This document shows, piece after piece, positions 1 to 64,000 of a stretch of DNA of 64,000 bases (within the stretch, counting starts at the first letter, position 1; each line of letters begins with the position of its first letter). The notes beneath the pieces are model-generated. The model was not told the DNA's origin, did not search any database, and saw nothing but the letters and a program-made list of their open reading frames with translations. Source of the DNA: Mesaphorura yosii. Taxonomy: Eukaryota > Arthropoda > Collembola > Poduromorpha > Tullbergiidae. The position numbers were made by a program, and so were the translations under genes. The stretch lies in contig WIXG01000035.1 of the NCBI GenBank assembly GCA_009869945.1, positions 124,001 to 188,000 on the forward strand, given 5' to 3'.

Positions 1-1127
1 CTCAGCTCGCTCGCTCAACACTTTTGAGGTTTCAGATTTCGTGCTTTGCCGTGTGAGTTGACGAACGAGAAAGTGAGGAGGAGACATTCTCCAGTCTCCG
101 GTCGTGCATTCTGCGAATATCTTATTTTCACTTTGAAATAACATTACATTTTTGAACCCTTTTTACGTTCCTTCGGAATTCTTTTTCGTTCTCTCCATTA
201 TTGTGCTTGCGTGAGGTTGTCATCGACATTACCACATTACCATTACACACTGTTTTTTTTCGGTCTGTTGGTGTTCTTTATTTTACTTGCAGTTGGACGA
301 CTTGCTTTTGCTTTGACGTTCTGAATGTGACGACTTTACTCCTTTCACTTTTGATAACATTCGCCTGTTTTATTTCTGCCTCTCTCCTTCTCCAGCACGG
401 TTACTTTCTCCTTAACCTTTGCGTTCTCATGACTTTCTCCTGGTTGAACCCAAAGGGCAGTTTTCCTCACCTGAGTACGTCAGTCAAGACACATGTGCAC
501 ACGCAAAGCAGAACAGACACGACGAGCACAGCAACCAATCCGCCAGTCCAGAAGATACGGGCATCAAATTACATTAATAACATGAGATAAAAAGGATAGC
601 TACGGAGATCATGCACATTTTTCACGAGGATCTGCAGTTTAGAGTTTGTGGGTTTAGTTTTCCCCCTCGCTCAGTGTTTGCTTGGATTTCAAGCTGTCTA
701 GACGTTGAAAAATAGCTGCTGCTCATCATTTTCCTGTTATTATTTACTCAGTGTACGTGCATGTTCGCGTACCTTCAGCAAGTCGACGTCCACAAAAATA
801 GTGGCTCATTCAATCAAAATCAAGAATTGTGTGCGGAAAGTTGGAGTGATGTTGTTGATAATGTGCAATGTGCGTGATTCTTTCCCTCTTTAGTGGATCA
901 AGGGCAAAAAGTTCTGTAGTCATGGTCAGTCTAAAAATATAATGCTGCTCATTTCTCTTGGGCTTTAACTACGGTGGGCTTGACGTAAGTAAACGGCTTG
1001 CCTATGCGGTTTGTCTCGGTTCTGACATTCATCGACTTTCTCCACTCCTCGTTCGCTTTTTGTGCTAGCGCAGTCATGTGTTTTTAACTCTAATTAAGAT
1101 TGGTGTCTGAGCCCTGAAAAAGCGGGC
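1..1127. other. Upstream flank of the copine gene
   Basis: I see no protein-coding gene here. Two open stretches exist (201-590 and 705-893 on the plus strand), but neither opens with an ATG, shows a domain, or joins the copine reading frame. The region probably holds the promoter and 5' untranslated sequence of the copine gene. Low-complexity bits such as a CTCGCTCGCTC run at the very start are present. Confidence 0.5.
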
Positions 1128-3764
1128 ATGGGACAAGACCAAGCGGGCACGTACGAGCTAGGCGAAGAGGACGAGGACGAGAACGAAGACATTTGGCAAT
1201 CATATCAGGCCAACGTGGAAATTTGCATTGCACTGAGGTAATTAATTCTGGCATCAATTAGCATGAGCTGCCACTTCGTATACGGACCGTTTAAAGCGCG
1301 GTATCTTTTTCCGATTGCAGGGATGTTGACTATCACTACTCAATAGACGACAGTACGCCCATAAAGTCGCCAATTAAAAATCTGGCTCGGAAAGTCGTGG
1401 CGCACATGAAACCGGCGGGGTCCATTCAATGGGTCGAAAAATGTGTAACGGAAACTGTGTTCAGGGAGAAGAATCCGAAGTTTGCGACGAAGGTAGGTGA
1501 TCCAGACAATTTTAGTGGCAACCCCACATTTATTAAATTCCACATCGTCTTGCAGTTGTATTTCCCATGTGAAAAGCGGGACGCATCTGGAATCGTGCTG
1601 AGATTCGATATCCACGATAGTTCAATGAAGTCTTTCCAGCCCCGCAATACAATTTCGTCACATATCGCTGCCTTTCTACAATCCAGATCTTCTCCGCCCA
1701 AGAAAACAACACCTCTGCTCGGAAGCGTTGAAGTAAATTTAGAATCCATAATCAAAGCGAAATCGAATGGTCTAGAACTGCCTATCCTGTCACTTTTCGA
1801 ACCTTACAAAAATAAATCAACACCGGAAAATCGAAGACGGAGTGGTGGTCTTGCTCGAAAAAACGTGACTATTGATCCTGGGAGATTATTCCTCAGAGCA
1901 GAACTGCTTAAGCCCATGAATTATGCCGTAAGTGAATCCTCACTTCGGTACCCATGAGACTTCACAGTGCATGACTCAATTTGTGATCCAATATTAACAG
2001 GTCTTACTCAAATTCGGACTGCGGATAAACACTGATCGCTGTTATTATTTTCGTCGGCCGGTGTTTCCATTCTATTTTGAAATTTATAAATTGAATCCTG
2101 AGACACTGTTCCAAATCCAATATCCTTACACGCTGCTCTACCGGAGCGAGCTCATCAAATACACCGGAGTGAACGAGGAGGATTGTTGGAACTACATTGT
2201 CATTCCTGTCTCGAGAGTTTGCAATGGCGATCTTGGACGCGTGCTGAAATTAGAAATTTATCAAACGGATCGCCCGAGTATATCCCAAGGGTTCGCGCTC
2301 ACGACACTGAGAAAACTTCTAATTGAAAGGGAGTTGGTCATTCCCGTTAGCCAACATGACGGCAAAGTGAGTTCTTTGATTGTCAGATCAAAGTGAGTGG
2401 TTTTTGACGTTTGCGCAAATGCGACCTTGACTTTTTAGGTTTCTCAAAGGTTCTGCCTGTACGCTCCACTTTGCCACGAGGTTCCACTTCATCCGATGCA
2501 GTACTATTTGAATAAGGGCTTAACCATTAAGAGATTATTCACCGTGGATTACTCGAGTAATGACAGCAATAGTAATTTATTTGATAGTTCATTAGTTACA
2601 ACCACAATGCGTCTATTTTAGGTTCAAACTGGAATGTTCAATTACACTTGCGTCCATTGCACGACCCAGCCGCTAAGCGAACTGTCTACGAAGAAGCAAT
2701 AATAATGACGGTGAGAAGCACTCACTGGTCGGTGCATTCATGTGGTTTGAATTATGTTCATTATGTCATTCATAGGCCGGTGCTATGATCGAAATTGCTC
2801 AAGGAGACTCAATATTTTATAGTTTTGGTAATACAAGTACACCTTCGTACGTTACCAGCTTCGGTCCAGAAAACCACATTCACTCCTTGCTCCGACTGTA
2901 TAGGTAATGTCTTGTCATTTATTAAATGTGCTATCCCATGAGATGAGAGGATTTTCAACAAATCCAATCCAAGCCTTCATCATCTGTCGAAATGAAACTC
3001 TCACCGCGAGAGATCATTACCGCAAATCCATTGTCTTTCCTCTCACGGCACGGCTCAACCCGCTTGATTGAAGAAACAAAGTAATTGTGCCTGACGTTGC
3101 TCTTTTCTATTCAGGGACGCGCTCTACAACGTGAACTCCGCCATGGAGTCAAGCAAAATAGCAAACAACATCGTGAGCCACAATTACATCGGCGGAGGTA
3201 GCAGCAATCCCGTGACACCCAGCAAACGCTCTCGTTCGAACAATGCTCCAACGACTCTACTCGCCCCGCTCCTCAGCGATCTTGCAACTCTGCTCAGTGT
3301 CAGCTCGGAACGGTTCGAGTACCAAGTCGTATTCATTTTTACTGACGGCCAGATATGTGATATCGAAGAGTCAAAGCAGGTAAGTAATGCGGAATTTGTT
3401 GTTGCGTGTGAGCATGCGACGGATTAAATACGTCTTGTTTACTCGATTTTGTTCCTTTTGCGAATTGAAGATCATTCTGAGCTTAGCCAAACTTCCCGTC
3501 AGCCTAATATTCATTGGAATCGGAATGGCTGACTTTCAGCCGCTGCTTAAACTAGAGCAAGACTGGATTCATTCGCAAACTGGTGAATTTCCATGTCGCA
3601 AAATAATTCATGTGATTCATTTTCGTAATCTGGTCGAGTGGGACACCTCAATTCACTTCGCCAATTACACTACGAGCCCGCCGGACCTGTTTCGTAAGGA
3701 AATTGTCACAACTATTCGTGACCAAATGCCATCATACATGAGAATCTTTCGTACTGCCATTTAA
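1128..3764 (+). CDS. Copine-family protein (two C2 domains plus copine A domain)
   Basis: Copines are cytosolic proteins that bind phospholipid membranes through tandem C2 domains and recruit partners through a C-terminal vWA-like domain. Nine exons fit in phase: 1128-1237, 1321-1492, 1556-1927, 2001-2366, 2439-2571, 2622-2710, 2776-2903, 3115-3379 and 3471-3764, giving 642 aa; known copines are usually about 530-560 aa. C2A covers roughly residues 29-205 and C2B 205-340 (FYFEIYK, then a CNGDLGRVLKLEIY stretch like the copine C2B core). The A domain follows, with TDG at about 533-535 and a copine-like tail ending MPSYMRIFRTAI. The start is the first ATG in an acidic N-terminus. Several expected C2 calcium-ligand aspartates look replaced and the DxTxSN MIDAS-like motif is altered, so this is a divergent copine. 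Splice junctions were chosen by eye. The 63-bp intron at 1493-1555 is open in frame and might be retained. Confidence 0.9.
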
Positions 3765-4948
3765 CAAATACGCATTAGGGTTAATTTAATTACTATTCCA
3801 CTTTCATTCCCACTCGAAGACATTAATAAGAGAACAAACGCCAAGACTAAATTATTGCGTACTACGGGGCACTCATGCGACTACAACAGATGAGTGAAAT
3901 CAGCTTATTAGGTTAATGTAATTTCAAGTGTTCAGAAAACATCTAATTTATTTTAGACGCGTCGATTTATACGCACGTCAGATAAGTAAGTAAATTGTAT
4001 GTGTACAATAACCGCAAAGTGATAAAAAGTCCATGAAATAGAACTTAGAAAAGAGATTAGCAAGATATTAACACTTTGTCCATAACCATCTTGTGATTGT
4101 AATTTTGTACTAATTAGGGCGTAACAGTCGAGTACGCAGGAATTCTTGTGCTTGTGCAATGTAGGAGACTTCAAGTAGTTAGGGTCGCTGTTCTCACTAT
4201 CTGCAATGAAAAGACAATCGTAATTAGTGCTTAGTATGAACTCGATTCTGAGTAAGTGTACTAAAACTACAACTGTGAATAAACACTAACATTTACTTAC
4301 GAAGAGACGGAACTTTCCCAAGCGAATGCCATGTTCTTATTTTCCTAATCCAGAATCCACATGTAGGCTGTATTAACTTTTCTCATAATTTCCCACTGAC
4401 CCGGAATGACGCAGGTTGACGTGGAAGTATAAGACCACAGGACTCGATGGCAGAACGACGATGGTTTGATTAAGCTCTCATACACGCAAGACACAAGCAC
4501 GAAAGTGACACTTGTGTTTTTCCACCCCATAAGCAGAGAGAAGCAAGAACTCAATTTAAAAGCTTCGTTCGGTTTATTTTGAAGACCCCTGGGTTATTAG
4601 AACTGGAACACCCACGTTAGTTACCCGACCGCGATGTGCTCATTTCTTCTGATACTGCGGATTTCATTACATCCAAAAAATGTGGACTCATGTTTATAAC
4701 TAATTTTGTTGACAATCCGGTACGACAGGAGCAACAAGATTAAGTGGTTTAACTTAGCTTTCCCACTGAGATAGTGAAAGCAAAGCATTTGATTAAAACG
4801 TGTAATTAAGTTGAGTCGTCATTTAATAAGAGAAGGCCCTGCAGACAGGAGTGAACGCGAGGCTTAACTTAATAGCCTTGTTTGCATGTTGGAAGGAGGA
4901 GAGCAGAGTTTATTGCCTTTAGTGCTGCTTTCACCAGTTGCCTTTACA
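3765..4948. other. Copine 3' flank, no confident gene
   Basis: AT-rich sequence after the copine stop. An AATAAA lies at 4278-4283 on the plus strand, about 515 bp past the stop, and could end the copine transcript. A minus-strand open frame of 69 codons at 4345-4554 is rich in Cys, Ser and Trp but has no ATG start and no recognised domain. It could be a terminal exon of something or chance. Confidence 0.4.
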
Positions 4949-5477
4949 TCAGTCCTGAAGCTCAGCGTACATTGAACCTTTCTTACAAATCTTATCGATA
5001 CTTTTCCGTCTGTGCAGACTTCCAAATGTCAAATTGCTTGAGAGTGCAGGCAATAAATGATTAATGCAACCTGTAAAAATTGACGAATCCCCTCTTAAAA
5101 TGAGTCGAGCTAAAAGTCTGGAATAGCCGGTGACCGGCGCCCGTTCAATGTGCTCAATCAATCGTTCACGTGCCCATATACTCGATTCATATTCCTGAAA
5201 AGAGTGAGTGTTAATGTGAGCAGCTACGGCAAGGAAAGCATTTGAAAGGGTACATCAATAAAGACGACATGACAATATGATAATTCAATTGTCCATTCAG
5301 AAATGACAGCAATCTTGTCCTCATATCATTACGAGGTGGTATGGTGGCAGGTGGCAAAAAATAGTTGCAACTGGGCAAGGCGATGTCCGCGTGTGAGGCT
5401 AGTCACCTTTCGTACTTCACATTATCAATAAACTGCCGAAAATATTGGTCGACCACCCAAACGCCTATTTCAGTCAT
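4949..5477 (-). CDS. Candidate small two-exon gene, unknown function
   Basis: I do not recognise this protein. Exon 1 (5421-5477) starts at an ATG and encodes 19 residues beginning MTEIGVWVVDQYF. It is followed by GTGAAG as a donor. Exon 2 (4949-5194) follows a good acceptor (CTCTTTTCAG) and stays open in the matching phase to a TGA, for a total of about 100 aa. The first half is rich in aromatic, Arg and Glu residues (ESSIWARERLIEHIERAP), which looks more like protein than random AT-rich frames nearby. Exon 1 could instead use GTGACT at 5406, but that phase runs into a stop in exon 2. An ACAG/GTTG donor at 5071/5070 could also end exon 2 early. The call rests only on ORF texture and splice signals. 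Confidence 0.35.
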
Positions 5478-5852
5478 CTGGCTTGGATTGCATGCAGTGT
5501 GTTGGAATAAAGCTTGTTCTCACTTTTCCTGGTAAATAAAGGAAAAGCACGTCGAGGAAAACGCAAGTTCGAAAACTCTTCCTACTTGACCAAATGCACA
5601 GTTTTAAGTTGTAGAAATGTGTTGAATCTGAAAGCTAAAAGCTCTGAGAGGAGCGGAGCTTCAACCATTGCATGCTTTTGTGGTAATACAAAATGATTGT
5701 TATATGAAAACTTGATACATGCAATTGCAATCGAAGTGCTTTCTTTCTCTTCCCATTACAGCATACGTTGTAGAAGTGCGTCATTAAAGCACCATACAAG
5801 TTTGATGCACGGAAACATTTTTATTTGTCTTGACCACTCCAGAATTCAAGAA

Positions 5853-5978
5853 ATGGGAAATGGCAATGAGAAAGCTGCTCCGAGTCCAAGTGGGAATGGT
5901 AGAAAGTCCACGTTTCAAGCAAGAGCTGCTAAGCCAGTGCACAGCAACGGAGTCCGTACGAACACTACACTGTCACCT
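5853..5978 (+). CDS. Candidate alternative first exon encoding an MGN N-terminus
   Basis: After a plausible acceptor (CCACTCCAG, ending near 5842) an ATG opens 42 codons beginning MGNGNEKAAPSPSGNG and containing a basic RKSTF site. The MG start suggests N-myristoylation and the Ser/Arg stretch suggests a kinase site; both are inference. A GT at 5979 would end the exon in phase 0, the same phase as exon 2 of the downstream MGC gene (8139), so it could be an alternative first exon of that gene. The donor (CCT/gtacta) is weak, and an earlier GT at 5956 is also possible in a different phase. The frame itself stays open to 6083, so it may be a short unspliced ORF or chance. Confidence 0.3.
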
Positions 5979-6751
5979 GTACTAAACTTGCTTCGTTCCT
6001 CCGTCCTTTTGTGCTTGACATTCCTACGCTCGTGCTATTCACTGGTACTGGTCTCCCACCTGTCGTATCTAATCAGCCCGTGAGCCGTGTTAGGTCAAGT
6101 AACGTCGGCCGAATTCCGCGCACAACATACCCAGTTTCAGTTCGTGAGCTGTGGTGCATAGTCAGGTAAAGACTTTCTAATCTAAAAGTGTCACACACGC
6201 GAGGGTAGAACAGAAAACATGAAATCCACCGAGTAAGGCTTCTGATTAGAATCTGCAAGGTGGCATTTTTGCGGTGTCTCATTCTCATTCGCAAAAAGTA
6301 ATCTCCAAGTGGAAGTTGATAACTCGTGACAGGTGGCATGAGAAAGGACAGCTTGTCTCCGGTTTCTGGGCTTTGTATTGTAATTCGGTCGCGGAATCGC
6401 ACAAAAGAAAACACTTATAGTTTTGTGCATTGTTGGCGGAGACGTTGTTGGTTGTTGAAGAGCCCAAAATGGAGTGTTGCCTGTGTCGTGTCAGAATTCT
6501 GCGAAATGACTGAAACTTTGAAAGTGACAGGATATTAAAATTCATTCGTGTTGTTATACAACTATGCGAAGATGAAGTTAATTATTACCATAAATCTTTT
6601 GTAGAGCATCGCACTGAAAAGAAAGTGCTCGTTGAAAAGTTTCTCGTGCAAACACAAAGCAACGGTAAACGAGCATCAGAAAGCAGGAGGAAGAGTAAAT
6701 TGAATCTCGACTCGTCCATTCGTAACTAAACTACTAAACTAAAAGCGTGTG

Positions 6752-9546
6752 ATGGGTTGCACGAGCAGCAGTCCCAGCACTGTCGCTGCTCCTGGCTCAA
6801 CTGCGGCCGGTAATGGATCTTTGAAAAATGGAAGTGTAATTGAACAGGCTAATGGAATCGCGGCGTCTGCACCGTCTAATGGACATGGAAATGGAAGTTT
6901 GGATCCGGATAAAATGAAATCCATGAATGACATGCTTACGGATGCTGCAAATCTAGACGCTCAGAGCGTGAAGAAAGATTTGGAAGAGGTAAGATTGCAT
7001 TGTCCGTTCTACTCTACACAGCTGGATGAGCTTTTGCTAGTCTGAATCAGACTTCAGAGTTCAGCCCGTGCTTGTGGTCATTCGTCCTTGACATGAATTG
7101 GTTATGTGGCAATAAATAAATTAATAAATAGAAAGTTGCCTTCAATTTGGATGTGAAAACTTAATTTTTATGACGACTCATCAATAACTTTGCCTGTCCG
7201 AAAAAGTTTATCCTGTGAAAATTCTTTCTTTCGTGCAGAATGGGTTTTATTAATTTATTGCCTCTGTCGGAGATTCTTCCACGTGGACTCTGGCTATTCC
7301 ATAACAGGGTCCAACTTACTGAAGCTATCGAGCTATCGCGTAACTTTTCGTTAATAATTCTGGGTGATTTATGATTTTGTGCTCTTCGAACCCAGCCAGA
7401 AGCATGTAAGGATTAGTTTGTGCACCGTTGCAGTTTTATTTGCTTTCTGCAAGAATGCCCTCCGAAAATAACGTGTAAGCGGCTGTAAGTGAGGAAAACC
7501 TTCGTGTAAAGCACGGGTCAATTTCCTGTGTACTACACTTTTGCGATACTGAATTGACCGAATATGGACTGCGCTCACCATTATTAGATTAAATCTTGAA
7601 AGTAAAAGCAGAAAAGAAGTAGCATGCCAAGCATTCTAATGTATGCCAAGAAAGCTTAAGTTCGCAAAGCCTTGACCCGAAAAAGTATGAAACGAATCTT
7701 TTCATCTTAATGATAAAGTACTAATCATTTACACTTTCAAATATTTGGTCGAGAACCGAACAACTCAAATTACGGCTATGCAAGTGGCTAATGAGCTACT
7801 GGGTTGGTCAATCAGCTTATGAAAACGCCCGTTGCAGAGCCAATTACCTCTTCTCCATACGTCAATGTGATTCCCTTGCCGAAAGCTCCCATTCAAATGG
7901 CTTTCGAATGAAGCGATGGAATTGTCATTCAAAAATTGACTTATAAATTTGAGAAAAGTACACCTGACTCTTAAGTGCTTTCACTCGCGAAATGTTGCAC
8001 AATTACATTGTCAACGTTATAGCTTTGGTTTGCAAATACTAATACTACAAATGTACCTTCAGTAGTGATAATGCCAACCTTGTCGGTGGGTTTACTCTCA
8101 CCCACTTTGTTTTATATTGTTTGTTTTGTCTCACGTAGGTTGGGGAAAATCTTCGCGAAGCAGTTGAAGAAGGTACTCAAATGTTAATGGACGAATTTTC
8201 AAAGGATGCACAAGAAAGCTGTAAGAACGAAATGGCCATGGAGCCGAGTGCGATTCTCCCATTAAGCACTGGAGATCAGGATCCTGAAAAACCTAACCCT
8301 GCATCAGTTGAACCTGGTAAGCTAAATACCTTGACTTTAATTAATTTAAGATTGACACATTTATTCACCATTCATCTCATATCAACAAATCAAACGGGTG
8401 GCCTTGTCTACTGCGTCATTAGCATGGCCAATTTGTGCTCTGTGATGTCTTAAATGGTGTGCTTTAGAGGAAAAGCATTCACAATCAATCCTCCATAGAT
8501 TCATTCTCAAATCAATCCAAATTAAATGCCGCATAAATCCAACAAGCATTGGGCAAGAAGATATTTGATTCCGAAATGAAATAAAGGAATAGTTTACACT
8601 TTCAGTGGAACAAAAACACCAGAAATGTACAGAAATCGTGACAAAGGGAAATCCCTTCTGCGTATTTGCGTCTTTCACTTTCCTTTCACAAACCCAAATC
8701 ATTATGTCCAGGAAAAGAACGCTGAGACATGCAAATTTCTCATTTGCTTAATAACACACCATGTATGCTGAGTACGATTCGCGCTTGACAACAAAAGAAA
8801 CTGCACGCACGGAGGAGAAAGCACACATATGCGAAATGTCTATGAACAATTCTATTCCAGCAGTAAGTAAATAAGAAGCCATATTGCCCCACCTGGCTTT
8901 TGTTACACTTAACGTTTGAGCGTCCTCAAAAATTGAAGGCCACTGTTCAAAGTGGTCGATCTCCCAACGCATTTTAACCCAAAGATTAGAGTAGGAATGG
9001 GCGTGCTTCTGGTCACAGTTGGTGATTTTACTTACGACGCTCATTAATCTTGCGGGAACATTTGCAAGCGTGCAAAAATATGTCGCCCGTACCTATTCTA
9101 TTCTCGCAATAAAGTCGCAGTCGAGAAAATTACAATCTGATATCACAATTTGTGGACTACATTACCATGCACAAATGTTCACTGGGACCTGTGGAAATGG
9201 GTTGCAATTATTTGCAAGGAATGTGATAATATCTTCCATGACGCGAGAAATTAAGACGGCACATTAATTCGTTTCGGGAAGTTACTCACTGGGAATACGA
9301 TTTTGACTTCTTTGACCTTGAGTTTTTGTGCTCGCAGATGGCAGTGACCAGAGTAAAGCCACGGACCCCGAAACCGAAGGAGAGTCTGAAGTACCACCTG
9401 TGAAAGAAGAAGCGGAAAAGGCGCAAGATGGAGGTTCAGAACCCAACGAAGAGGTAGAAGAGGCTGAAGCTGAGGGCAATGAAAAACCCCCGCCGACTGA
9501 AATAGAGAAATCACCCGAGGAAGCGGCCATATCTTCGCAGTCTTAA
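6752..9546 (+). CDS. Small acidic, putatively N-acylated protein (MGC start)
   Basis: I do not recognise a family. Three exons, 6752-6988, 8139-8316 and 9338-9546, join in phase to give 207 aa. The protein starts MGCTSSSP: Gly2 is a classic myristoylation site and Cys3 a neighbouring palmitoylation site, so membrane attachment is likely (inference from motif). Residues 10-55 are Ala/Gly/Ser/Asn-rich, 55-100 contain a charged helical segment (MNDMLTDAANL... VKKDLEEVGENLREAVEEG), and the C-terminal 80 residues are Glu/Pro-rich and probably disordered. The ATG at 6752 is chosen because it gives MGC; the GTG just upstream is not a start. Introns of about 1.15 and 1.02 kb are long for this window. 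An AATAAA at 9701 follows. It resembles acylated acidic neuronal-type proteins in composition only. Confidence 0.7.
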
Positions 9547-9606
9547 CCTCCTCAGTACCAAGTGCGTCACCCCCACGTAGTTTCTAAGGACACGCCATGG
9601 CCCAGG

Positions 9607-9673
9607 TACGTGACTGTCACGTATCCCAAAAAGCACCACTGGTGGCCAGGACTACGTGACAGTCACGTAGTCC
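9607..9673. repeat. Two related palindromes in the 3' UTR of the MGC gene
   Basis: The first palindrome, 9607-9623, has 8-bp arms (TACGTGAC / GTCACGTA) around a single central T. The second, 9649-9673, has perfect 12-bp arms (GGACTACGTGAC / GTCACGTAGTCC) around a single central A. The 17-bp cores are reverse complements of each other, so they can form two separate hairpins or one larger stem. They lie 61-127 bp past the stop codon and just before the polyadenylation signal, so they are transcribed if that signal is used. This could be an RNA structure element or a DNA-binding palindrome (the ACGTGAC half-sites resemble bHLH/bZIP targets); function is unknown. Confidence 0.85.
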
Positions 9674-9700
9674 TTTAAAAAAAATTAAAATTTAGCTTTA

Positions 9701-9706
9701 AATAAA
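9701..9706 (+). promoter_or_regulatory. Polyadenylation signal AATAAA of the MGC gene
   Basis: A canonical AATAAA lies 155 bp after the stop codon of the acidic MGC gene, immediately downstream of an A-rich run and the paired palindromes. It is the first such hexamer after the stop, so it is the likely 3' end signal. Confidence 0.6.
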
Positions 9707-11389
9707 ATATTATCGTCCCAAATCTGCTAGAGTTTGATAAATATGAACACTGCTGTTTACGAAATTACTTTCTGCTCACAATTTGAAGTCATCAGCACCG
9801 ACATTTCAACTCAGCCCGTTTCAACATAAGCAATCCGAATACCAGTTCTAATTAAGACAAAGAGTGCCATAGCGACTCCGCTATTCCGTCAACCTCCTCT
9901 CCAATGCTGCCTCCTCCATCCCTTTCAGCGACAAACTTCCCCTCCATTGGAGCAGGCTCAGCTCCTTAGCTTGAGCCCGGGCCTTTAGCAGCCGGAGCGT
10001 GCGTCTTCTTTACCTTTTGTTTTGTTTATCTGCACCCTGTGCCATAAAGATTCCAGCTAATTACACTAATTACAATAGCGCCTTCATCGCAAGAACCACT
10101 CACACTCCTACCCTTTTGCTTTCAAAATTATTTCGTCAATTCCAGCACCGAATATTCACCACTTACTCTGCGACCACTAAACTCCCCAGTCTGTGACCCT
10201 ATACACTGACTTTTCACTTCTAGTGTAGGAACTATCATACCAAATTCTAATACCCACGAAAAGTCTCGCTTCCGTTCTATTTAGCTCTTGTAACTGTCTC
10301 TTACTTCGGTTAACCGAAATCATGCCAGATATAGAATTTCAATTCTTATTCAGTGGTGCATTGAAAGAATTCTTACGGGCTGGAGGAGTTGCTTGGTGTT
10401 TCCCTGATAAGAGCAATCAGTGAACGTGACCGTGTTTGTAGCTGGGCCATGGCTACCATCGTGTGATCATGTTATTTGGACTATTATTGTTGTTTACTTG
10501 AAACCTTAGCCGTAGCGAAAAGGTGAATTACACTTTAATCCCGCTTCCGACCTATACCTGGCATTATGTAGTATAAGTAGATACCGTAAGAAGTTGTTTC
10601 CGGTGAGATTGAGTGGGAGGTCTGGACTTAATTATCAAAGTATGCATATCAATATTGTCAAAATGTGATATCGTTACGCCTCGAGTATAACGCATTCTCC
10701 GTCCGCATGTTGAGAACAATGTGCAGATGTAGTTTAGTAAAGTTTTTCAAAATGAACTGTAAGGATGGATTTTAAACGACTTCGACTACGATAGTCCAGT
10801 TTAAGCTCGGCTGAATTATTGTGTGCAAAGCAAGTATTATATGGACTATATGGACTACATCTGCCTCAATTTAAGGATAACCTGTATAAGTTTCATGCAA
10901 TTAGGACTAGAATCACTCTTGTTGCTTGAAATTGTAATTAGAGGAACTCTAGTAACACCTTTCGCGTTCGTAAGCCTGCTCGGGTTGAATTATCGTCAAA
11001 AATATCTGCCCCAGCTGAAGCGAAAAGTCTCAGAAAATGAATCTTTATTCCAGTGCACTTAATTGGAAGACAAGAGACAAGAATACTACTTGTGTTTCGT
11101 ATCACAACAGCTACCACGTTTCACGCAGAAATTCAATTTAATGAGCAACGTCACTTTCCATCCCGTAGTGAAATCGACTCCAAAATCCCCATGCATACTC
11201 ATCGAGCAACGACTAGCACAAATGGCGGACACACCGTCAACTTTGGAAAAATTAGATGTAAATGCTTATTTTAACATTTTCCATAAATAAAAATAATTGT
11301 TTGTTGAAAACAGTTGCAGCTGTCACATGGACTACTTCCATAAAAGCAAATTTTCTTAATAGACTAGCCTCGCTAATTCGACACTGATA
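9707..11389. other. Convergent intergenic region, no confident gene
   Basis: This lies between the MGC gene (+) and the TIGAR-like cluster (-). Plus-strand open frames at 9999-10196, 10823-11062 and 11063-11290 mostly lack an ATG start and show no recognised domain. The last has a fairly protein-like texture (QQLPRFTQKFNLMSNVTFHP) and is followed by AAATAAAAATAA, so a terminal exon cannot be excluded. A 33-codon ATG frame at 10322 is probably chance. Confidence 0.35.
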
Positions 11390-12346
11390 CTACTTCATCG
11401 TGTTCGCGTTCGCTCCAAGATGACTTGTGTCGAATGTTGTCTCAAATCTGACAACATACTTCCCTGAAGACATCAAAGAAATGCTCAATTTTGTAAAACT
11501 GGAATTTGGGGGTGATCTGATGCATTCATCAACAATGTAATTCTCCAGCGTAAAAAGCTCTGGGTGTGCTGTCAACGTGTCAAGTAACGTTAAAATCCAC
11601 GCGCCATGAGTCACCACCAAAACATTATAATCTGCGCCCGGCAATTTCGCAACTTCACAAATTTCCTGGAAACAAAAGAATCTTCACAATTAACTGTACT
11701 CGTCAATATATCATTGTCCAAAAATACCTTAAAAAACTCGAAGCCTATCGCAGAAAAATCTTTATAAGTCTGCCCGTTCGGTATAGACAATCTGTGCATG
11801 CGTGTTCCTTGCTTCAGTGCAGTATGGAATACAAACTCCACATCTTCGCCCTCCCAGTCCCCAAAATCCTAATGCGAAAACACAAACAAGATACTAGAAT
11901 TTCACAGCGGACTGAGCGGACGCAATATGAAATACCCTTTCGCGGATCCTGGAGTCAATTACAATTTCTGGTGTTGGGCTGTTCTGATTATGCTTCAAGA
12001 TTCGCCTCGCTGTTTGCTGAGTCCTGGTGAGGTTGCTGGCGTAAACATGAGTGAATTTCTCATTGGCAAGATATTGTCCGAGTTGATCACCCTAATTAAA
12101 CACAAATCATGACGCTACGAGTTGTCTTGCAATGACGGCGTCATGAACGCTTACCTGAAATTCTCCGAGTTCGGAGAGCAATGCGTCTGTCCTGGATTGG
12201 ATCTTCTTCTCATGGTTCCTGGTTGTCTGCCCGCTGCAATATAATAAAAAATTGCTACTTAGTCCGATGTCAGACTCCCTATTTTACAACGTAGCAGGTA
12301 ACTCTGTAACTTACTGTCTCACCAAGGTAACGCGCAGAACATTCAT
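11390..12346 (-). CDS. TIGAR-like histidine phosphatase, copy 1
   Basis: TIGAR-type enzymes of the histidine phosphatase (phosphoglycerate mutase-like) superfamily remove phosphate from fructose-2,6-bisphosphate or related sugar phosphates in the cytosol. Five exons on the minus strand (12315-12346, 12155-12233, 11936-12091, 11728-11868, 11390-11665) join in phase to 227 aa, against about 270 for human TIGAR. The catalytic set is visible: RHG with His11, Glu88 in the RIRER motif at the end of exon 3, and His156 in VVTHGAW. The tail carries the family pattern PPNSSFTKL...FDTSHL. The motif after RHG reads QT where most relatives have ET. It heads a tandem set of four similar genes on the same strand. 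Substrate is not determined by sequence; other sugar-phosphate phosphatases are possible. Confidence 0.88.
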
Positions 12347-13009
12347 TTCGATGATTTATGAAAACACCACAATTAAATTAAAATATCAGCTATATTCCAT
12401 TTCGATCCGGGATACGGTCGCCTCGACAGTAATGTACATGAACGACTGACAGATATAGACAACTGCACTTACTACACAGTATCATGGTCATGTGTTCCAC
12501 GTCTGATGAAACTCACGCATGCGAATTGCGATCGCTTCGCCCGCTCTCATGCTCGTGTCCAAATGATACGCTATTCGAACGTGCTCAAACCGTTCCAAAC
12601 TGATGCAACCTGAGTGTTTGACCAACTCGGCTGTTTTCTTGCAAAATTATGGAGCGATGGCGAATTTTGGAAGCACACTGAACGTCATTTTTTATTGATT
12701 TGCTCAATAAGTCTAACAATCGATTTACCATTTCGCAATTTGCAAAATCTGAACAAAATTGATTAGTTTTCACTTTCCACTGGCAAGATGGTTTAAAGTT
12801 TATCGTACGAATTCTAACATTCTACGCATGCAAGAATTCTAGCAATAATAATTGTAACAATCATACTAATATTTATGCTGGCAATTCAGTTTCGAAATCA
12901 CGTATCAACGGAATGTTTAAGATCAGAATAAAGCAGTTGGAAATCATATATCATTTAGTTTAGAGAGCTTGTTGGAATCCCTTTTACAATGAAATATCGC
13001 TAGTTAACA
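12347..13009. other. Spacer between TIGAR-like copies 1 and 2
   Basis: No gene seen. The promoter of copy 1 and the 3' UTR of copy 2 must lie here. A TTTATT near 12691 gives an AATAAA on the minus strand that could serve copy 2. Short open frames on both strands have no recognisable content. Confidence 0.4.
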
Positions 13010-14004
13010 TCATTTTGGTAAATCCTGACCGTGTAAATGGGAGTTATCATGCAGAGTCAAAAATTTCAGCAGTCTTGGCCCATTTTCATTTGTGCGTTTT
13101 GTCAAGACAATCTTGGTAACTCCAGTGGTTGGGGCTGGAGCTCTTGCAACCTTTTCATTACAATTCTCGACCTGATACAATGAAGGACTGGTCAAAATGT
13201 GTTCCATAAACGATGCGAGCCAAGCGCCGTGAGTTGCAACTAAAATATTTTGTGACTCCATTCCATTATAATTATCTGCCAGCTCACATATTTCCTGTAA
13301 ACAAAATACTAATTAGAATATCTTTATATCCTTGAATGATCAAGGAATAGCACAGTGTAGAACTCACCCTCAGAAAGTTACCAGCCCTAGCCATAACTTC
13401 TTCCACAGTTTCACCGCCTTCACATGGAAGGAAATGTGGATACACTCCTGCAGCCATCGCAGCTCTAACCATGTCCAGTGGTGTCTTCTCTTTCCAATCT
13501 CCTGCGTCCTGCAAACAATGGGCACCAAGTAAATTAGTTGGTACTACTAGAATATGGAGACAAATAAAGATTCCCTTACCCTTTCTGAAATCCTCTTGTC
13601 TATTACCATTTGCAAATTTGAGCAGTGTTTAGATTTTTTTAAAATTATGGCAACAGTTTCCTGTGTGCGAATAAATTCGCTTGCATAGACCCGGGTGAAT
13701 TTTTCATCACTTAATGTTCTTCCTAATACCTCTACCTGAACAAATGAATTCATATGGAATACAGAAGTGCTCATACCACTAATCCTTTAACAAAACTGAT
13801 TGCCAACTCTTACCTCAGCAATTCCCCGTTCACTCAATGGACCATCATAGTGATCTTTAATAAGCTTATTATAATTTTCTTCCCGGTTTATTGGCATCTC
13901 CCCACTTCATCAAAACATGACAAATATTAATTCATATTTGTTAAAAGATTCAAATCGCTCTTTTACTTTACTTACTGTCTGACTAGAACGAGTGTAGTTG
14001 ACAT
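13010..14004 (-). CDS. TIGAR-like histidine phosphatase, copy 2
   Basis: Five exons on the minus strand (13976-14004, 13814-13904, 13580-13735, 13368-13508, 13010-13294) join in phase to 233 aa. Catalytic residues are present: RHG with His10, Glu91 in RISER, and His161 in ATHGAW. The tail keeps PAPTTGVTK...LHDNSHL. Exon 2 is 12 nt longer than in copies 1 and 3, so the segment after RHGEM carries four extra residues, and the conserved FGxWEG stretch reads AGDWKE. Residues AREGV-like GVYPHFLPCEGGETVEEVMAR give the typical PGGE loop. Exons 3 and 4 have exactly the same sizes as in copy 1 (156 and 141 nt), showing recent tandem duplication. Acceptor of exon 2 (TTTTGATGAAG) is weak but required by phase. 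Confidence 0.87.
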
Positions 14005-16200
14005 TATTTACGCAAGCGTTATTTGAATATTGTTGGGGCACAATTAATTATTGCAATACGACGAACGAAGCGATAATTTTCTAGTTGCACGATGCTGATT
14101 CTTGAACACAACAGTGGCAATTATGAGGCCTAAAATAATTTCAGCTGAATTTTATATAAAAATACTGACTGCAGGTTTCACTCTTCTGGTGTTTCAAATA
14201 CACGAGACGGGAGTGGAATGGAATAGGCTTTGTCCGTGTTGTTGAGAGCTCCCAGACCTTGCTTTGTACCGTGAATGGATGGACAATGCACTTGTTAAAT
14301 AAATTACTTCAATTAAAGTGACTATCAGAGTAGTGAATAATGCGACATGTTTTCCAATGCGGGAGTTCTTATTTGAGAGATATGAAATATTATTCAACTT
14401 GGATGCTTTCTATGTACACTTGCTGGAAGCCTGTGACAGCCTTTAGCTGATTATTACAAACTCTAAGCATAGGCGCAGTCTGCTATCAGAAAATCTGGAA
14501 TTTCATTCACACCACTTGACATCAACCTCTCACATCATATGCGGTCATAATGAGACATGGCACGAGCCATGTTGTATAGGCGGATGGAGAATTATCGACC
14601 TCGAACTCGAACAATCAGTTCATTTCATTGGAAATGTGTTGGACGAGGCAAGAAACAATTGTTTTGAGGCCCGGGCAGGCATGCGGCATGTTAGTCGCAT
14701 TCATGCTGATGTCCAATCGGAGCCTTTTCATTATTGAATTCAATTCAATTGCACAAATCATAGCATGCTTTTTCATCGTGCTCAAGATAACAAAACGGGA
14801 GCATTTCATGATTATCCATGTTATCAGAATTTTCACGTACTTGGGTGACAGGTGTACGTCTGAACGTTAGCCAAATCAATCGAACTGTTGAATTATTTGT
14901 CAAGAAGGTGGTATTTTTTAAAATTATAATTACGAAGGAAAATGTTTTGTGTTGCTATCGTGACTAATTTTTGCCTTGCGTATATTAAATATTTTGGGCT
15001 ATGGCCTGCAACTTTTTGAAGCGTGGCATCTGCACTTGGAAGTCCACAGGCACTTGGTGCCGATAGTACTGGTCTGCATGGCTGTATCGGCTTCGTTCAT
15101 GTACTAAATAAAGGGCAATCCGATTGATCACAGACTGGCATAATCAATTGTGGTGCAAGAATAATCGACTTCACCGGATATTGACAACCGGAAAGTCTAG
15201 ACAAAGTGGAGAAAAACTTACGAAGAAAGCTTCCTTTCGAGTGCTTTCACTAATGCGAACTCTGCAGCTTTCTCTGTCTTGGTTTGTATACAAGCTAGCC
15301 ACTCTCGCACATGCGATACGAATTCACCTGTTCGCTTGCGCTGGCATTTCACGACATTGAGCCAATAGCGCAAGCTCGGAGAGACGATTTCTCCCGGGTT
15401 ATTTTTGGTTTCCCAATAACTTCGTATTAATAAGTAAAAGGCTTGATTATTGCACTCCTTCTCGAACCCAACGATTCAATTCGCTAACAACCATTCAGTA
15501 TTATACTCAAAGTCCAAGCTGAACACGAATGGGCTTGTTCCATGGGTCACTGTTAATGGTTTCATCTGTTGAAAGTTAAAAACCAGAAACCCTTTTAAAT
15601 TAAAAAGACCTCAAGCCATTTGACTGTAAACAGTTGCAGTGCTGCAGACTTAATGAATTTTGTCTCGGACATTGACTGGTTAACAGATTCTTAAATTCTC
15701 AAACACTTCAAACACGTGCAATTCTCTTCTGGCGCATAATCCATATCATGTTTACCGAGCTGAATAACTAAGGAAGTGAATCAACTTAAGTTTACTTGAG
15801 ATTGGGGAAGATTCTGAAGCTGGCCTCGTGACTGGTGATCAGTCCTCAGCATGGTTTATTTCGAGTTTGTCGAGTGTTTCACGCAATTGATACAATGGTC
15901 GGGCGAAATTTGGAAATTGTTTCACGTTTACTGCGACTTGTGGCTCCTAATAATTTGACGACGAAGCAAATACATGTCCCTATCCAGGTCCACCAACAAA
16001 GTGCAGGTAACCAAAAGATAAATATTTATCCTAGAGTCTCAAGCAATAGCAATATTTATTTTTGCACCATTCGATTTGGTATGCTGCGCTTTCACAAATC
16101 ACAGTAAATAATTACAAATATGGCAAACGTCAAAGACACTTAGTCTACAACAAGAATGCGTAAAACTTCTTTCTGCTTAATAAAGTTCACAAATCTTACT
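14005..16200. other. 2.2-kb spacer between TIGAR-like copies 2 and 3
   Basis: No convincing gene. Plus-strand open frames at 14516-14737, 14628-14870, 15124-15360 and 15835-16107 lack supporting start codons, splice structure or domains. One plus-strand frame near 14540 reads VIMRHGT, but the surrounding frame closes at once, so it is not treated as a phosphatase. The spacer is about three times longer than that between copies 1 and 2. Confidence 0.4.
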
Positions 16201-17171
16201 TTACTTATCATAATTTGCTGCAAGACAGCCGACATCTTTCAAATGTGTTGCATCTGCCGCACATGAGAACACTATTTTTCTTCTGACCTCATTGTTGTTA
16301 CATTTAAATACTGTGAACTGTGTCTTGCAAGTGTTCTCCGGCGGTCGGTGTGTGCCAAGGCTCCAGTTGAAACTTTCCACATCATAGTCTTCCATTCTTT
16401 TCAGATATGAGAAGAAATAGATGATCCACAATCCGTGAGTAACAATTAAAACATTTTGGTTCTCATTCGAACTGTCAAAAGAGGCAAAAAGGTCCTGCAC
16501 AAATAGTAATACGAGAATTATCACGCTGTATTCAATCATTGTGCCAAGTCTTGCAAACCAACCGTAATGAACTCTTTAATCCGCGCAACCACTTCGAAAT
16601 GAGTTTCACCGCCTGGTGGTGTTACTTCGTGTGGTCCCACACCTGCTTCTCGGGCAGCGTCAAATATATCCTTTCCGGGTCGGCCTTCCCACTCGCCAAA
16701 GTTCTACCATTCATTCAAGTTTCCAATTCAGTATTACAATCACGGGTAACTGTTAATTTCAAGACCATTTTCCTTACCTTTTCCCGAAGCCTCTTGTCTA
16801 GCACGATATCTGGCTGACTGTGCAATGATTTGCTTAGCGCAACTTTCGCAGTACTCTGAGTTCGCTCCGAATCGCTGGAGAAAATATGAGTAAATTTCTC
16901 ATGGGCGAGGTCCTCTCCAAGAAATTCGGCCTGCAAATAATTTTAAATCAATAAATTACATTGCGATAAATGCATTTGTTTGTGTCATACCTGCTGAATT
17001 CCAGTCTCGTTTATGTCACCAGACCCGTGCGAGTGAATCAGCAGTTTGCGATTGAGATCAGTCTCCGCACTGCAATAGCGATACAATTATTTTACTAGCT
17101 AGTTAACGAAGCACACAAAGGTCCGTGGCAGGGCCAACTTACTGTCGAATAATTGTCACTCTAAAACTCAT
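16201..17171 (-). CDS. TIGAR-like histidine phosphatase, copy 3
   Basis: Five exons on the minus strand (17143-17171, 16991-17069, 16778-16930, 16563-16703, 16201-16494) join in phase to 231 aa. The active site is recognisable, with His10, Glu86 in RLREK and His154 in VTHGLW. However, the glycine after the first catalytic His is Ala (RHAET instead of RHGET), unusual for this superfamily. The FGEWEG and PPGGETHFEVVARIKEF stretches are the best conserved of the three copies. The tail reads RPPENTCKTQFTVF...AADATHL. Exon 4 is 141 nt as in copies 1 and 2. Start is the ATG that places the first intron inside the RH codon pair, as in the other copies. Whether it is active needs enzymology. Confidence 0.87.
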
Positions 17172-17931
17172 ATTGAAATCGAAGGGGTTGCTGCTGTTTG
17201 CTTCTGCGAGGAGTTGACCAAACTGCGACGAACCATACCTTCATCAACTGAGGAGATTTGTTTTATTGTGGGCCACATACCACAACACTCGAGAATTTAT
17301 GTGTACTGGTGGTTGTGGTTTTTCGCTATCGCATCACTCCATTCGCATTCCAATGAATTAACCTAATGCTCACTTTCTATTTATGATGTTTCATGTGCAC
17401 CACGCTGTGCTAAAGACCTGTCATCAGCTCTTAATCATGCGAAGTTGTATCGGAATAAGCTAATCATCATGCGTGTGTGGTATCACATGATGAATTTGAC
17501 AGAATTCTGTCGTATGAATCGGGTACAAAGTCTACAAGTGCAAAGTCCACGCGTTGGGTCCATAAAGTCCAACCCAGCTCCAACCGATGCAAGCATCTCC
17601 TCACCTCTCCTTTGACAGTTTATATTGTGCAGAGTTGAGTTTATTCAATTCAAGGTCAGAACAAGAAAATATTGTGGGATCTTGAGCTAAGAATTTTTTC
17701 CATTGCTTGTGCTTGCCATACTCCTTTGCATTCTGAAACTCTGATCTTCTGGTTTGCCTTGCTAGCACAAATTTTAGATGTTCGCATCTTCTAGATTTAG
17801 GTTCAAAGTCCAATGTGATTACTTTATGAAAGCATGATCATCATAATTTGACTCACATTTCTCACAGTTTACGCTACACGCTCAAATTCTTATTCATACA
17901 TTAATTCAAATGTGAGCTATCCAGAAAGTTT
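17172..17931. other. Spacer between TIGAR-like copy 3 and the pseudogene
   Basis: No gene seen. A minus-strand open frame of 70 codons at 17601-17813 is Lys/Arg/Gln-rich but starts with TTG and has no recognisable features. Confidence 0.4.
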
Positions 17932-18788
17932 TCAAATATGATTTTTCGTTGACAACCTGTGCCCATTTGAACTGGCTTTGTGAATGACAAATCTGCTGAG
18001 GCATGTATATTTGAGACCGCCTTTGCTCAATCCGTTGAGTCCCAGCCGGCTGGAATCCATTCCATTAACTTCAAATTTCTTCCCATGATTAGCAGGCGAA
18101 AAATGAGGCAATCCAAATTCTATGCAAAACCACAAGACGTTTTCAGGTTCTTTGACATCATCATATAGTTGACAAAGTTCCTGTGTTGATATCCCATCTT
18201 GAATTAGGAATGCAATGGAGGTGAAACAATTGGATAACAGTGGAGCCTCGCCTCAGAGAATGAGGTAATACGAGACATGAGTTGCTTGTGTGTATTGCCT
18301 CCTGGCGGATGCGGTTATGATAAAAACTGAAGATAGTCTGCTTTTTCCGTTCAGGTTCGAGTCCTTGAGCTTCACTAATAACTCGGCCAAAGTTTTCTTC
18401 ATTCCTTGTGTGTCCTGTTCTCCCATGCCTTGATATAGTTAATATCGCGTGTGAGTACAAGAATCATGATCGCAGTCTTCGCTTAATTAAATTTGTGTGC
18501 CTTACTCGCTCGCGTAAATTAGCTTCCAGTACAATTTCTGGTACAGGATAATTTGACTTGCTGAGGACGAATTTAGCTGTTTTATTCGCCCTTATTATGT
18601 CACTTGAATACACTTTTGTGAATTTTTCGTTTGCGAAGCGAAGCCCAATAGCTTTGGCCTGTTAAAATTCATATGAATCATATGTCAATTCATGAGTGGT
18701 TGCTTGTCAACCTTTATCTGAGCGACTCCGGTAGCATTGAGACAAACGTAAATGCAACGAAGTGTGCAGGTTAAAGTCAGTCTCACCA
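17932..18788 (-). pseudogene. Decayed TIGAR-like copy 4
   Basis: Four exons matching copies 1-3 can be traced on the minus strand. Exon 2 (18712-18788) is 77 nt instead of 79 and keeps the family start GETDFN and, in another frame, the end LNATGVAQIK, so it is frameshifted. Exon 3 (18506-18658) is intact and well conserved (RFANEKFTKVYSSD, LREZ-like ending LRER). Exon 4 (about 18252-18394) is 143 nt instead of 141: NFGRVISEAQG is in one frame, PHPPGGNTHKQL in another, and the donor is GC rather than GT. The last exon (17932-18180, 249 nt) lacks the THG motif with the second catalytic His. No exon 1 was found. These combined lesions make a working enzyme very unlikely. Confidence 0.8.
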
Positions 18789-19432
18789 CTGAAAAGAAAT
18801 ATGTGCCAAATTACTTCCTCAGTTCCTTTTAATATTTTCAATTGTTAAACTTAATGCCGAACCAAATTGACAGAAAAGCATCTTCCGATACTTCCAAACG
18901 AACGCATTTGAACTGAGAATCGGTGACCGTAGAACACAAACTTGAGGTTCTATTTTATGAAATGAATCTTCGAAGCATTCCTGCACTACTTTGTTTCAAT
19001 TGTGATCACTTTCATTGTGCGTGATGCAGACAGTCGTGATCCAGCACCTCCTGTTAAAGAGCATTAATAGCCATTACATTACATAACAGGGCACTCATTC
19101 CGTTGGAGAAAAGTTGGCAACAAAACAAAATGTTTCTAGCAAGTTTGAAATATCCGCAACTGTTGCACTGCAATTTAATTGCATGCAACATTCATGTTCC
19201 ACTACGCGATAAAGTTGCAGAACAAAATGTTGCGCAACAAAATTGCATGGTCGAACATTAGCTTAACAGATTTTAGCTTTGACAACTGAAATGGATGCTG
19301 GATTGAAACGGATCACAAGGAGAATACGACCACGTATAAATTGCCAATGGCCAGAAATGAACGCACATTTATACAGGATTAAAAATAGCTCTATCTTTTC
19401 TTTGTCACAAATATTTGTAAAATATATATTAC
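18789..19432. other. Flank of the TIGAR-like cluster
   Basis: This is where exon 1 and the promoter of copy 4 would be expected. I find no ATG-containing 29-32 nt exon ending in CGNCA before a donor, unlike the other copies. No other gene is seen. Confidence 0.4.
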
Positions 19433-19810
19433 ATGAGCTTATCTAAAAAAAAGGACTTGCGATCAGTAGTAAGGTACCCTTATTTGGGACGAATTTACCA
19501 ATTCTTTAGCGCTAAGTTCGGGTTCACTGTCTCACACAAAATTTTTTTGCGAAAAATCCAACAATTGACTGAGATTTTGAAAAATTATAATGAGAATGAC
19601 GACTTTGAATTCAAACTCCGTCAACTTCTTGCTCCTGCTTTTGTTCCGCTGCCTGATGCCGCCGACTCATTCAAAACTTTGATGGAAACGGATTTCTTTA
19701 ATGAAAACTCTGAGCTACTGTCGTCTTTGCTTGATTACTTTGAGGACACATGGATTGGAAGAGCACTAGTAAGCATTGAGTCAGGGAAAGCGATTATGCA
19801 ACATGTTTAG
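19433..19810 (+). mobile_element. Fragment resembling a MULE-type transposase
   Basis: An ATG-started frame of 125 codons resembles the region just after the transposase core in animal MULE-like elements, which often also carry FLYWCH zinc fingers. The diagnostic stretch is residues 65-110: a long helical segment, then LLAPAFVPLPDAADSF, then LLDYFEDTWIGR, close to the family pattern LxALAFVPxxDVxxxFE...LLDYFExTWIG. The catalytic DDE residues are upstream in this family and are not seen here, and the downstream RTNN-type region is missing. The frame ends in a stop soon after, and a second frame (19776-20027) continues without homology. No terminal inverted repeats were recognised. Family recognition is from memory of pattern, so moderate confidence. 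Confidence 0.55.
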
Positions 19811-20833
19811 AGACTTCTTCGGATTACTGGATACAAAGGTAACAATAAGTAGAGGACTCCAGCATCACACAGGTATGATTTCATCCATGACGATTCGATT
19901 CGTTCCTGGTGGTAAGATCAGGCTCTTTTTTGTTGGCTCCGTTCTACCGACTCTTTTTTATTGGCGCATTTTGACTGGCCCTTTTCGTTTGGACTCTATT
20001 CACCTGACACCATGGGTCCACAGTTGAAATTTGTTGTAATGACTGAAAGGACACCACGAGTTAAGGGAATCAGCCCAGTTCGAGTTCTATTTCTTTGCAA
20101 CAAAGAAAGCTAGATGGAGACCGGGAGCTCTTAGAACTTTCCTGCACACAAAGGCGGAGAAAGTAAAGGTGCAAAGGAGACTCAAAGAAAGTCAATGAAA
20201 ACGTCGATGCTAATCCTTTGTCTCTTTGTGCAAAAGTAAGCGACCTTAGCGAAGACAACTTCGTTGGCTCAAGAATATTGATATAATATTCATATTTATT
20301 GATCTGTTTCTCTTTGAGTTATTGCTGTATTATTTCTTATCAGTATAGTGCATTAGCATTTATCATCACAATAATGCTACTCAAGCATTCTAAAGTACAC
20401 AGAACCTTGCTTCAGCTTTGAACATTAAGAGCAAAAGTACGAGCTCGTATGCGTTTGTTTGGTTCGGGTAGCATAGATCATTTCACTTTAACGTTATCAG
20501 GACTATTTGACTTAGAACGCATTCTCTAAGTACGTTCTGCTCTTTTATTCTAACTATCTACTGCAACAGAGCTTGGCTTTTGAATGATATCGTTTCGATG
20601 AGTTTGACATAACGACTCTTTAAACACTCTTTATTACCTGCACTACAACGCGACATTACATCTAAAACCTTAGCAATAAGTATTAAGTATCTGTCTGGTC
20701 CTGCCTGGCGTATAAAACGCAAACCGCATGAGTAAGTAGAAATGATAACAACACACAAGAATAGAACTAAGACATTCAATAAAACTCTTCGTTGTACAAT
20801 AGGACTAGCTAGGGGATGTTTAATGTTCGAAAA
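19811..20833. other. Possible transposon flank, no gene seen
   Basis: About 1 kb between the transposase-like fragment and the last exon of the R7BP-like gene. Minor ORFs on both strands carry no recognisable sequence. It may contain decayed parts of the same mobile element and, at the right-hand end, the 3' UTR of the minus-strand R7BP-like gene. Confidence 0.35.
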
Positions 20834-23800
20834 TTAAACTGTAAAACGCCCAGACTTTGAGACGCAGCACAGAGCCCCAAAATTGCGGTACATGGACTTT
20901 TTTCTTCGTCGACGCGCCCATTTTGTAAACACGTCTTCTCCGGCCAGCGCCAATGCTTGGTTGTTTTCTTTAGGCATGAATTCTTGCATTTCGTCAAGCA
21001 GCGCGGTGATGTCGCCAATGTCCTTGTCGATGGAACACAACTCTTCTTGATTGAAATCCGGGTTTAGTTGTCTGCAAAGGATGATTTGTGACAGAACTCC
21101 ACCAATGTGATGTGACGTCCCAGGCTTGTTTTCTACAAAACCAGCAAACAGCAAAATGTTAGTTTTGGCGCAATGGCAGAAAGGGAAAACGGAACATGTC
21201 GTCCTTAGATTGGGCTAAATGGCTGCATGCAGCTTCGACTTGTTAATACAGTCACTGCCATGCAAGATTAATTGCGATTTGCAATTAGTGCGCGCAGGTT
21301 GTGTTGGCTGCTGAATGAACTGACTTCTGAATTCAATTCAATTAATGGCTGGGAGTCCGGGCAAATCGCTTTTCGCTTTACCATTTTGTTGTGGCTCTAA
21401 ACCACACCGAAGCCTGTTGAGTCTGAGTCCACGGCCTTAAGTGAGGCGGGGTTCTTTCTGGTTAATAATGGTTGTGGTCGTATACGGACATTAAATAGAT
21501 TGCCTACTTTCATTTGATAAATGCGATGTACTTTCCCTCCATTTTATACTGTTTCAATTACTGGAAGATCCATTATTCAGGATAATAGTCGGTGTCCACA
21601 GCTTTCTTATAAAGTCATTTATTGCGATCGCCTTTGTCAAGCTTCCTTGTAAGGAGGACCACTCTCTGCTATTTCGCGACCACTTGCCCTGGCTGGTGGC
21701 CGACGCGCATGGATTAAATTGCAGAACAACCAGGTGTATATCTACCGCACGAAGTCTTGCTTTGGTTAGCATTTTACTCGAGTCCGAATTCACTAATTTC
21801 ACGCATTTTCTAAAGTCATGGTGCGCTTGTAATGAAAGTTCCTCAAATGTTGTCTTAATTTGGCCCTTGTGGATGCGTTTTGAGAGTGGACAACGCAATA
21901 GGCTTGTCCATTCTTGAATCTTTTAGTAGCAGTGCTTTGTGTCGTCCTGAGTTGAATAAACTTTATTTCTACCGCGCACTGTCAAGCGCTACGTGAATTT
22001 TGCAGACCAGTGCCATTTAAACGACCACACGCCACACTTTTAATGCATGCAGCCGGTTTCTTCAAGAACGGCTTTTCTGGATACGACTTGTGGAAACTAT
22101 TTAACATTACTATCAGTTTCCGACTGCAACGTTTCGCTTCTCCCTCATTTTAAGTGATGGGAAAACGTGCGATTCCCGTATATTTGTATTCATGGAGTGG
22201 GATTATTAAGTACTGTTCGGGGAACTGTGTGCTCAGCCTCAGCGCAAAATAAGTACAGCTCTCGTCCCGAAAGTTTATCCTGATGTCTGGTATCTTGCGC
22301 AACAATTCCTAATTTCAACCATTTTTGTAGTTACTGTTAAAATGAGGATCACTTACCATAGTACGATGTCATGTCAATCGGCAATGTCATGACTAGTCTT
22401 CGGCATTTTCGCAGCTCACGGATGAGTAGTTGAGTACAGAAGAAGAGCAGGACTAGTTGTGGACTGTAGTCGACCGGAATTCCTTCCGAGACGTCACTGC
22501 GGAAGAAACAAAGACCGACAGATTAGCAAGGCAGCATTGAACCATATAAAAATCATGAAACTTCTAGGTAAAATCAAAGCAGTAGCGTGCAGGGCATTTT
22601 CATAAAACTGTCACCTCCATTCATTCCTCTGCCGTTATTAGAAAGCAATAAGGGTCGGACACCAGGCACGGTTTTTAATGACATCGTCTCTCTCCTTGTC
22701 CTTGGATACATAAAATGTGCAATAAACAAGTACCACAAGCTCATTTTCTGGTAAAGCAGCATGTGGGGTTGAAATAATAACTATGTCGCCAATTCTATTA
22801 TTAATCAGCGCGAATAATAATCTGCGGTGTACGATGGGATGAATGATGAGATTGCACCCGCTGCGCTTAGTTTCTTCTTGTCGTTGTGTGCGCTTCACGG
22901 GGGATCTTCTCGACAACTTTCCTCGAGACTGGTTTCCATCGTCCTAATCTCGCAAGGTGCACACGCTCATAATTAGGCCATAAATTACTTGCTCTGCGTA
23001 AGCCAGATCTTTGTGGTGAAAGGCTTTCTATGTGAAATCATTAATTTCAGAGAAAGTAAGAAGCCTGAACCAAGTACCACGAGTACTGTCGTCAATAATC
23101 GACGCTACTAAATCAAGATATCAAAATCTAATCTAATTTATTCATTGATCCGCAAATTTCGCCATAAATCGTGTGCGGCATGTGAAAGGTTGTTGGTGTT
23201 GGCAGAATCTAATAATCGAAACGTGTTGCACTTGTATTCATCCAAAATCAATATAATAAATGTATTTTCTACGACTTCACATGTTCTTACGTGTAGACTT
23301 GACACTTGACAACTCAACCGCATATTTCTTGGATTTATTGTGTAATATTGCAAGAATCCTTCCAGTCAAACTGTGCATCAAGAGCAAATCACTTTTTTCT
23401 ACGCCTTCGTTTTTATATGCCTTCCTTTGCGAAAAGAAGGCTGTTTTATTGAGCATTGTGAGATTCAGATGCGGCAAGCGGTTCTGGTTATAAAATGCTA
23501 AACTGTCTGGATTATCTGCAGCCTCTTAAAGCATGAATCTATTAAAAATATCATAATGGTATGTAACAATATTGATTTCTCGCATATTGTGCTTTCGTAT
23601 CGAAACTTTTATCCTTTTACTTTTTCTTTTGATAAGGTTTCTTTTCTTATTCAAGAGCATGCAAGCGAAAGCGACACTCCAAGCGACAGGCAGACAACGG
23701 ATACTTCTTGCTTCTCGGTTTTATTCCGCGAGTCGCGACCGTGGAATCGTTTTTAATACCTCGCGCACAGTCGAAATGGATTCATTCATTCATTAGACTG

Positions 23801-26800
23801 CCAGCGTCGGTTCGCGATAGGATTCGGCTCGGGCTCTAACGTCAATAAAACTCCTTTTATCTCATTTCCAATTCATAATATGTAGCACAGACGTAGTCCC
23901 GAGTCCCGACTCAGAAGAAAGTATTTCCTTATTAATCAGATCCTTCCTTATTGATTTACGGGTCCAAACAGCTTCCTACTACTCTATTTGCATACCCTCT
24001 TCTTGCATTTTTATTCCTTCACATCCCACACCCGAAAGTCTAGGGTCTTAAACCAAAAACACATAAATAAGTCGTCTAGAAGCTTCAGGAGGCCATTTCA
24101 GTTATTGACAATCGAAACTTGATCTTCTTGGCAAGCATGAAGCCTGTAATTGCTAATTTAATGAATGCTCCTCAGCTCAGCCATAGTTCGTCGTTGCAGT
24201 GTCCAAATTGCCAATATTCCAGGATTCTTTATTATCTTCTCTCTAAAAATGGTAACCCGACCTCATGCATCATCTCAGCAGCTCGACTGACTGATGAAAA
24301 TTGAGAATTATGGCAGGGATACGAAAAGTGCAGAAGGCTCGTGAAGAATTCATCCAATTACAAGTTCGCTGTCTGCACGAAATCTTGGCCGTTGCTTGTG
24401 ATTGCTGTTTACGTTATAAGAAATTCATGAAAATTTTGCTTGCGTCTGCCCATCAGAAGCAGCATCCATGCTAATTTATTTATAAATTTTGAGCACACAA
24501 ATTCTTCCTTTCCATTGGCTTTCTTATGCTTTAATAATGCAACTTAAAGAGCACATTCAAGGTTAATAGTCGGAATTTGTAATAGAGTTTCGACTGGAAG
24601 ACAAAAACTTTACACAAAGAGCGGCAAGTTAAAACAGATTAGTTGCACTTCACTCGACTTTCTTCGTGTAACGTTTCGTGTCTCCACATAAAACGTGCCC
24701 TTCGCCCACATGAAACAGTTGAAGTAAAAAAGTACAAGCACAAAGCTTTGTTTCGCCCGTCTTTTTATTGTTATTGAGTTATTACAGTAAGAGGAAATGA
24801 TGACAAGAACCCAACTTTGCACTTGTAATTTTGTACACACGTGTTATGAAGCGGAGTTGAAGTGGAAGGCAGAGGCAGGAAAGCAATAATCATTTCTCTC
24901 GCATCCGCATTCGCTCCTGCACGCTTTCACATTCCAATGAAACTTTCCCATTCTGGCTTATTAGCTTTTAACTTCTTACGCTTAGTTTCTTGGGTTTCTT
25001 CTCTTTCTCTTAGACTGAACGTGGTTGGAATTTTGGAATTTCCGTCTAGGCTCTCTGTGCTGATCCTCATTATATTGTTCAGCCAATCATTTCTGATTTC
25101 TCACTCTGGCACTAGCACGCTACTGAATTTATGTGTGGATTATTGCGAATGGCAAATCCATACTTCTCTTAATCAAAGACCAACATTGCACTGTGAATTT
25201 GCCAGCCACCACGCCATTACGTATTCAAGTCGTGCTCGCGTCTGCTACCACGCTTCCCGTCTTTTGATTATTTTCAATCTCAGAGCGAATCGTCTCTTGT
25301 TTTGTTTCCATCTGGAGAAATGCGACTCGCTAATGACAATCATGCAAAGCTTTATTTGCTTACAATTTGATTTTATATTTCTAATACCACCGAGTGACGT
25401 GAATACAAGAAAGTGACGAAGTTCAGAATTGCCAATTTAGTACAAAGTAGTACAAGTATACGCGAAAGTACAAAGCGTGCTTGGGGCTCTTAATACGGCC
25501 AATAACACAACACAACTGCTTGATCAGTTCATTCTGCGTCTGTAGCGTGCCCGCCTGCCAGCGTGTGTTCTTAATTTCCAGGCTCCCAGCAACGAGACTA
25601 GAAAAACACCGTGCAACCTTCACCTTTCACCGAGTAACCCACCTTTAGCGTACTGTGTATATAGCATTCGTGCAACAGATTAAGTAGCCCCTAAATTCTA
25701 ATCCATTTAAATCCTTCCCGACTGGTGCACTCTAATTCAATGCTTCTATAATCATTTTTATGGCTTCAACATTCCATTGTAGGTAATCGCATTACGTTAG
25801 CGAATAGCATCGGAACACAATACGCCAAAGCGTGCAAGCTTTTATAATCCTGGGGAAGAGCCCGCTATCTAAATTGCTTTTGCCGTGACTCTGCCACCCT
25901 CCTGTTGTGTCCTGTCTGGGACTGGACCTGGCCAGAGTCGGAACGATGAAGTTTTAATTTCATTAAAAAATAATTATGCACTTAAACCAGTCAGAATGAG
26001 CCTGGGCGTGCGGCATGGGAGAGGTTCGCAACATCTGTAGCTGATCGTTCCACTTGCTGTGTCTGCGCCACATTACGTAGCGAAGGGCATCGAAGAAACA
26101 AGTTTAGAAAGTTCTCCATCCACTGCACCATGGAAAGGAAAGGACTTGCACATGGCATGACGGCCGGCCGGTGGGAGAGTTGTTGCATAAATAAAATTGC
26201 AAGTGATGGTCATATTCTTATTTATGAATTTTGTGTTCCACCACAAAAATATAACAACGTAAGCGTGCAATTTATGAAAATGACATTGCAGAATTACAGT
26301 ACGTCGGGCGGCATGTTAAACGCCAATATTTTATTAATATTAATAAAGAGAAAGCCTCGATCTGTGTTTGACGTAAATTTCTTAGTGACAGCAAAACTTG
26401 TCCTGGTTCCCGGCATAAAATGGAAAAATAATCCCACTATTCTATTTTATTGAACCGCTTTGCCAATAATCATACAGTTGTACCATTTTTTACTGCTAAA
26501 TAACATACAATCATAACATTCATTCGCTGTCTTCTTCGTGTTTTCAACTTGGTTTTGGTCTTGCAAGACAACAGTGAGAGACTGAATCATGGAATTATTA
26601 CTTTCATAAGCAATGCATAGGCAACATTCATTCATCCACCACTGGAAGAAGTTTATTGCAGATTTCGAGCTCGTCGAGTCAACGCTGTATTTAAATTATT
26701 AAAGCTACCAACTGCAATTCTGATACGACAGTACAAAAACAAAGAATATTTTGTCGTAACACTGATTAGTGGCAGTTCATGCAACGCACACAATGCGTCC

Positions 26801-29800
26801 TCATCGCCATTAACCATGCGAGATGTCGCACGCTAATTGTGGAATTGAAATGACAACTGATTTGCTTCATGCTAAAACATTCTAGCATAAAGTAAATGAA
26901 CAATAAACGTAGTTAGCTAGTCGTGGCTACTCGTATACACATTGCTGAAAGTATCATTCTTCAGTTAAGAAATAATGAATCATTGACAGTGAACTTTTGG
27001 TGGTAATATTCTCTTTCGTAAGATTGAGGCGAGAGAGGAGTTTCAGCTTCAGTTCCTCTTTACGTGAAATTCTCACAAATTGCAATTCCCGTAATCAGTT
27101 AATCAGCACTAGCGTATTTGAATAATTGGAACAGTTGTGATTAAGTATACTAAACAGTGAAGCCGAAGGAATATCTGACGGGCTGGGCTGGTTCTGGTTC
27201 GTATGAAAGTGAGGTGTAATGTGAACTTAACACCACTAACCACGCATCTAAATTAAATGGAGATAAGGACATCGCAAGCACAACTGCTCTGTCTGATTGT
27301 ATTATGCTGGACTGTGCACTAAAGTGGTGACGTTAGTTTAGCCATTGCAGTTATTTAATGATATCTGACGATGTGAGTAGGTGAACTCATCTTTCTTCAC
27401 TTTGCATTGGTGAGCTGTGTGAGTTCGCCGTCAGAGGCGAAGCGAATTACTCCAGAAGCTAAATACAACTGCCAAAAGTACAATCATTAAGTTAAGAGGC
27501 CATTGTATTCATTCGCCGGCATCAAAATTCTAAACCACACACTGAGGTATAATTTCCAAATTCAAATTCTCCAAAAGTGCAGCCTTGCTTGCTTGCAACT
27601 GATAAATGACTGTTCACTTTAGACGAATTACATGGAAATTAGCATCCAACGCAAGCAAATTAGAACCAATTGCTATTGTAGTTTATGTTCTGCTCTGTTT
27701 ATTTTAGGTTCCATGAGAGTCCTTCTGGATCTCGCGTCACGAATTCAATATTGACATATTAGCAACACCTTGCTTTCATCCATACTCATCCCGCAAGATT
27801 GTGTCACAGTAGTCACAGACTCCAGGCACGGAATTTATTGGCAAAAGAAGACTCTAATCTGTGACCAAGATGAGCTCCAGACCCTCCTTCAACTATCACT
27901 ACGAACGACTCAACAATAACGACACAAACTGCTCAACAGGAAATGAATCTTCCAACAACAAGCTATACTCAAATGGATCAGTAAACAATACCAACAATAA
28001 TATAAAGAATCACGAGAAATCTGACGGCCACCAGCAGCTGAACCCTATCAACAAACATCACGGACATGCGCATCATTCGCACTCCTCCTCGACTTCGTCT
28101 GCCTCGGACTTCATCATCGCAAGCGGCGCGTCGGGAGGAGCGGTTCTGGTACAAGTTCCGTTTCGGCACTTGATTTGTGTCACAGTAACATTACCACTGG
28201 TGGTATTCGTCTTCAATATAGTCTACGTTCTGCACGAGGACTTCGATCGGGCAACCAATACAATATGCAATGAACGCGTGGTGCTGAATAATTTGCCGTC
28301 GTTTTCGTCCGTCATCGGCCAGTTCAACGTGGCTAAATCTCTCTGGGGAGTTGCAATCGCCCTCCATGCAGCGCCAAGATTCTTGTTCGTTGCAATGATA
28401 TACTCCTACCTGCTGTCAATTGTGCACACAAGATACTACAAATGGGTCAAGTTTGCCATTGCGTGTCATGCAGCTGAAAATATTGCGCTAATTATACTCT
28501 CGTATGTACCGTCAAATGTCCATTTTCCCACTCACATGTGGAGTTTCATTACTTTCTTGACCGGATCAGAACTCTTCATGCTGATTTATTGCATTTTACT
28601 GAGCGGTAAGAAGTATCGAAATATTCCCATTGCCTCGACTTTGGAAACCAGAAGTATCAGTTTCAAATGGAAACTCTTTTATGTTAATGTTTTGTGCACG
28701 ATGCTTTCAACTCTCGCTTATTACCGGCATGAAGCCACATGTGAGGATGGAATTTACACTTTGTTCGCACTCTTTGAGTACATTGTGATCGTCACCAACA
28801 TGGGGTTTCATTTAACTTCGTTCTGGGACTTTAGTGAGAAAATATTACGAATTTAAGTAGTCAATATTTTATTAATTTAAGTGCTTTTATGCGGCCAGGT
28901 ATGTGTTCTGGAGGAAATTGCAACTTGTTCAATGGATGGTTGTTTTAACGGATTGACGGCCTGGTCCTAGTGCAATACGTCAAGCAAATGCTGTGTTTTT
29001 AGTTAAGGACTCCATTACCAAAACCAACAAGTACAATTTTAGTGTAACTAGATAATGCGAGCAATTATAACTCCCATTTCTTCTATCTCGTGTTATTCTC
29101 GAAATGTATGCAATACCTACAAAACTTTATGAATAAATTGAAGTTGCTTGTTGTAATCTTAAAATCAGTAGCTAAAAGTTAATGTAGGCTCTCTAAAGTT
29201 GGTCCCGTTGAATATGGTGAGGTATGAGACTGTCGAAGCTTTCATGTACTAAAACTTACGTGTACCGCTATAAACTATAACTACACAACCACAGAAATAC
29301 AGTTGTACTACTCCAACACGGCATTAACAGTGAGAAACTTATGTGAACTTAGTGATTGAATGTACCAAACGAACGAATAAACGAAGGAATCTGCGCACGA
29401 CTCGCGTAATTTTCATGACATGTCATCCGACCTCGGTCCCTTCAAGTACTATCTTTCTCTTTGGCTTCATTGGTTATTTACGCTGCCATCAAGCATGAGG
29501 GTTTAAATTCCTGCACAAAGCTTCGCTCTAATGAAAATATAAATTTTTAACGTGCCGTTCAGGTGCAGGCCCTTTTTTCAGAAGGTCAGGAGTCACGGCA
29601 TTATTTCGTCTCACACTCAGCTCGTGTTCGTGTAGATAATGAATTCGATCGGCGGCAACACAACGCTCAGCGCAATTCCGGGAATGAAAGCAGAGAAAAT
29701 GAAATTTTAGACAGATAAAGGATAAAGGAATTGCCCGTAGGCCTGAATTTTTAGTAAGGAAAATCCGCATCCACTACGACCGAGTGGATTGTCGTCCGTT

Positions 29801-30244
29801 TAGGCATCTTCTGTATTGCGCGCATTAGGAATTTTATTTATGAATTATGCACAATTCAATTTGAAAAGCAATTTCACGAATGGGCGTTATAAGATTGAAA
29901 ATGTTTGTCAAACTAAATTAGAAAATTGAAAGACAATTTCGCTGTAGCTTAATGGGAATACCAATGTTAGCTTTGACTAGAATTAAATGATAGTTCGCTG
30001 GTGTGGAAGTAAATAGGTGAAAGAGTCAAGAACCTTTGGCATTAATTTGGGACAGATGCGCAAAGCACTCGACTTACCTTCGTATTTGTTGTAATAAAAG
30101 ATGAACAGCATGTCGGCATGATTCTAGGCAAAGTCTTCTCATCCGCCTTATCTTCTCACGCATTTCTGGACCATCGCGGGACTGGCCAATGTGTATCAGT
30201 AAATCACGAAATTGAGCAACGTAATTGTTCACCTCCGCAACTGC
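20834..30244 (-). CDS. RGS7BP: R7BP-like RGS-binding protein, conserved exons
   Basis: R7BP binds R7-family RGS/Gbeta5 complexes and shuttles them to the plasma membrane through C-terminal palmitoylation, tuning Gi/o signalling in neurons. Three minus-strand exons join in phase: 30078-30244, 22357-22496 and 20834-21132. The first carries a syntaxin-like helix matching the family (EVNNYVAQFRDLLIHIG, then a basic RRMRRLCLES run). The second begins DVSEGIPVDYSPQL and continues in hydrophobic/basic helix. The last ends with a polybasic stretch (WARRRRKKSMYRN) followed by a CC pair and a short tail, the arrangement expected for a nuclear-import/palmitoylation switch. Introns are about 7.6 kb and 1.2 kb, and the first contains the PGAP2 gene on the opposite strand. 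The 5' end is not in these exons; the best candidate is the exon at 59517-59888, which ends in the right phase. Confidence 0.78.
21133..22356. other. Intron 3 of the R7BP-like gene
   Basis: GT-AG intron of 1.2 kb by my model. A 114-codon minus-strand frame at 21554-21898 and its overlapping plus-strand frame begin at non-ATG codons and are not supported. Confidence 0.5.
22497..27869. other. Part of the large intron of the R7BP-like gene, left of PGAP2
   Basis: No confident gene. The longest open frame is on the plus strand at 24862-25416 (184 codons from a GTG; 159 from the ATG at 24937). It is hydrophobic and Ser/Leu-rich with no domain, typical of a chance frame in AT-rich DNA. Another plus-strand ATG frame of 107 codons lies at 26130-26453. 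A 3' splice-like TTTATTTTAG ending at 27707 may start the last 5' UTR exon of PGAP2; the sequence just after it holds a 13-codon upstream ORF (ATG 27712). Confidence 0.4.
27870..28856 (+). CDS. PGAP2: PGAP2 (FRAG1/DRAM/Sfk1 family), GPI-anchor lipid remodelling
   Basis: PGAP2 is a Golgi multi-pass membrane protein needed for the fatty-acid remodelling step that gives mature GPI-anchored proteins. The single uninterrupted frame encodes 328 aa from the ATG at 27870. Residues 1-95 form a cytosolic, Asn/His/Ser-rich, low-complexity extension longer than usual. The conserved part begins at VPFRHLICV with the first membrane segment (about 101-121), then a luminal loop with Cys and NLPSFSSVIG, and further hydrophobic segments (LFVAMIYSYLL, IALIILSYV, FMLIYCILL). 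The family signatures EYIVIVTNMGFH and a final helix close the protein. It lies inside an R7BP-like intron on the opposite strand. A possible upstream ORF precedes it. No intron is seen in the coding region, unlike its neighbours. An AATAAA follows at 29132. Confidence 0.93.
   Translation: MSSRPSFNYHYERLNNNDTNCSTGNESSNNKLYSNGSVNNTNNNIKNHEKSDGHQQLNPINKHHGHAHHSHSSSTSSASDFIIASGASGGAVLVQVPFRHLICVTVTLPLVVFVFNIVYVLHEDFDRATNTICNERVVLNNLPSFSSVIGQFNVAKSLWGVAIALHAAPRFLFVAMIYSYLLSIVHTRYYKWVKFAIACHAAENIALIILSYVPSNVHFPTHMWSFITFLTGSELFMLIYCILLSGKKYRNIPIASTLETRSISFKWKLFYVNVLCTMLSTLAYYRHEATCEDGIYTLFALFEYIVIVTNMGFHLTSFWDFSEKILRI
29132..29137 (+). promoter_or_regulatory. Polyadenylation signal of PGAP2
   Basis: Canonical AATAAA 275 bp after the PGAP2 stop codon, the first plus-strand copy after the gene. 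A second AATAAA follows near 29375 and could be an alternative site. Confidence 0.55.
29138..30077. other. Intron sequence right of PGAP2
   Basis: No gene seen between the PGAP2 3' end and the R7BP-like exon at 30078. An 80-codon minus-strand frame at 29528-29770 is unsupported. Confidence 0.45.
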
Positions 30245-30996
30245 CTGCATAAACAAATTAATAAAGGTTCTTGTTAGTGCAATTCGCGGCTGCGGTATCT
30301 GGAATATCGACCTCTTGCTTGCAAATAATTAAATCCTCATAATGTAATGTAAACGAGATTATGACAATACAATGAGACGGATTGTGGACAAAAGTGCCAT
30401 ACATTCCAATCGCAGGCAGTCCTATCAGATTGAAATTGTATTCTCGCATTGAGCAAAAACGATTTGAGGCAATTTTTCTATTTTCGAAGGCAAGTTCAGC
30501 AGGACGGGAAGAGATTGGCAAACAATGCGCACTTTGATTGATTTCTCACTTGAACGCAGTATAAAGTCGTTTGCGATGGTTCCGAAGAGTGCACGCGTGT
30601 CAATAAAGTGACACGTGGATGGTTACAGAGTACGCCATATACGACCTATATCAATTTGATTCTTGGATTCAGACAACTGTAATCAAATTTATTGTGTAAA
30701 TAAAAATGAGAAACGAACAAAATCACGAGTTCACAAGTAGTATGCAAATATAGGGCGAAGAAAATACTTAGAATAATAGCACGCTTTCAATTCATCTCGC
30801 AAATGATTACTCAGGGTGTTCTCGAATTGGAGTGTAGGTATACAGTTCAAGCAGCACATTTCCAACTTCAGTGACCTGAAATTAAATGGGCAGGTGCAAG
30901 GTGCACTGTACAAGAATGTAGACATTTTATTAAAATTTTGTTCTCCAAGTACTAATTAAACACAATTTTGAATTCGGGCAAATCGCTGAATAGTTT
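30245..30996. other. Gap between R7BP-like exon and the unrecognised gene; possible orphan exon
   Basis: A minus-strand stretch at about 30808-30873 follows a good acceptor (TTAATTTCAG) and reads VTEVGNVLLELYTYTPIREHPE then stop, which looks protein-like. It could be an alternative last exon of the gene at 31-32.6 kb or chance; I could not join it in phase to a neighbour with confidence. Confidence 0.25.
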
Positions 30997-32575
30997 TCAA
31001 CGGAACATGCGATGATATTTGGTGTAGAAGGCTTCTGCTGCTTTAACTTCACGTTGGTACGTGCGAAGGAGCTGTTGGGCTCTCAAAAACATGTCCACTG
31101 CGTCTTCAGCCCGATCATACACATTGTCAACGAAAGAGGAATGATATGGGCTCCAAACAGACTCCAATTTCACCTCCCGACGAATGCCATACTGTGCTTT
31201 CGTAGCGCCCAGTGATAGTTTGCGAAGCAACTCAGTTTCACAGGATCGAATTCTGCGCTCTTCTTCTTCTTCCTCCTCTTCCTCGCCTGCGCTTTCTCCG
31301 CCAAATTCGTCCGTCGTATTTGTGGAGAGGACGTACCCGGGAATGTCTTGAACGGAAGTCTCTTCCGATGGAGACGTTTCTGCAAAATCATCGTACTCCT
31401 CACCACCCCACTCGTGTTCGCGGTGCGGTGCAAACTTCTTGGCTTTCCGAATTGAAGGTGGTGGTGGTGGCAGGCGCCTAGGTTTCCCAATATCCATACC
31501 TGATTTTGCACCAACAATCGACCCAGTAGAAGGTTGCGCGGCTAACTTAGCATTTGCCTTCATGTACTTTGCCGTAAATATTTCACCAAGCTCGTCGTCA
31601 GGTTCTTCGTCTTCGCTTATCTTTTCGGCTTGAACTAGGGAGAGAAATCGTTTTGAAGTTTACCGTAGCTGACTTTGATTAGAGAGCGATGACTGGACAA
31701 CTTTTGATTACCTTCTTCCGCATTAAGTTTGTAGTGACTAGGATGAAACCCGAAGAGGATGCCAGTTCGTTCATACTCTTCAAATGGTTCGACGAGTGTG
31801 ATTGGTGGCGGTTTCTTCGCTGTCCCAGTTCCACTAATTTCATTCTCCAACTTGGATAATCGATTTAGGACACGATTCACACTAAAAACGGGTCAGCCAG
31901 GTAAACCGGTAAGCGCAATCAGGAATTATTTGTATTATATAAGATTGGCTGAGCTGTTTACCGGAAGACAGGATGATTGTACAGGTCTTGCATGTCTGCA
32001 CCAGGCTCCATATGCCCTTCAATTGCCAATTGTCGATAGCGATTGCGCTCGGCTTGTCTCCGGAGTTTTGAGCGTTTCAGCCACTGAACCTGCTCGTCTT
32101 CTTCAAGCCGCTTCAGAAGTGTTCTCATGTACTTCGGGTCAGTGATGCGCACACGATCGGTTCCCATAAGACGTTCCAAACGCACCACAACACGCCCCGG
32201 AGCATCGCAACTAAATTGGACATTTGTAGCCGTCAATTACCGGACTACAAAGTCTCATAACGTCATTAATCAAACTCACGGAAACTCCAGCTCTCTTTCG
32301 TATGCTTCGATCGGTGGGAGGCGAACGCGCATCTTGGCTGGATGCTTGCGAAGCGCTACTTTCTTTCTGGGCTTCTTCTTTTCGTTGGTGGCCAACCGGC
32401 TTTCTCTTTTTTCATTCTTGCCGACAGTACTCGAAGGGCTTCGGGCTTTCTCAGTTGAGGATGGCACTTGCGGAAGGTCTTGTGAACCGCATTTTGAGGC
32501 AGCACAGGCATCTTGACTCGTGATGGAATCCCGATTTGTCTGTTGGGTGTTTGGTTTCGCTACTGACGCGTGCAT
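30997..32575 (-). CDS. Unrecognised four-exon gene, basic/acidic modular protein
   Basis: I do not recognise a family. Four exons on the minus strand (32280-32575, 31962-32210, 31712-31881, 30997-31634) join in phase to 450 aa from the first ATG. Residues 1-90 are Ser/Lys-rich and probably disordered. Residues 90-180 hold a charged helical block with VRLERLMGTDRVRITDPKY and LLKRLEEDEQVQWL, ending in LYNHPVFR. A coiled-coil-like NRLSKLENEI follows, then a proline run (RLPPPPPS, about 262-271) that could bind SH3 or EVH1 domains. An acidic run of Glu residues follows near 345, and a C-terminal helix (EDAVDMFLRAQQLL...AEAFYTKYHRMFR). The frame is open a little upstream of the ATG after a possible acceptor near 32625, so an N-terminal extension is possible. 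It is on the same strand as the R7BP-like gene and would sit in its giant intron. Confidence 0.72.
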
Positions 32576-35500
32576 GATTTCAGGAACACCAGCTCGGAAT
32601 TTGCGAAAATGGCACGGACTCTAATCAAATGAACTAACTAGACTTGCTTCAGTTAAATTCACTGCCTCCTAACATGGCTAACATCTAAAACTGAACCAAC
32701 GGGTTACAAAATTAGAGTTGCATGCTGCGGCTTATGAGTCCACAGCTCCACGCGCAATCGTTAGTCAAAGATATCCGAGGCTGTTTGTGCTTCCATTGCA
32801 CATGGCTCACTACATGTTGTTATGTGATTACTACAGGCTGTTCCCATTCGTTCCAGCAAGAACTTCATAATTGCTGGAATTCCAGCAGAAGGTTCCCTGA
32901 CGTCCAAGCCCCACCGCAATTGCTTGCCTGCGTGAAACTTTACAGAAAATGGCACCTCACCCGGGGCCCTTTGTCTTTTCTTTGCCTGCTTTCTTCTCAT
33001 TTATCGCCACGCCATTAAAAATAGAAAAACTTGATTACGAGTATACTTTTGAATAGAATAGAAAAGAAACTCATTAACAAAAGTAATGAAAAACTCTTTA
33101 CATGAGAATTTACTCAGAAAGCAATCGAGCAGGACGAAAAATAAATCAGCGAGAAAGAAATGGGTTCGGAGCAAAGGCAAGTCAGTTTGAAATTTTATAA
33201 AGTTTCAAATCGTATGTCAAAGTCACTTGAGCGATTTGGGACATTGCACAGGAGTTTAAATGTCAAATGGAGTTGATCATTACCCTCTCCTCCCCAACAC
33301 TGCCACCACATCACAGTCACAGCTCGGTAAATGGTCATGAATCGTTTAACAATGCCGGGCGAGATGTGACGGCAGCATTCCGTATGACGAAGCATATTCC
33401 TGCGAAAAGCTGAAAAGTTCCCTATTTTCGTAAATACATGGCCCTCACGAATCCTGGTCATTCATCTTAATTACGACCAGTCAACCTAGTCAAAAGACAA
33501 ATGCGCATACCAAAACTTTAAAACAAATTCATTTGCAAGTACATTTAGACTCGTCTGGCTGTCAGCTGATGGCCTGACTAGCCACAGAGTGCAGGCAGAC
33601 GGATAGAATGTGCAATGTTCAAACAAAATAGTTTGGAAGAACTTTGCGGGGAAAACACCTCCGGAAAACTTTTGTTTTTAAATTGAATCAGCGGAACATA
33701 CCAGCCGAGTGTGTAACCCAAGCCTTGCTGCCCTCGGCTTGGCCCGCAGTCCTCGGCTAGCTGGGAAGGGAAAGAGAAAAAGTTTCAACGCAAAATGCCA
33801 AAATGTGTCATTTCGGGAAAAGTTTCCTTCACTCGCTGCTTCTGGCTTTTGGCTAATGTCCTATCAGCCTGTATTGACGAAGCGCAGACATTAGGTGAGA
33901 CCAGTGATACGTACGTAATAATAGTGCTCATTGCTCGCGATGTGAAAAATATTGAGAAATAAAGGTTGTCCACCGCCTTTCCTTTTAATTAGTGGGTAGT
34001 TCTTCATGCACAAACTGTAATTTAAGAAAGCTAAAAAATTCAGTTTCCTTTCAGTGTTTTTGCTAACGCGAACCGTATGCAAGCACCTGCTAGTCTAGGA
34101 AGTAGAAGTAGGAAGTGTGCTCAATCTACAATTTGTAGAGGGGTTCCAATATTCATCATTAGTCACGCACGGGGAATCAGCACGAACCCTGACTTGGCAT
34201 GGCATCCTGGCTAGCGAAGTATGCAACATTTTCGCTTTAACTAAGGAGACAGGAACATGTGCGCTGAGTTTTTTATACAGGTTCTTTCCAATTTCAAATT
34301 TTATCTCGAACCCATCAAAATACTGACGTGAGCAACGTGGCGAGGAAATTACATGAGGCGATGCTCAGTCATTATGAATATTTAATAATTTTACACAAGT
34401 TCGATCCACACGTGCGTGAGAGTGGCACAAGTTGTCTAAAAGTTGATACTCCTTTCATAAAAACGCCGTGCCAATATAGAACTTCTTACGAAAATATTCA
34501 CGACATTCAGGCGAGGAGCGACATGAAGCAATGCATGTTGAGCTCTCCTTTAATGTGCAATATTAATGAAGAGTGTGTGTGCGGTAATGATCTACTAAAC
34601 CGAAACTCTCATTCGCGCGTAATGCATTTTAGTGCCTCAGTTTATTCACATTCCAAAAATTTCAATTCTTTCAAAGTTTTGTCTTGCCTCGATTTATGGG
34701 CGATTCTCGCAAGATAGGTTTCATTAAAATTACGACCTTGTTTACTTTGTGCCACGAGACGTTAAGGTACGGTAGTTAATTTGAAAATGCTTGTGCATCT
34801 TCAGTCTATTTTAAGAAATGTATTAGAAACGTTTCAAGCCAAGGTCATACGCTAAATATTTTGCCGGCGAAAGAAGCGAATTCATCAAGTAAATGAACTT
34901 TTGTTTTAGTTCGTGTCAATGTCGCGAAGAGTCTATAAACGTAGCATTCAAACTTCGAGTACTGACGAAATTTCACCGCATCGTGGCGTCATTCCGAAAT
35001 GAGTCTAATGCACGACGCATGGCGTGGGAGGAAAACTTGCAAATGAGCGGGCTTTTCCATCTGCAAAGGCGAATGCGTGAGAAAGGAAAGTAAAAGACAA
35101 TACTTGTTTGATTATTAATAAACTCTCAGGGGCGAGCAAAATCATGGCGATCTCACGCTGTAAGATGCTGAGAAAAATCAATGAAAGGTAAAGAAAGCCA
35201 GAACACATCACTCGTCCTTTCATCTCTCACAGTACCAGTAACAGTTTGTGTAATCCAGCGTCTTTGTTACATCACAGGCATGCCATTCAACGACCGGTCG
35301 CTTGATTTCAAGCCGTAACTCATCTCGGCTAAGCCCTTCGCTGCTTTCCTTTTTAGTTTCTCTTTCGTATTTTTATTTTTATAAGAAAAACTTAATTCAT
35401 TCATTTTATACGAGTGAAAGTTCACAAACAAGACAAAAGGTGCAAGAGTGCAAGAGAAGAAATCTGAAAGCGCTTTCTGCATGCTGAGCGAGTCTTTTTT

Positions 35501-36514
35501 GCTGAGTTTGTACATCAAGCACGGGAAATAATGGTACCTCTGCATGACTGAAGTTTCTGCAGGCAAGAAGAAACAAAACGGGAGAAAATTGTCTTGTTGC
35601 TGCTAAAAGGAAAAATGGCAAGCCTCTTTCTTTTCTTTCCACTTTTGCTTGTTCAATATTTGAACATTTAGTGGATGGATAAATACGGGAGAAGAATGCA
35701 GCCTCTTCATATGTGAAAATTCAGAATTCAAAGAGAAACAGCGAACACGAACAAATGTGCTTACAGACATAAAAAATGACAGGATTCTAGCGAGAAGAGA
35801 GACTAGGTCGGGATACGAATTCATACATAAAACATAAATAATACATCCAATAATATGATTCAACTCCATTCCACTGACTTTCCTTGGATGCTGTATAATC
35901 TCTGACGCGTGCATGACATGCCATCAATACCGTGTCCAACTCTCGTATATGCTTTCAAGTCATTTAATTGCATGTAGAATATGCTTTTCGCTTCACTCAC
36001 TGAAAGAAGCATTAATGTTACTGATTGTGAACCGAGATTTGGATAAAGTAATGGGATTTGCAAAGTAAGGGGTCTGAACTCTGAGATATTAAGCAATGAA
36101 TTATTCTGGAAAATATCTTCAAGAAGGTTCTCCAGCTTGCCCGTGCCACAGCCATAAAAATTGGAATAAAATTTTCGATGACGCATTTTATCGCATAAGA
36201 TACAAAAAAAATCTGATGGAACAGGTTTGCCATCAAACCACTTCAACTCCCACAGTTTTGTAACTGATCCCAGTATTCAGCACACGTGGACTCAGCAACG
36301 GTTTTGCTAATTAGCAAGTCATCAAGCAAGTTTGCCAATAAATCACTCTCAGCAGTTCCCCAGTGCACAGATATTTCGCAAACCACTAAGGAGTGAATTT
36401 AGTACAGCCAGGCACGTTTGCATTGGCGTGAGCTTATGATCAAGGGCAACATCTCGCAACCAACTTAAATGTGCTACCTGCCACACGTGCATTTGGTGCA
36501 TTTTGGACAATGTA
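32576..36514. other. Region between the unrecognised gene and the CRAL-TRIO gene
   Basis: No confident gene. A minus-strand ATG frame at 32761-33000 (79 codons, starting MRRKQAKKRQRAPGEVPF and containing VREPSAGIPAIMKFLLER) has protein-like composition and might be an upstream exon of the gene at 31-32.6 kb, but I could not join the phases. Missing 5' exons of the plus-strand CRAL-TRIO gene should lie in the right half; I could not identify them. Other open frames (33.2-36.2 kb) look random. Confidence 0.4.
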
Positions 36515-37472
36515 ATGTGTCAGGATTACATGAATTTATTCGCGTATATTGAAGCCAAGCAGCTTGACGTGAACAGGGCGGCTGAGCTTTTATGTGCAGT
36601 AAGATTTTTCGGTCACTTGTTATTTCTCAAGCCTGTTAGTTTCAGTTCGATTTAAGGTCCGTCCCCTTATCTGATTTCAGAATGTAAAATGGAGGAAAGA
36701 AGAAAATGTTGATGACTTCCCCAACGAGTTTCCTCAATTTGAGGGGTCGTTTGGGTCGGATCTGGAAGCCCACACCAGGGACGGCCGCCCCAGTATAATG
36801 AATACCATTTACTCTGACTGGCCGGCAAATATTTAGTCTTTGTGTGATTTACAGTCGTGCTGTTTCCGTTTTCGTCCTGGGATGTGAGGAAAGCCAAGTG
36901 AAGTCATTAGTCCGCTACTTGATGAAGGTGATTTTTGAGATGCCTCAACTCAAAGATCGTGACGAAGGGGTGACTGACGGTGTAAACTCAACTCAATTCT
37001 TAATGATTGCTGACTTGGGCGGATATAATCTGAGACAACATGCCTGCACAAGATGTGAGCACTTGATAGTTCTCGTCACAATTATAATTCCATTTCTTCG
37101 CTCTATTCCCAGGCATGGAGATATATTTTGGCTACATCCGAAATTATGAAGGTCATTATTACCCACAAGGATCAGTGGCTACTTCGGCCATTAATTGTAA
37201 GACAATCAATTGAATAGTTGGCACATTGCCCAAGTGGAGTGTGCATTTTAAATGGCATTGCTTACTTACACTCTTGTGTACATTGTGAACTAGCTCCCAA
37301 AATTTTCGATTCGGTCGTTCAATTAACAAGGTCGCTTATGAGCGATCATTTCTTCACAAATCTTCATCTACTTGGACCTGACAGGGGCGAATGGAAATCC
37401 AAGTTGGACAAAATAATTAACCCGAGTCAACTTCCGAAACGATACGGCGGAACGGCATCAAGAAAGTTTTAA
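36515..37472 (+). CDS. SEC14-like CRAL-TRIO lipid-binding protein, 5' end unresolved, one frameshift
   Basis: CRAL-TRIO proteins hold a single hydrophobic ligand (phosphoinositide, tocopherol, retinoid) and exchange it between membranes. Exons: 36515/36524-36598, 36681-36792, 36855-37054, 37113-37196, 37294-37472. Exon 1 gives DYMNLFAYIEAKQLDVNRAAEL (CRAL-TRIO N helix), exon 2 WRKEENVDDFP then DGRP, exon 3 IVLFPFSSWDVRKA and TQFLMIADLGGYNLRQHAC, exon 4 NYEGHYYPQGSVATSAIN, exon 5 the C-terminal PSQLPKRYGGT. All these match the family in order. Exon 3 is 200 nt where phase requires 201, so the frame breaks between WDVRKA and QVKSLVRY (about 36890-36900). This is an assembly error or a real lesion. 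The first CRAL-TRIO-N helix residues are missing, so upstream exons probably exist; the ATG at 36515 is a placeholder. Confidence 0.75.
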
Positions 37473-37550
37473 TTTCATGGATTGACAAGTTTTATTTGAT
37501 TTACAAGTTCATAGTTTCATAGTTTTTGTTCCTGACACAATAAGCACTTG

Positions 37551-37556
37551 AATAAA
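37551..37556 (+). promoter_or_regulatory. Polyadenylation signal of the CRAL-TRIO gene
   Basis: Canonical AATAAA 79 bp after the stop codon of the CRAL-TRIO gene, the first after the stop, and a normal distance for an animal 3' UTR. Its presence argues that the locus is, or was recently, a transcribed gene. Confidence 0.6.
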
Positions 37557-40500
37557 AACTTGTTGAACCTGCTCCGTCCAAACATCGAACGGTAGATCAG
37601 TTACAAGCATAAATACGAGAATCTTGATTTGGAGAATTGTCTGGGTCGACTACATTGCGATGCATTATGCCTATTTGCATTAATGTCTTCACACGTGCAC
37701 TTCTAGCCAGCGAGGTCAGCAAGTTGCAAGGCGCATAAACAAAAACATGACTGGAAGTAACTAAACTCTACAGATCAAATATGTCACATATTGAGCAACA
37801 ATGACCTGTGTGTGATTTGTGCAACAGCAGCAGCGTGTGGACTGCACTTTCCATTAACCTTTGTTCAGCTGTAAAGTTGCAATATACACGCCAACTCGTC
37901 GAAACAATCGAAGCTCACTTTCTTCAATTACGGCGTTTAAGATGAAAAGCGCATATTTATTCCTGTTTGACAATTTTAGGGGAAATAATTTTAGTGAGCT
38001 TCATGCCCATATGAGTCAGGTCTAAAATCAAATGCTTTGGACAAGCACGGAATGTCAACCATTATTTCACTAATGCCGGCTTCAAAGCATTCCAATATAA
38101 CTCGCCCGCACACGGAGTTATGAAGCTCATTATCCTCTAGTGATAGCAATGAGCCATGTGTAAGAGACAAAACAAATAAACCACGATTTATCTTACCAGA
38201 CCATTATAACTAACGCCTTAGTGTGGTAAGCATCAGTTTTTTTCACCTCCAGGGATATGTGCACACAATTTTATGGAATTCTGCATATTCTGCATATCTG
38301 GCTACTACGTAACTGACTGATGCCTGATGTTGCGCAATAATTATCTGGCGCTTGATATCATAACTGCAACTCTTGCAATTTCGGGCCTCGGCACAGGTCA
38401 GGAGGCCATCACATGGACGAAATTAATGTAAAGAGTGCCATAAGGACTCAGTTTCATAAAAAATTCAGCGTTCGTCTTGCAATAAAACTGGAAGTCATCT
38501 CGCTTTATAAGCGAAGTGAGCAAGGTGGAGTGGACAGCATATAATTGCAACCGTTGTACACGTGTTCCATCGAGAATGGCCCTTTTCGTTAACTCGGCAG
38601 AGATGACCTATTATTTTTGACACTTCTCAGACTTGAACGTTGTAACTGTTGGCCATTTGTTACTAAAACTATCTAAGATCCTTAATTTCAATCATTCTGC
38701 TGTAATAAGATGTTTGACAGTGTGTGAAGTAACACATGTTGGATTCAAAAAATTGCAACGCCATCATATTCTTGCCGTCACTGAAATAATACGAACGCTC
38801 TTCCTCCTACGCTTATTCATCTTGCTGTCAGTGTAAAGTGCAGTGTCTGGTTAAACGAAGAGGAGAGTTTTGGACTAATAATACTCGAGTCGACTCAAGA
38901 ATTCTTGTCCGTCAACGTCATTCCCGAATATGTGCTAAATTAAAACGCATTTTCATGAAAGTCTACTTTTTCAGAATAGAATGAGAAATCATGTGACCAT
39001 GCATGTTTGCTTTTTCTGAAAGGAATCAATCTCCTTACGCATTCGCGTGAAAATGTATACTGTACGATACGATGTACATTGTACAAGTCATGCTCATGAC
39101 AAAAATATGAGCAAAATGGAAACGAGGTTACAAAAGAAGAATAAAAGAAATTTGTGAAGAAACCATCATGTTTCACTTTATTAAATTTCTCCATTTCTTA
39201 TTCCAGACTAGCGGACCAACAACTCGAGTTCAAGTTGACGGAAGAGTCAGTTCAAAAAGTAAGGAAACGCTGCTGTAGCACAAGTGCATATGAGTATCGA
39301 GTACCAGACACCAGCGTGCCACTTGAAAGCATGATACTACAGAGATTTAAAATTTGTAAAGACAGGCTCACGCTTTGAAAAAGTTCTTGATTCTTTAATA
39401 TGAAATACACTTGAACCTGTAATACTTTCTCCCTCCGCTTCGCTCGTGCAATTTGCAAGGCATTGAAATCGCGAGGCAAAGCTCTCTTCGCGGGCCGACC
39501 TCACGATAACGAATATGTTCTTTTAAACTTTGCAGGCAAAGCACACGAGATGAAATAATGGGTGGTATGACATGTTCTATGTAGAATGCTCCAGTAAAAT
39601 ACATTATATTTAAGGTTACTTCACAACAAAGGAGCGAAATTTGATCGCTCCTTTTTTGAACCCAACGATTTGCTCTCCACTTTTCCAAAAGAAAATCGAC
39701 AAAGTGGAGCATTGTTCCTGTGAGTGGTTTCAAGAGCTGAACTGACTTCAAACACGATCAAAGTGCGAGTCAGTCATTGAAGAAGTGTGGTAATCACAAG
39801 TGCAAGCAGAGCGAGCTGGGAAAGAAAGAGCAAAAGCCCAAATCATTGTATTTATGCGAACGTTATTTGTTATCAATCTCGCGCAGTATGGGCTCGGACC
39901 GTGGTTATAACACATATGTTTGGTCCGCTCGGCACGGAGTAAATCGTAATCTAACCCAATTATGATCATAGTCGTGAGTTGGTTGATATTACATTTATTT
40001 ATTAAAGGTATTTGATATTTGATATGGGGCCGCTGCTCTCGAGCATTAGGTCAAATATATTGCTTCGCTATTTGCACTCGTCTGAATTCAATTTGATCCC
40101 CCACTCTTCGACGGGGATTGCCATCGAGGCAAGAGAGAAAATGCCAGAAAAAAGTGAGAATTCTCACACAAATAGTAGCTTTCCTCTTAAAAAATGTAAT
40201 GCCTTTTTGCACATTATCAGATAAACACATTTCACATTTTCTACGGTCGTCCGACCGGGACTCATGCGATTCGTACTGAGGCAATGGCAATAAAAGGTGA
40301 AATAAAATAAAATAACTTTTTTATGGTCTAACTGTGACATAAACTTGTATCGCTTGGCTTGTGTACGTCGGCAGCGTCTAGATTTGAGTTTCTCTTAAGG
40401 CGACTTTTTCATTCGAGCGAGAAAGCTGAAAATGATTGCCATAAACTGTAAAATCGTAAAAGTGTCGAATGATTACATAACTCAATGTGAGCATAAATCC

Positions 40501-43500
40501 TATCTTAAATTTGTCCCAGTATTGAATGTGAGCTTAAAGTGTTGAAGCGAACAAAAAGAAAGGCTTACCACACAATGGGTTTTGCTGGCGGAGGAAGAGT
40601 GGTGTGCGTGCGAGTGGTTGTGTGTTGAACTTCCACAGTCGGAAATTTCGTAGTGAGACATTTCTCTGTGCGCACCGCGTGCAGGCCAAGTCGCAAGAAT
40701 TAATGACGAACTTTCATTTAGCCGAAACTAATCACGGTCATTAGAATGAGGCAAATTACAGGTTTCAGTGATTAAAATCGATTGGGCTCAGGTAGGGGAA
40801 CAGTTTGTAGGTGAATAATTCCAATACTCCAAGTGTGAGTTGTGCTGCAGTTTGATTGATTAAAGTCCTGAATTCAGATTCTGGCGCCTTGTGAGTTGTA
40901 CGGATGTCAATGTCAATTAAGTCAATTACAAGAAAAGGTTTCACAGTGAAGTCTCCTATTTTGTCCAATAATTGAATTGCTAGCCAAGTCTAAATTGTTG
41001 GGCGTTGTTGGACGTTTGGGTATTGTCACACACCACTGTCAGACAATACTTCACGTAAGTTATGACAGATGGACTTAAATTAGACAACAATAGCTGTCTC
41101 CCCAAGTGCTGCCTAATGCCACGAGTTTCATTGCACCCACAGTTTTCCTGAAACCCTATTTAGGACGCAATGCGCACGCATAACACAGAAGCAATTAACA
41201 TTGTTCGGTGCCAGTTTATCTGACATGATTAATGATTTACAAACGAGCTGCGACTTCTTGACTTTGACAGACTGGCTAGAATTAATTCGACTCGGAACTG
41301 TTGGCCTTCGTATTTTGCAACTTTCACTTCATACACTCAAATCGCATTCGTTGTGTTATTAATAATTCCCATCCACTTTTCCTGCCGACTCGCCCCCATT
41401 TCTGACAGAAACGCAAGCGTCACAACATGAAAATAAAATACATGCCGTGTTTAGTGTTCGGAGCTTGGTTCACATCGCAGTAATGGTAATGGAGTTCACC
41501 TTAAAATTTTTGTGGTTCGTGACAGTTTTTATAATGACGGCCGCATGGAATAATTCCATATATCAAGTTTCAAGTACGGCACTTTCCTGTCTCCAACTTG
41601 AGAGTTTTTCGAATTCTGGGAACTACTCGGCATCCGCATTATGCTGTTATAAGAGGCAATTAATTATTAGGAGACCCAAAAGTGCCACGCGTACAGCAGA
41701 TATTTGATAAAGTAAAATTTGCACCACACGCAATATTCAAATAGCACACAATGAGTCAGTTGTGGGTCATAAAAATTTTAGCTGCTTTCTGCGGCGAAGC
41801 CCTGCTTCTGTCTTTGCTGTACACTTTCTCCACAAAGCCACTTTGGAACCAGTTTCTCACGTCACATTTTAAAATTCTTTCATTTATCAAGCTCAGTGTA
41901 CCCGGCAGCCTTTTCACTTACTGCACGATGGGATCAGACCATGTGAGGCAATTAAATGTTTACAACCACTCTTATTATGGTGAACTTTCGTGCGGTTTTT
42001 CAACTGTTTGAGCTACACAAGCGAAAGTACGTGCGTTCTCAACCGCCAACTTTTTCCGACTAACTGAAGCCTGCCAGAAACTCTTTGGCTTTGACAATTC
42101 TGCAGAGTCAGACACCAAATGCCGTACGCATGTTGCAGCTCGATACGCCCGCCATGAAGGCAACCGTAGTGAAAGTCAGCAGGTACCAGTGGAATGGGTA
42201 CAACAACAAAGGAAGGTTTGAAAGGGTAAAGAGAAACGAAACCAGGAAGGAACAAGCCAGTCTCTTTCTTCCAGCACGGACGGAGTCCGGCTGAATTCTA
42301 GTCACAGTTGTTTGTACGGCTTCCGTACATTTAATACCTAAAGCCTGTTGAGCTTTGCCGATCTGTCCCAGAAATAAGGAGAGAAAGATAACCAGGACTG
42401 ACGCCCAGAGGCTTTATTCGTTAGATTTATACTTGCATTACGCACATCGACCTGACAAACCACATAAAGACTCATTCTAAGTACAGCAGTATAGATCACA
42501 GTTGATTTGAAGAGTAAAGCGTCTTAACATTGCTCTCATTCCTTATGCCATGTGAACTTTCGACTTTTATGCTCCTGCTGAGAGAAATTGAATAGCTTTA
42601 GCTTGGTTTCATGTTTCATCAGTTCATACATTCACGCGGGAGCAAGCTTATTTATCACAGAGAACGTACGCTCCTTGAATGGAAGCACAATGACGTTAGT
42701 CACGCGTATAAGAGCAAGCAATGTCCAATAAGTTAACTACTAAACACAAAAGAGAAATGCCGTTAAGATAAGAACGTTATCTATAAAGCACTTGTGTCTC
42801 CTTTCAACAACCACATGCGAAAGTGCTTGGCATTGGTGGTTCCCGAGCAATGTTTGTTGTTGACATTCTGTAGTTACTTTGTGTATGCATTCATTGCATC
42901 GTCCGCAGCCCAAAGTCAAACTTCGGCCTGACTGGACTTTCACTCGACCGTTCAATGTCGTGGCGAGGGAAAAATACAGAAAGTATGGGTTTTATTTCTA
43001 AAACGCAGCGAGAAATTTGCGAATGTGAACACTTCCATCGAACCTCGAAAGAAAGCAGCAAATGCACGAAATAAAGTGTAGAGATGTGATACTGCTGGTC
43101 CATTGATAGCTTTGATTGAATTATGATTATTTCTACTACTTCAACTCCGAAATGGTGGAGCAATTCGTGTGAACTAAAAGTCTCCTGCGAAGGTAGATTT
43201 CATGACTACAAATGACAATTTATCAAGGAACAATGGACCCGCTGCATGGCATGAAACTAGCGGCTTACCGTTGGTGACGTTTTGCTCGCCTTCAAATCGC
43301 GTGCTTGGATATGATAAATTTGCTTCTTTGCTTGCGTTATTTCTTTCAATTTCCTTGCCTTGCATTTTAGATTTGACATAGACGTCCGTAAATAATAAGG
43401 AAAAATGTGGAACATGCAACCAAACAAGAGAGGAAATGTTTTGTTTCAATTTACAATCACAGTTGGACTCCTTTGGCTTGTTCGGTCTCGCGGAGCGAAG

Positions 43501-45326
43501 AACAATTTATTGGGTGGAAGAAAACCAAGTTTGTTCTCCCAAGGCAAAGGTCTACGTGCGTACGCTTGAAGACAAACGGCACGAGACACGTATGCGTTTC
43601 AAGTCAAGTCAAGTCATTTCCTAGCGTATACGTTGACACGAGCGAAATATTTCAAGATATTTTACGTCAGTCAACATAGTCACATGAGTGGAGAAAGTAA
43701 GTAATGAATTTGTCCCAAGTAATTGGACCCGCAAATGTATGTAATGTAATTGGACTAGCACGAAAACCATTATTTAATTATTTACTGCTCAGCACTCAGT
43801 ACTCGTGTAATCGTTAGCATGGTCGTGCACGTCATGGATTTTAATTGTTCAAGTCGCTCTAAAATTAGAAGTGGACAAGGTTTTTCCAAGGTTGATCTAT
43901 TATTCTGCAGAGTGATCAGTGAGATAAACTTATACTCAAATTGGTTTTATATCAAGCTTAACGCACAAGTACGCTAAAGATACGAGTTCGGAAGATTTGC
44001 TTTGAAAAGTTCGGTTTGTGTCTGGCAACGAATCCGTTAGGAGACGACCATTCTTTGTACTTTGCTTCATGGCCTTAATAAAATGAGTGAAATGAAAGCA
44101 ATGGCGATTTAATAAAATCCATGAATTCCAGTCTTTCGTTAAAGCAAAGAAGGAATGCGCCTTTTCATGAGACGGTCAAATTGCGATTTAAATTACAGAT
44201 TACGGACAGATTACATTGGAATTGGAGATTGCCAGGTAACGATTTCTGGAAAGCGCGAGTGATTCCCAAAGTACACACTCGGAGCATCCACGCAGCATGT
44301 TTTCAGAAATACAATAGAAAGCGGAATTTGAGGAATGCGACATAAAATGACATCAAAAGGTTGGCGAACAAACAAGCGAAAGTTCCAAACAAAGAGCCTC
44401 GAAGTATACAGAACCGTGGGTTTCATTTGTAACACGTGAAAGTGAACACGGCGTGTCATCCAACAGGCGCTGCCGGTACTACAAAACTATTGGGAAATGA
44501 AAAGACTCTGGAGGAAGTTACTGGTTACCACGGCAGATGGGAGAGGAGAAAGTGTTTCACCGCATGCAATACTTGGGGAAAACAGAAGGCTTCCGTTGGC
44601 GTTTGCACTCAGCACTCACTCTGCGTGGTGCCTTTCATTGAGCATGCCAATTAAGACGTGACTAAGCCACCCATACTTACATTCCCAGTGACATTTGAAA
44701 TACGATACGATTGTTAACCCTGTTTTATGAGCCTAGGTAAAATGAACAACTATCAAAACAATTTGTGCACGACGCAACACCCAACGATGGGTACGCCAAT
44801 GTTATGAGATTGGAAGCCATTCTATTTACGACACTATTAATTCTAGGCTTAATGACATTAGCAGATGAAAACTGTGATTAAATCGTGCTCTCGTGCTTCA
44901 AATCTACGATTTATTACACGACGCTATCAAGCCACATGGCTGCCACTCTGACGGCTGCTGTGACATGAATTTAATTTGCAGTTTCAAAGTTTTAATTGCA
45001 GCAACTTGCAAAATTGAAATCTCGTACTCGTGCTCTTTCCAATCTGACAGTGCACTCATCGAGTTCGTGATGAACTGAAACTTGTTTCAGATTTCGAAAT
45101 TATTCAAATAACGTTAGCGTTATGACCACTGGAAGATGTGCCACGTGCACGACCTGGGCGGTGCTGCTTGTAAGCCACTTGCTCCAGTAGTCCACCGATT
45201 AGTACCGGGCGATAAACTTTGGCAATTAACTACAGGAGGCACGAGTTGAGAGCCGTCCTCTGATGTAGGGCTACGCTTTTACAACACACGAAGCTGTTAA
45301 AGAGTTTGATTATAAAATTTTAAATT

Positions 45327-45348
45327 AGGAGCCCGAGTGCTCCTAACT
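45327..45348. repeat. Short perfect stem-loop
   Basis: Perfect 8-bp arms, TTAGGAGC and GCTCCTAA, around a 6-nt loop (CCGAGT), in a gene-poor region. This size is expected by chance now and then in tens of kilobases, so no function is claimed. Confidence 0.6.
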
Positions 45349-46613
45349 CAAGTCCTTAAGCGACTGACACAGTTATGAAATCTGTTCTGCGTCTGGACAA
45401 GCAATTTCCTCTACGCCATAAAATGTATGGTTTCTCGCGCAGTGCGCATTGCTAGATGGGCATGAGTTATGCTTTACAAGATAAAATGTTTTAGTGTTAT
45501 GGTTGGTGGGTCATAAAATTACGAATTTTATTATTGCGCTGTCCGATAGAATATAACAATGTCCCAAGCGTTCACAATGACAAGAAAAGGTTGACGGTCT
45601 TTACGAGCACACTTGACGTGGTTGCTACTGTGCTTGGGAATAACGACGCTATTATCATTTTCTATTCCACAATTCAAGAACCAATCCTAAGCCTTTATCC
45701 CAATCATGTATTTTCCTCTTTGTGTGTTTTTCAACGTGAGTAGTGCAAAGTATTAAATCCATGCCTAAAAATTTCAACGGTTGCAAATTCTAAAACAGTA
45801 ATTTCCATCCGGAAACAAAATAGAGCCAACAGTGGCAGATCAGTAGTGCAATGTTCGGAAGAACGTCTCGTGCGAGTAAAGCGGTTTCGGCAAGTTACAG
45901 AAAAGAATTCAAGAATTGGAAGACCGTAGACAGGGAGTTGTCACTTATGGCAGGGCAAAAATGAGTTGGAATTGAAAAAAGAAAAGAGCAGAGAATTGGA
46001 GCATTTACTTAAGCTCTCCGTTCTCCACTTTCCTTCTACCCTACGCACACAAGAAAAGAAGATTGGTCCTGTTTTCATTCATTCAACGAAATCTTCAGTT
46101 GAATATGAATGAGCACATTTTCTAAGCGTTCTTTCTCGCCTCTTTCCTTGAGTGTCATTTCGCTGTTTTCTCTGACTGATTCTTTCTTTCATATTGGAAC
46201 ATGCGTTGAGTAGAATTTCCATCGTAATAATTCCTGTCATCAAGAGCACTTCAACGGCCTATTTTAAATTGTGTCATTCCCATGTTAAATTTCTCTTGTC
46301 TTTCTTAAATTTGGGGTGCCTTCGAACAAAAATTACAGAATGAATTCTTGCAGCTTAGCATCATTTGTCGCGCTTCGTTTAACACGAAGACAAAATTCGC
46401 TTCATACGATAAAAGGTTTAAGTACAGTCGCACACGCCTTTTCGATAAAACCCAAATGAGATGACTCAGATGCATTTTCAAGTGCTTTCGCTGCCCAGGC
46501 GTAATCATGGTCTAGGCTATAATTCATACTTCGCTCAGAGTATCTACCCGCATTTCTTGATGTTTACGACTGTGTATGTAAGTGTGTTTGCACGCTGGCC
46601 ACCAAAGTTTGGA

Positions 46614-46658
46614 CTTGAAAAATGAACTCTGAGGTAAGTCTACAGTTCATTTTTCAAG
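46614..46658. repeat. 15-bp perfect inverted repeat
   Basis: CTTGAAAAATGAACT at 46614-46628 pairs perfectly with AGTTCATTTTTCAAG at 46644-46658, leaving a 15-nt loop. It is in no gene. The stem is shorter than a typical animal microRNA precursor, so it is recorded only as a structure. Confidence 0.75.
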
Positions 46659-48906
46659 ACAGCACACTGCAGAGCACGAGCCTTGCTATTTTATTTCACA
46701 CGCCCACACTGGCTCTCCTTTGTATGGACGCAAGGAAAATAGAATGAAAGTAGTTTAGCACGTTCCTGGCTTCGTTCCCATTGTCTTACGGGAAAAGGAG
46801 GTGCGTGGCTAACTGGCGATGGTAGTGGGCAATAGATTCTAATATTCTGAACTCGTCTCTGGTGCAGCCGTGCTTCATCGTGCCTATCACTTTCTCTTTT
46901 CTTTCAGATTCTCTTGTGTCAATGAAGTGAAAGTGAGCATCGACTGGGAATTCTAGAACAAAGCCTTCTGATTCCCCTTTCTTTCACATACTTGACCAAT
47001 GTTAGTGGACTTGTTCAAAGAACAGCAGTCCTCGCAGCAGCAATCACAAAAAATATATTTCACGATCTCCGAGAAGCAAATGGCCATAACATTCGTGTCT
47101 TCAAAGGTTGCTTTATGTAATCCATAAAACTAAACAACAAGAGGCTGCCCATTGACCTTGCTTTCGCCTTCGTAGTTCCTCCATCACTTCAAGTCTTTAC
47201 AACTTTTCCTGCGCATTGATTCGGAGAATGCTCAATTGCATGGCTTATTAAACAATTTATTGCACTGTGCGAGTAAGTAATATGACTGCCCGCATACGAA
47301 CGGAACAAATAACAATCAAATAAACTTCTCTCTATAGGGTATGCAGCACATCGCGCGCAGTGGCTCACCGTCTTCAAGACTTACGGGACTCGACTCGCAA
47401 TAAACTCTGCCTAAACTAATGTATTGAGTAGTAGCAGACTGAAGTGCCCTTTTTATCTCTTTTACGGCGAGTATCAAGCCCAACTCATTATTTGTATTCC
47501 TGACGCCTGACTTCGTCATTTTGCACTACGCCATTACGCAACCGCAAGAAAAAGAGCGGAGTGGATCACAACAGAATTAATCTTAGGCTCGATTATAACT
47601 TGAAACCAATGTCCACGCGAAGTGACAAAGTTGCTTATTCGTATTCATTGGCTTGCAGGAATTGACAAATTAGATACTGTACATCGAACAGATGGGATAT
47701 TCTTTCTGAATGCCAAACACGCCACCCTCACAAGGCAATATTGACTGTGACCATCTGACAGACACAAATTCGGCCTCTAATGTAAAAAATTCTGGCAACG
47801 TTCTCGATACTTGACATTTTCATGCCAGGCACCGAAATACGAGAAATCCCAAACGTGCAGTCGCCATTAGAATGCTGCTATGCTGGAATGAAACCATCGA
47901 ATAAAATGAACACGGTATCAGCAAACCGCAACATATGACATACTTCATCTAATGTACCGGGGACCAAAACTGCGACCAGAACAGCATCGTCTCCTTCTTT
48001 GGGAGTGCGGAGAAAAGGAAGTTCTGTCTCCACTACGCTGAAGACTGAAAGCATTCTTAGGAACTCGCAATACAAGACATGAATAAAAATACAAGAATTT
48101 TTTTTAGTATTCTTCGTTCTGCACTTGCGACACGCTGCTTAGTCCGAGTCTCGTTTTCTTTGTGAACGCGAACAAAAATAGGAAAACTTTTTCGAAGTTG
48201 ATACTTGATATTACGCGCCTTTTTATTACACTGGAAAATTTAAAATTTTGATTCTTATTGAGCAATGCAGACCACGAGAGGGGAAAATCAACTTGAGGAC
48301 ATTGCCAGCTGCCAGACATTAAACCAATGCAACAGCTGAACAGCTCTTAAAATCTGCCCATTTTGTAATTTCTGTTGAGGACGGTTAAAGATACGCTAAA
48401 ACTCCATAACATAGAACAATTTCGCATAATTACAAGCCCAAACCCGGTTGAAGTTGAAGGCTCTTTGTGGGCTCGACGAAAGGACATATGAACCATCAAC
48501 TCATGTCGTGAAAGGCATACGGGTAATCTGCCGACGTTTATACTGAACTCAGTAATAATCCAAAACCTACGATCGTGTTCACCCGAACGTACTATCGACC
48601 GATAATACCTGCATTTTTAGCATTTCAATCCAACTTACAGAAATAAAATCAGACCGTCAGAAAACTTATGCCTATAATTTATTCGAACAATGACAATGAG
48701 AGATTTAGAATATTGAATAAAGTTTGTCATTCAAATGTTCAATGGCGCACCAAATTCAATTTATTCAAAAGTTAACCTTTTCAACAGGCAATCTTTGAAA
48801 TGGCCTCGAACTCTTTGGAAAAATACCAGGGTTCATCAGTATGGCTTGACATGTGGGTTCTCCGCTGCCGCCACGCGATTAGTTGACATTTAGCTTCACT
48901 ATAATC

Positions 48907-49134
48907 ATGACAGACAAGGAACCTCGAGACTGGAACTGGCATTCATTCATTCGTAGAAATTGGACAAATAAAATACCCGAAACCATTAGCGTTTTGTCTG
49001 AACCTGATATGTGGTGGACTAATGCGAAATCAATTTTATTGAAAGCCGCTGACCTTTGGGCTGACCGAATTTGTCCGCGTGAAAACTACCAATTAACTCA
49101 CGGTCGCAGTCCAGCCGGAGGAGTAAATGAATAA
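48907..49134 (+). CDS. Candidate small ORF, 75 aa, unknown
   Basis: An ATG opens 75 codons starting MTDKEPRDWNWHSFIRRNW and including SEPDMWWTNAKSILLKAADL, rich in Trp and charged residues, unlike the Leu/Ser/Phe-rich chance frames around it. I do not recognise a family. The WW-NAK-x-ILLKAAD texture loosely recalls a segment of non-LTR retrotransposon polyproteins, so it could be a fragment of a dead element. No splice sites or polyadenylation signal clearly belong to it. Confidence 0.3.
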   Translation: MTDKEPRDWNWHSFIRRNWTNKIPETISVLSEPDMWWTNAKSILLKAADLWADRICPRENYQLTHGRSPAGGVNE

Positions 49135-52100
49135 GACCTGCACGACTGGACAACTACCGATTTCTAGGGCTTTCGGGAATTGACTTCGTCAACAGTCAAC
49201 TTTTCAGGACCAAGGATTCGCGCGAACAACTTCTCCGCAGGGTTTACAACTCTGCAGTTGTCCGCTCAGTTCCGTCTCCGGGAAACGATGATAATTGTGA
49301 GTTATGAGCAAATGGCGCGCTGCTGGTTAAGTATTTAATAATGGGAAAAGTGAAAATCTAAATTAAGTTAAGAGGAAAAGAGATAAGTTTCTGTCCTGCT
49401 CCATCCTCATGCACCAGGGCAGACTAAACTTCTTTGGGAGCTAAGAAACAGTAATTGTCATTCTCAGACTCGGTCTCCCAATTCCCAAGGTTCAAGTCGA
49501 GACTCTGAGAGAAAGCAAAAATGATAAAGAATTACAAGCGTGCATTTTCTCAGTCTAGCCATCTTAGGACGGTTAAGCCTATTATAGCTTCATGCACACT
49601 TTATCCCTACCGTATCAGAGTCACAGTCCAAGAACCAGAGTCCGAGGAACGAAATGAATGAAACATAATAGGAAAGAGAAGCACGCAAACATAGACGAGA
49701 AACGGCTCATCATAGCTTAACAACCAACTCTCAAGTTGTTTTCAGATGTGTTCGACTGTTGAAGATTGATGTATCAAATTACAAACAACTAAAAGCAGGC
49801 GAAATGCGAAAGTCAATAAACACATGGAGTTATGAGAGATCCTATCGCCGGACAATCCAGCATTCTCCCATTTACTGTTTGCAGTAATGGATTTATCATT
49901 GCTGAATAGATGAATGCCTCTATTTTGTGTGCTCATTCACTCAGAAGGCCAGCCAAGAGTCCTTTCTTGCAGTACAATTCACCAAATCGTGCAAAATTGC
50001 TGAACATATGTACGGTCATGTGAAACATCGCGATACAAAACCCTTCGCCAAGTTGTAAAGACGAGGCATCATTCGTCAACTTAACTTGGGACTTTGAAAG
50101 CATCCTGAAAAACTTGCAAAAAGAGAAGAGATAAGTTAACTTTCTCCGTTCTATTCAAACTTGAACCCTTCCTCCTTTCTTTAGCAGCTTGGAATTTGAA
50201 ATGAACTTAGTCCAGGCCATACATTGTAAATTGATATATTACTTTTCACGGTATGCTTGTCTCTTCTTCATTTTCTTTCTCGAGAAATGACGAGTGACAC
50301 CTGCGCTTTCCAGCAATCGCCATCTGTAACCAACTTGATCCTGTGCTTGGCTGCTTCCACATGATGGGGAGAAAGTTGAGATTGAATAGATTATGAATTT
50401 TTGGATGCCCAGGTTTTATGCATTCTTGGGCTGTCTGTTGTTACCTTGCGAAATATGCAAATGAAGTTTACGTCTTGAAAGGGTCTAGAAAGGGTTCGAT
50501 ATCTATTTCTCCGGTGGCATGTGACATGTGCTCATTCATCCATCATCCCAGACCGGGCCTATGCAAAGGTCACAGTTTGGGTTTGAAAACACTTTCAGAA
50601 AAGATAGGATACTGGATAGGATAGTACTCACGCACTAGTCCGAAACCAATACAGCTTATCCTCATGAATCTTTCAAGTTTCTTTGTGGATTACACAAACT
50701 CCCTCCTACGTCCAGTCCATTGCACTGGCACGAAATCCTGCAGCTTGCGAGGTCAATGTGGACTGCATCATTTATTATGTAACAGAAATAGGAAGACGTC
50801 TGGCGGATGTGGCTTGCATGCGAGGGGGAAGTTCGTCAGAAAAGAAAGTCTGCAAACTTTGGTAAAACAATAAAACTGTTGTATGTAAGAGGGCAAACCA
50901 TGTGTCTGTCCTGTCGCACGCTTTTAGAGATCACAGATCAGCCGGTTTGTTAGTAGGCATGCTCTTAGCTTGTAGTTCGTGCTTAATTGCAGGAATTAGC
51001 TTTCCAGCTTCTGAGAATAGAACCTGACCTTTCTACTCTTCTTGGATGCTGCAAGGCTGGCAACGAAAGAAAAAACGCAATTCAAATTCAAACCTGAAAC
51101 GTGAGAGAAAGAATAAGAATCTATCACGATCACGCCTAATCGTTTCTACTCCTCGAAGCCAAACCGAGTTCATAAATTCCCAATTACTCTCCTGCGCCTT
51201 TCGTATTGCCGGTTGAATTATTTACGCAGTTTGATTAGCAATCGTTTGGCTTTATGCTGGGTTAAAGTTTTCACGAATCACGAACGACAATAATCATAAA
51301 TTTTGGGTTAGGTCTCGACCAGTCACTGAAATAGATTTATATTAACCCCATTGGGCAAAGACTGTATGTCCGCCAGAGTAATGATAGGGCGTAATGGTAG
51401 ATCATGAGACGATGAGACTACTCAAGAGTAAGAGAAGTTCAATTCATATTTATTAGTTCGCGAACGGTAGAATGTAGAATCCTAGTCTGCCATTATGTAT
51501 AAGTTGTATGCGTACTGGTCAAAGTATACGCTATAGTTTATTTGAGCTCGGCTCTTCTTTTAACAAGAACTTGATGAGATTTCCGTACAATTGCAGAGAA
51601 GAGAACGAAAATGCGAATGGAATGTAACATCCTCCATTGAATTCTATGTCCCTTTTCTTATGTGCGTTATCACGTCCGTGAGGCTAACCAAATCAACGTT
51701 TTTCCAAGAGAAAGCTTCCCGGTCTGGACTTGACCTCAATGAAATTGAAATGTGAGGCTCATTCTCATTCCATCTCCTTCTCAATAGAATTTCTTATATT
51801 CTTTCCGTTTGCATCGCCTCCATTCCCAGCAAGGCATCGTTTAATCTCTGGATGGAAGCCTCCTCTTTCCATGCTTCTTCTGTTTGTTTAGTCCAAGTCT
51901 GCGTTCACCGCACAAGTGAAATGAATGACCGACCATCCTGCCATGCCTCGTGCACAAAGAGAAAGAGGAGAGAAAGATACAGAAAGGAAATAATGCATAT
52001 TGAATTTAAATGTAAGATTTCAAATCGAATGAAACTCAACCAAAGCAGAATTTCAGCAGCGAGCGTCTCTCATAACAATTTTTGTTATTGCATTTCGTTT

Positions 52101-55100
52101 TCTCCCATGGTCCGTGCCTCTGTCTGGGATTTTCACTTGCTTTGCACGTACGTTTAAGCAACTAACCTCGACGGCAGTGGCGCTGTTTTAGTCTGACCAT
52201 TCTCGCACGAATCGTCATAGATTTTGCCTCCTGTCAATTCACAGGCGGGCTGTGCTGCGTTGTGGCCTGCCTTTTCCCTCTTTAATAGTACAAATCTCAA
52301 CTTTAAATCGATCTTAACCTCAGACTCTGGCTTCGCATTTTCACGAGACAAGTGCTCTCAACTCATAGCCACCGGGCTTTATTCATGTGCCTTTACAAAT
52401 TCGCTAGAGCCAACTGGAGCTACGTTCCTGTCTATAGGTAATGCACAAGTTTCGTATTTTATTTGTTTGACCTGAACGAAAAGATAAATAATGTCTTGAG
52501 CTCAACGGCTTCAGTTCGGCGTGATCACTGTGAAACGTTCACATATGACCAAAGTTTCGGATATCTAATCCGCCCAAAGTGTAACGAAGAACCAGCCGTG
52601 GCTGCTTCGTATGGCCGCTGCCAAGAAAGCAGAACGGAAGTGGAAAGCAAGAAAGAAAATAGGCAATTGTGCGAGTTGAAAGCATTCTGACTTCGCTCTC
52701 CATTCTACCTGCTCGTCCTCTCATGATTTCTTGCTTTCTTTCTCAGCGGCACGCCAAGCTTTTTATATTTTTACCTTCCCTCAATAAAATCAAATGCTGC
52801 CAAGCTCGCTTTATAGGTCAAGCATTCACTTTTTCAGTTGTAACAGGAGAAAGCAGGAGATGGAAGTAACATTGTCGACTGTCACCGTCATATTCCTTCT
52901 TTTTCATGTTCAGTTTTGGACAAAGATTTAGACATTTTAAGAAAAAGTAATGCGATTTATGGTTAAATACACATACGCGGGTAGCGAACCACAACCTTGT
53001 TTTAGGTTCAGTTTCCTTTCACGTTTCTCGAAGTGAATCTTTCGCCAAACGCAAGTCAAACATTCTATTCTATGGCGGTGGATGCAATTCTGTTCCGAGA
53101 CAGGATAACAGGAAACTTCTAAGAACTATGAGCATGGAAGATGGAATTTTTCATGGATACGTGTTTGCCAGTTTCCGAGAGCGAGAGATGATTGCTATTT
53201 ATTTTCCCTTTCAGTATCAGAACTCAATTGAAAGAAATGACTAGAAAGAATAGTACAGAGCCGGGTTATATCGTTGAAGAGAACTTTTAATGGCTGCTTT
53301 GCTAGTAGAGGCAAACTATCCTGGCCGAGGGCGAAATATTTTTATAAAATAATAAGAAAACCTTCAAATTCTCTCGAATTCGGCGAGGAATTTTTAAATT
53401 ACTTGTGCGTCTATCTATCGAAATGCTTCACCGATTTCCTTTGTTCTTCGCACCGCAACTGCGAAAAACATTACTCTCACTCCGCTCCGAAAAACTCCTA
53501 GGCCAAGAAATATAAAAAATTGATTTAATGTCAGTATTTTAGTGCGATTGGTTTGTACTGTTATTGTTTAAGAGAGTTTTTTGTAAAGCTTGGCTTGACT
53601 CTCTAATTTGACTAATTTATTATCATATTTAGCGGATTTGTTCGATATTCTCCGTGGGAAACGAGGAAGTTACCCTTCGAAACAGTCAGCGTATAGCCAT
53701 GGAACTTCCAAGGCAAATTAAGTATAACATAGAGCAGAAGGAAAGTCTAATGTTTGACTTCTAAATACAGAAGAACAACTGCCGCTCGACTGGTTCATAA
53801 CCGACTAACGGAGGTTTAATATTTCCAGACTCGAGTTCATGCCCAACGCACTTCACTACTCAAGTATACCGTAATAAATTATGCAACTGTACTGATAATA
53901 ATCCTAATATGGCATACTGCGCACACTTCAACGCACATGGCTCGAATGTCAGGCGGGAAATTGCAGAAAAGCACAATAAACAAAGCACGAGGCACGAGGG
54001 ACGTGTGCTAATATGTTCCATTGAGTCTCATAAAATATGGACATGGGACGCGTATCCTCTCTCGCAATCTGTCTGAATTTATCATGCGCCGGTGCATTCT
54101 TGAGTGACTGCCTCATTGGTCTCGTACGCGAATATTTAAAAAAGAAAAGTCAGCAGCGTACCCACAAAACAAATATTATTCGAGTCGAGAAGTGCAGTGT
54201 GTAGTGCGTGAGATAAAATACCGACATGTTCCCTGGCGTCCCATAACAGCCTTCACTATCACTCTAATTACATGATGGCTCCTGTATTTTAATTTACATC
54301 TACATCTCGCTTCATGCAAAATTTTGGACGGCCGTGCCAACCACGCTGGCATGCACGAAGTACGACCATCAATATGATGAGAGAAAGTGAATATGAAATT
54401 GTAAACTGATGGGAATGAAATGACAGAATGGAGAATGGAAAGTAAACTTTTGATTTGTATTTTTGTACTGTGTAAATATTATCATAAGTAAATACGCCAC
54501 ACGCAGTCTAGTTCAGTGGTCTGGCTGAAAGCCACACTTCTGATGACGAATTAATTGTGCCCTCAATACTCGAAGCGCTTCACAAGCCAAATGCACGGGC
54601 GGCGGAAATGTCCAAGTAGGCAAGGCAGGTAACTTGATAGCTAAGAGTCAAACCCGTCCAAGCTCTCCAAAACGAAGTAGCACACGGCCGACCGTGATCT
54701 GAATAGAATCGCGTGAGATTTGCGAAATCAAAGTGGAGAGACAAAACTGCCATTAGCAAGAAAATTCCAAAGTTGAAAGAAACTCCTGCCGTAATTTAAT
54801 AGTTACGTTCTAATTAAAACTTTGCAGCCAGTGTTGTCATCTGTATGCACACATTCCCCATTTAAAACTTCCAAGTCAATTACTCAGACAGAGGCACATG
54901 CAGACTGCGCTTCCGTCTCATCTTTTTCTCCTCGACGGTCGACATCTCCGTCTCCATTTTGTATGCCGATTGCATAAGAATGGAAGAACAACTGAAATTC
55001 GGCTCGCCTCAACTTTTCAGGAGTATGCAAACCTTTGGATTCTGTTTTAAAACAAAATGTAAGGCAAAAAATTCGGGCTCCCTTTTATCTCATATTTATA

Positions 55101-58100
55101 CGACCTCTCGCTAAAATCAGACTGAGATGGGCTGCAAAAATTCAGAATTACACATAGTTGTCTGACTCAGAACGTGACTTGGGGCTGGAACTCTTCCATT
55201 GCACAGCACACGTAGAAGGGGATTATAGACAAATTCACGAGAACATATAAATTACGTCGCTGTTTATCTCAACACGAATTCCGTTGAAACTCACAAGACA
55301 GTGTGCGATACGATGGTTGAGAACAATGCAATAATTTAATCTGTGACAATTGCCAAGGAATTTTCTGTCAACACGTGGAACAGAAATTATAATTTAAAAT
55401 TCTTCGATGGGTCTGGCGAGGAGTCCCGGAAATAAATTAAATTCTCAGACGTGACAGTGGCGAGGCATTTTATGGAAATTTTCATCACGCAATAACGCTT
55501 AGGCTCAGGGTAGTGTTCATGCGAACAAATAATTTGAATATAATTTTCTCGTACAAATACACGAAAACAGTAAAAGCATCTTTTGTGATGTGAGCAACGA
55601 GGATCTCTGGAAATCTTTGTTTGGACAGATGAGAGCTCTTCCTTTGAGTTTGGAGTGAGGAAGTGGGGCACCGACGTGACAAGTAATAACCATAAGCACA
55701 CCATGCCAAGAACGCCAAGAGCAATTGTAATAAAATGTGGTCAGATTCCGCATTGATCCAACCAATTTATTCTGCTGACAGCGCACCACAAGACAAGAGA
55801 ATCCAGATTGCTAAGAACAATGAATGCGGTGAGACACAGCCTATTATTTTTGGAAGTTGGTGCGGGGCAAACCCACGTACCACCAGGACATCCACTGAAG
55901 AACTCCCAACATTTATGTACCCATCCAAACGACAAGGTGCGGAGAGGGTAAACTCTACGGCGTATTTGATTGACTTTAGAACACATTTGTCGTGACGGCA
56001 GATGACTCGACTTTTAGAAACCAATAGACTCAGCCACATACACAATTTATTCTAAAACCCACACATTTATTGTCGAACGTGTGCTACGAATACCTGCAAA
56101 ATGGCATCTGCGTCCCACGCGCTCCCGACCTGTCTCTCAAAACTACAATTCACTTTCCAGCCACACAAATGAATGCAGGAATTTCAATTTTCTGACTCTG
56201 AGTGTTTCGAAAACCGTACTTCAACACGACAGACGACATGTTTGACAACTGGAAATCCATCACCGTCACCCCACCGCCTATTGTGAATTTCAGCGCGACT
56301 GCACGTACGTGTCACCCGAACAAAGTGGAGGCAACCGCAAAGACATGGATATCACGAAACACTGACACACATAATTATTCTACAAACGAATTCAATGGAT
56401 GGTGTGCGAAAGGTTAACGCAAGTGGTTTAATAATGCATTCCATTCCACAAGAATCCTTCGGTGCAAAGAATGTCGCTGACATGGCACGGTGGCAATGGA
56501 ACAGATGTTCGTGAATATAAATGGTTTGATTAAAAATCTGACATGGCACGTAACACATTCGAGGTTTGTGAATTTCCATCGTCACTAACGCAATTAGGCT
56601 GCACTGAGCCAGCGTCCATGCTTCTGCCTGGAGATTCAATCAATGTGCACCGATCCGTAATGCCCGGTGTGGTGGCTAGCGCGTGACTTTCACTTGCCTT
56701 CGGGTATCACGTGGTATGGATCGAAAATAAGTTCGTTGGAGGTTATCATCATAATCAAATTCATGCCAGCAGGACATTTGTGCAGAACAAACAAATCCGG
56801 TGTTCTTGTTCTTCATTCACTGAAAGCGTGTGCACTATAATTCGACGCTCAACACAAAACAACTTAATAGCATTGAGCATTCTAGATTATAAATTAACTG
56901 TTCCTACGCTCGAGAAATGAAATGGGGAAATCTCTCGAGATTTACACTTTCTGATTAGCTTCGCAGTGTGCATACGACCAATTCAGCCATTTCTAGCAGC
57001 TGGGAGTGAGAAATAAAGCAATTTCAGACACGGTAGAATTAAAACATAAATTAACGTCTGGCTGTTTTGTTATTGTTAAGAGCACACGTCATGAAAGGAA
57101 GTGCCGTAATGAGTTTTGCTACTCGACAGCGGAAAGCAAAGAGAAGGAAATCTAATCAATGTACGACAACCATTTCCAGTTAGACTGTGCTCGTGTGCTT
57201 TGTGTAAGACGCAAGACGTTTTAAAGTTGTTGGGTTTTCTTTGCCGTGTCTGGCTGGAAAAGCATACATAATAATCACCAACATGTTAGGCTCGGCATCA
57301 AAGTTGGGTCGAAGTCGAAGTTTGACTCCATGTTGCGATAACTCGCGGTTAATAACTTTCCAAAGGCCGAAATCGAACAAAGTTGAGAGCTTCCGTTTAT
57401 TATTCATGCCGCTCCCAACTTCTCGGAAGCGTGTTCTGAAGTATTGTGGCATTAATAAGACATAATGTGCAAGCCGACGGAAGTGAATGCGTATTTTTCT
57501 ATTTGCTACTTTGCCAGCGCGTAATTTGAGGTTGAAACATAAGGAAATGCTGCATAAAAACCAGAGGCCTGGTGAACGTCAGGAAGGAGGTTCGGCTAAA
57601 GCCAAAGCCGTTCTCAAATCATCCAAGCATCAAGAGCTCATTATACTAAAGAACAGTGTTTCTTCATCTGTGTACTTTCCTTGATCATTACCATTTATCA
57701 TTTCCACCTCAAGCTGCATTATTTAATGAAATAATTCATTTCAACTTTGGCCGGAATAATCTCTATTCTTTTCTGCTTCCCGTTTGCAATTTACTCAACT
57801 ACTACATTTACGAGTATTACGCGCGTTTCTCATATTTTTGTATTTGTATTTATTCAAAAGCAACATCCTTTTGCAATGTCATTACGTTGCCAGTAAGAAA
57901 TAGAAGTCTGGCCGATAATTTTTAACTCAAGGACATAATTAGAACTTAAAATTTTAAAATTAACATGCATCATATTCATCTCGCCTATGTTTTTCATTCT
58001 ATTCCTTTGCTTCAGCCTTCCTGTGGTCTATTCCCTATACCTCCAATTCCAACGCCAAGAACTTTCTCTCGTTCCTTTCCCTCAGAACAAAAATTGCGCT

Positions 58101-59516
58101 TCGTGCTCGTGTTTTCGACTTTCCGTTTTCATGTGCAATTCATATGCCAACAACCGGCCAAAGTGCATGTTTCGCTCTTCACTTTTCTTTTCTGCTTTTA
58201 TTTGAGTTGTTAGTTTGCTCTGAGAGCCAGCCATGCTTCAACTCTTAAATTTATGATTCTCCTGCATGCAATACGAGCGATTCATATCCGAACCCAATTT
58301 TGACATCGCCGCCGCGAAAAAGGAAGCTTCGTTCCAAGCTAATGCACTTGCCTTCGCTGCACTCCTCGCAATTTCGCGACTACACCTTCCTGTGCTGAAT
58401 TCCGACTCCGGGCACGGCATATCTGAAGAAATCATTACGCAGTGCAAACGAAGCTGCTCCTTTCCACGAAGCTATATATTACCGTGAACTGGCATTTCCT
58501 TCGTCTTCCCGTGGTCTTTCCCATGGTCTCGTAAGCCAAGCCATAAGAGCGCAGTTTTAAGGTGTCTTTCCGAGAAATAAGGAAACATTCCAGCTAGCAC
58601 GTTCTTGCAATGTTTGTTAAACCTACTGTTAACATTGTGCTGACTGTTATTGTGGAATTAAGATTGCATGCCAGAAACCAATACAATCATGCATGCACGT
58701 TTGAATGGGCAATAACAACCTTAAAGAATGTAATGAGGATCATGTATCACCTTACAACGGTATATTTAATATCGTGGCACTCAATCACGACACGCACACA
58801 TGCACCTGTGTTCATTCCTTCATGACACACTCGCAACCATCCATTCATTGTGATGGCGTTCTAAATTAAAACTACTGTTTGGAAAAATCGTACACGGACT
58901 CATTGAGCATGAACGAGAAACATGGAGTAACCACGAAACTTGAAAAATAAGCTTTGAAATGCTGTTCCTTGAATCCTGCAACAGCGAGTCTTTTCATGCT
59001 GATACTCCGGTTACTTTCTCGTATCTTTAATCTTCCAGTACTCGTTTACCGACGGTAACAGTAACAAAATCCCCGCTTCTCGTTATTCTCCTTCAACGAA
59101 ACACTTGAAAAATGTACGCATTTCATTTATACCTTGGGTTAGGCTAGCTTGCAACAAAATACTGCTTGTACAAGGAGGAACCTTAAAGAAATCTAATGAA
59201 TCAGATCAATACGAAGAAATCCAAGGTCTCATTTCGAAAAAAGATCACTGGAGAGCAAACAGCGTTCCTTTTATCTCGCGTAAAGGATAAGGAATCTGCG
59301 CATCGTCTCTCTAGAGCTTATTTTGAAGGGCGGATGAGAGAAAGTTCGCTTGCGATTCCTCTTAAAGCTTAAATAAATACAGCCGTGCTATATTTTCGCC
59401 GAAAATGGTACCAGGCTCTTCCAATCGAATGTGTCATATGTAATGACTTTAGTGTGAATTATTGTAAATAGAAATTCTAATCAACGTCTCCGAGAATTAA
59501 GAACTTGACGCCTTAC
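49135..59516. other. Gene-poor region, second part
   Basis: No convincing gene in about 10 kb. Overlapping frames on both strands at 55.4-56.0 kb (for example plus-strand 55735-55995, 86 codons from an ATG) have no domain. No CRISPR array, tRNA or rRNA was recognised. Confidence 0.4.
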
Positions 59517-59888
59517 CTTTGCCGGGTCTTCGGGTGGCTCTCTTTCGTGGGATGACATTCCATGACTGAATCTCCTTGCAATTGAACTCCACTTGATTGC
59601 CGCCAAACTGCTTCGTCGGCGAATATTCGGTGAATTCGATATGTGCTTGGCACTAACTTCGCCAGCTCGCCCAGGTGTGTTTGTGCTGTAGCGGCGAGGT
59701 TTGCCAAACTCGTCCACAAGTCCGATCTCTCTCCGATTAATGGCGAGTGAAGAAGAGCACCCGCCGCTCCCGTCCATTGGCTCTCCTTCAATGGGGACAG
59801 ACAACAACTGCATCTTAATCGCATTCTTCTTGGGCGGGGACGCCTGGTGCACAATCACTTGGATTTGGGGTACCGGTTCCATCACCAT
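59517..59888 (-). CDS. Coding exon, possibly exon 1 of the R7BP-like gene
   Basis: A minus-strand ATG frame of 124 codons ends at a good donor (GCAAAG/GTAAGG) in phase 0. The protein begins MVMEPVPQIQVIVHQASPPKK and includes a basic, Ser-rich block (IRRRSSLAAIKWSSIARRFS) with an RRxS-type kinase site; no domain is recognised. Phase 0 is exactly what the R7BP-like exon starting at 30244 needs, and joining them would give a 325-aa protein of plausible R7BP length. Against this, the implied intron is 29 kb and would contain two other genes, one on the same strand. It may instead be the first exon of an unrelated gene whose other exons I missed. An in-frame stop lies about 45 bp upstream of the ATG, supporting this start. 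Confidence 0.55.
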
Positions 59889-62800
59889 TATCTTGAATTT
59901 GTCAGAACGGTGACATGAACCATTTAATTAGCAAATAACACAAGAATGTTCATTGTTATCACAGTTCTGAATAGTGTCCAACGATGTCTAAACTCGCATT
60001 TCAGAGTTTCGGTTTCGTGTTACTTGTCACCTCCAGCAACCTCAGAAGGATGGCCAATCTGTTCAGTTTTGCAGATGAAATTGATTTTACCCAGATCTGT
60101 AGTGGCTACAGTGATCTGTGAGAAGGTGATAATAGGAGCACCACACAAGGCGAACGTCTTGCGAGCGTGCGTAAACTTTCGTCCCTTACCAAGTCAAATA
60201 TTGACAATTATCCATGGAATCCAACCACAGTCACAATTTAATAACATGAAAATAGCTCGGCGTGAGGGAGTTTTGCATCCGCTAGACTGACCCTATTTGA
60301 AATTAAGCTCATCTGCCTTGTTCTGTTCCAGAATGGTCTCCAGCACCATGATCACTACACTCGCACTCTTCTCCTAAACAACTTAATTTACATTCATCTG
60401 CATATTTGAACTTTGTGCCAGCAGCAACTGTTCAGGGCGAACGACATTTCGTGCGAGTATTTATTAAAAAACAGAAAAGGAAATATATGTTGAACGTATT
60501 TGACTTTTCGTATGAGCTTGATTCCGTGTTGTTGGAGGAGTGTGGAGTGGGAATGTACTGTGTGGGGAGAGATTGGCCAACTTTAAAATGAGAAAACTTG
60601 GTTTCCAAGTTTCAGTAGAGTGAGAGCACAAAGGCGATTTCACGGACCGCAGGTCTTAGGAAGTAAAGAGAGAATAAAGTTGGAGCCTGTTAATAAGAGT
60701 GGGATGATTGCGATTGCGGACGACGGCAAGTAGCCCGAACATTAAACTTATTTTAGTCACTGACAACAACACACGACAAAATGAAACCAAAGATTACGCC
60801 TGACGGAGAAAATGAGAGAAGATATTATTCATACGATGCACGAGACACAACAGGAGCGACGGGGTTCAGAATACGTACAAAAACATCACAGCCATGTCGA
60901 CAGCATAAATTCTGGCATCATTAAGTGCAGATTTTCATAGCGATTAAGCTGACGCTTCACATTAGAGTTGACTCTTAGTTGACTTGCACTCTGTTTTCTT
61001 GTCGTCTTAAAATTTTTCTTTTCTTGTAATCCGAACCATGTCCTCGGTTAAGATAATATTGACTTTCAACACCTTCCATAAACTTTCCTGTACAGTCTGG
61101 CTTCAGATTTCACTCTTGACGGTTGGTCGGATTCCCATTGAAGTTAAATACTGCCTAAATACAAAGAACGAGAAGGATTAATAACGGTTCAGGTGTCAAG
61201 AAAACAGTTGGCACTGCTTTCACGTGTTTGACTTTAGATCACAGAGCTGAAAATGGCAGTAAGGAGCTGTGCCAGCGGTGTGAAGCCTGCGTCTGACAGG
61301 TAGGCAAAAGAAAGGCATTACACTCTTGAGTAAAACTAGTTTTATGGAGTGTCCGGTACAAAAATAACTTTACAAAGAGCCGGACCCGCTTGAACTACTC
61401 TTAACGGCAGACATGAAGCTTCCTGCCTCTCTTACGACATTTTCAATCCTCTGACTAGGTTACACATTTGTTATACCACCAAGTCCTTAAAAGCTTACTG
61501 CCCGATTCATCCGCTGTAATAAAATATTGATTTCGTCACTGACAACAAATGAATGAATGAATAAGTGATTCAATGAATGAATTTGCTAATGCATCATCAG
61601 ACAACGCATCACAGCTCAGTCCAGATGAACTGGGCAATTTATCTTGCCCCGCAATTTAAATCTCACTTTTGCTACCATATGTTAGTAATGCTTCCTCACT
61701 ACAAAAGCACCGGCTTCATCTTTTCAAATCAGCAATGCAGGAAAAATCAGCGATTGTGTTTGGCAATGAGAGATGAGAAAGTGAATACGAGACTATTCCA
61801 CGAGGATGCCTCAGATATTGGGAGAAGCTGAATAAACCACTTTCGCAGTATTATGGGAGAAATAGTCGAACCATTTCAGGGCAACATTCGTGCCTCTCGA
61901 CAAATCCTAATAGGAGAGGAGTCGCAAACCATGTTATGTATTCCGATTCCACCCAGACAGGGTAACGAGAAGAGAAGAGTGGAACAGTGGAAATTGGTTC
62001 CGCAACTGCTGGTGGAATAGAAAACAGGAAATAGTCGTATTGTATTGTATAGATTGTAATGCGCGATATTAGACTCTGGGTCCGGTGCTGCGAAGTGAAG
62101 AACTGAGTTCAATGTGCAGGCAGGTTGATGGAAGTCATACAAGGCAAGGCAAGGAGAACTTTCACTCATTCATTTTAGTAAATCCATTTTGAGAAGCACG
62201 GAGCTAGAACAACAGCACAGATCGCGTAGAAACTCGGATCACGGAGATGAAAATGAGAGTGATCCCGCTGTTCTCGTTATTAGAGTCTGTAATCTAATCT
62301 AATGCGCCTGTAATTTAATCGTAATGAGCACATGGACGAGAACACGAAAAATGAAGTCGATACCAGGTTACGAACTCTACCTCGTCCCGAATTCTAATTG
62401 CACTTAATTCCGAAAATATTCCAACAATACGCTGTGAGAAATTCAGGGATCAACTGTGACGAGCTGCCAAGTTGAGTTGCACTGGCTCTCGTTCTGATCT
62501 AATTGAATTACGAGTTAATAGGATTGAGACCGATTCAAATTTATGATCACAAGGCAGCTGCTGCAAATTCGCTGATTCCAAGAAGGGCCTTTCCCATTGA
62601 TAACCTTTCATTAACGTAAAAGCTTACACGTGTGCACGCTGAGTTGTGAAACTGTGCAGGATTAATCATTTAGAGAGATTTCTGCAGTCTGAATTTGCCC
62701 GGCACATTCTGCTGCGCGCTGAAGCTTTCAGGGTTGAAAGTGGAATTGTTTAGTCGTTTACATTTCGCATAGTTCGCATTGTAATCCGGTCGCTCATCGA

Positions 62801-64000
62801 CGTCGTCGTTGCTGGTCTCATATTTTGTCATTAGTATAAGCTTAGTTGAGCTCACTGCATGGATTTTGTCCTGGCAAATGAAAGCTTCAGCGCGCAGCAG
62901 AACACAGTCGGAAGAACATTAAATTTTATCTAGTTTTATCCTTCAGCAGAGGGTTACGGTATGCTAGTGTTACACAAGATGGAGACACAGGAAGATTAAA
63001 ATTTTATCGAATCAACAAAATATCCTACACCATTAATTCAGAGAGAAAGGTTTCAGTTGCAATTACATCCGTCTATTGTTGCTGACAACGGATAAGATAC
63101 AACCTGATAGCGTTTTCGCGCTCCTGAGGCAGACGGAGAGTAGATAAAATGGGCTATAAAAATACAATTAGCAGAGGTAGAAGTCATTAGTTCGCATGCA
63201 GCCGGCCTTCGGGTTCTGACATGTAAGTTGGGGTTGCAGGTAAGAAAAGAGTATGATGGAGTTTTATGTCTTTTGCATTTTGACAATTTTGACAAGCGAA
63301 TCCAATGAGCTTGCGCACTGTGGTAGTTTGTATTTTATATTTGTGTAGGATTAATTTAGAAATTGTTGGAGGAAAGCTTTCTTTCTCTTCAATGAAACTG
63401 ATCCACTGCTTTTCCTTTTTGAAGCAATTACAGCTTCCAAAAGCAGAGACTAAAGTAAATGCACAAATATTTACACAAGTGCTAAGCCTTGACATGAATC
63501 CAACTCCGGGCGCTTACAGCTTGCAGTCGAATTAAAGCCTTGATTTGAACTGTATAGAATCGCATGGAAAGTTATTATTTGATTGTTATATTATTATCAC
63601 ATTAAGTGTTCGTTAGCTGGTGCAGCCATTTCGGTTATCCTTTCATTATCTTTATGGCACTTTAAATGAGAAACAAATAGCTAGAAATATGGAGGATTGT
63701 TGCGCTGCTTACGTTTTTCCAGCTATAAATAACAACAAATTGGTGGGCTGGAGTATTGCTGATTTACTTTCACGCGTGCACAGCGTTGAAAGTGCCTTCT
63801 TCTAGTGGACCATAATTCATCTGAATCGGGTTCTAAATCTTAGGGCAGTTTTGTTCTTTAATGTGCGCAGCTCTTCTACTGTAATTGGTTATCTGGAGTT
63901 TCCAGAAAGGCACTAAGCAAAAATATCGCTATTGCTGGAATTGAAGACATTCGCGGACGACACACTGCAGGAGTCACATCAGTCATCGTTTATAAATAGC
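59889..64000. other. Upstream flank, no gene seen
   Basis: Would contain the promoter of the minus-strand gene beginning at 59888. Minor open frames (59946-60290, 62670-62855 minus, 63187-63535 on both strands, 63620-63805) lack domains and mostly lack ATG starts. A 24-bp perfect inverted repeat is at 62707-62902. Confidence 0.4.
62707..62902. repeat. 24-bp perfect inverted repeat flanking 148 bp
   Basis: The left arm at 62707-62730 (starting TTCTGCTGCGCGCTGAAGCT) and the right arm at 62879-62902 (starting TGAAAGCTTCAGCGCGCAGC) are perfect reverse complements over 24 bp. They are more GC-rich than the surroundings. The arms enclose 148 bp. No target-site duplication is obvious. It may be a foldback element, a small MITE remnant or a recent inverted duplication. 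Confidence 0.9.

Follow-up and report, generated by a model that had tools for sequence, protein, structure and literature searches.

Three intact genes and one decayed gene resembling TIGAR lie head to tail on the minus strand of the window analyzed here (64,000 nucleotides of a Mesaphorura yosii contig). Humans have a single TIGAR gene, and the question raised by this locus is whether such an array is the product of a recent local burst of duplication or a fragment of something older. We favor the second answer, with a probability of roughly 85%: copies A to D, together with genes dispersed elsewhere in a small genome, would form, within branch 1 of the histidine phosphatases, an old TIGAR-like subfamily. 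Comparison of the predicted genes and proteins establishes the family, the exon architecture, the minimum number of copies, the decay of D and the conservation of the active-site residues.

The tandem group

The array comprises the following features.

Copy A, 11390..12346, minus strand: exons 12346-12315, 12233-12155, 12091-11936, 11868-11728 and 11665-11390; 227 aa
Copy B, 13010..14004, minus strand: exons 14004-13976, 13904-13814, 13735-13580, 13508-13368 and 13294-13010; 233 aa
Copy C, 16201..17171, minus strand: exons 17171-17143, 17069-16991, 16930-16778, 16703-16563 and 16494-16201; 231 aa
Copy D, 17907..18788, minus strand: decayed; exon-2-like piece 18788-18712, exon-3-like piece 18658-18506
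Copy D, 18308-18258, minus strand, frame -1: exon-4-like piece, a weak match
Copy D, 18180-18133 (frame -3), 18136-18095 (frame -2) and about 18008-17907 (frame -1), minus strand: exon-5-like pieces, weak matches

The gene models, together with the homology of D, bear out the earlier note's description of a head-to-tail, minus-strand group of three intact copies and a decayed one. Splicing reproduces to the base the coding exon sizes it had given for the intact copies, namely 32/79/156/141/276 nt in A, 29/91/156/141/285 in B (where the 91-nt exon 2 carries an insert of four residues) and 29/79/153/141/294 in C. All three have closed frames, and their 12 introns, of 60-81 nt, are GT-AG without exception. 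Intron 1 does split the codon of the catalytic His, in phase 2, as had been proposed for an RHG motif; A and B do have RHG, whereas C has RHA. An AATAAA lies 340 nt downstream of the stop in A, 313 nt in B, and both 140 and 340 nt in C. Differences among the three are lowest at codon position 2 (0.40-0.43) and highest at position 3 (0.62-0.70). It is hardly credible, then, that these copies are pseudogenes or annotation artefacts merely seeming intact: D does show that decay occurs in the array, but the frames of the intact copies are closed across five exons, the catalytic residues are kept, the splice borders are conserved despite low identity, and the codon-position bias persists.

Some 0.7 kb upstream of C, copy D retains homology in collinear order and spread over three frames, its leading piece (18751-18506) being in frame -2. 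The exon-3-like piece is 153 nt long, open, flanked by AG/GT ends and a strong match (to C, E 3.7e-11), while those resembling exons 4 and 5 are short and match weakly, with E values of 8.6e-4 to 0.12 against a 1.3-kb stretch. Of the sizes previously ascribed to D (77/153/143/249), three can be fitted: the 153 nt just described, 77 nt for exon 2 if the GT after AAAG serves as donor, and 249 nt between the AG at 18181 and a stop at 17932, whose frame departs early from the homology. Neither of two starting points, however, gave the 143-nt exon 4, and an exon 1 of D was not identified. We regard D as a pseudogene. The array had also been taken as a sign of ongoing birth and death; one death is what we see, in D, whose closest intact relative over exon 3 is C, at 50% identity.

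Upstream of D, two donor-like strings of the type found at the end of exon 1 in intact copies occur on the minus strand, at 19532 and 19723. Just upstream as well, a 129-aa open frame (19421-19810, plus strand) has no Pfam match, and a genome search that skips very common words found no second DNA copy of it. With all eight intact proteins of the family as queries, the rest of the window, outside 11390-18800, gave nothing better than E 0.25.

Identity of the proteins

The three intact proteins match Pfam His_Phos_1 (PF00300) with 120.4 (A), 103.5 (B) and 116.3 bits (C), for a curated cut-off of 21.7 and E values ranging from 1.5e-29 to 9.9e-35, the latter for A. In the PDB the best matches were 3dcy for A (E 4e-21) and B (E 3.1e-20), and 3e9c for C (E 1.1e-24). 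We take these structures to be human and zebrafish TIGAR, respectively, although the PDB tables read 'regulator protein' and 'Zgc:56074'. One or the other was the best solved structure for each of the six proteins searched singly, 3dcy being the top match of the dispersed C50b, C281 and C8; C50a and C773 were compared with the PDB within a profile of all eight proteins. That profile retrieved 3dcy (5.9e-44), 3e9c (8.2e-41) and 3e9e, a variant of the latter (7.9e-39), ahead of the first non-TIGAR protein, the PhoE 1ebb (1.3e-31). Vertebrate TIGARs thus head the PDB matches of A, B, C and of the profile, which supports the name TIGAR-like given in the earlier note. Among the six proteins searched singly, the 3dcy score points to C281 as the likeliest true TIGAR orthologue. 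A search for prokaryote relatives with C281 as query, in a collection of genome contigs, gave 53 pattern matches, none of which was confirmed.

The likeness to vertebrate TIGAR (3dcy, 3e9c) extends from the His_Phos_1 domain to R10, H11, R61, E89 and H198, which align in all eight proteins. There are also differences, since the short group found here (227-233 aa) falls below the 270 aa that PMC6131595 gives for human TIGAR, and lacks the insert that precedes the H198 motif in the zebrafish chain. Bacterial CobC and PhoE phosphatases belong to the same superfamily and share its catalytic motifs, but every NCBIfam match listed for A, B and C is under its curated cut-off, and the CobC/PhoE matches in the PDB are weaker than those to TIGAR. 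The bisphosphatase domain of PFKFB, as recognized by us on C56 (minus strand) and C170, is likewise of branch 1 and has its coding sequence interrupted at RHG; unlike in the TIGAR-like genes, however, the intron there is in phase 0, between the Arg and His codons and two bases away from the TIGAR-like position, and PFKFB joins CobC in the tree (92/90). The introns at RHG in the two kinds of gene may descend from one ancient intron that has slid, or may coincide by chance.

The PFKFB-like domain on C170 (5186-5728), the second of its kind, is a single open frame, whereas the C56 copy shifts frame across introns; the C170 domain has possibly lost introns.

A probably old, dispersed family

The count of copies across the genome that the earlier note had suggested was carried out on 93.0 Mb in 1127 contigs, using the PF00300 profile (14 matches) and four single proteins of the family. 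It yielded at least eight intact TIGAR-like genes (A, B, C, C281, C8, C50a, C50b and C773) plus the decayed D, five of the intact ones being outside the array; the figure is a lower bound because exons are searched one at a time and scoring is confined to the top candidates. The dispersed copies are single genes on C281, C8 (at about 193.6-195.0 kb) and C773, and a tandem pair on C50, whose second gene was detected by protein search only and not by PF00300. The remaining PF00300 matches resemble PFKFB (C56 twice, C170), dPGM (C558 twice) and PGAM5 (C8:43844), labels that reflect recognition and not a subfamily test. At C250:88328 and C179:137049 the protein search also picked up weak similarity (E 0.42 and 2.4, respectively). 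As to the host, 66 matches of the RR cuticle domain PF00379 in this genome indicate an arthropod, and COX1 had no match in the assembly; the odorant receptor family PF02949 had none either, but its controls were equally empty, so that this negative carries no weight.

The two C50 genes (L016 4135-5241 and 7623-8698) share a C-terminal extension with similar final residues and are 44% identical to each other.

The exon architecture, described earlier as frozen in the array, is so, but it is not specific to it. The models of C281, C8, C50a and C50b also have an exon 2 of 79 nt and an exon 4 of 141 nt, and in seven of the eight intact loci introns 1 to 4 occupy identical alignment columns with phases 2, 0, 0 and 0. 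The exception, C773, retains intron 3 alone, and C281 has an additional fifth intron, in the THG motif, for a total of six modelled exons; six is also the number of exons that PMC6131595 gives for human TIGAR. Because four dispersed genes match the array in columns and phases, the architecture is a property of the family and not of the array, and the four introns are best read, from these gene models, as inherited from the family's common ancestor.

Low identity points in the same direction. The tandem copies are 33-36% identical among themselves, which is no more than their identity to the dispersed C281 (36-39%) or C8 (35-38%), and they are 26-29% identical to the C50/C773 group. In a tree of 15 rows, A and C are joined with C8 (85/84) and B falls in an unresolved part; in a tree of 16 rows that includes the species' own dPGM, A, C and C8 are grouped at 91/86 and B is added at 87/89. 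A, B and C were not recovered as a clade by themselves, and such a clade, when forced, costs 2.75 log units and is not rejected (p-AU 0.105).

These data correct the reading in which metabolic specialisation drove TIGAR to duplicate in a recent local burst; we now regard that reading as very unlikely. What speaks for it is the head-to-tail arrangement of three intact copies and a decayed one, the differing pocket motifs (A has NGQT, C has RHA) and the fact that the A, B, C clade is not rejected. But the tandem copies are no closer to each other than to C281 and C8, A and C are grouped with C8 in the tree, and the intron positions are common to the dispersed genes; a local expansion of recent date is not supported. 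Furthermore, the spacer that separates B from C and the sequence upstream of D each match only themselves in the genome (very common words skipped), which counts against the burst and, on the same grounds, led us to reject recent transposition as the cause of the array. From the predicted genes, what we have looks like an old, partly tandem family more than a recent burst, and the array is a genuine tandem group inside an older dispersed family, a case of ordinary gene-family evolution.

It is possible, if unlikely, that part of the set belongs to another histidine phosphatase subfamily, the obvious candidates being C50a, C50b and C773, with their C-terminal extension. These three form their own clade in both trees (97/98 with 15 rows, 97/96 with 16) and are only 25-32% identical to the short group, a range that also holds for C281 and C8 taken together. 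Moreover, the 16-row tree places them with PhoE, 3r7a, CobC and PFKFB and not with TIGAR, at a weak 48/84 and with the species' own dPGM as a long branch. Against this, both C50 genes have all four introns of the short group, and C50b finds 3dcy (E 2.6e-19) before the first non-TIGAR chain, 1h2e (2.8e-15). Such a split would in any case leave A, B and C unaffected.

With outgroups that are few and partly fragments, one branch of the 15-row tree (66/77, unstarred) sets apart the ten TIGAR-like rows, and another (78/86, unstarred) does so for A, B, C, C8, C281 and the two vertebrate TIGARs. A clade of the eight Mesaphorura proteins without vertebrate TIGAR costs 6.11 log units and is not rejected either (p-AU 0.113). 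The trees would thus fit a single TIGAR clade, without proving it.

In the old TIGAR-like subfamily that we favor, the ancestral gene would have been interrupted by four introns, in phases 2, 0, 0 and 0, and its intron 1 would have split the nucleophilic His codon. This ancestor would have been duplicated long ago; its descendants would include the adjacent A, B, C and decaying D, the C50 pair and the lone genes of C281, C8 and C773. The significance of the locus would change accordingly, from a recent local burst to an older dispersed family. No report of an arthropod TIGAR expansion appears among the matches listed in the open-licence literature, which does not show that none exists. In zebrafish, a second copy is implied by the name TigarB, used in a review (PMC8301401).

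Active site and possible substrates

Residues are given in human numbering (chain position minus 5), which we anchored on H11, presumably the catalytic His of human TIGAR. R10, H11, R61, E89 and H198 are conserved in 8/8 intact copies, and G12 is replaced by Ala in C. Because these five residues are kept throughout, the intact copies are probably working phosphatases. As in the rest of the superfamily, the enzyme of each would transfer the phosphate group of a small substrate, a sugar- or glycerate-phosphate, to His11, from which hydrolysis would release it. E89, which we take to be the structural acid, lies in an RxRER motif and is retained in all ten rows. The position of E102 is more variable: PMC6131595 names three essential residues of human TIGAR, H11, E102 and H198, but at position 102 a Glu is found in only two of the eight copies (C50a and C773), and the zebrafish chain does not have one either.

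The loop aligned to human GGET differs as well, reading NGQT in A, GGET in B and C, GAET in C281, GGEP in C8, KAET in C50a, SCET in C50b and GGES in C773, and therefore leaves room for different substrates. According to PMC6131595, 2,3-bisphosphoglycerate, 2-phosphoglycerate and PEP are better substrates of TIGAR than fructose-2,6-bisphosphate, so that the label 'fructose-2,6-bisphosphatase-type' applied to these genes by the earlier note is itself doubtful. It would be a long shot to propose that the altered pockets (A with NGQT, C with RHA, and the longer proteins of C50 and C773) have split substrates among them, making a lineage-specific toolkit out of one ancient gene of five or six exons. 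If the copies do differ in substrate, they would provide a natural set of variants for learning what the TIGAR pocket selects, a matter that, according to PMC6131595, is still debated for the human enzyme between 2,3-bisphosphoglycerate and fructose-2,6-bisphosphate.

As for the rest of the 64-kb window, no tandem repeats, Rfam families or tRNAs were found within it. On the plus strand, two long frames at 1295-2396 have no Pfam match and resemble, by recognition, part of an INPP4-type phosphatase. Also on the plus strand, a frame of 332 aa at 27858-28856 matches Pfam Frag1/DRAM/Sfk1 (E 1.4e-31) and resembles PGAP2, again by recognition.
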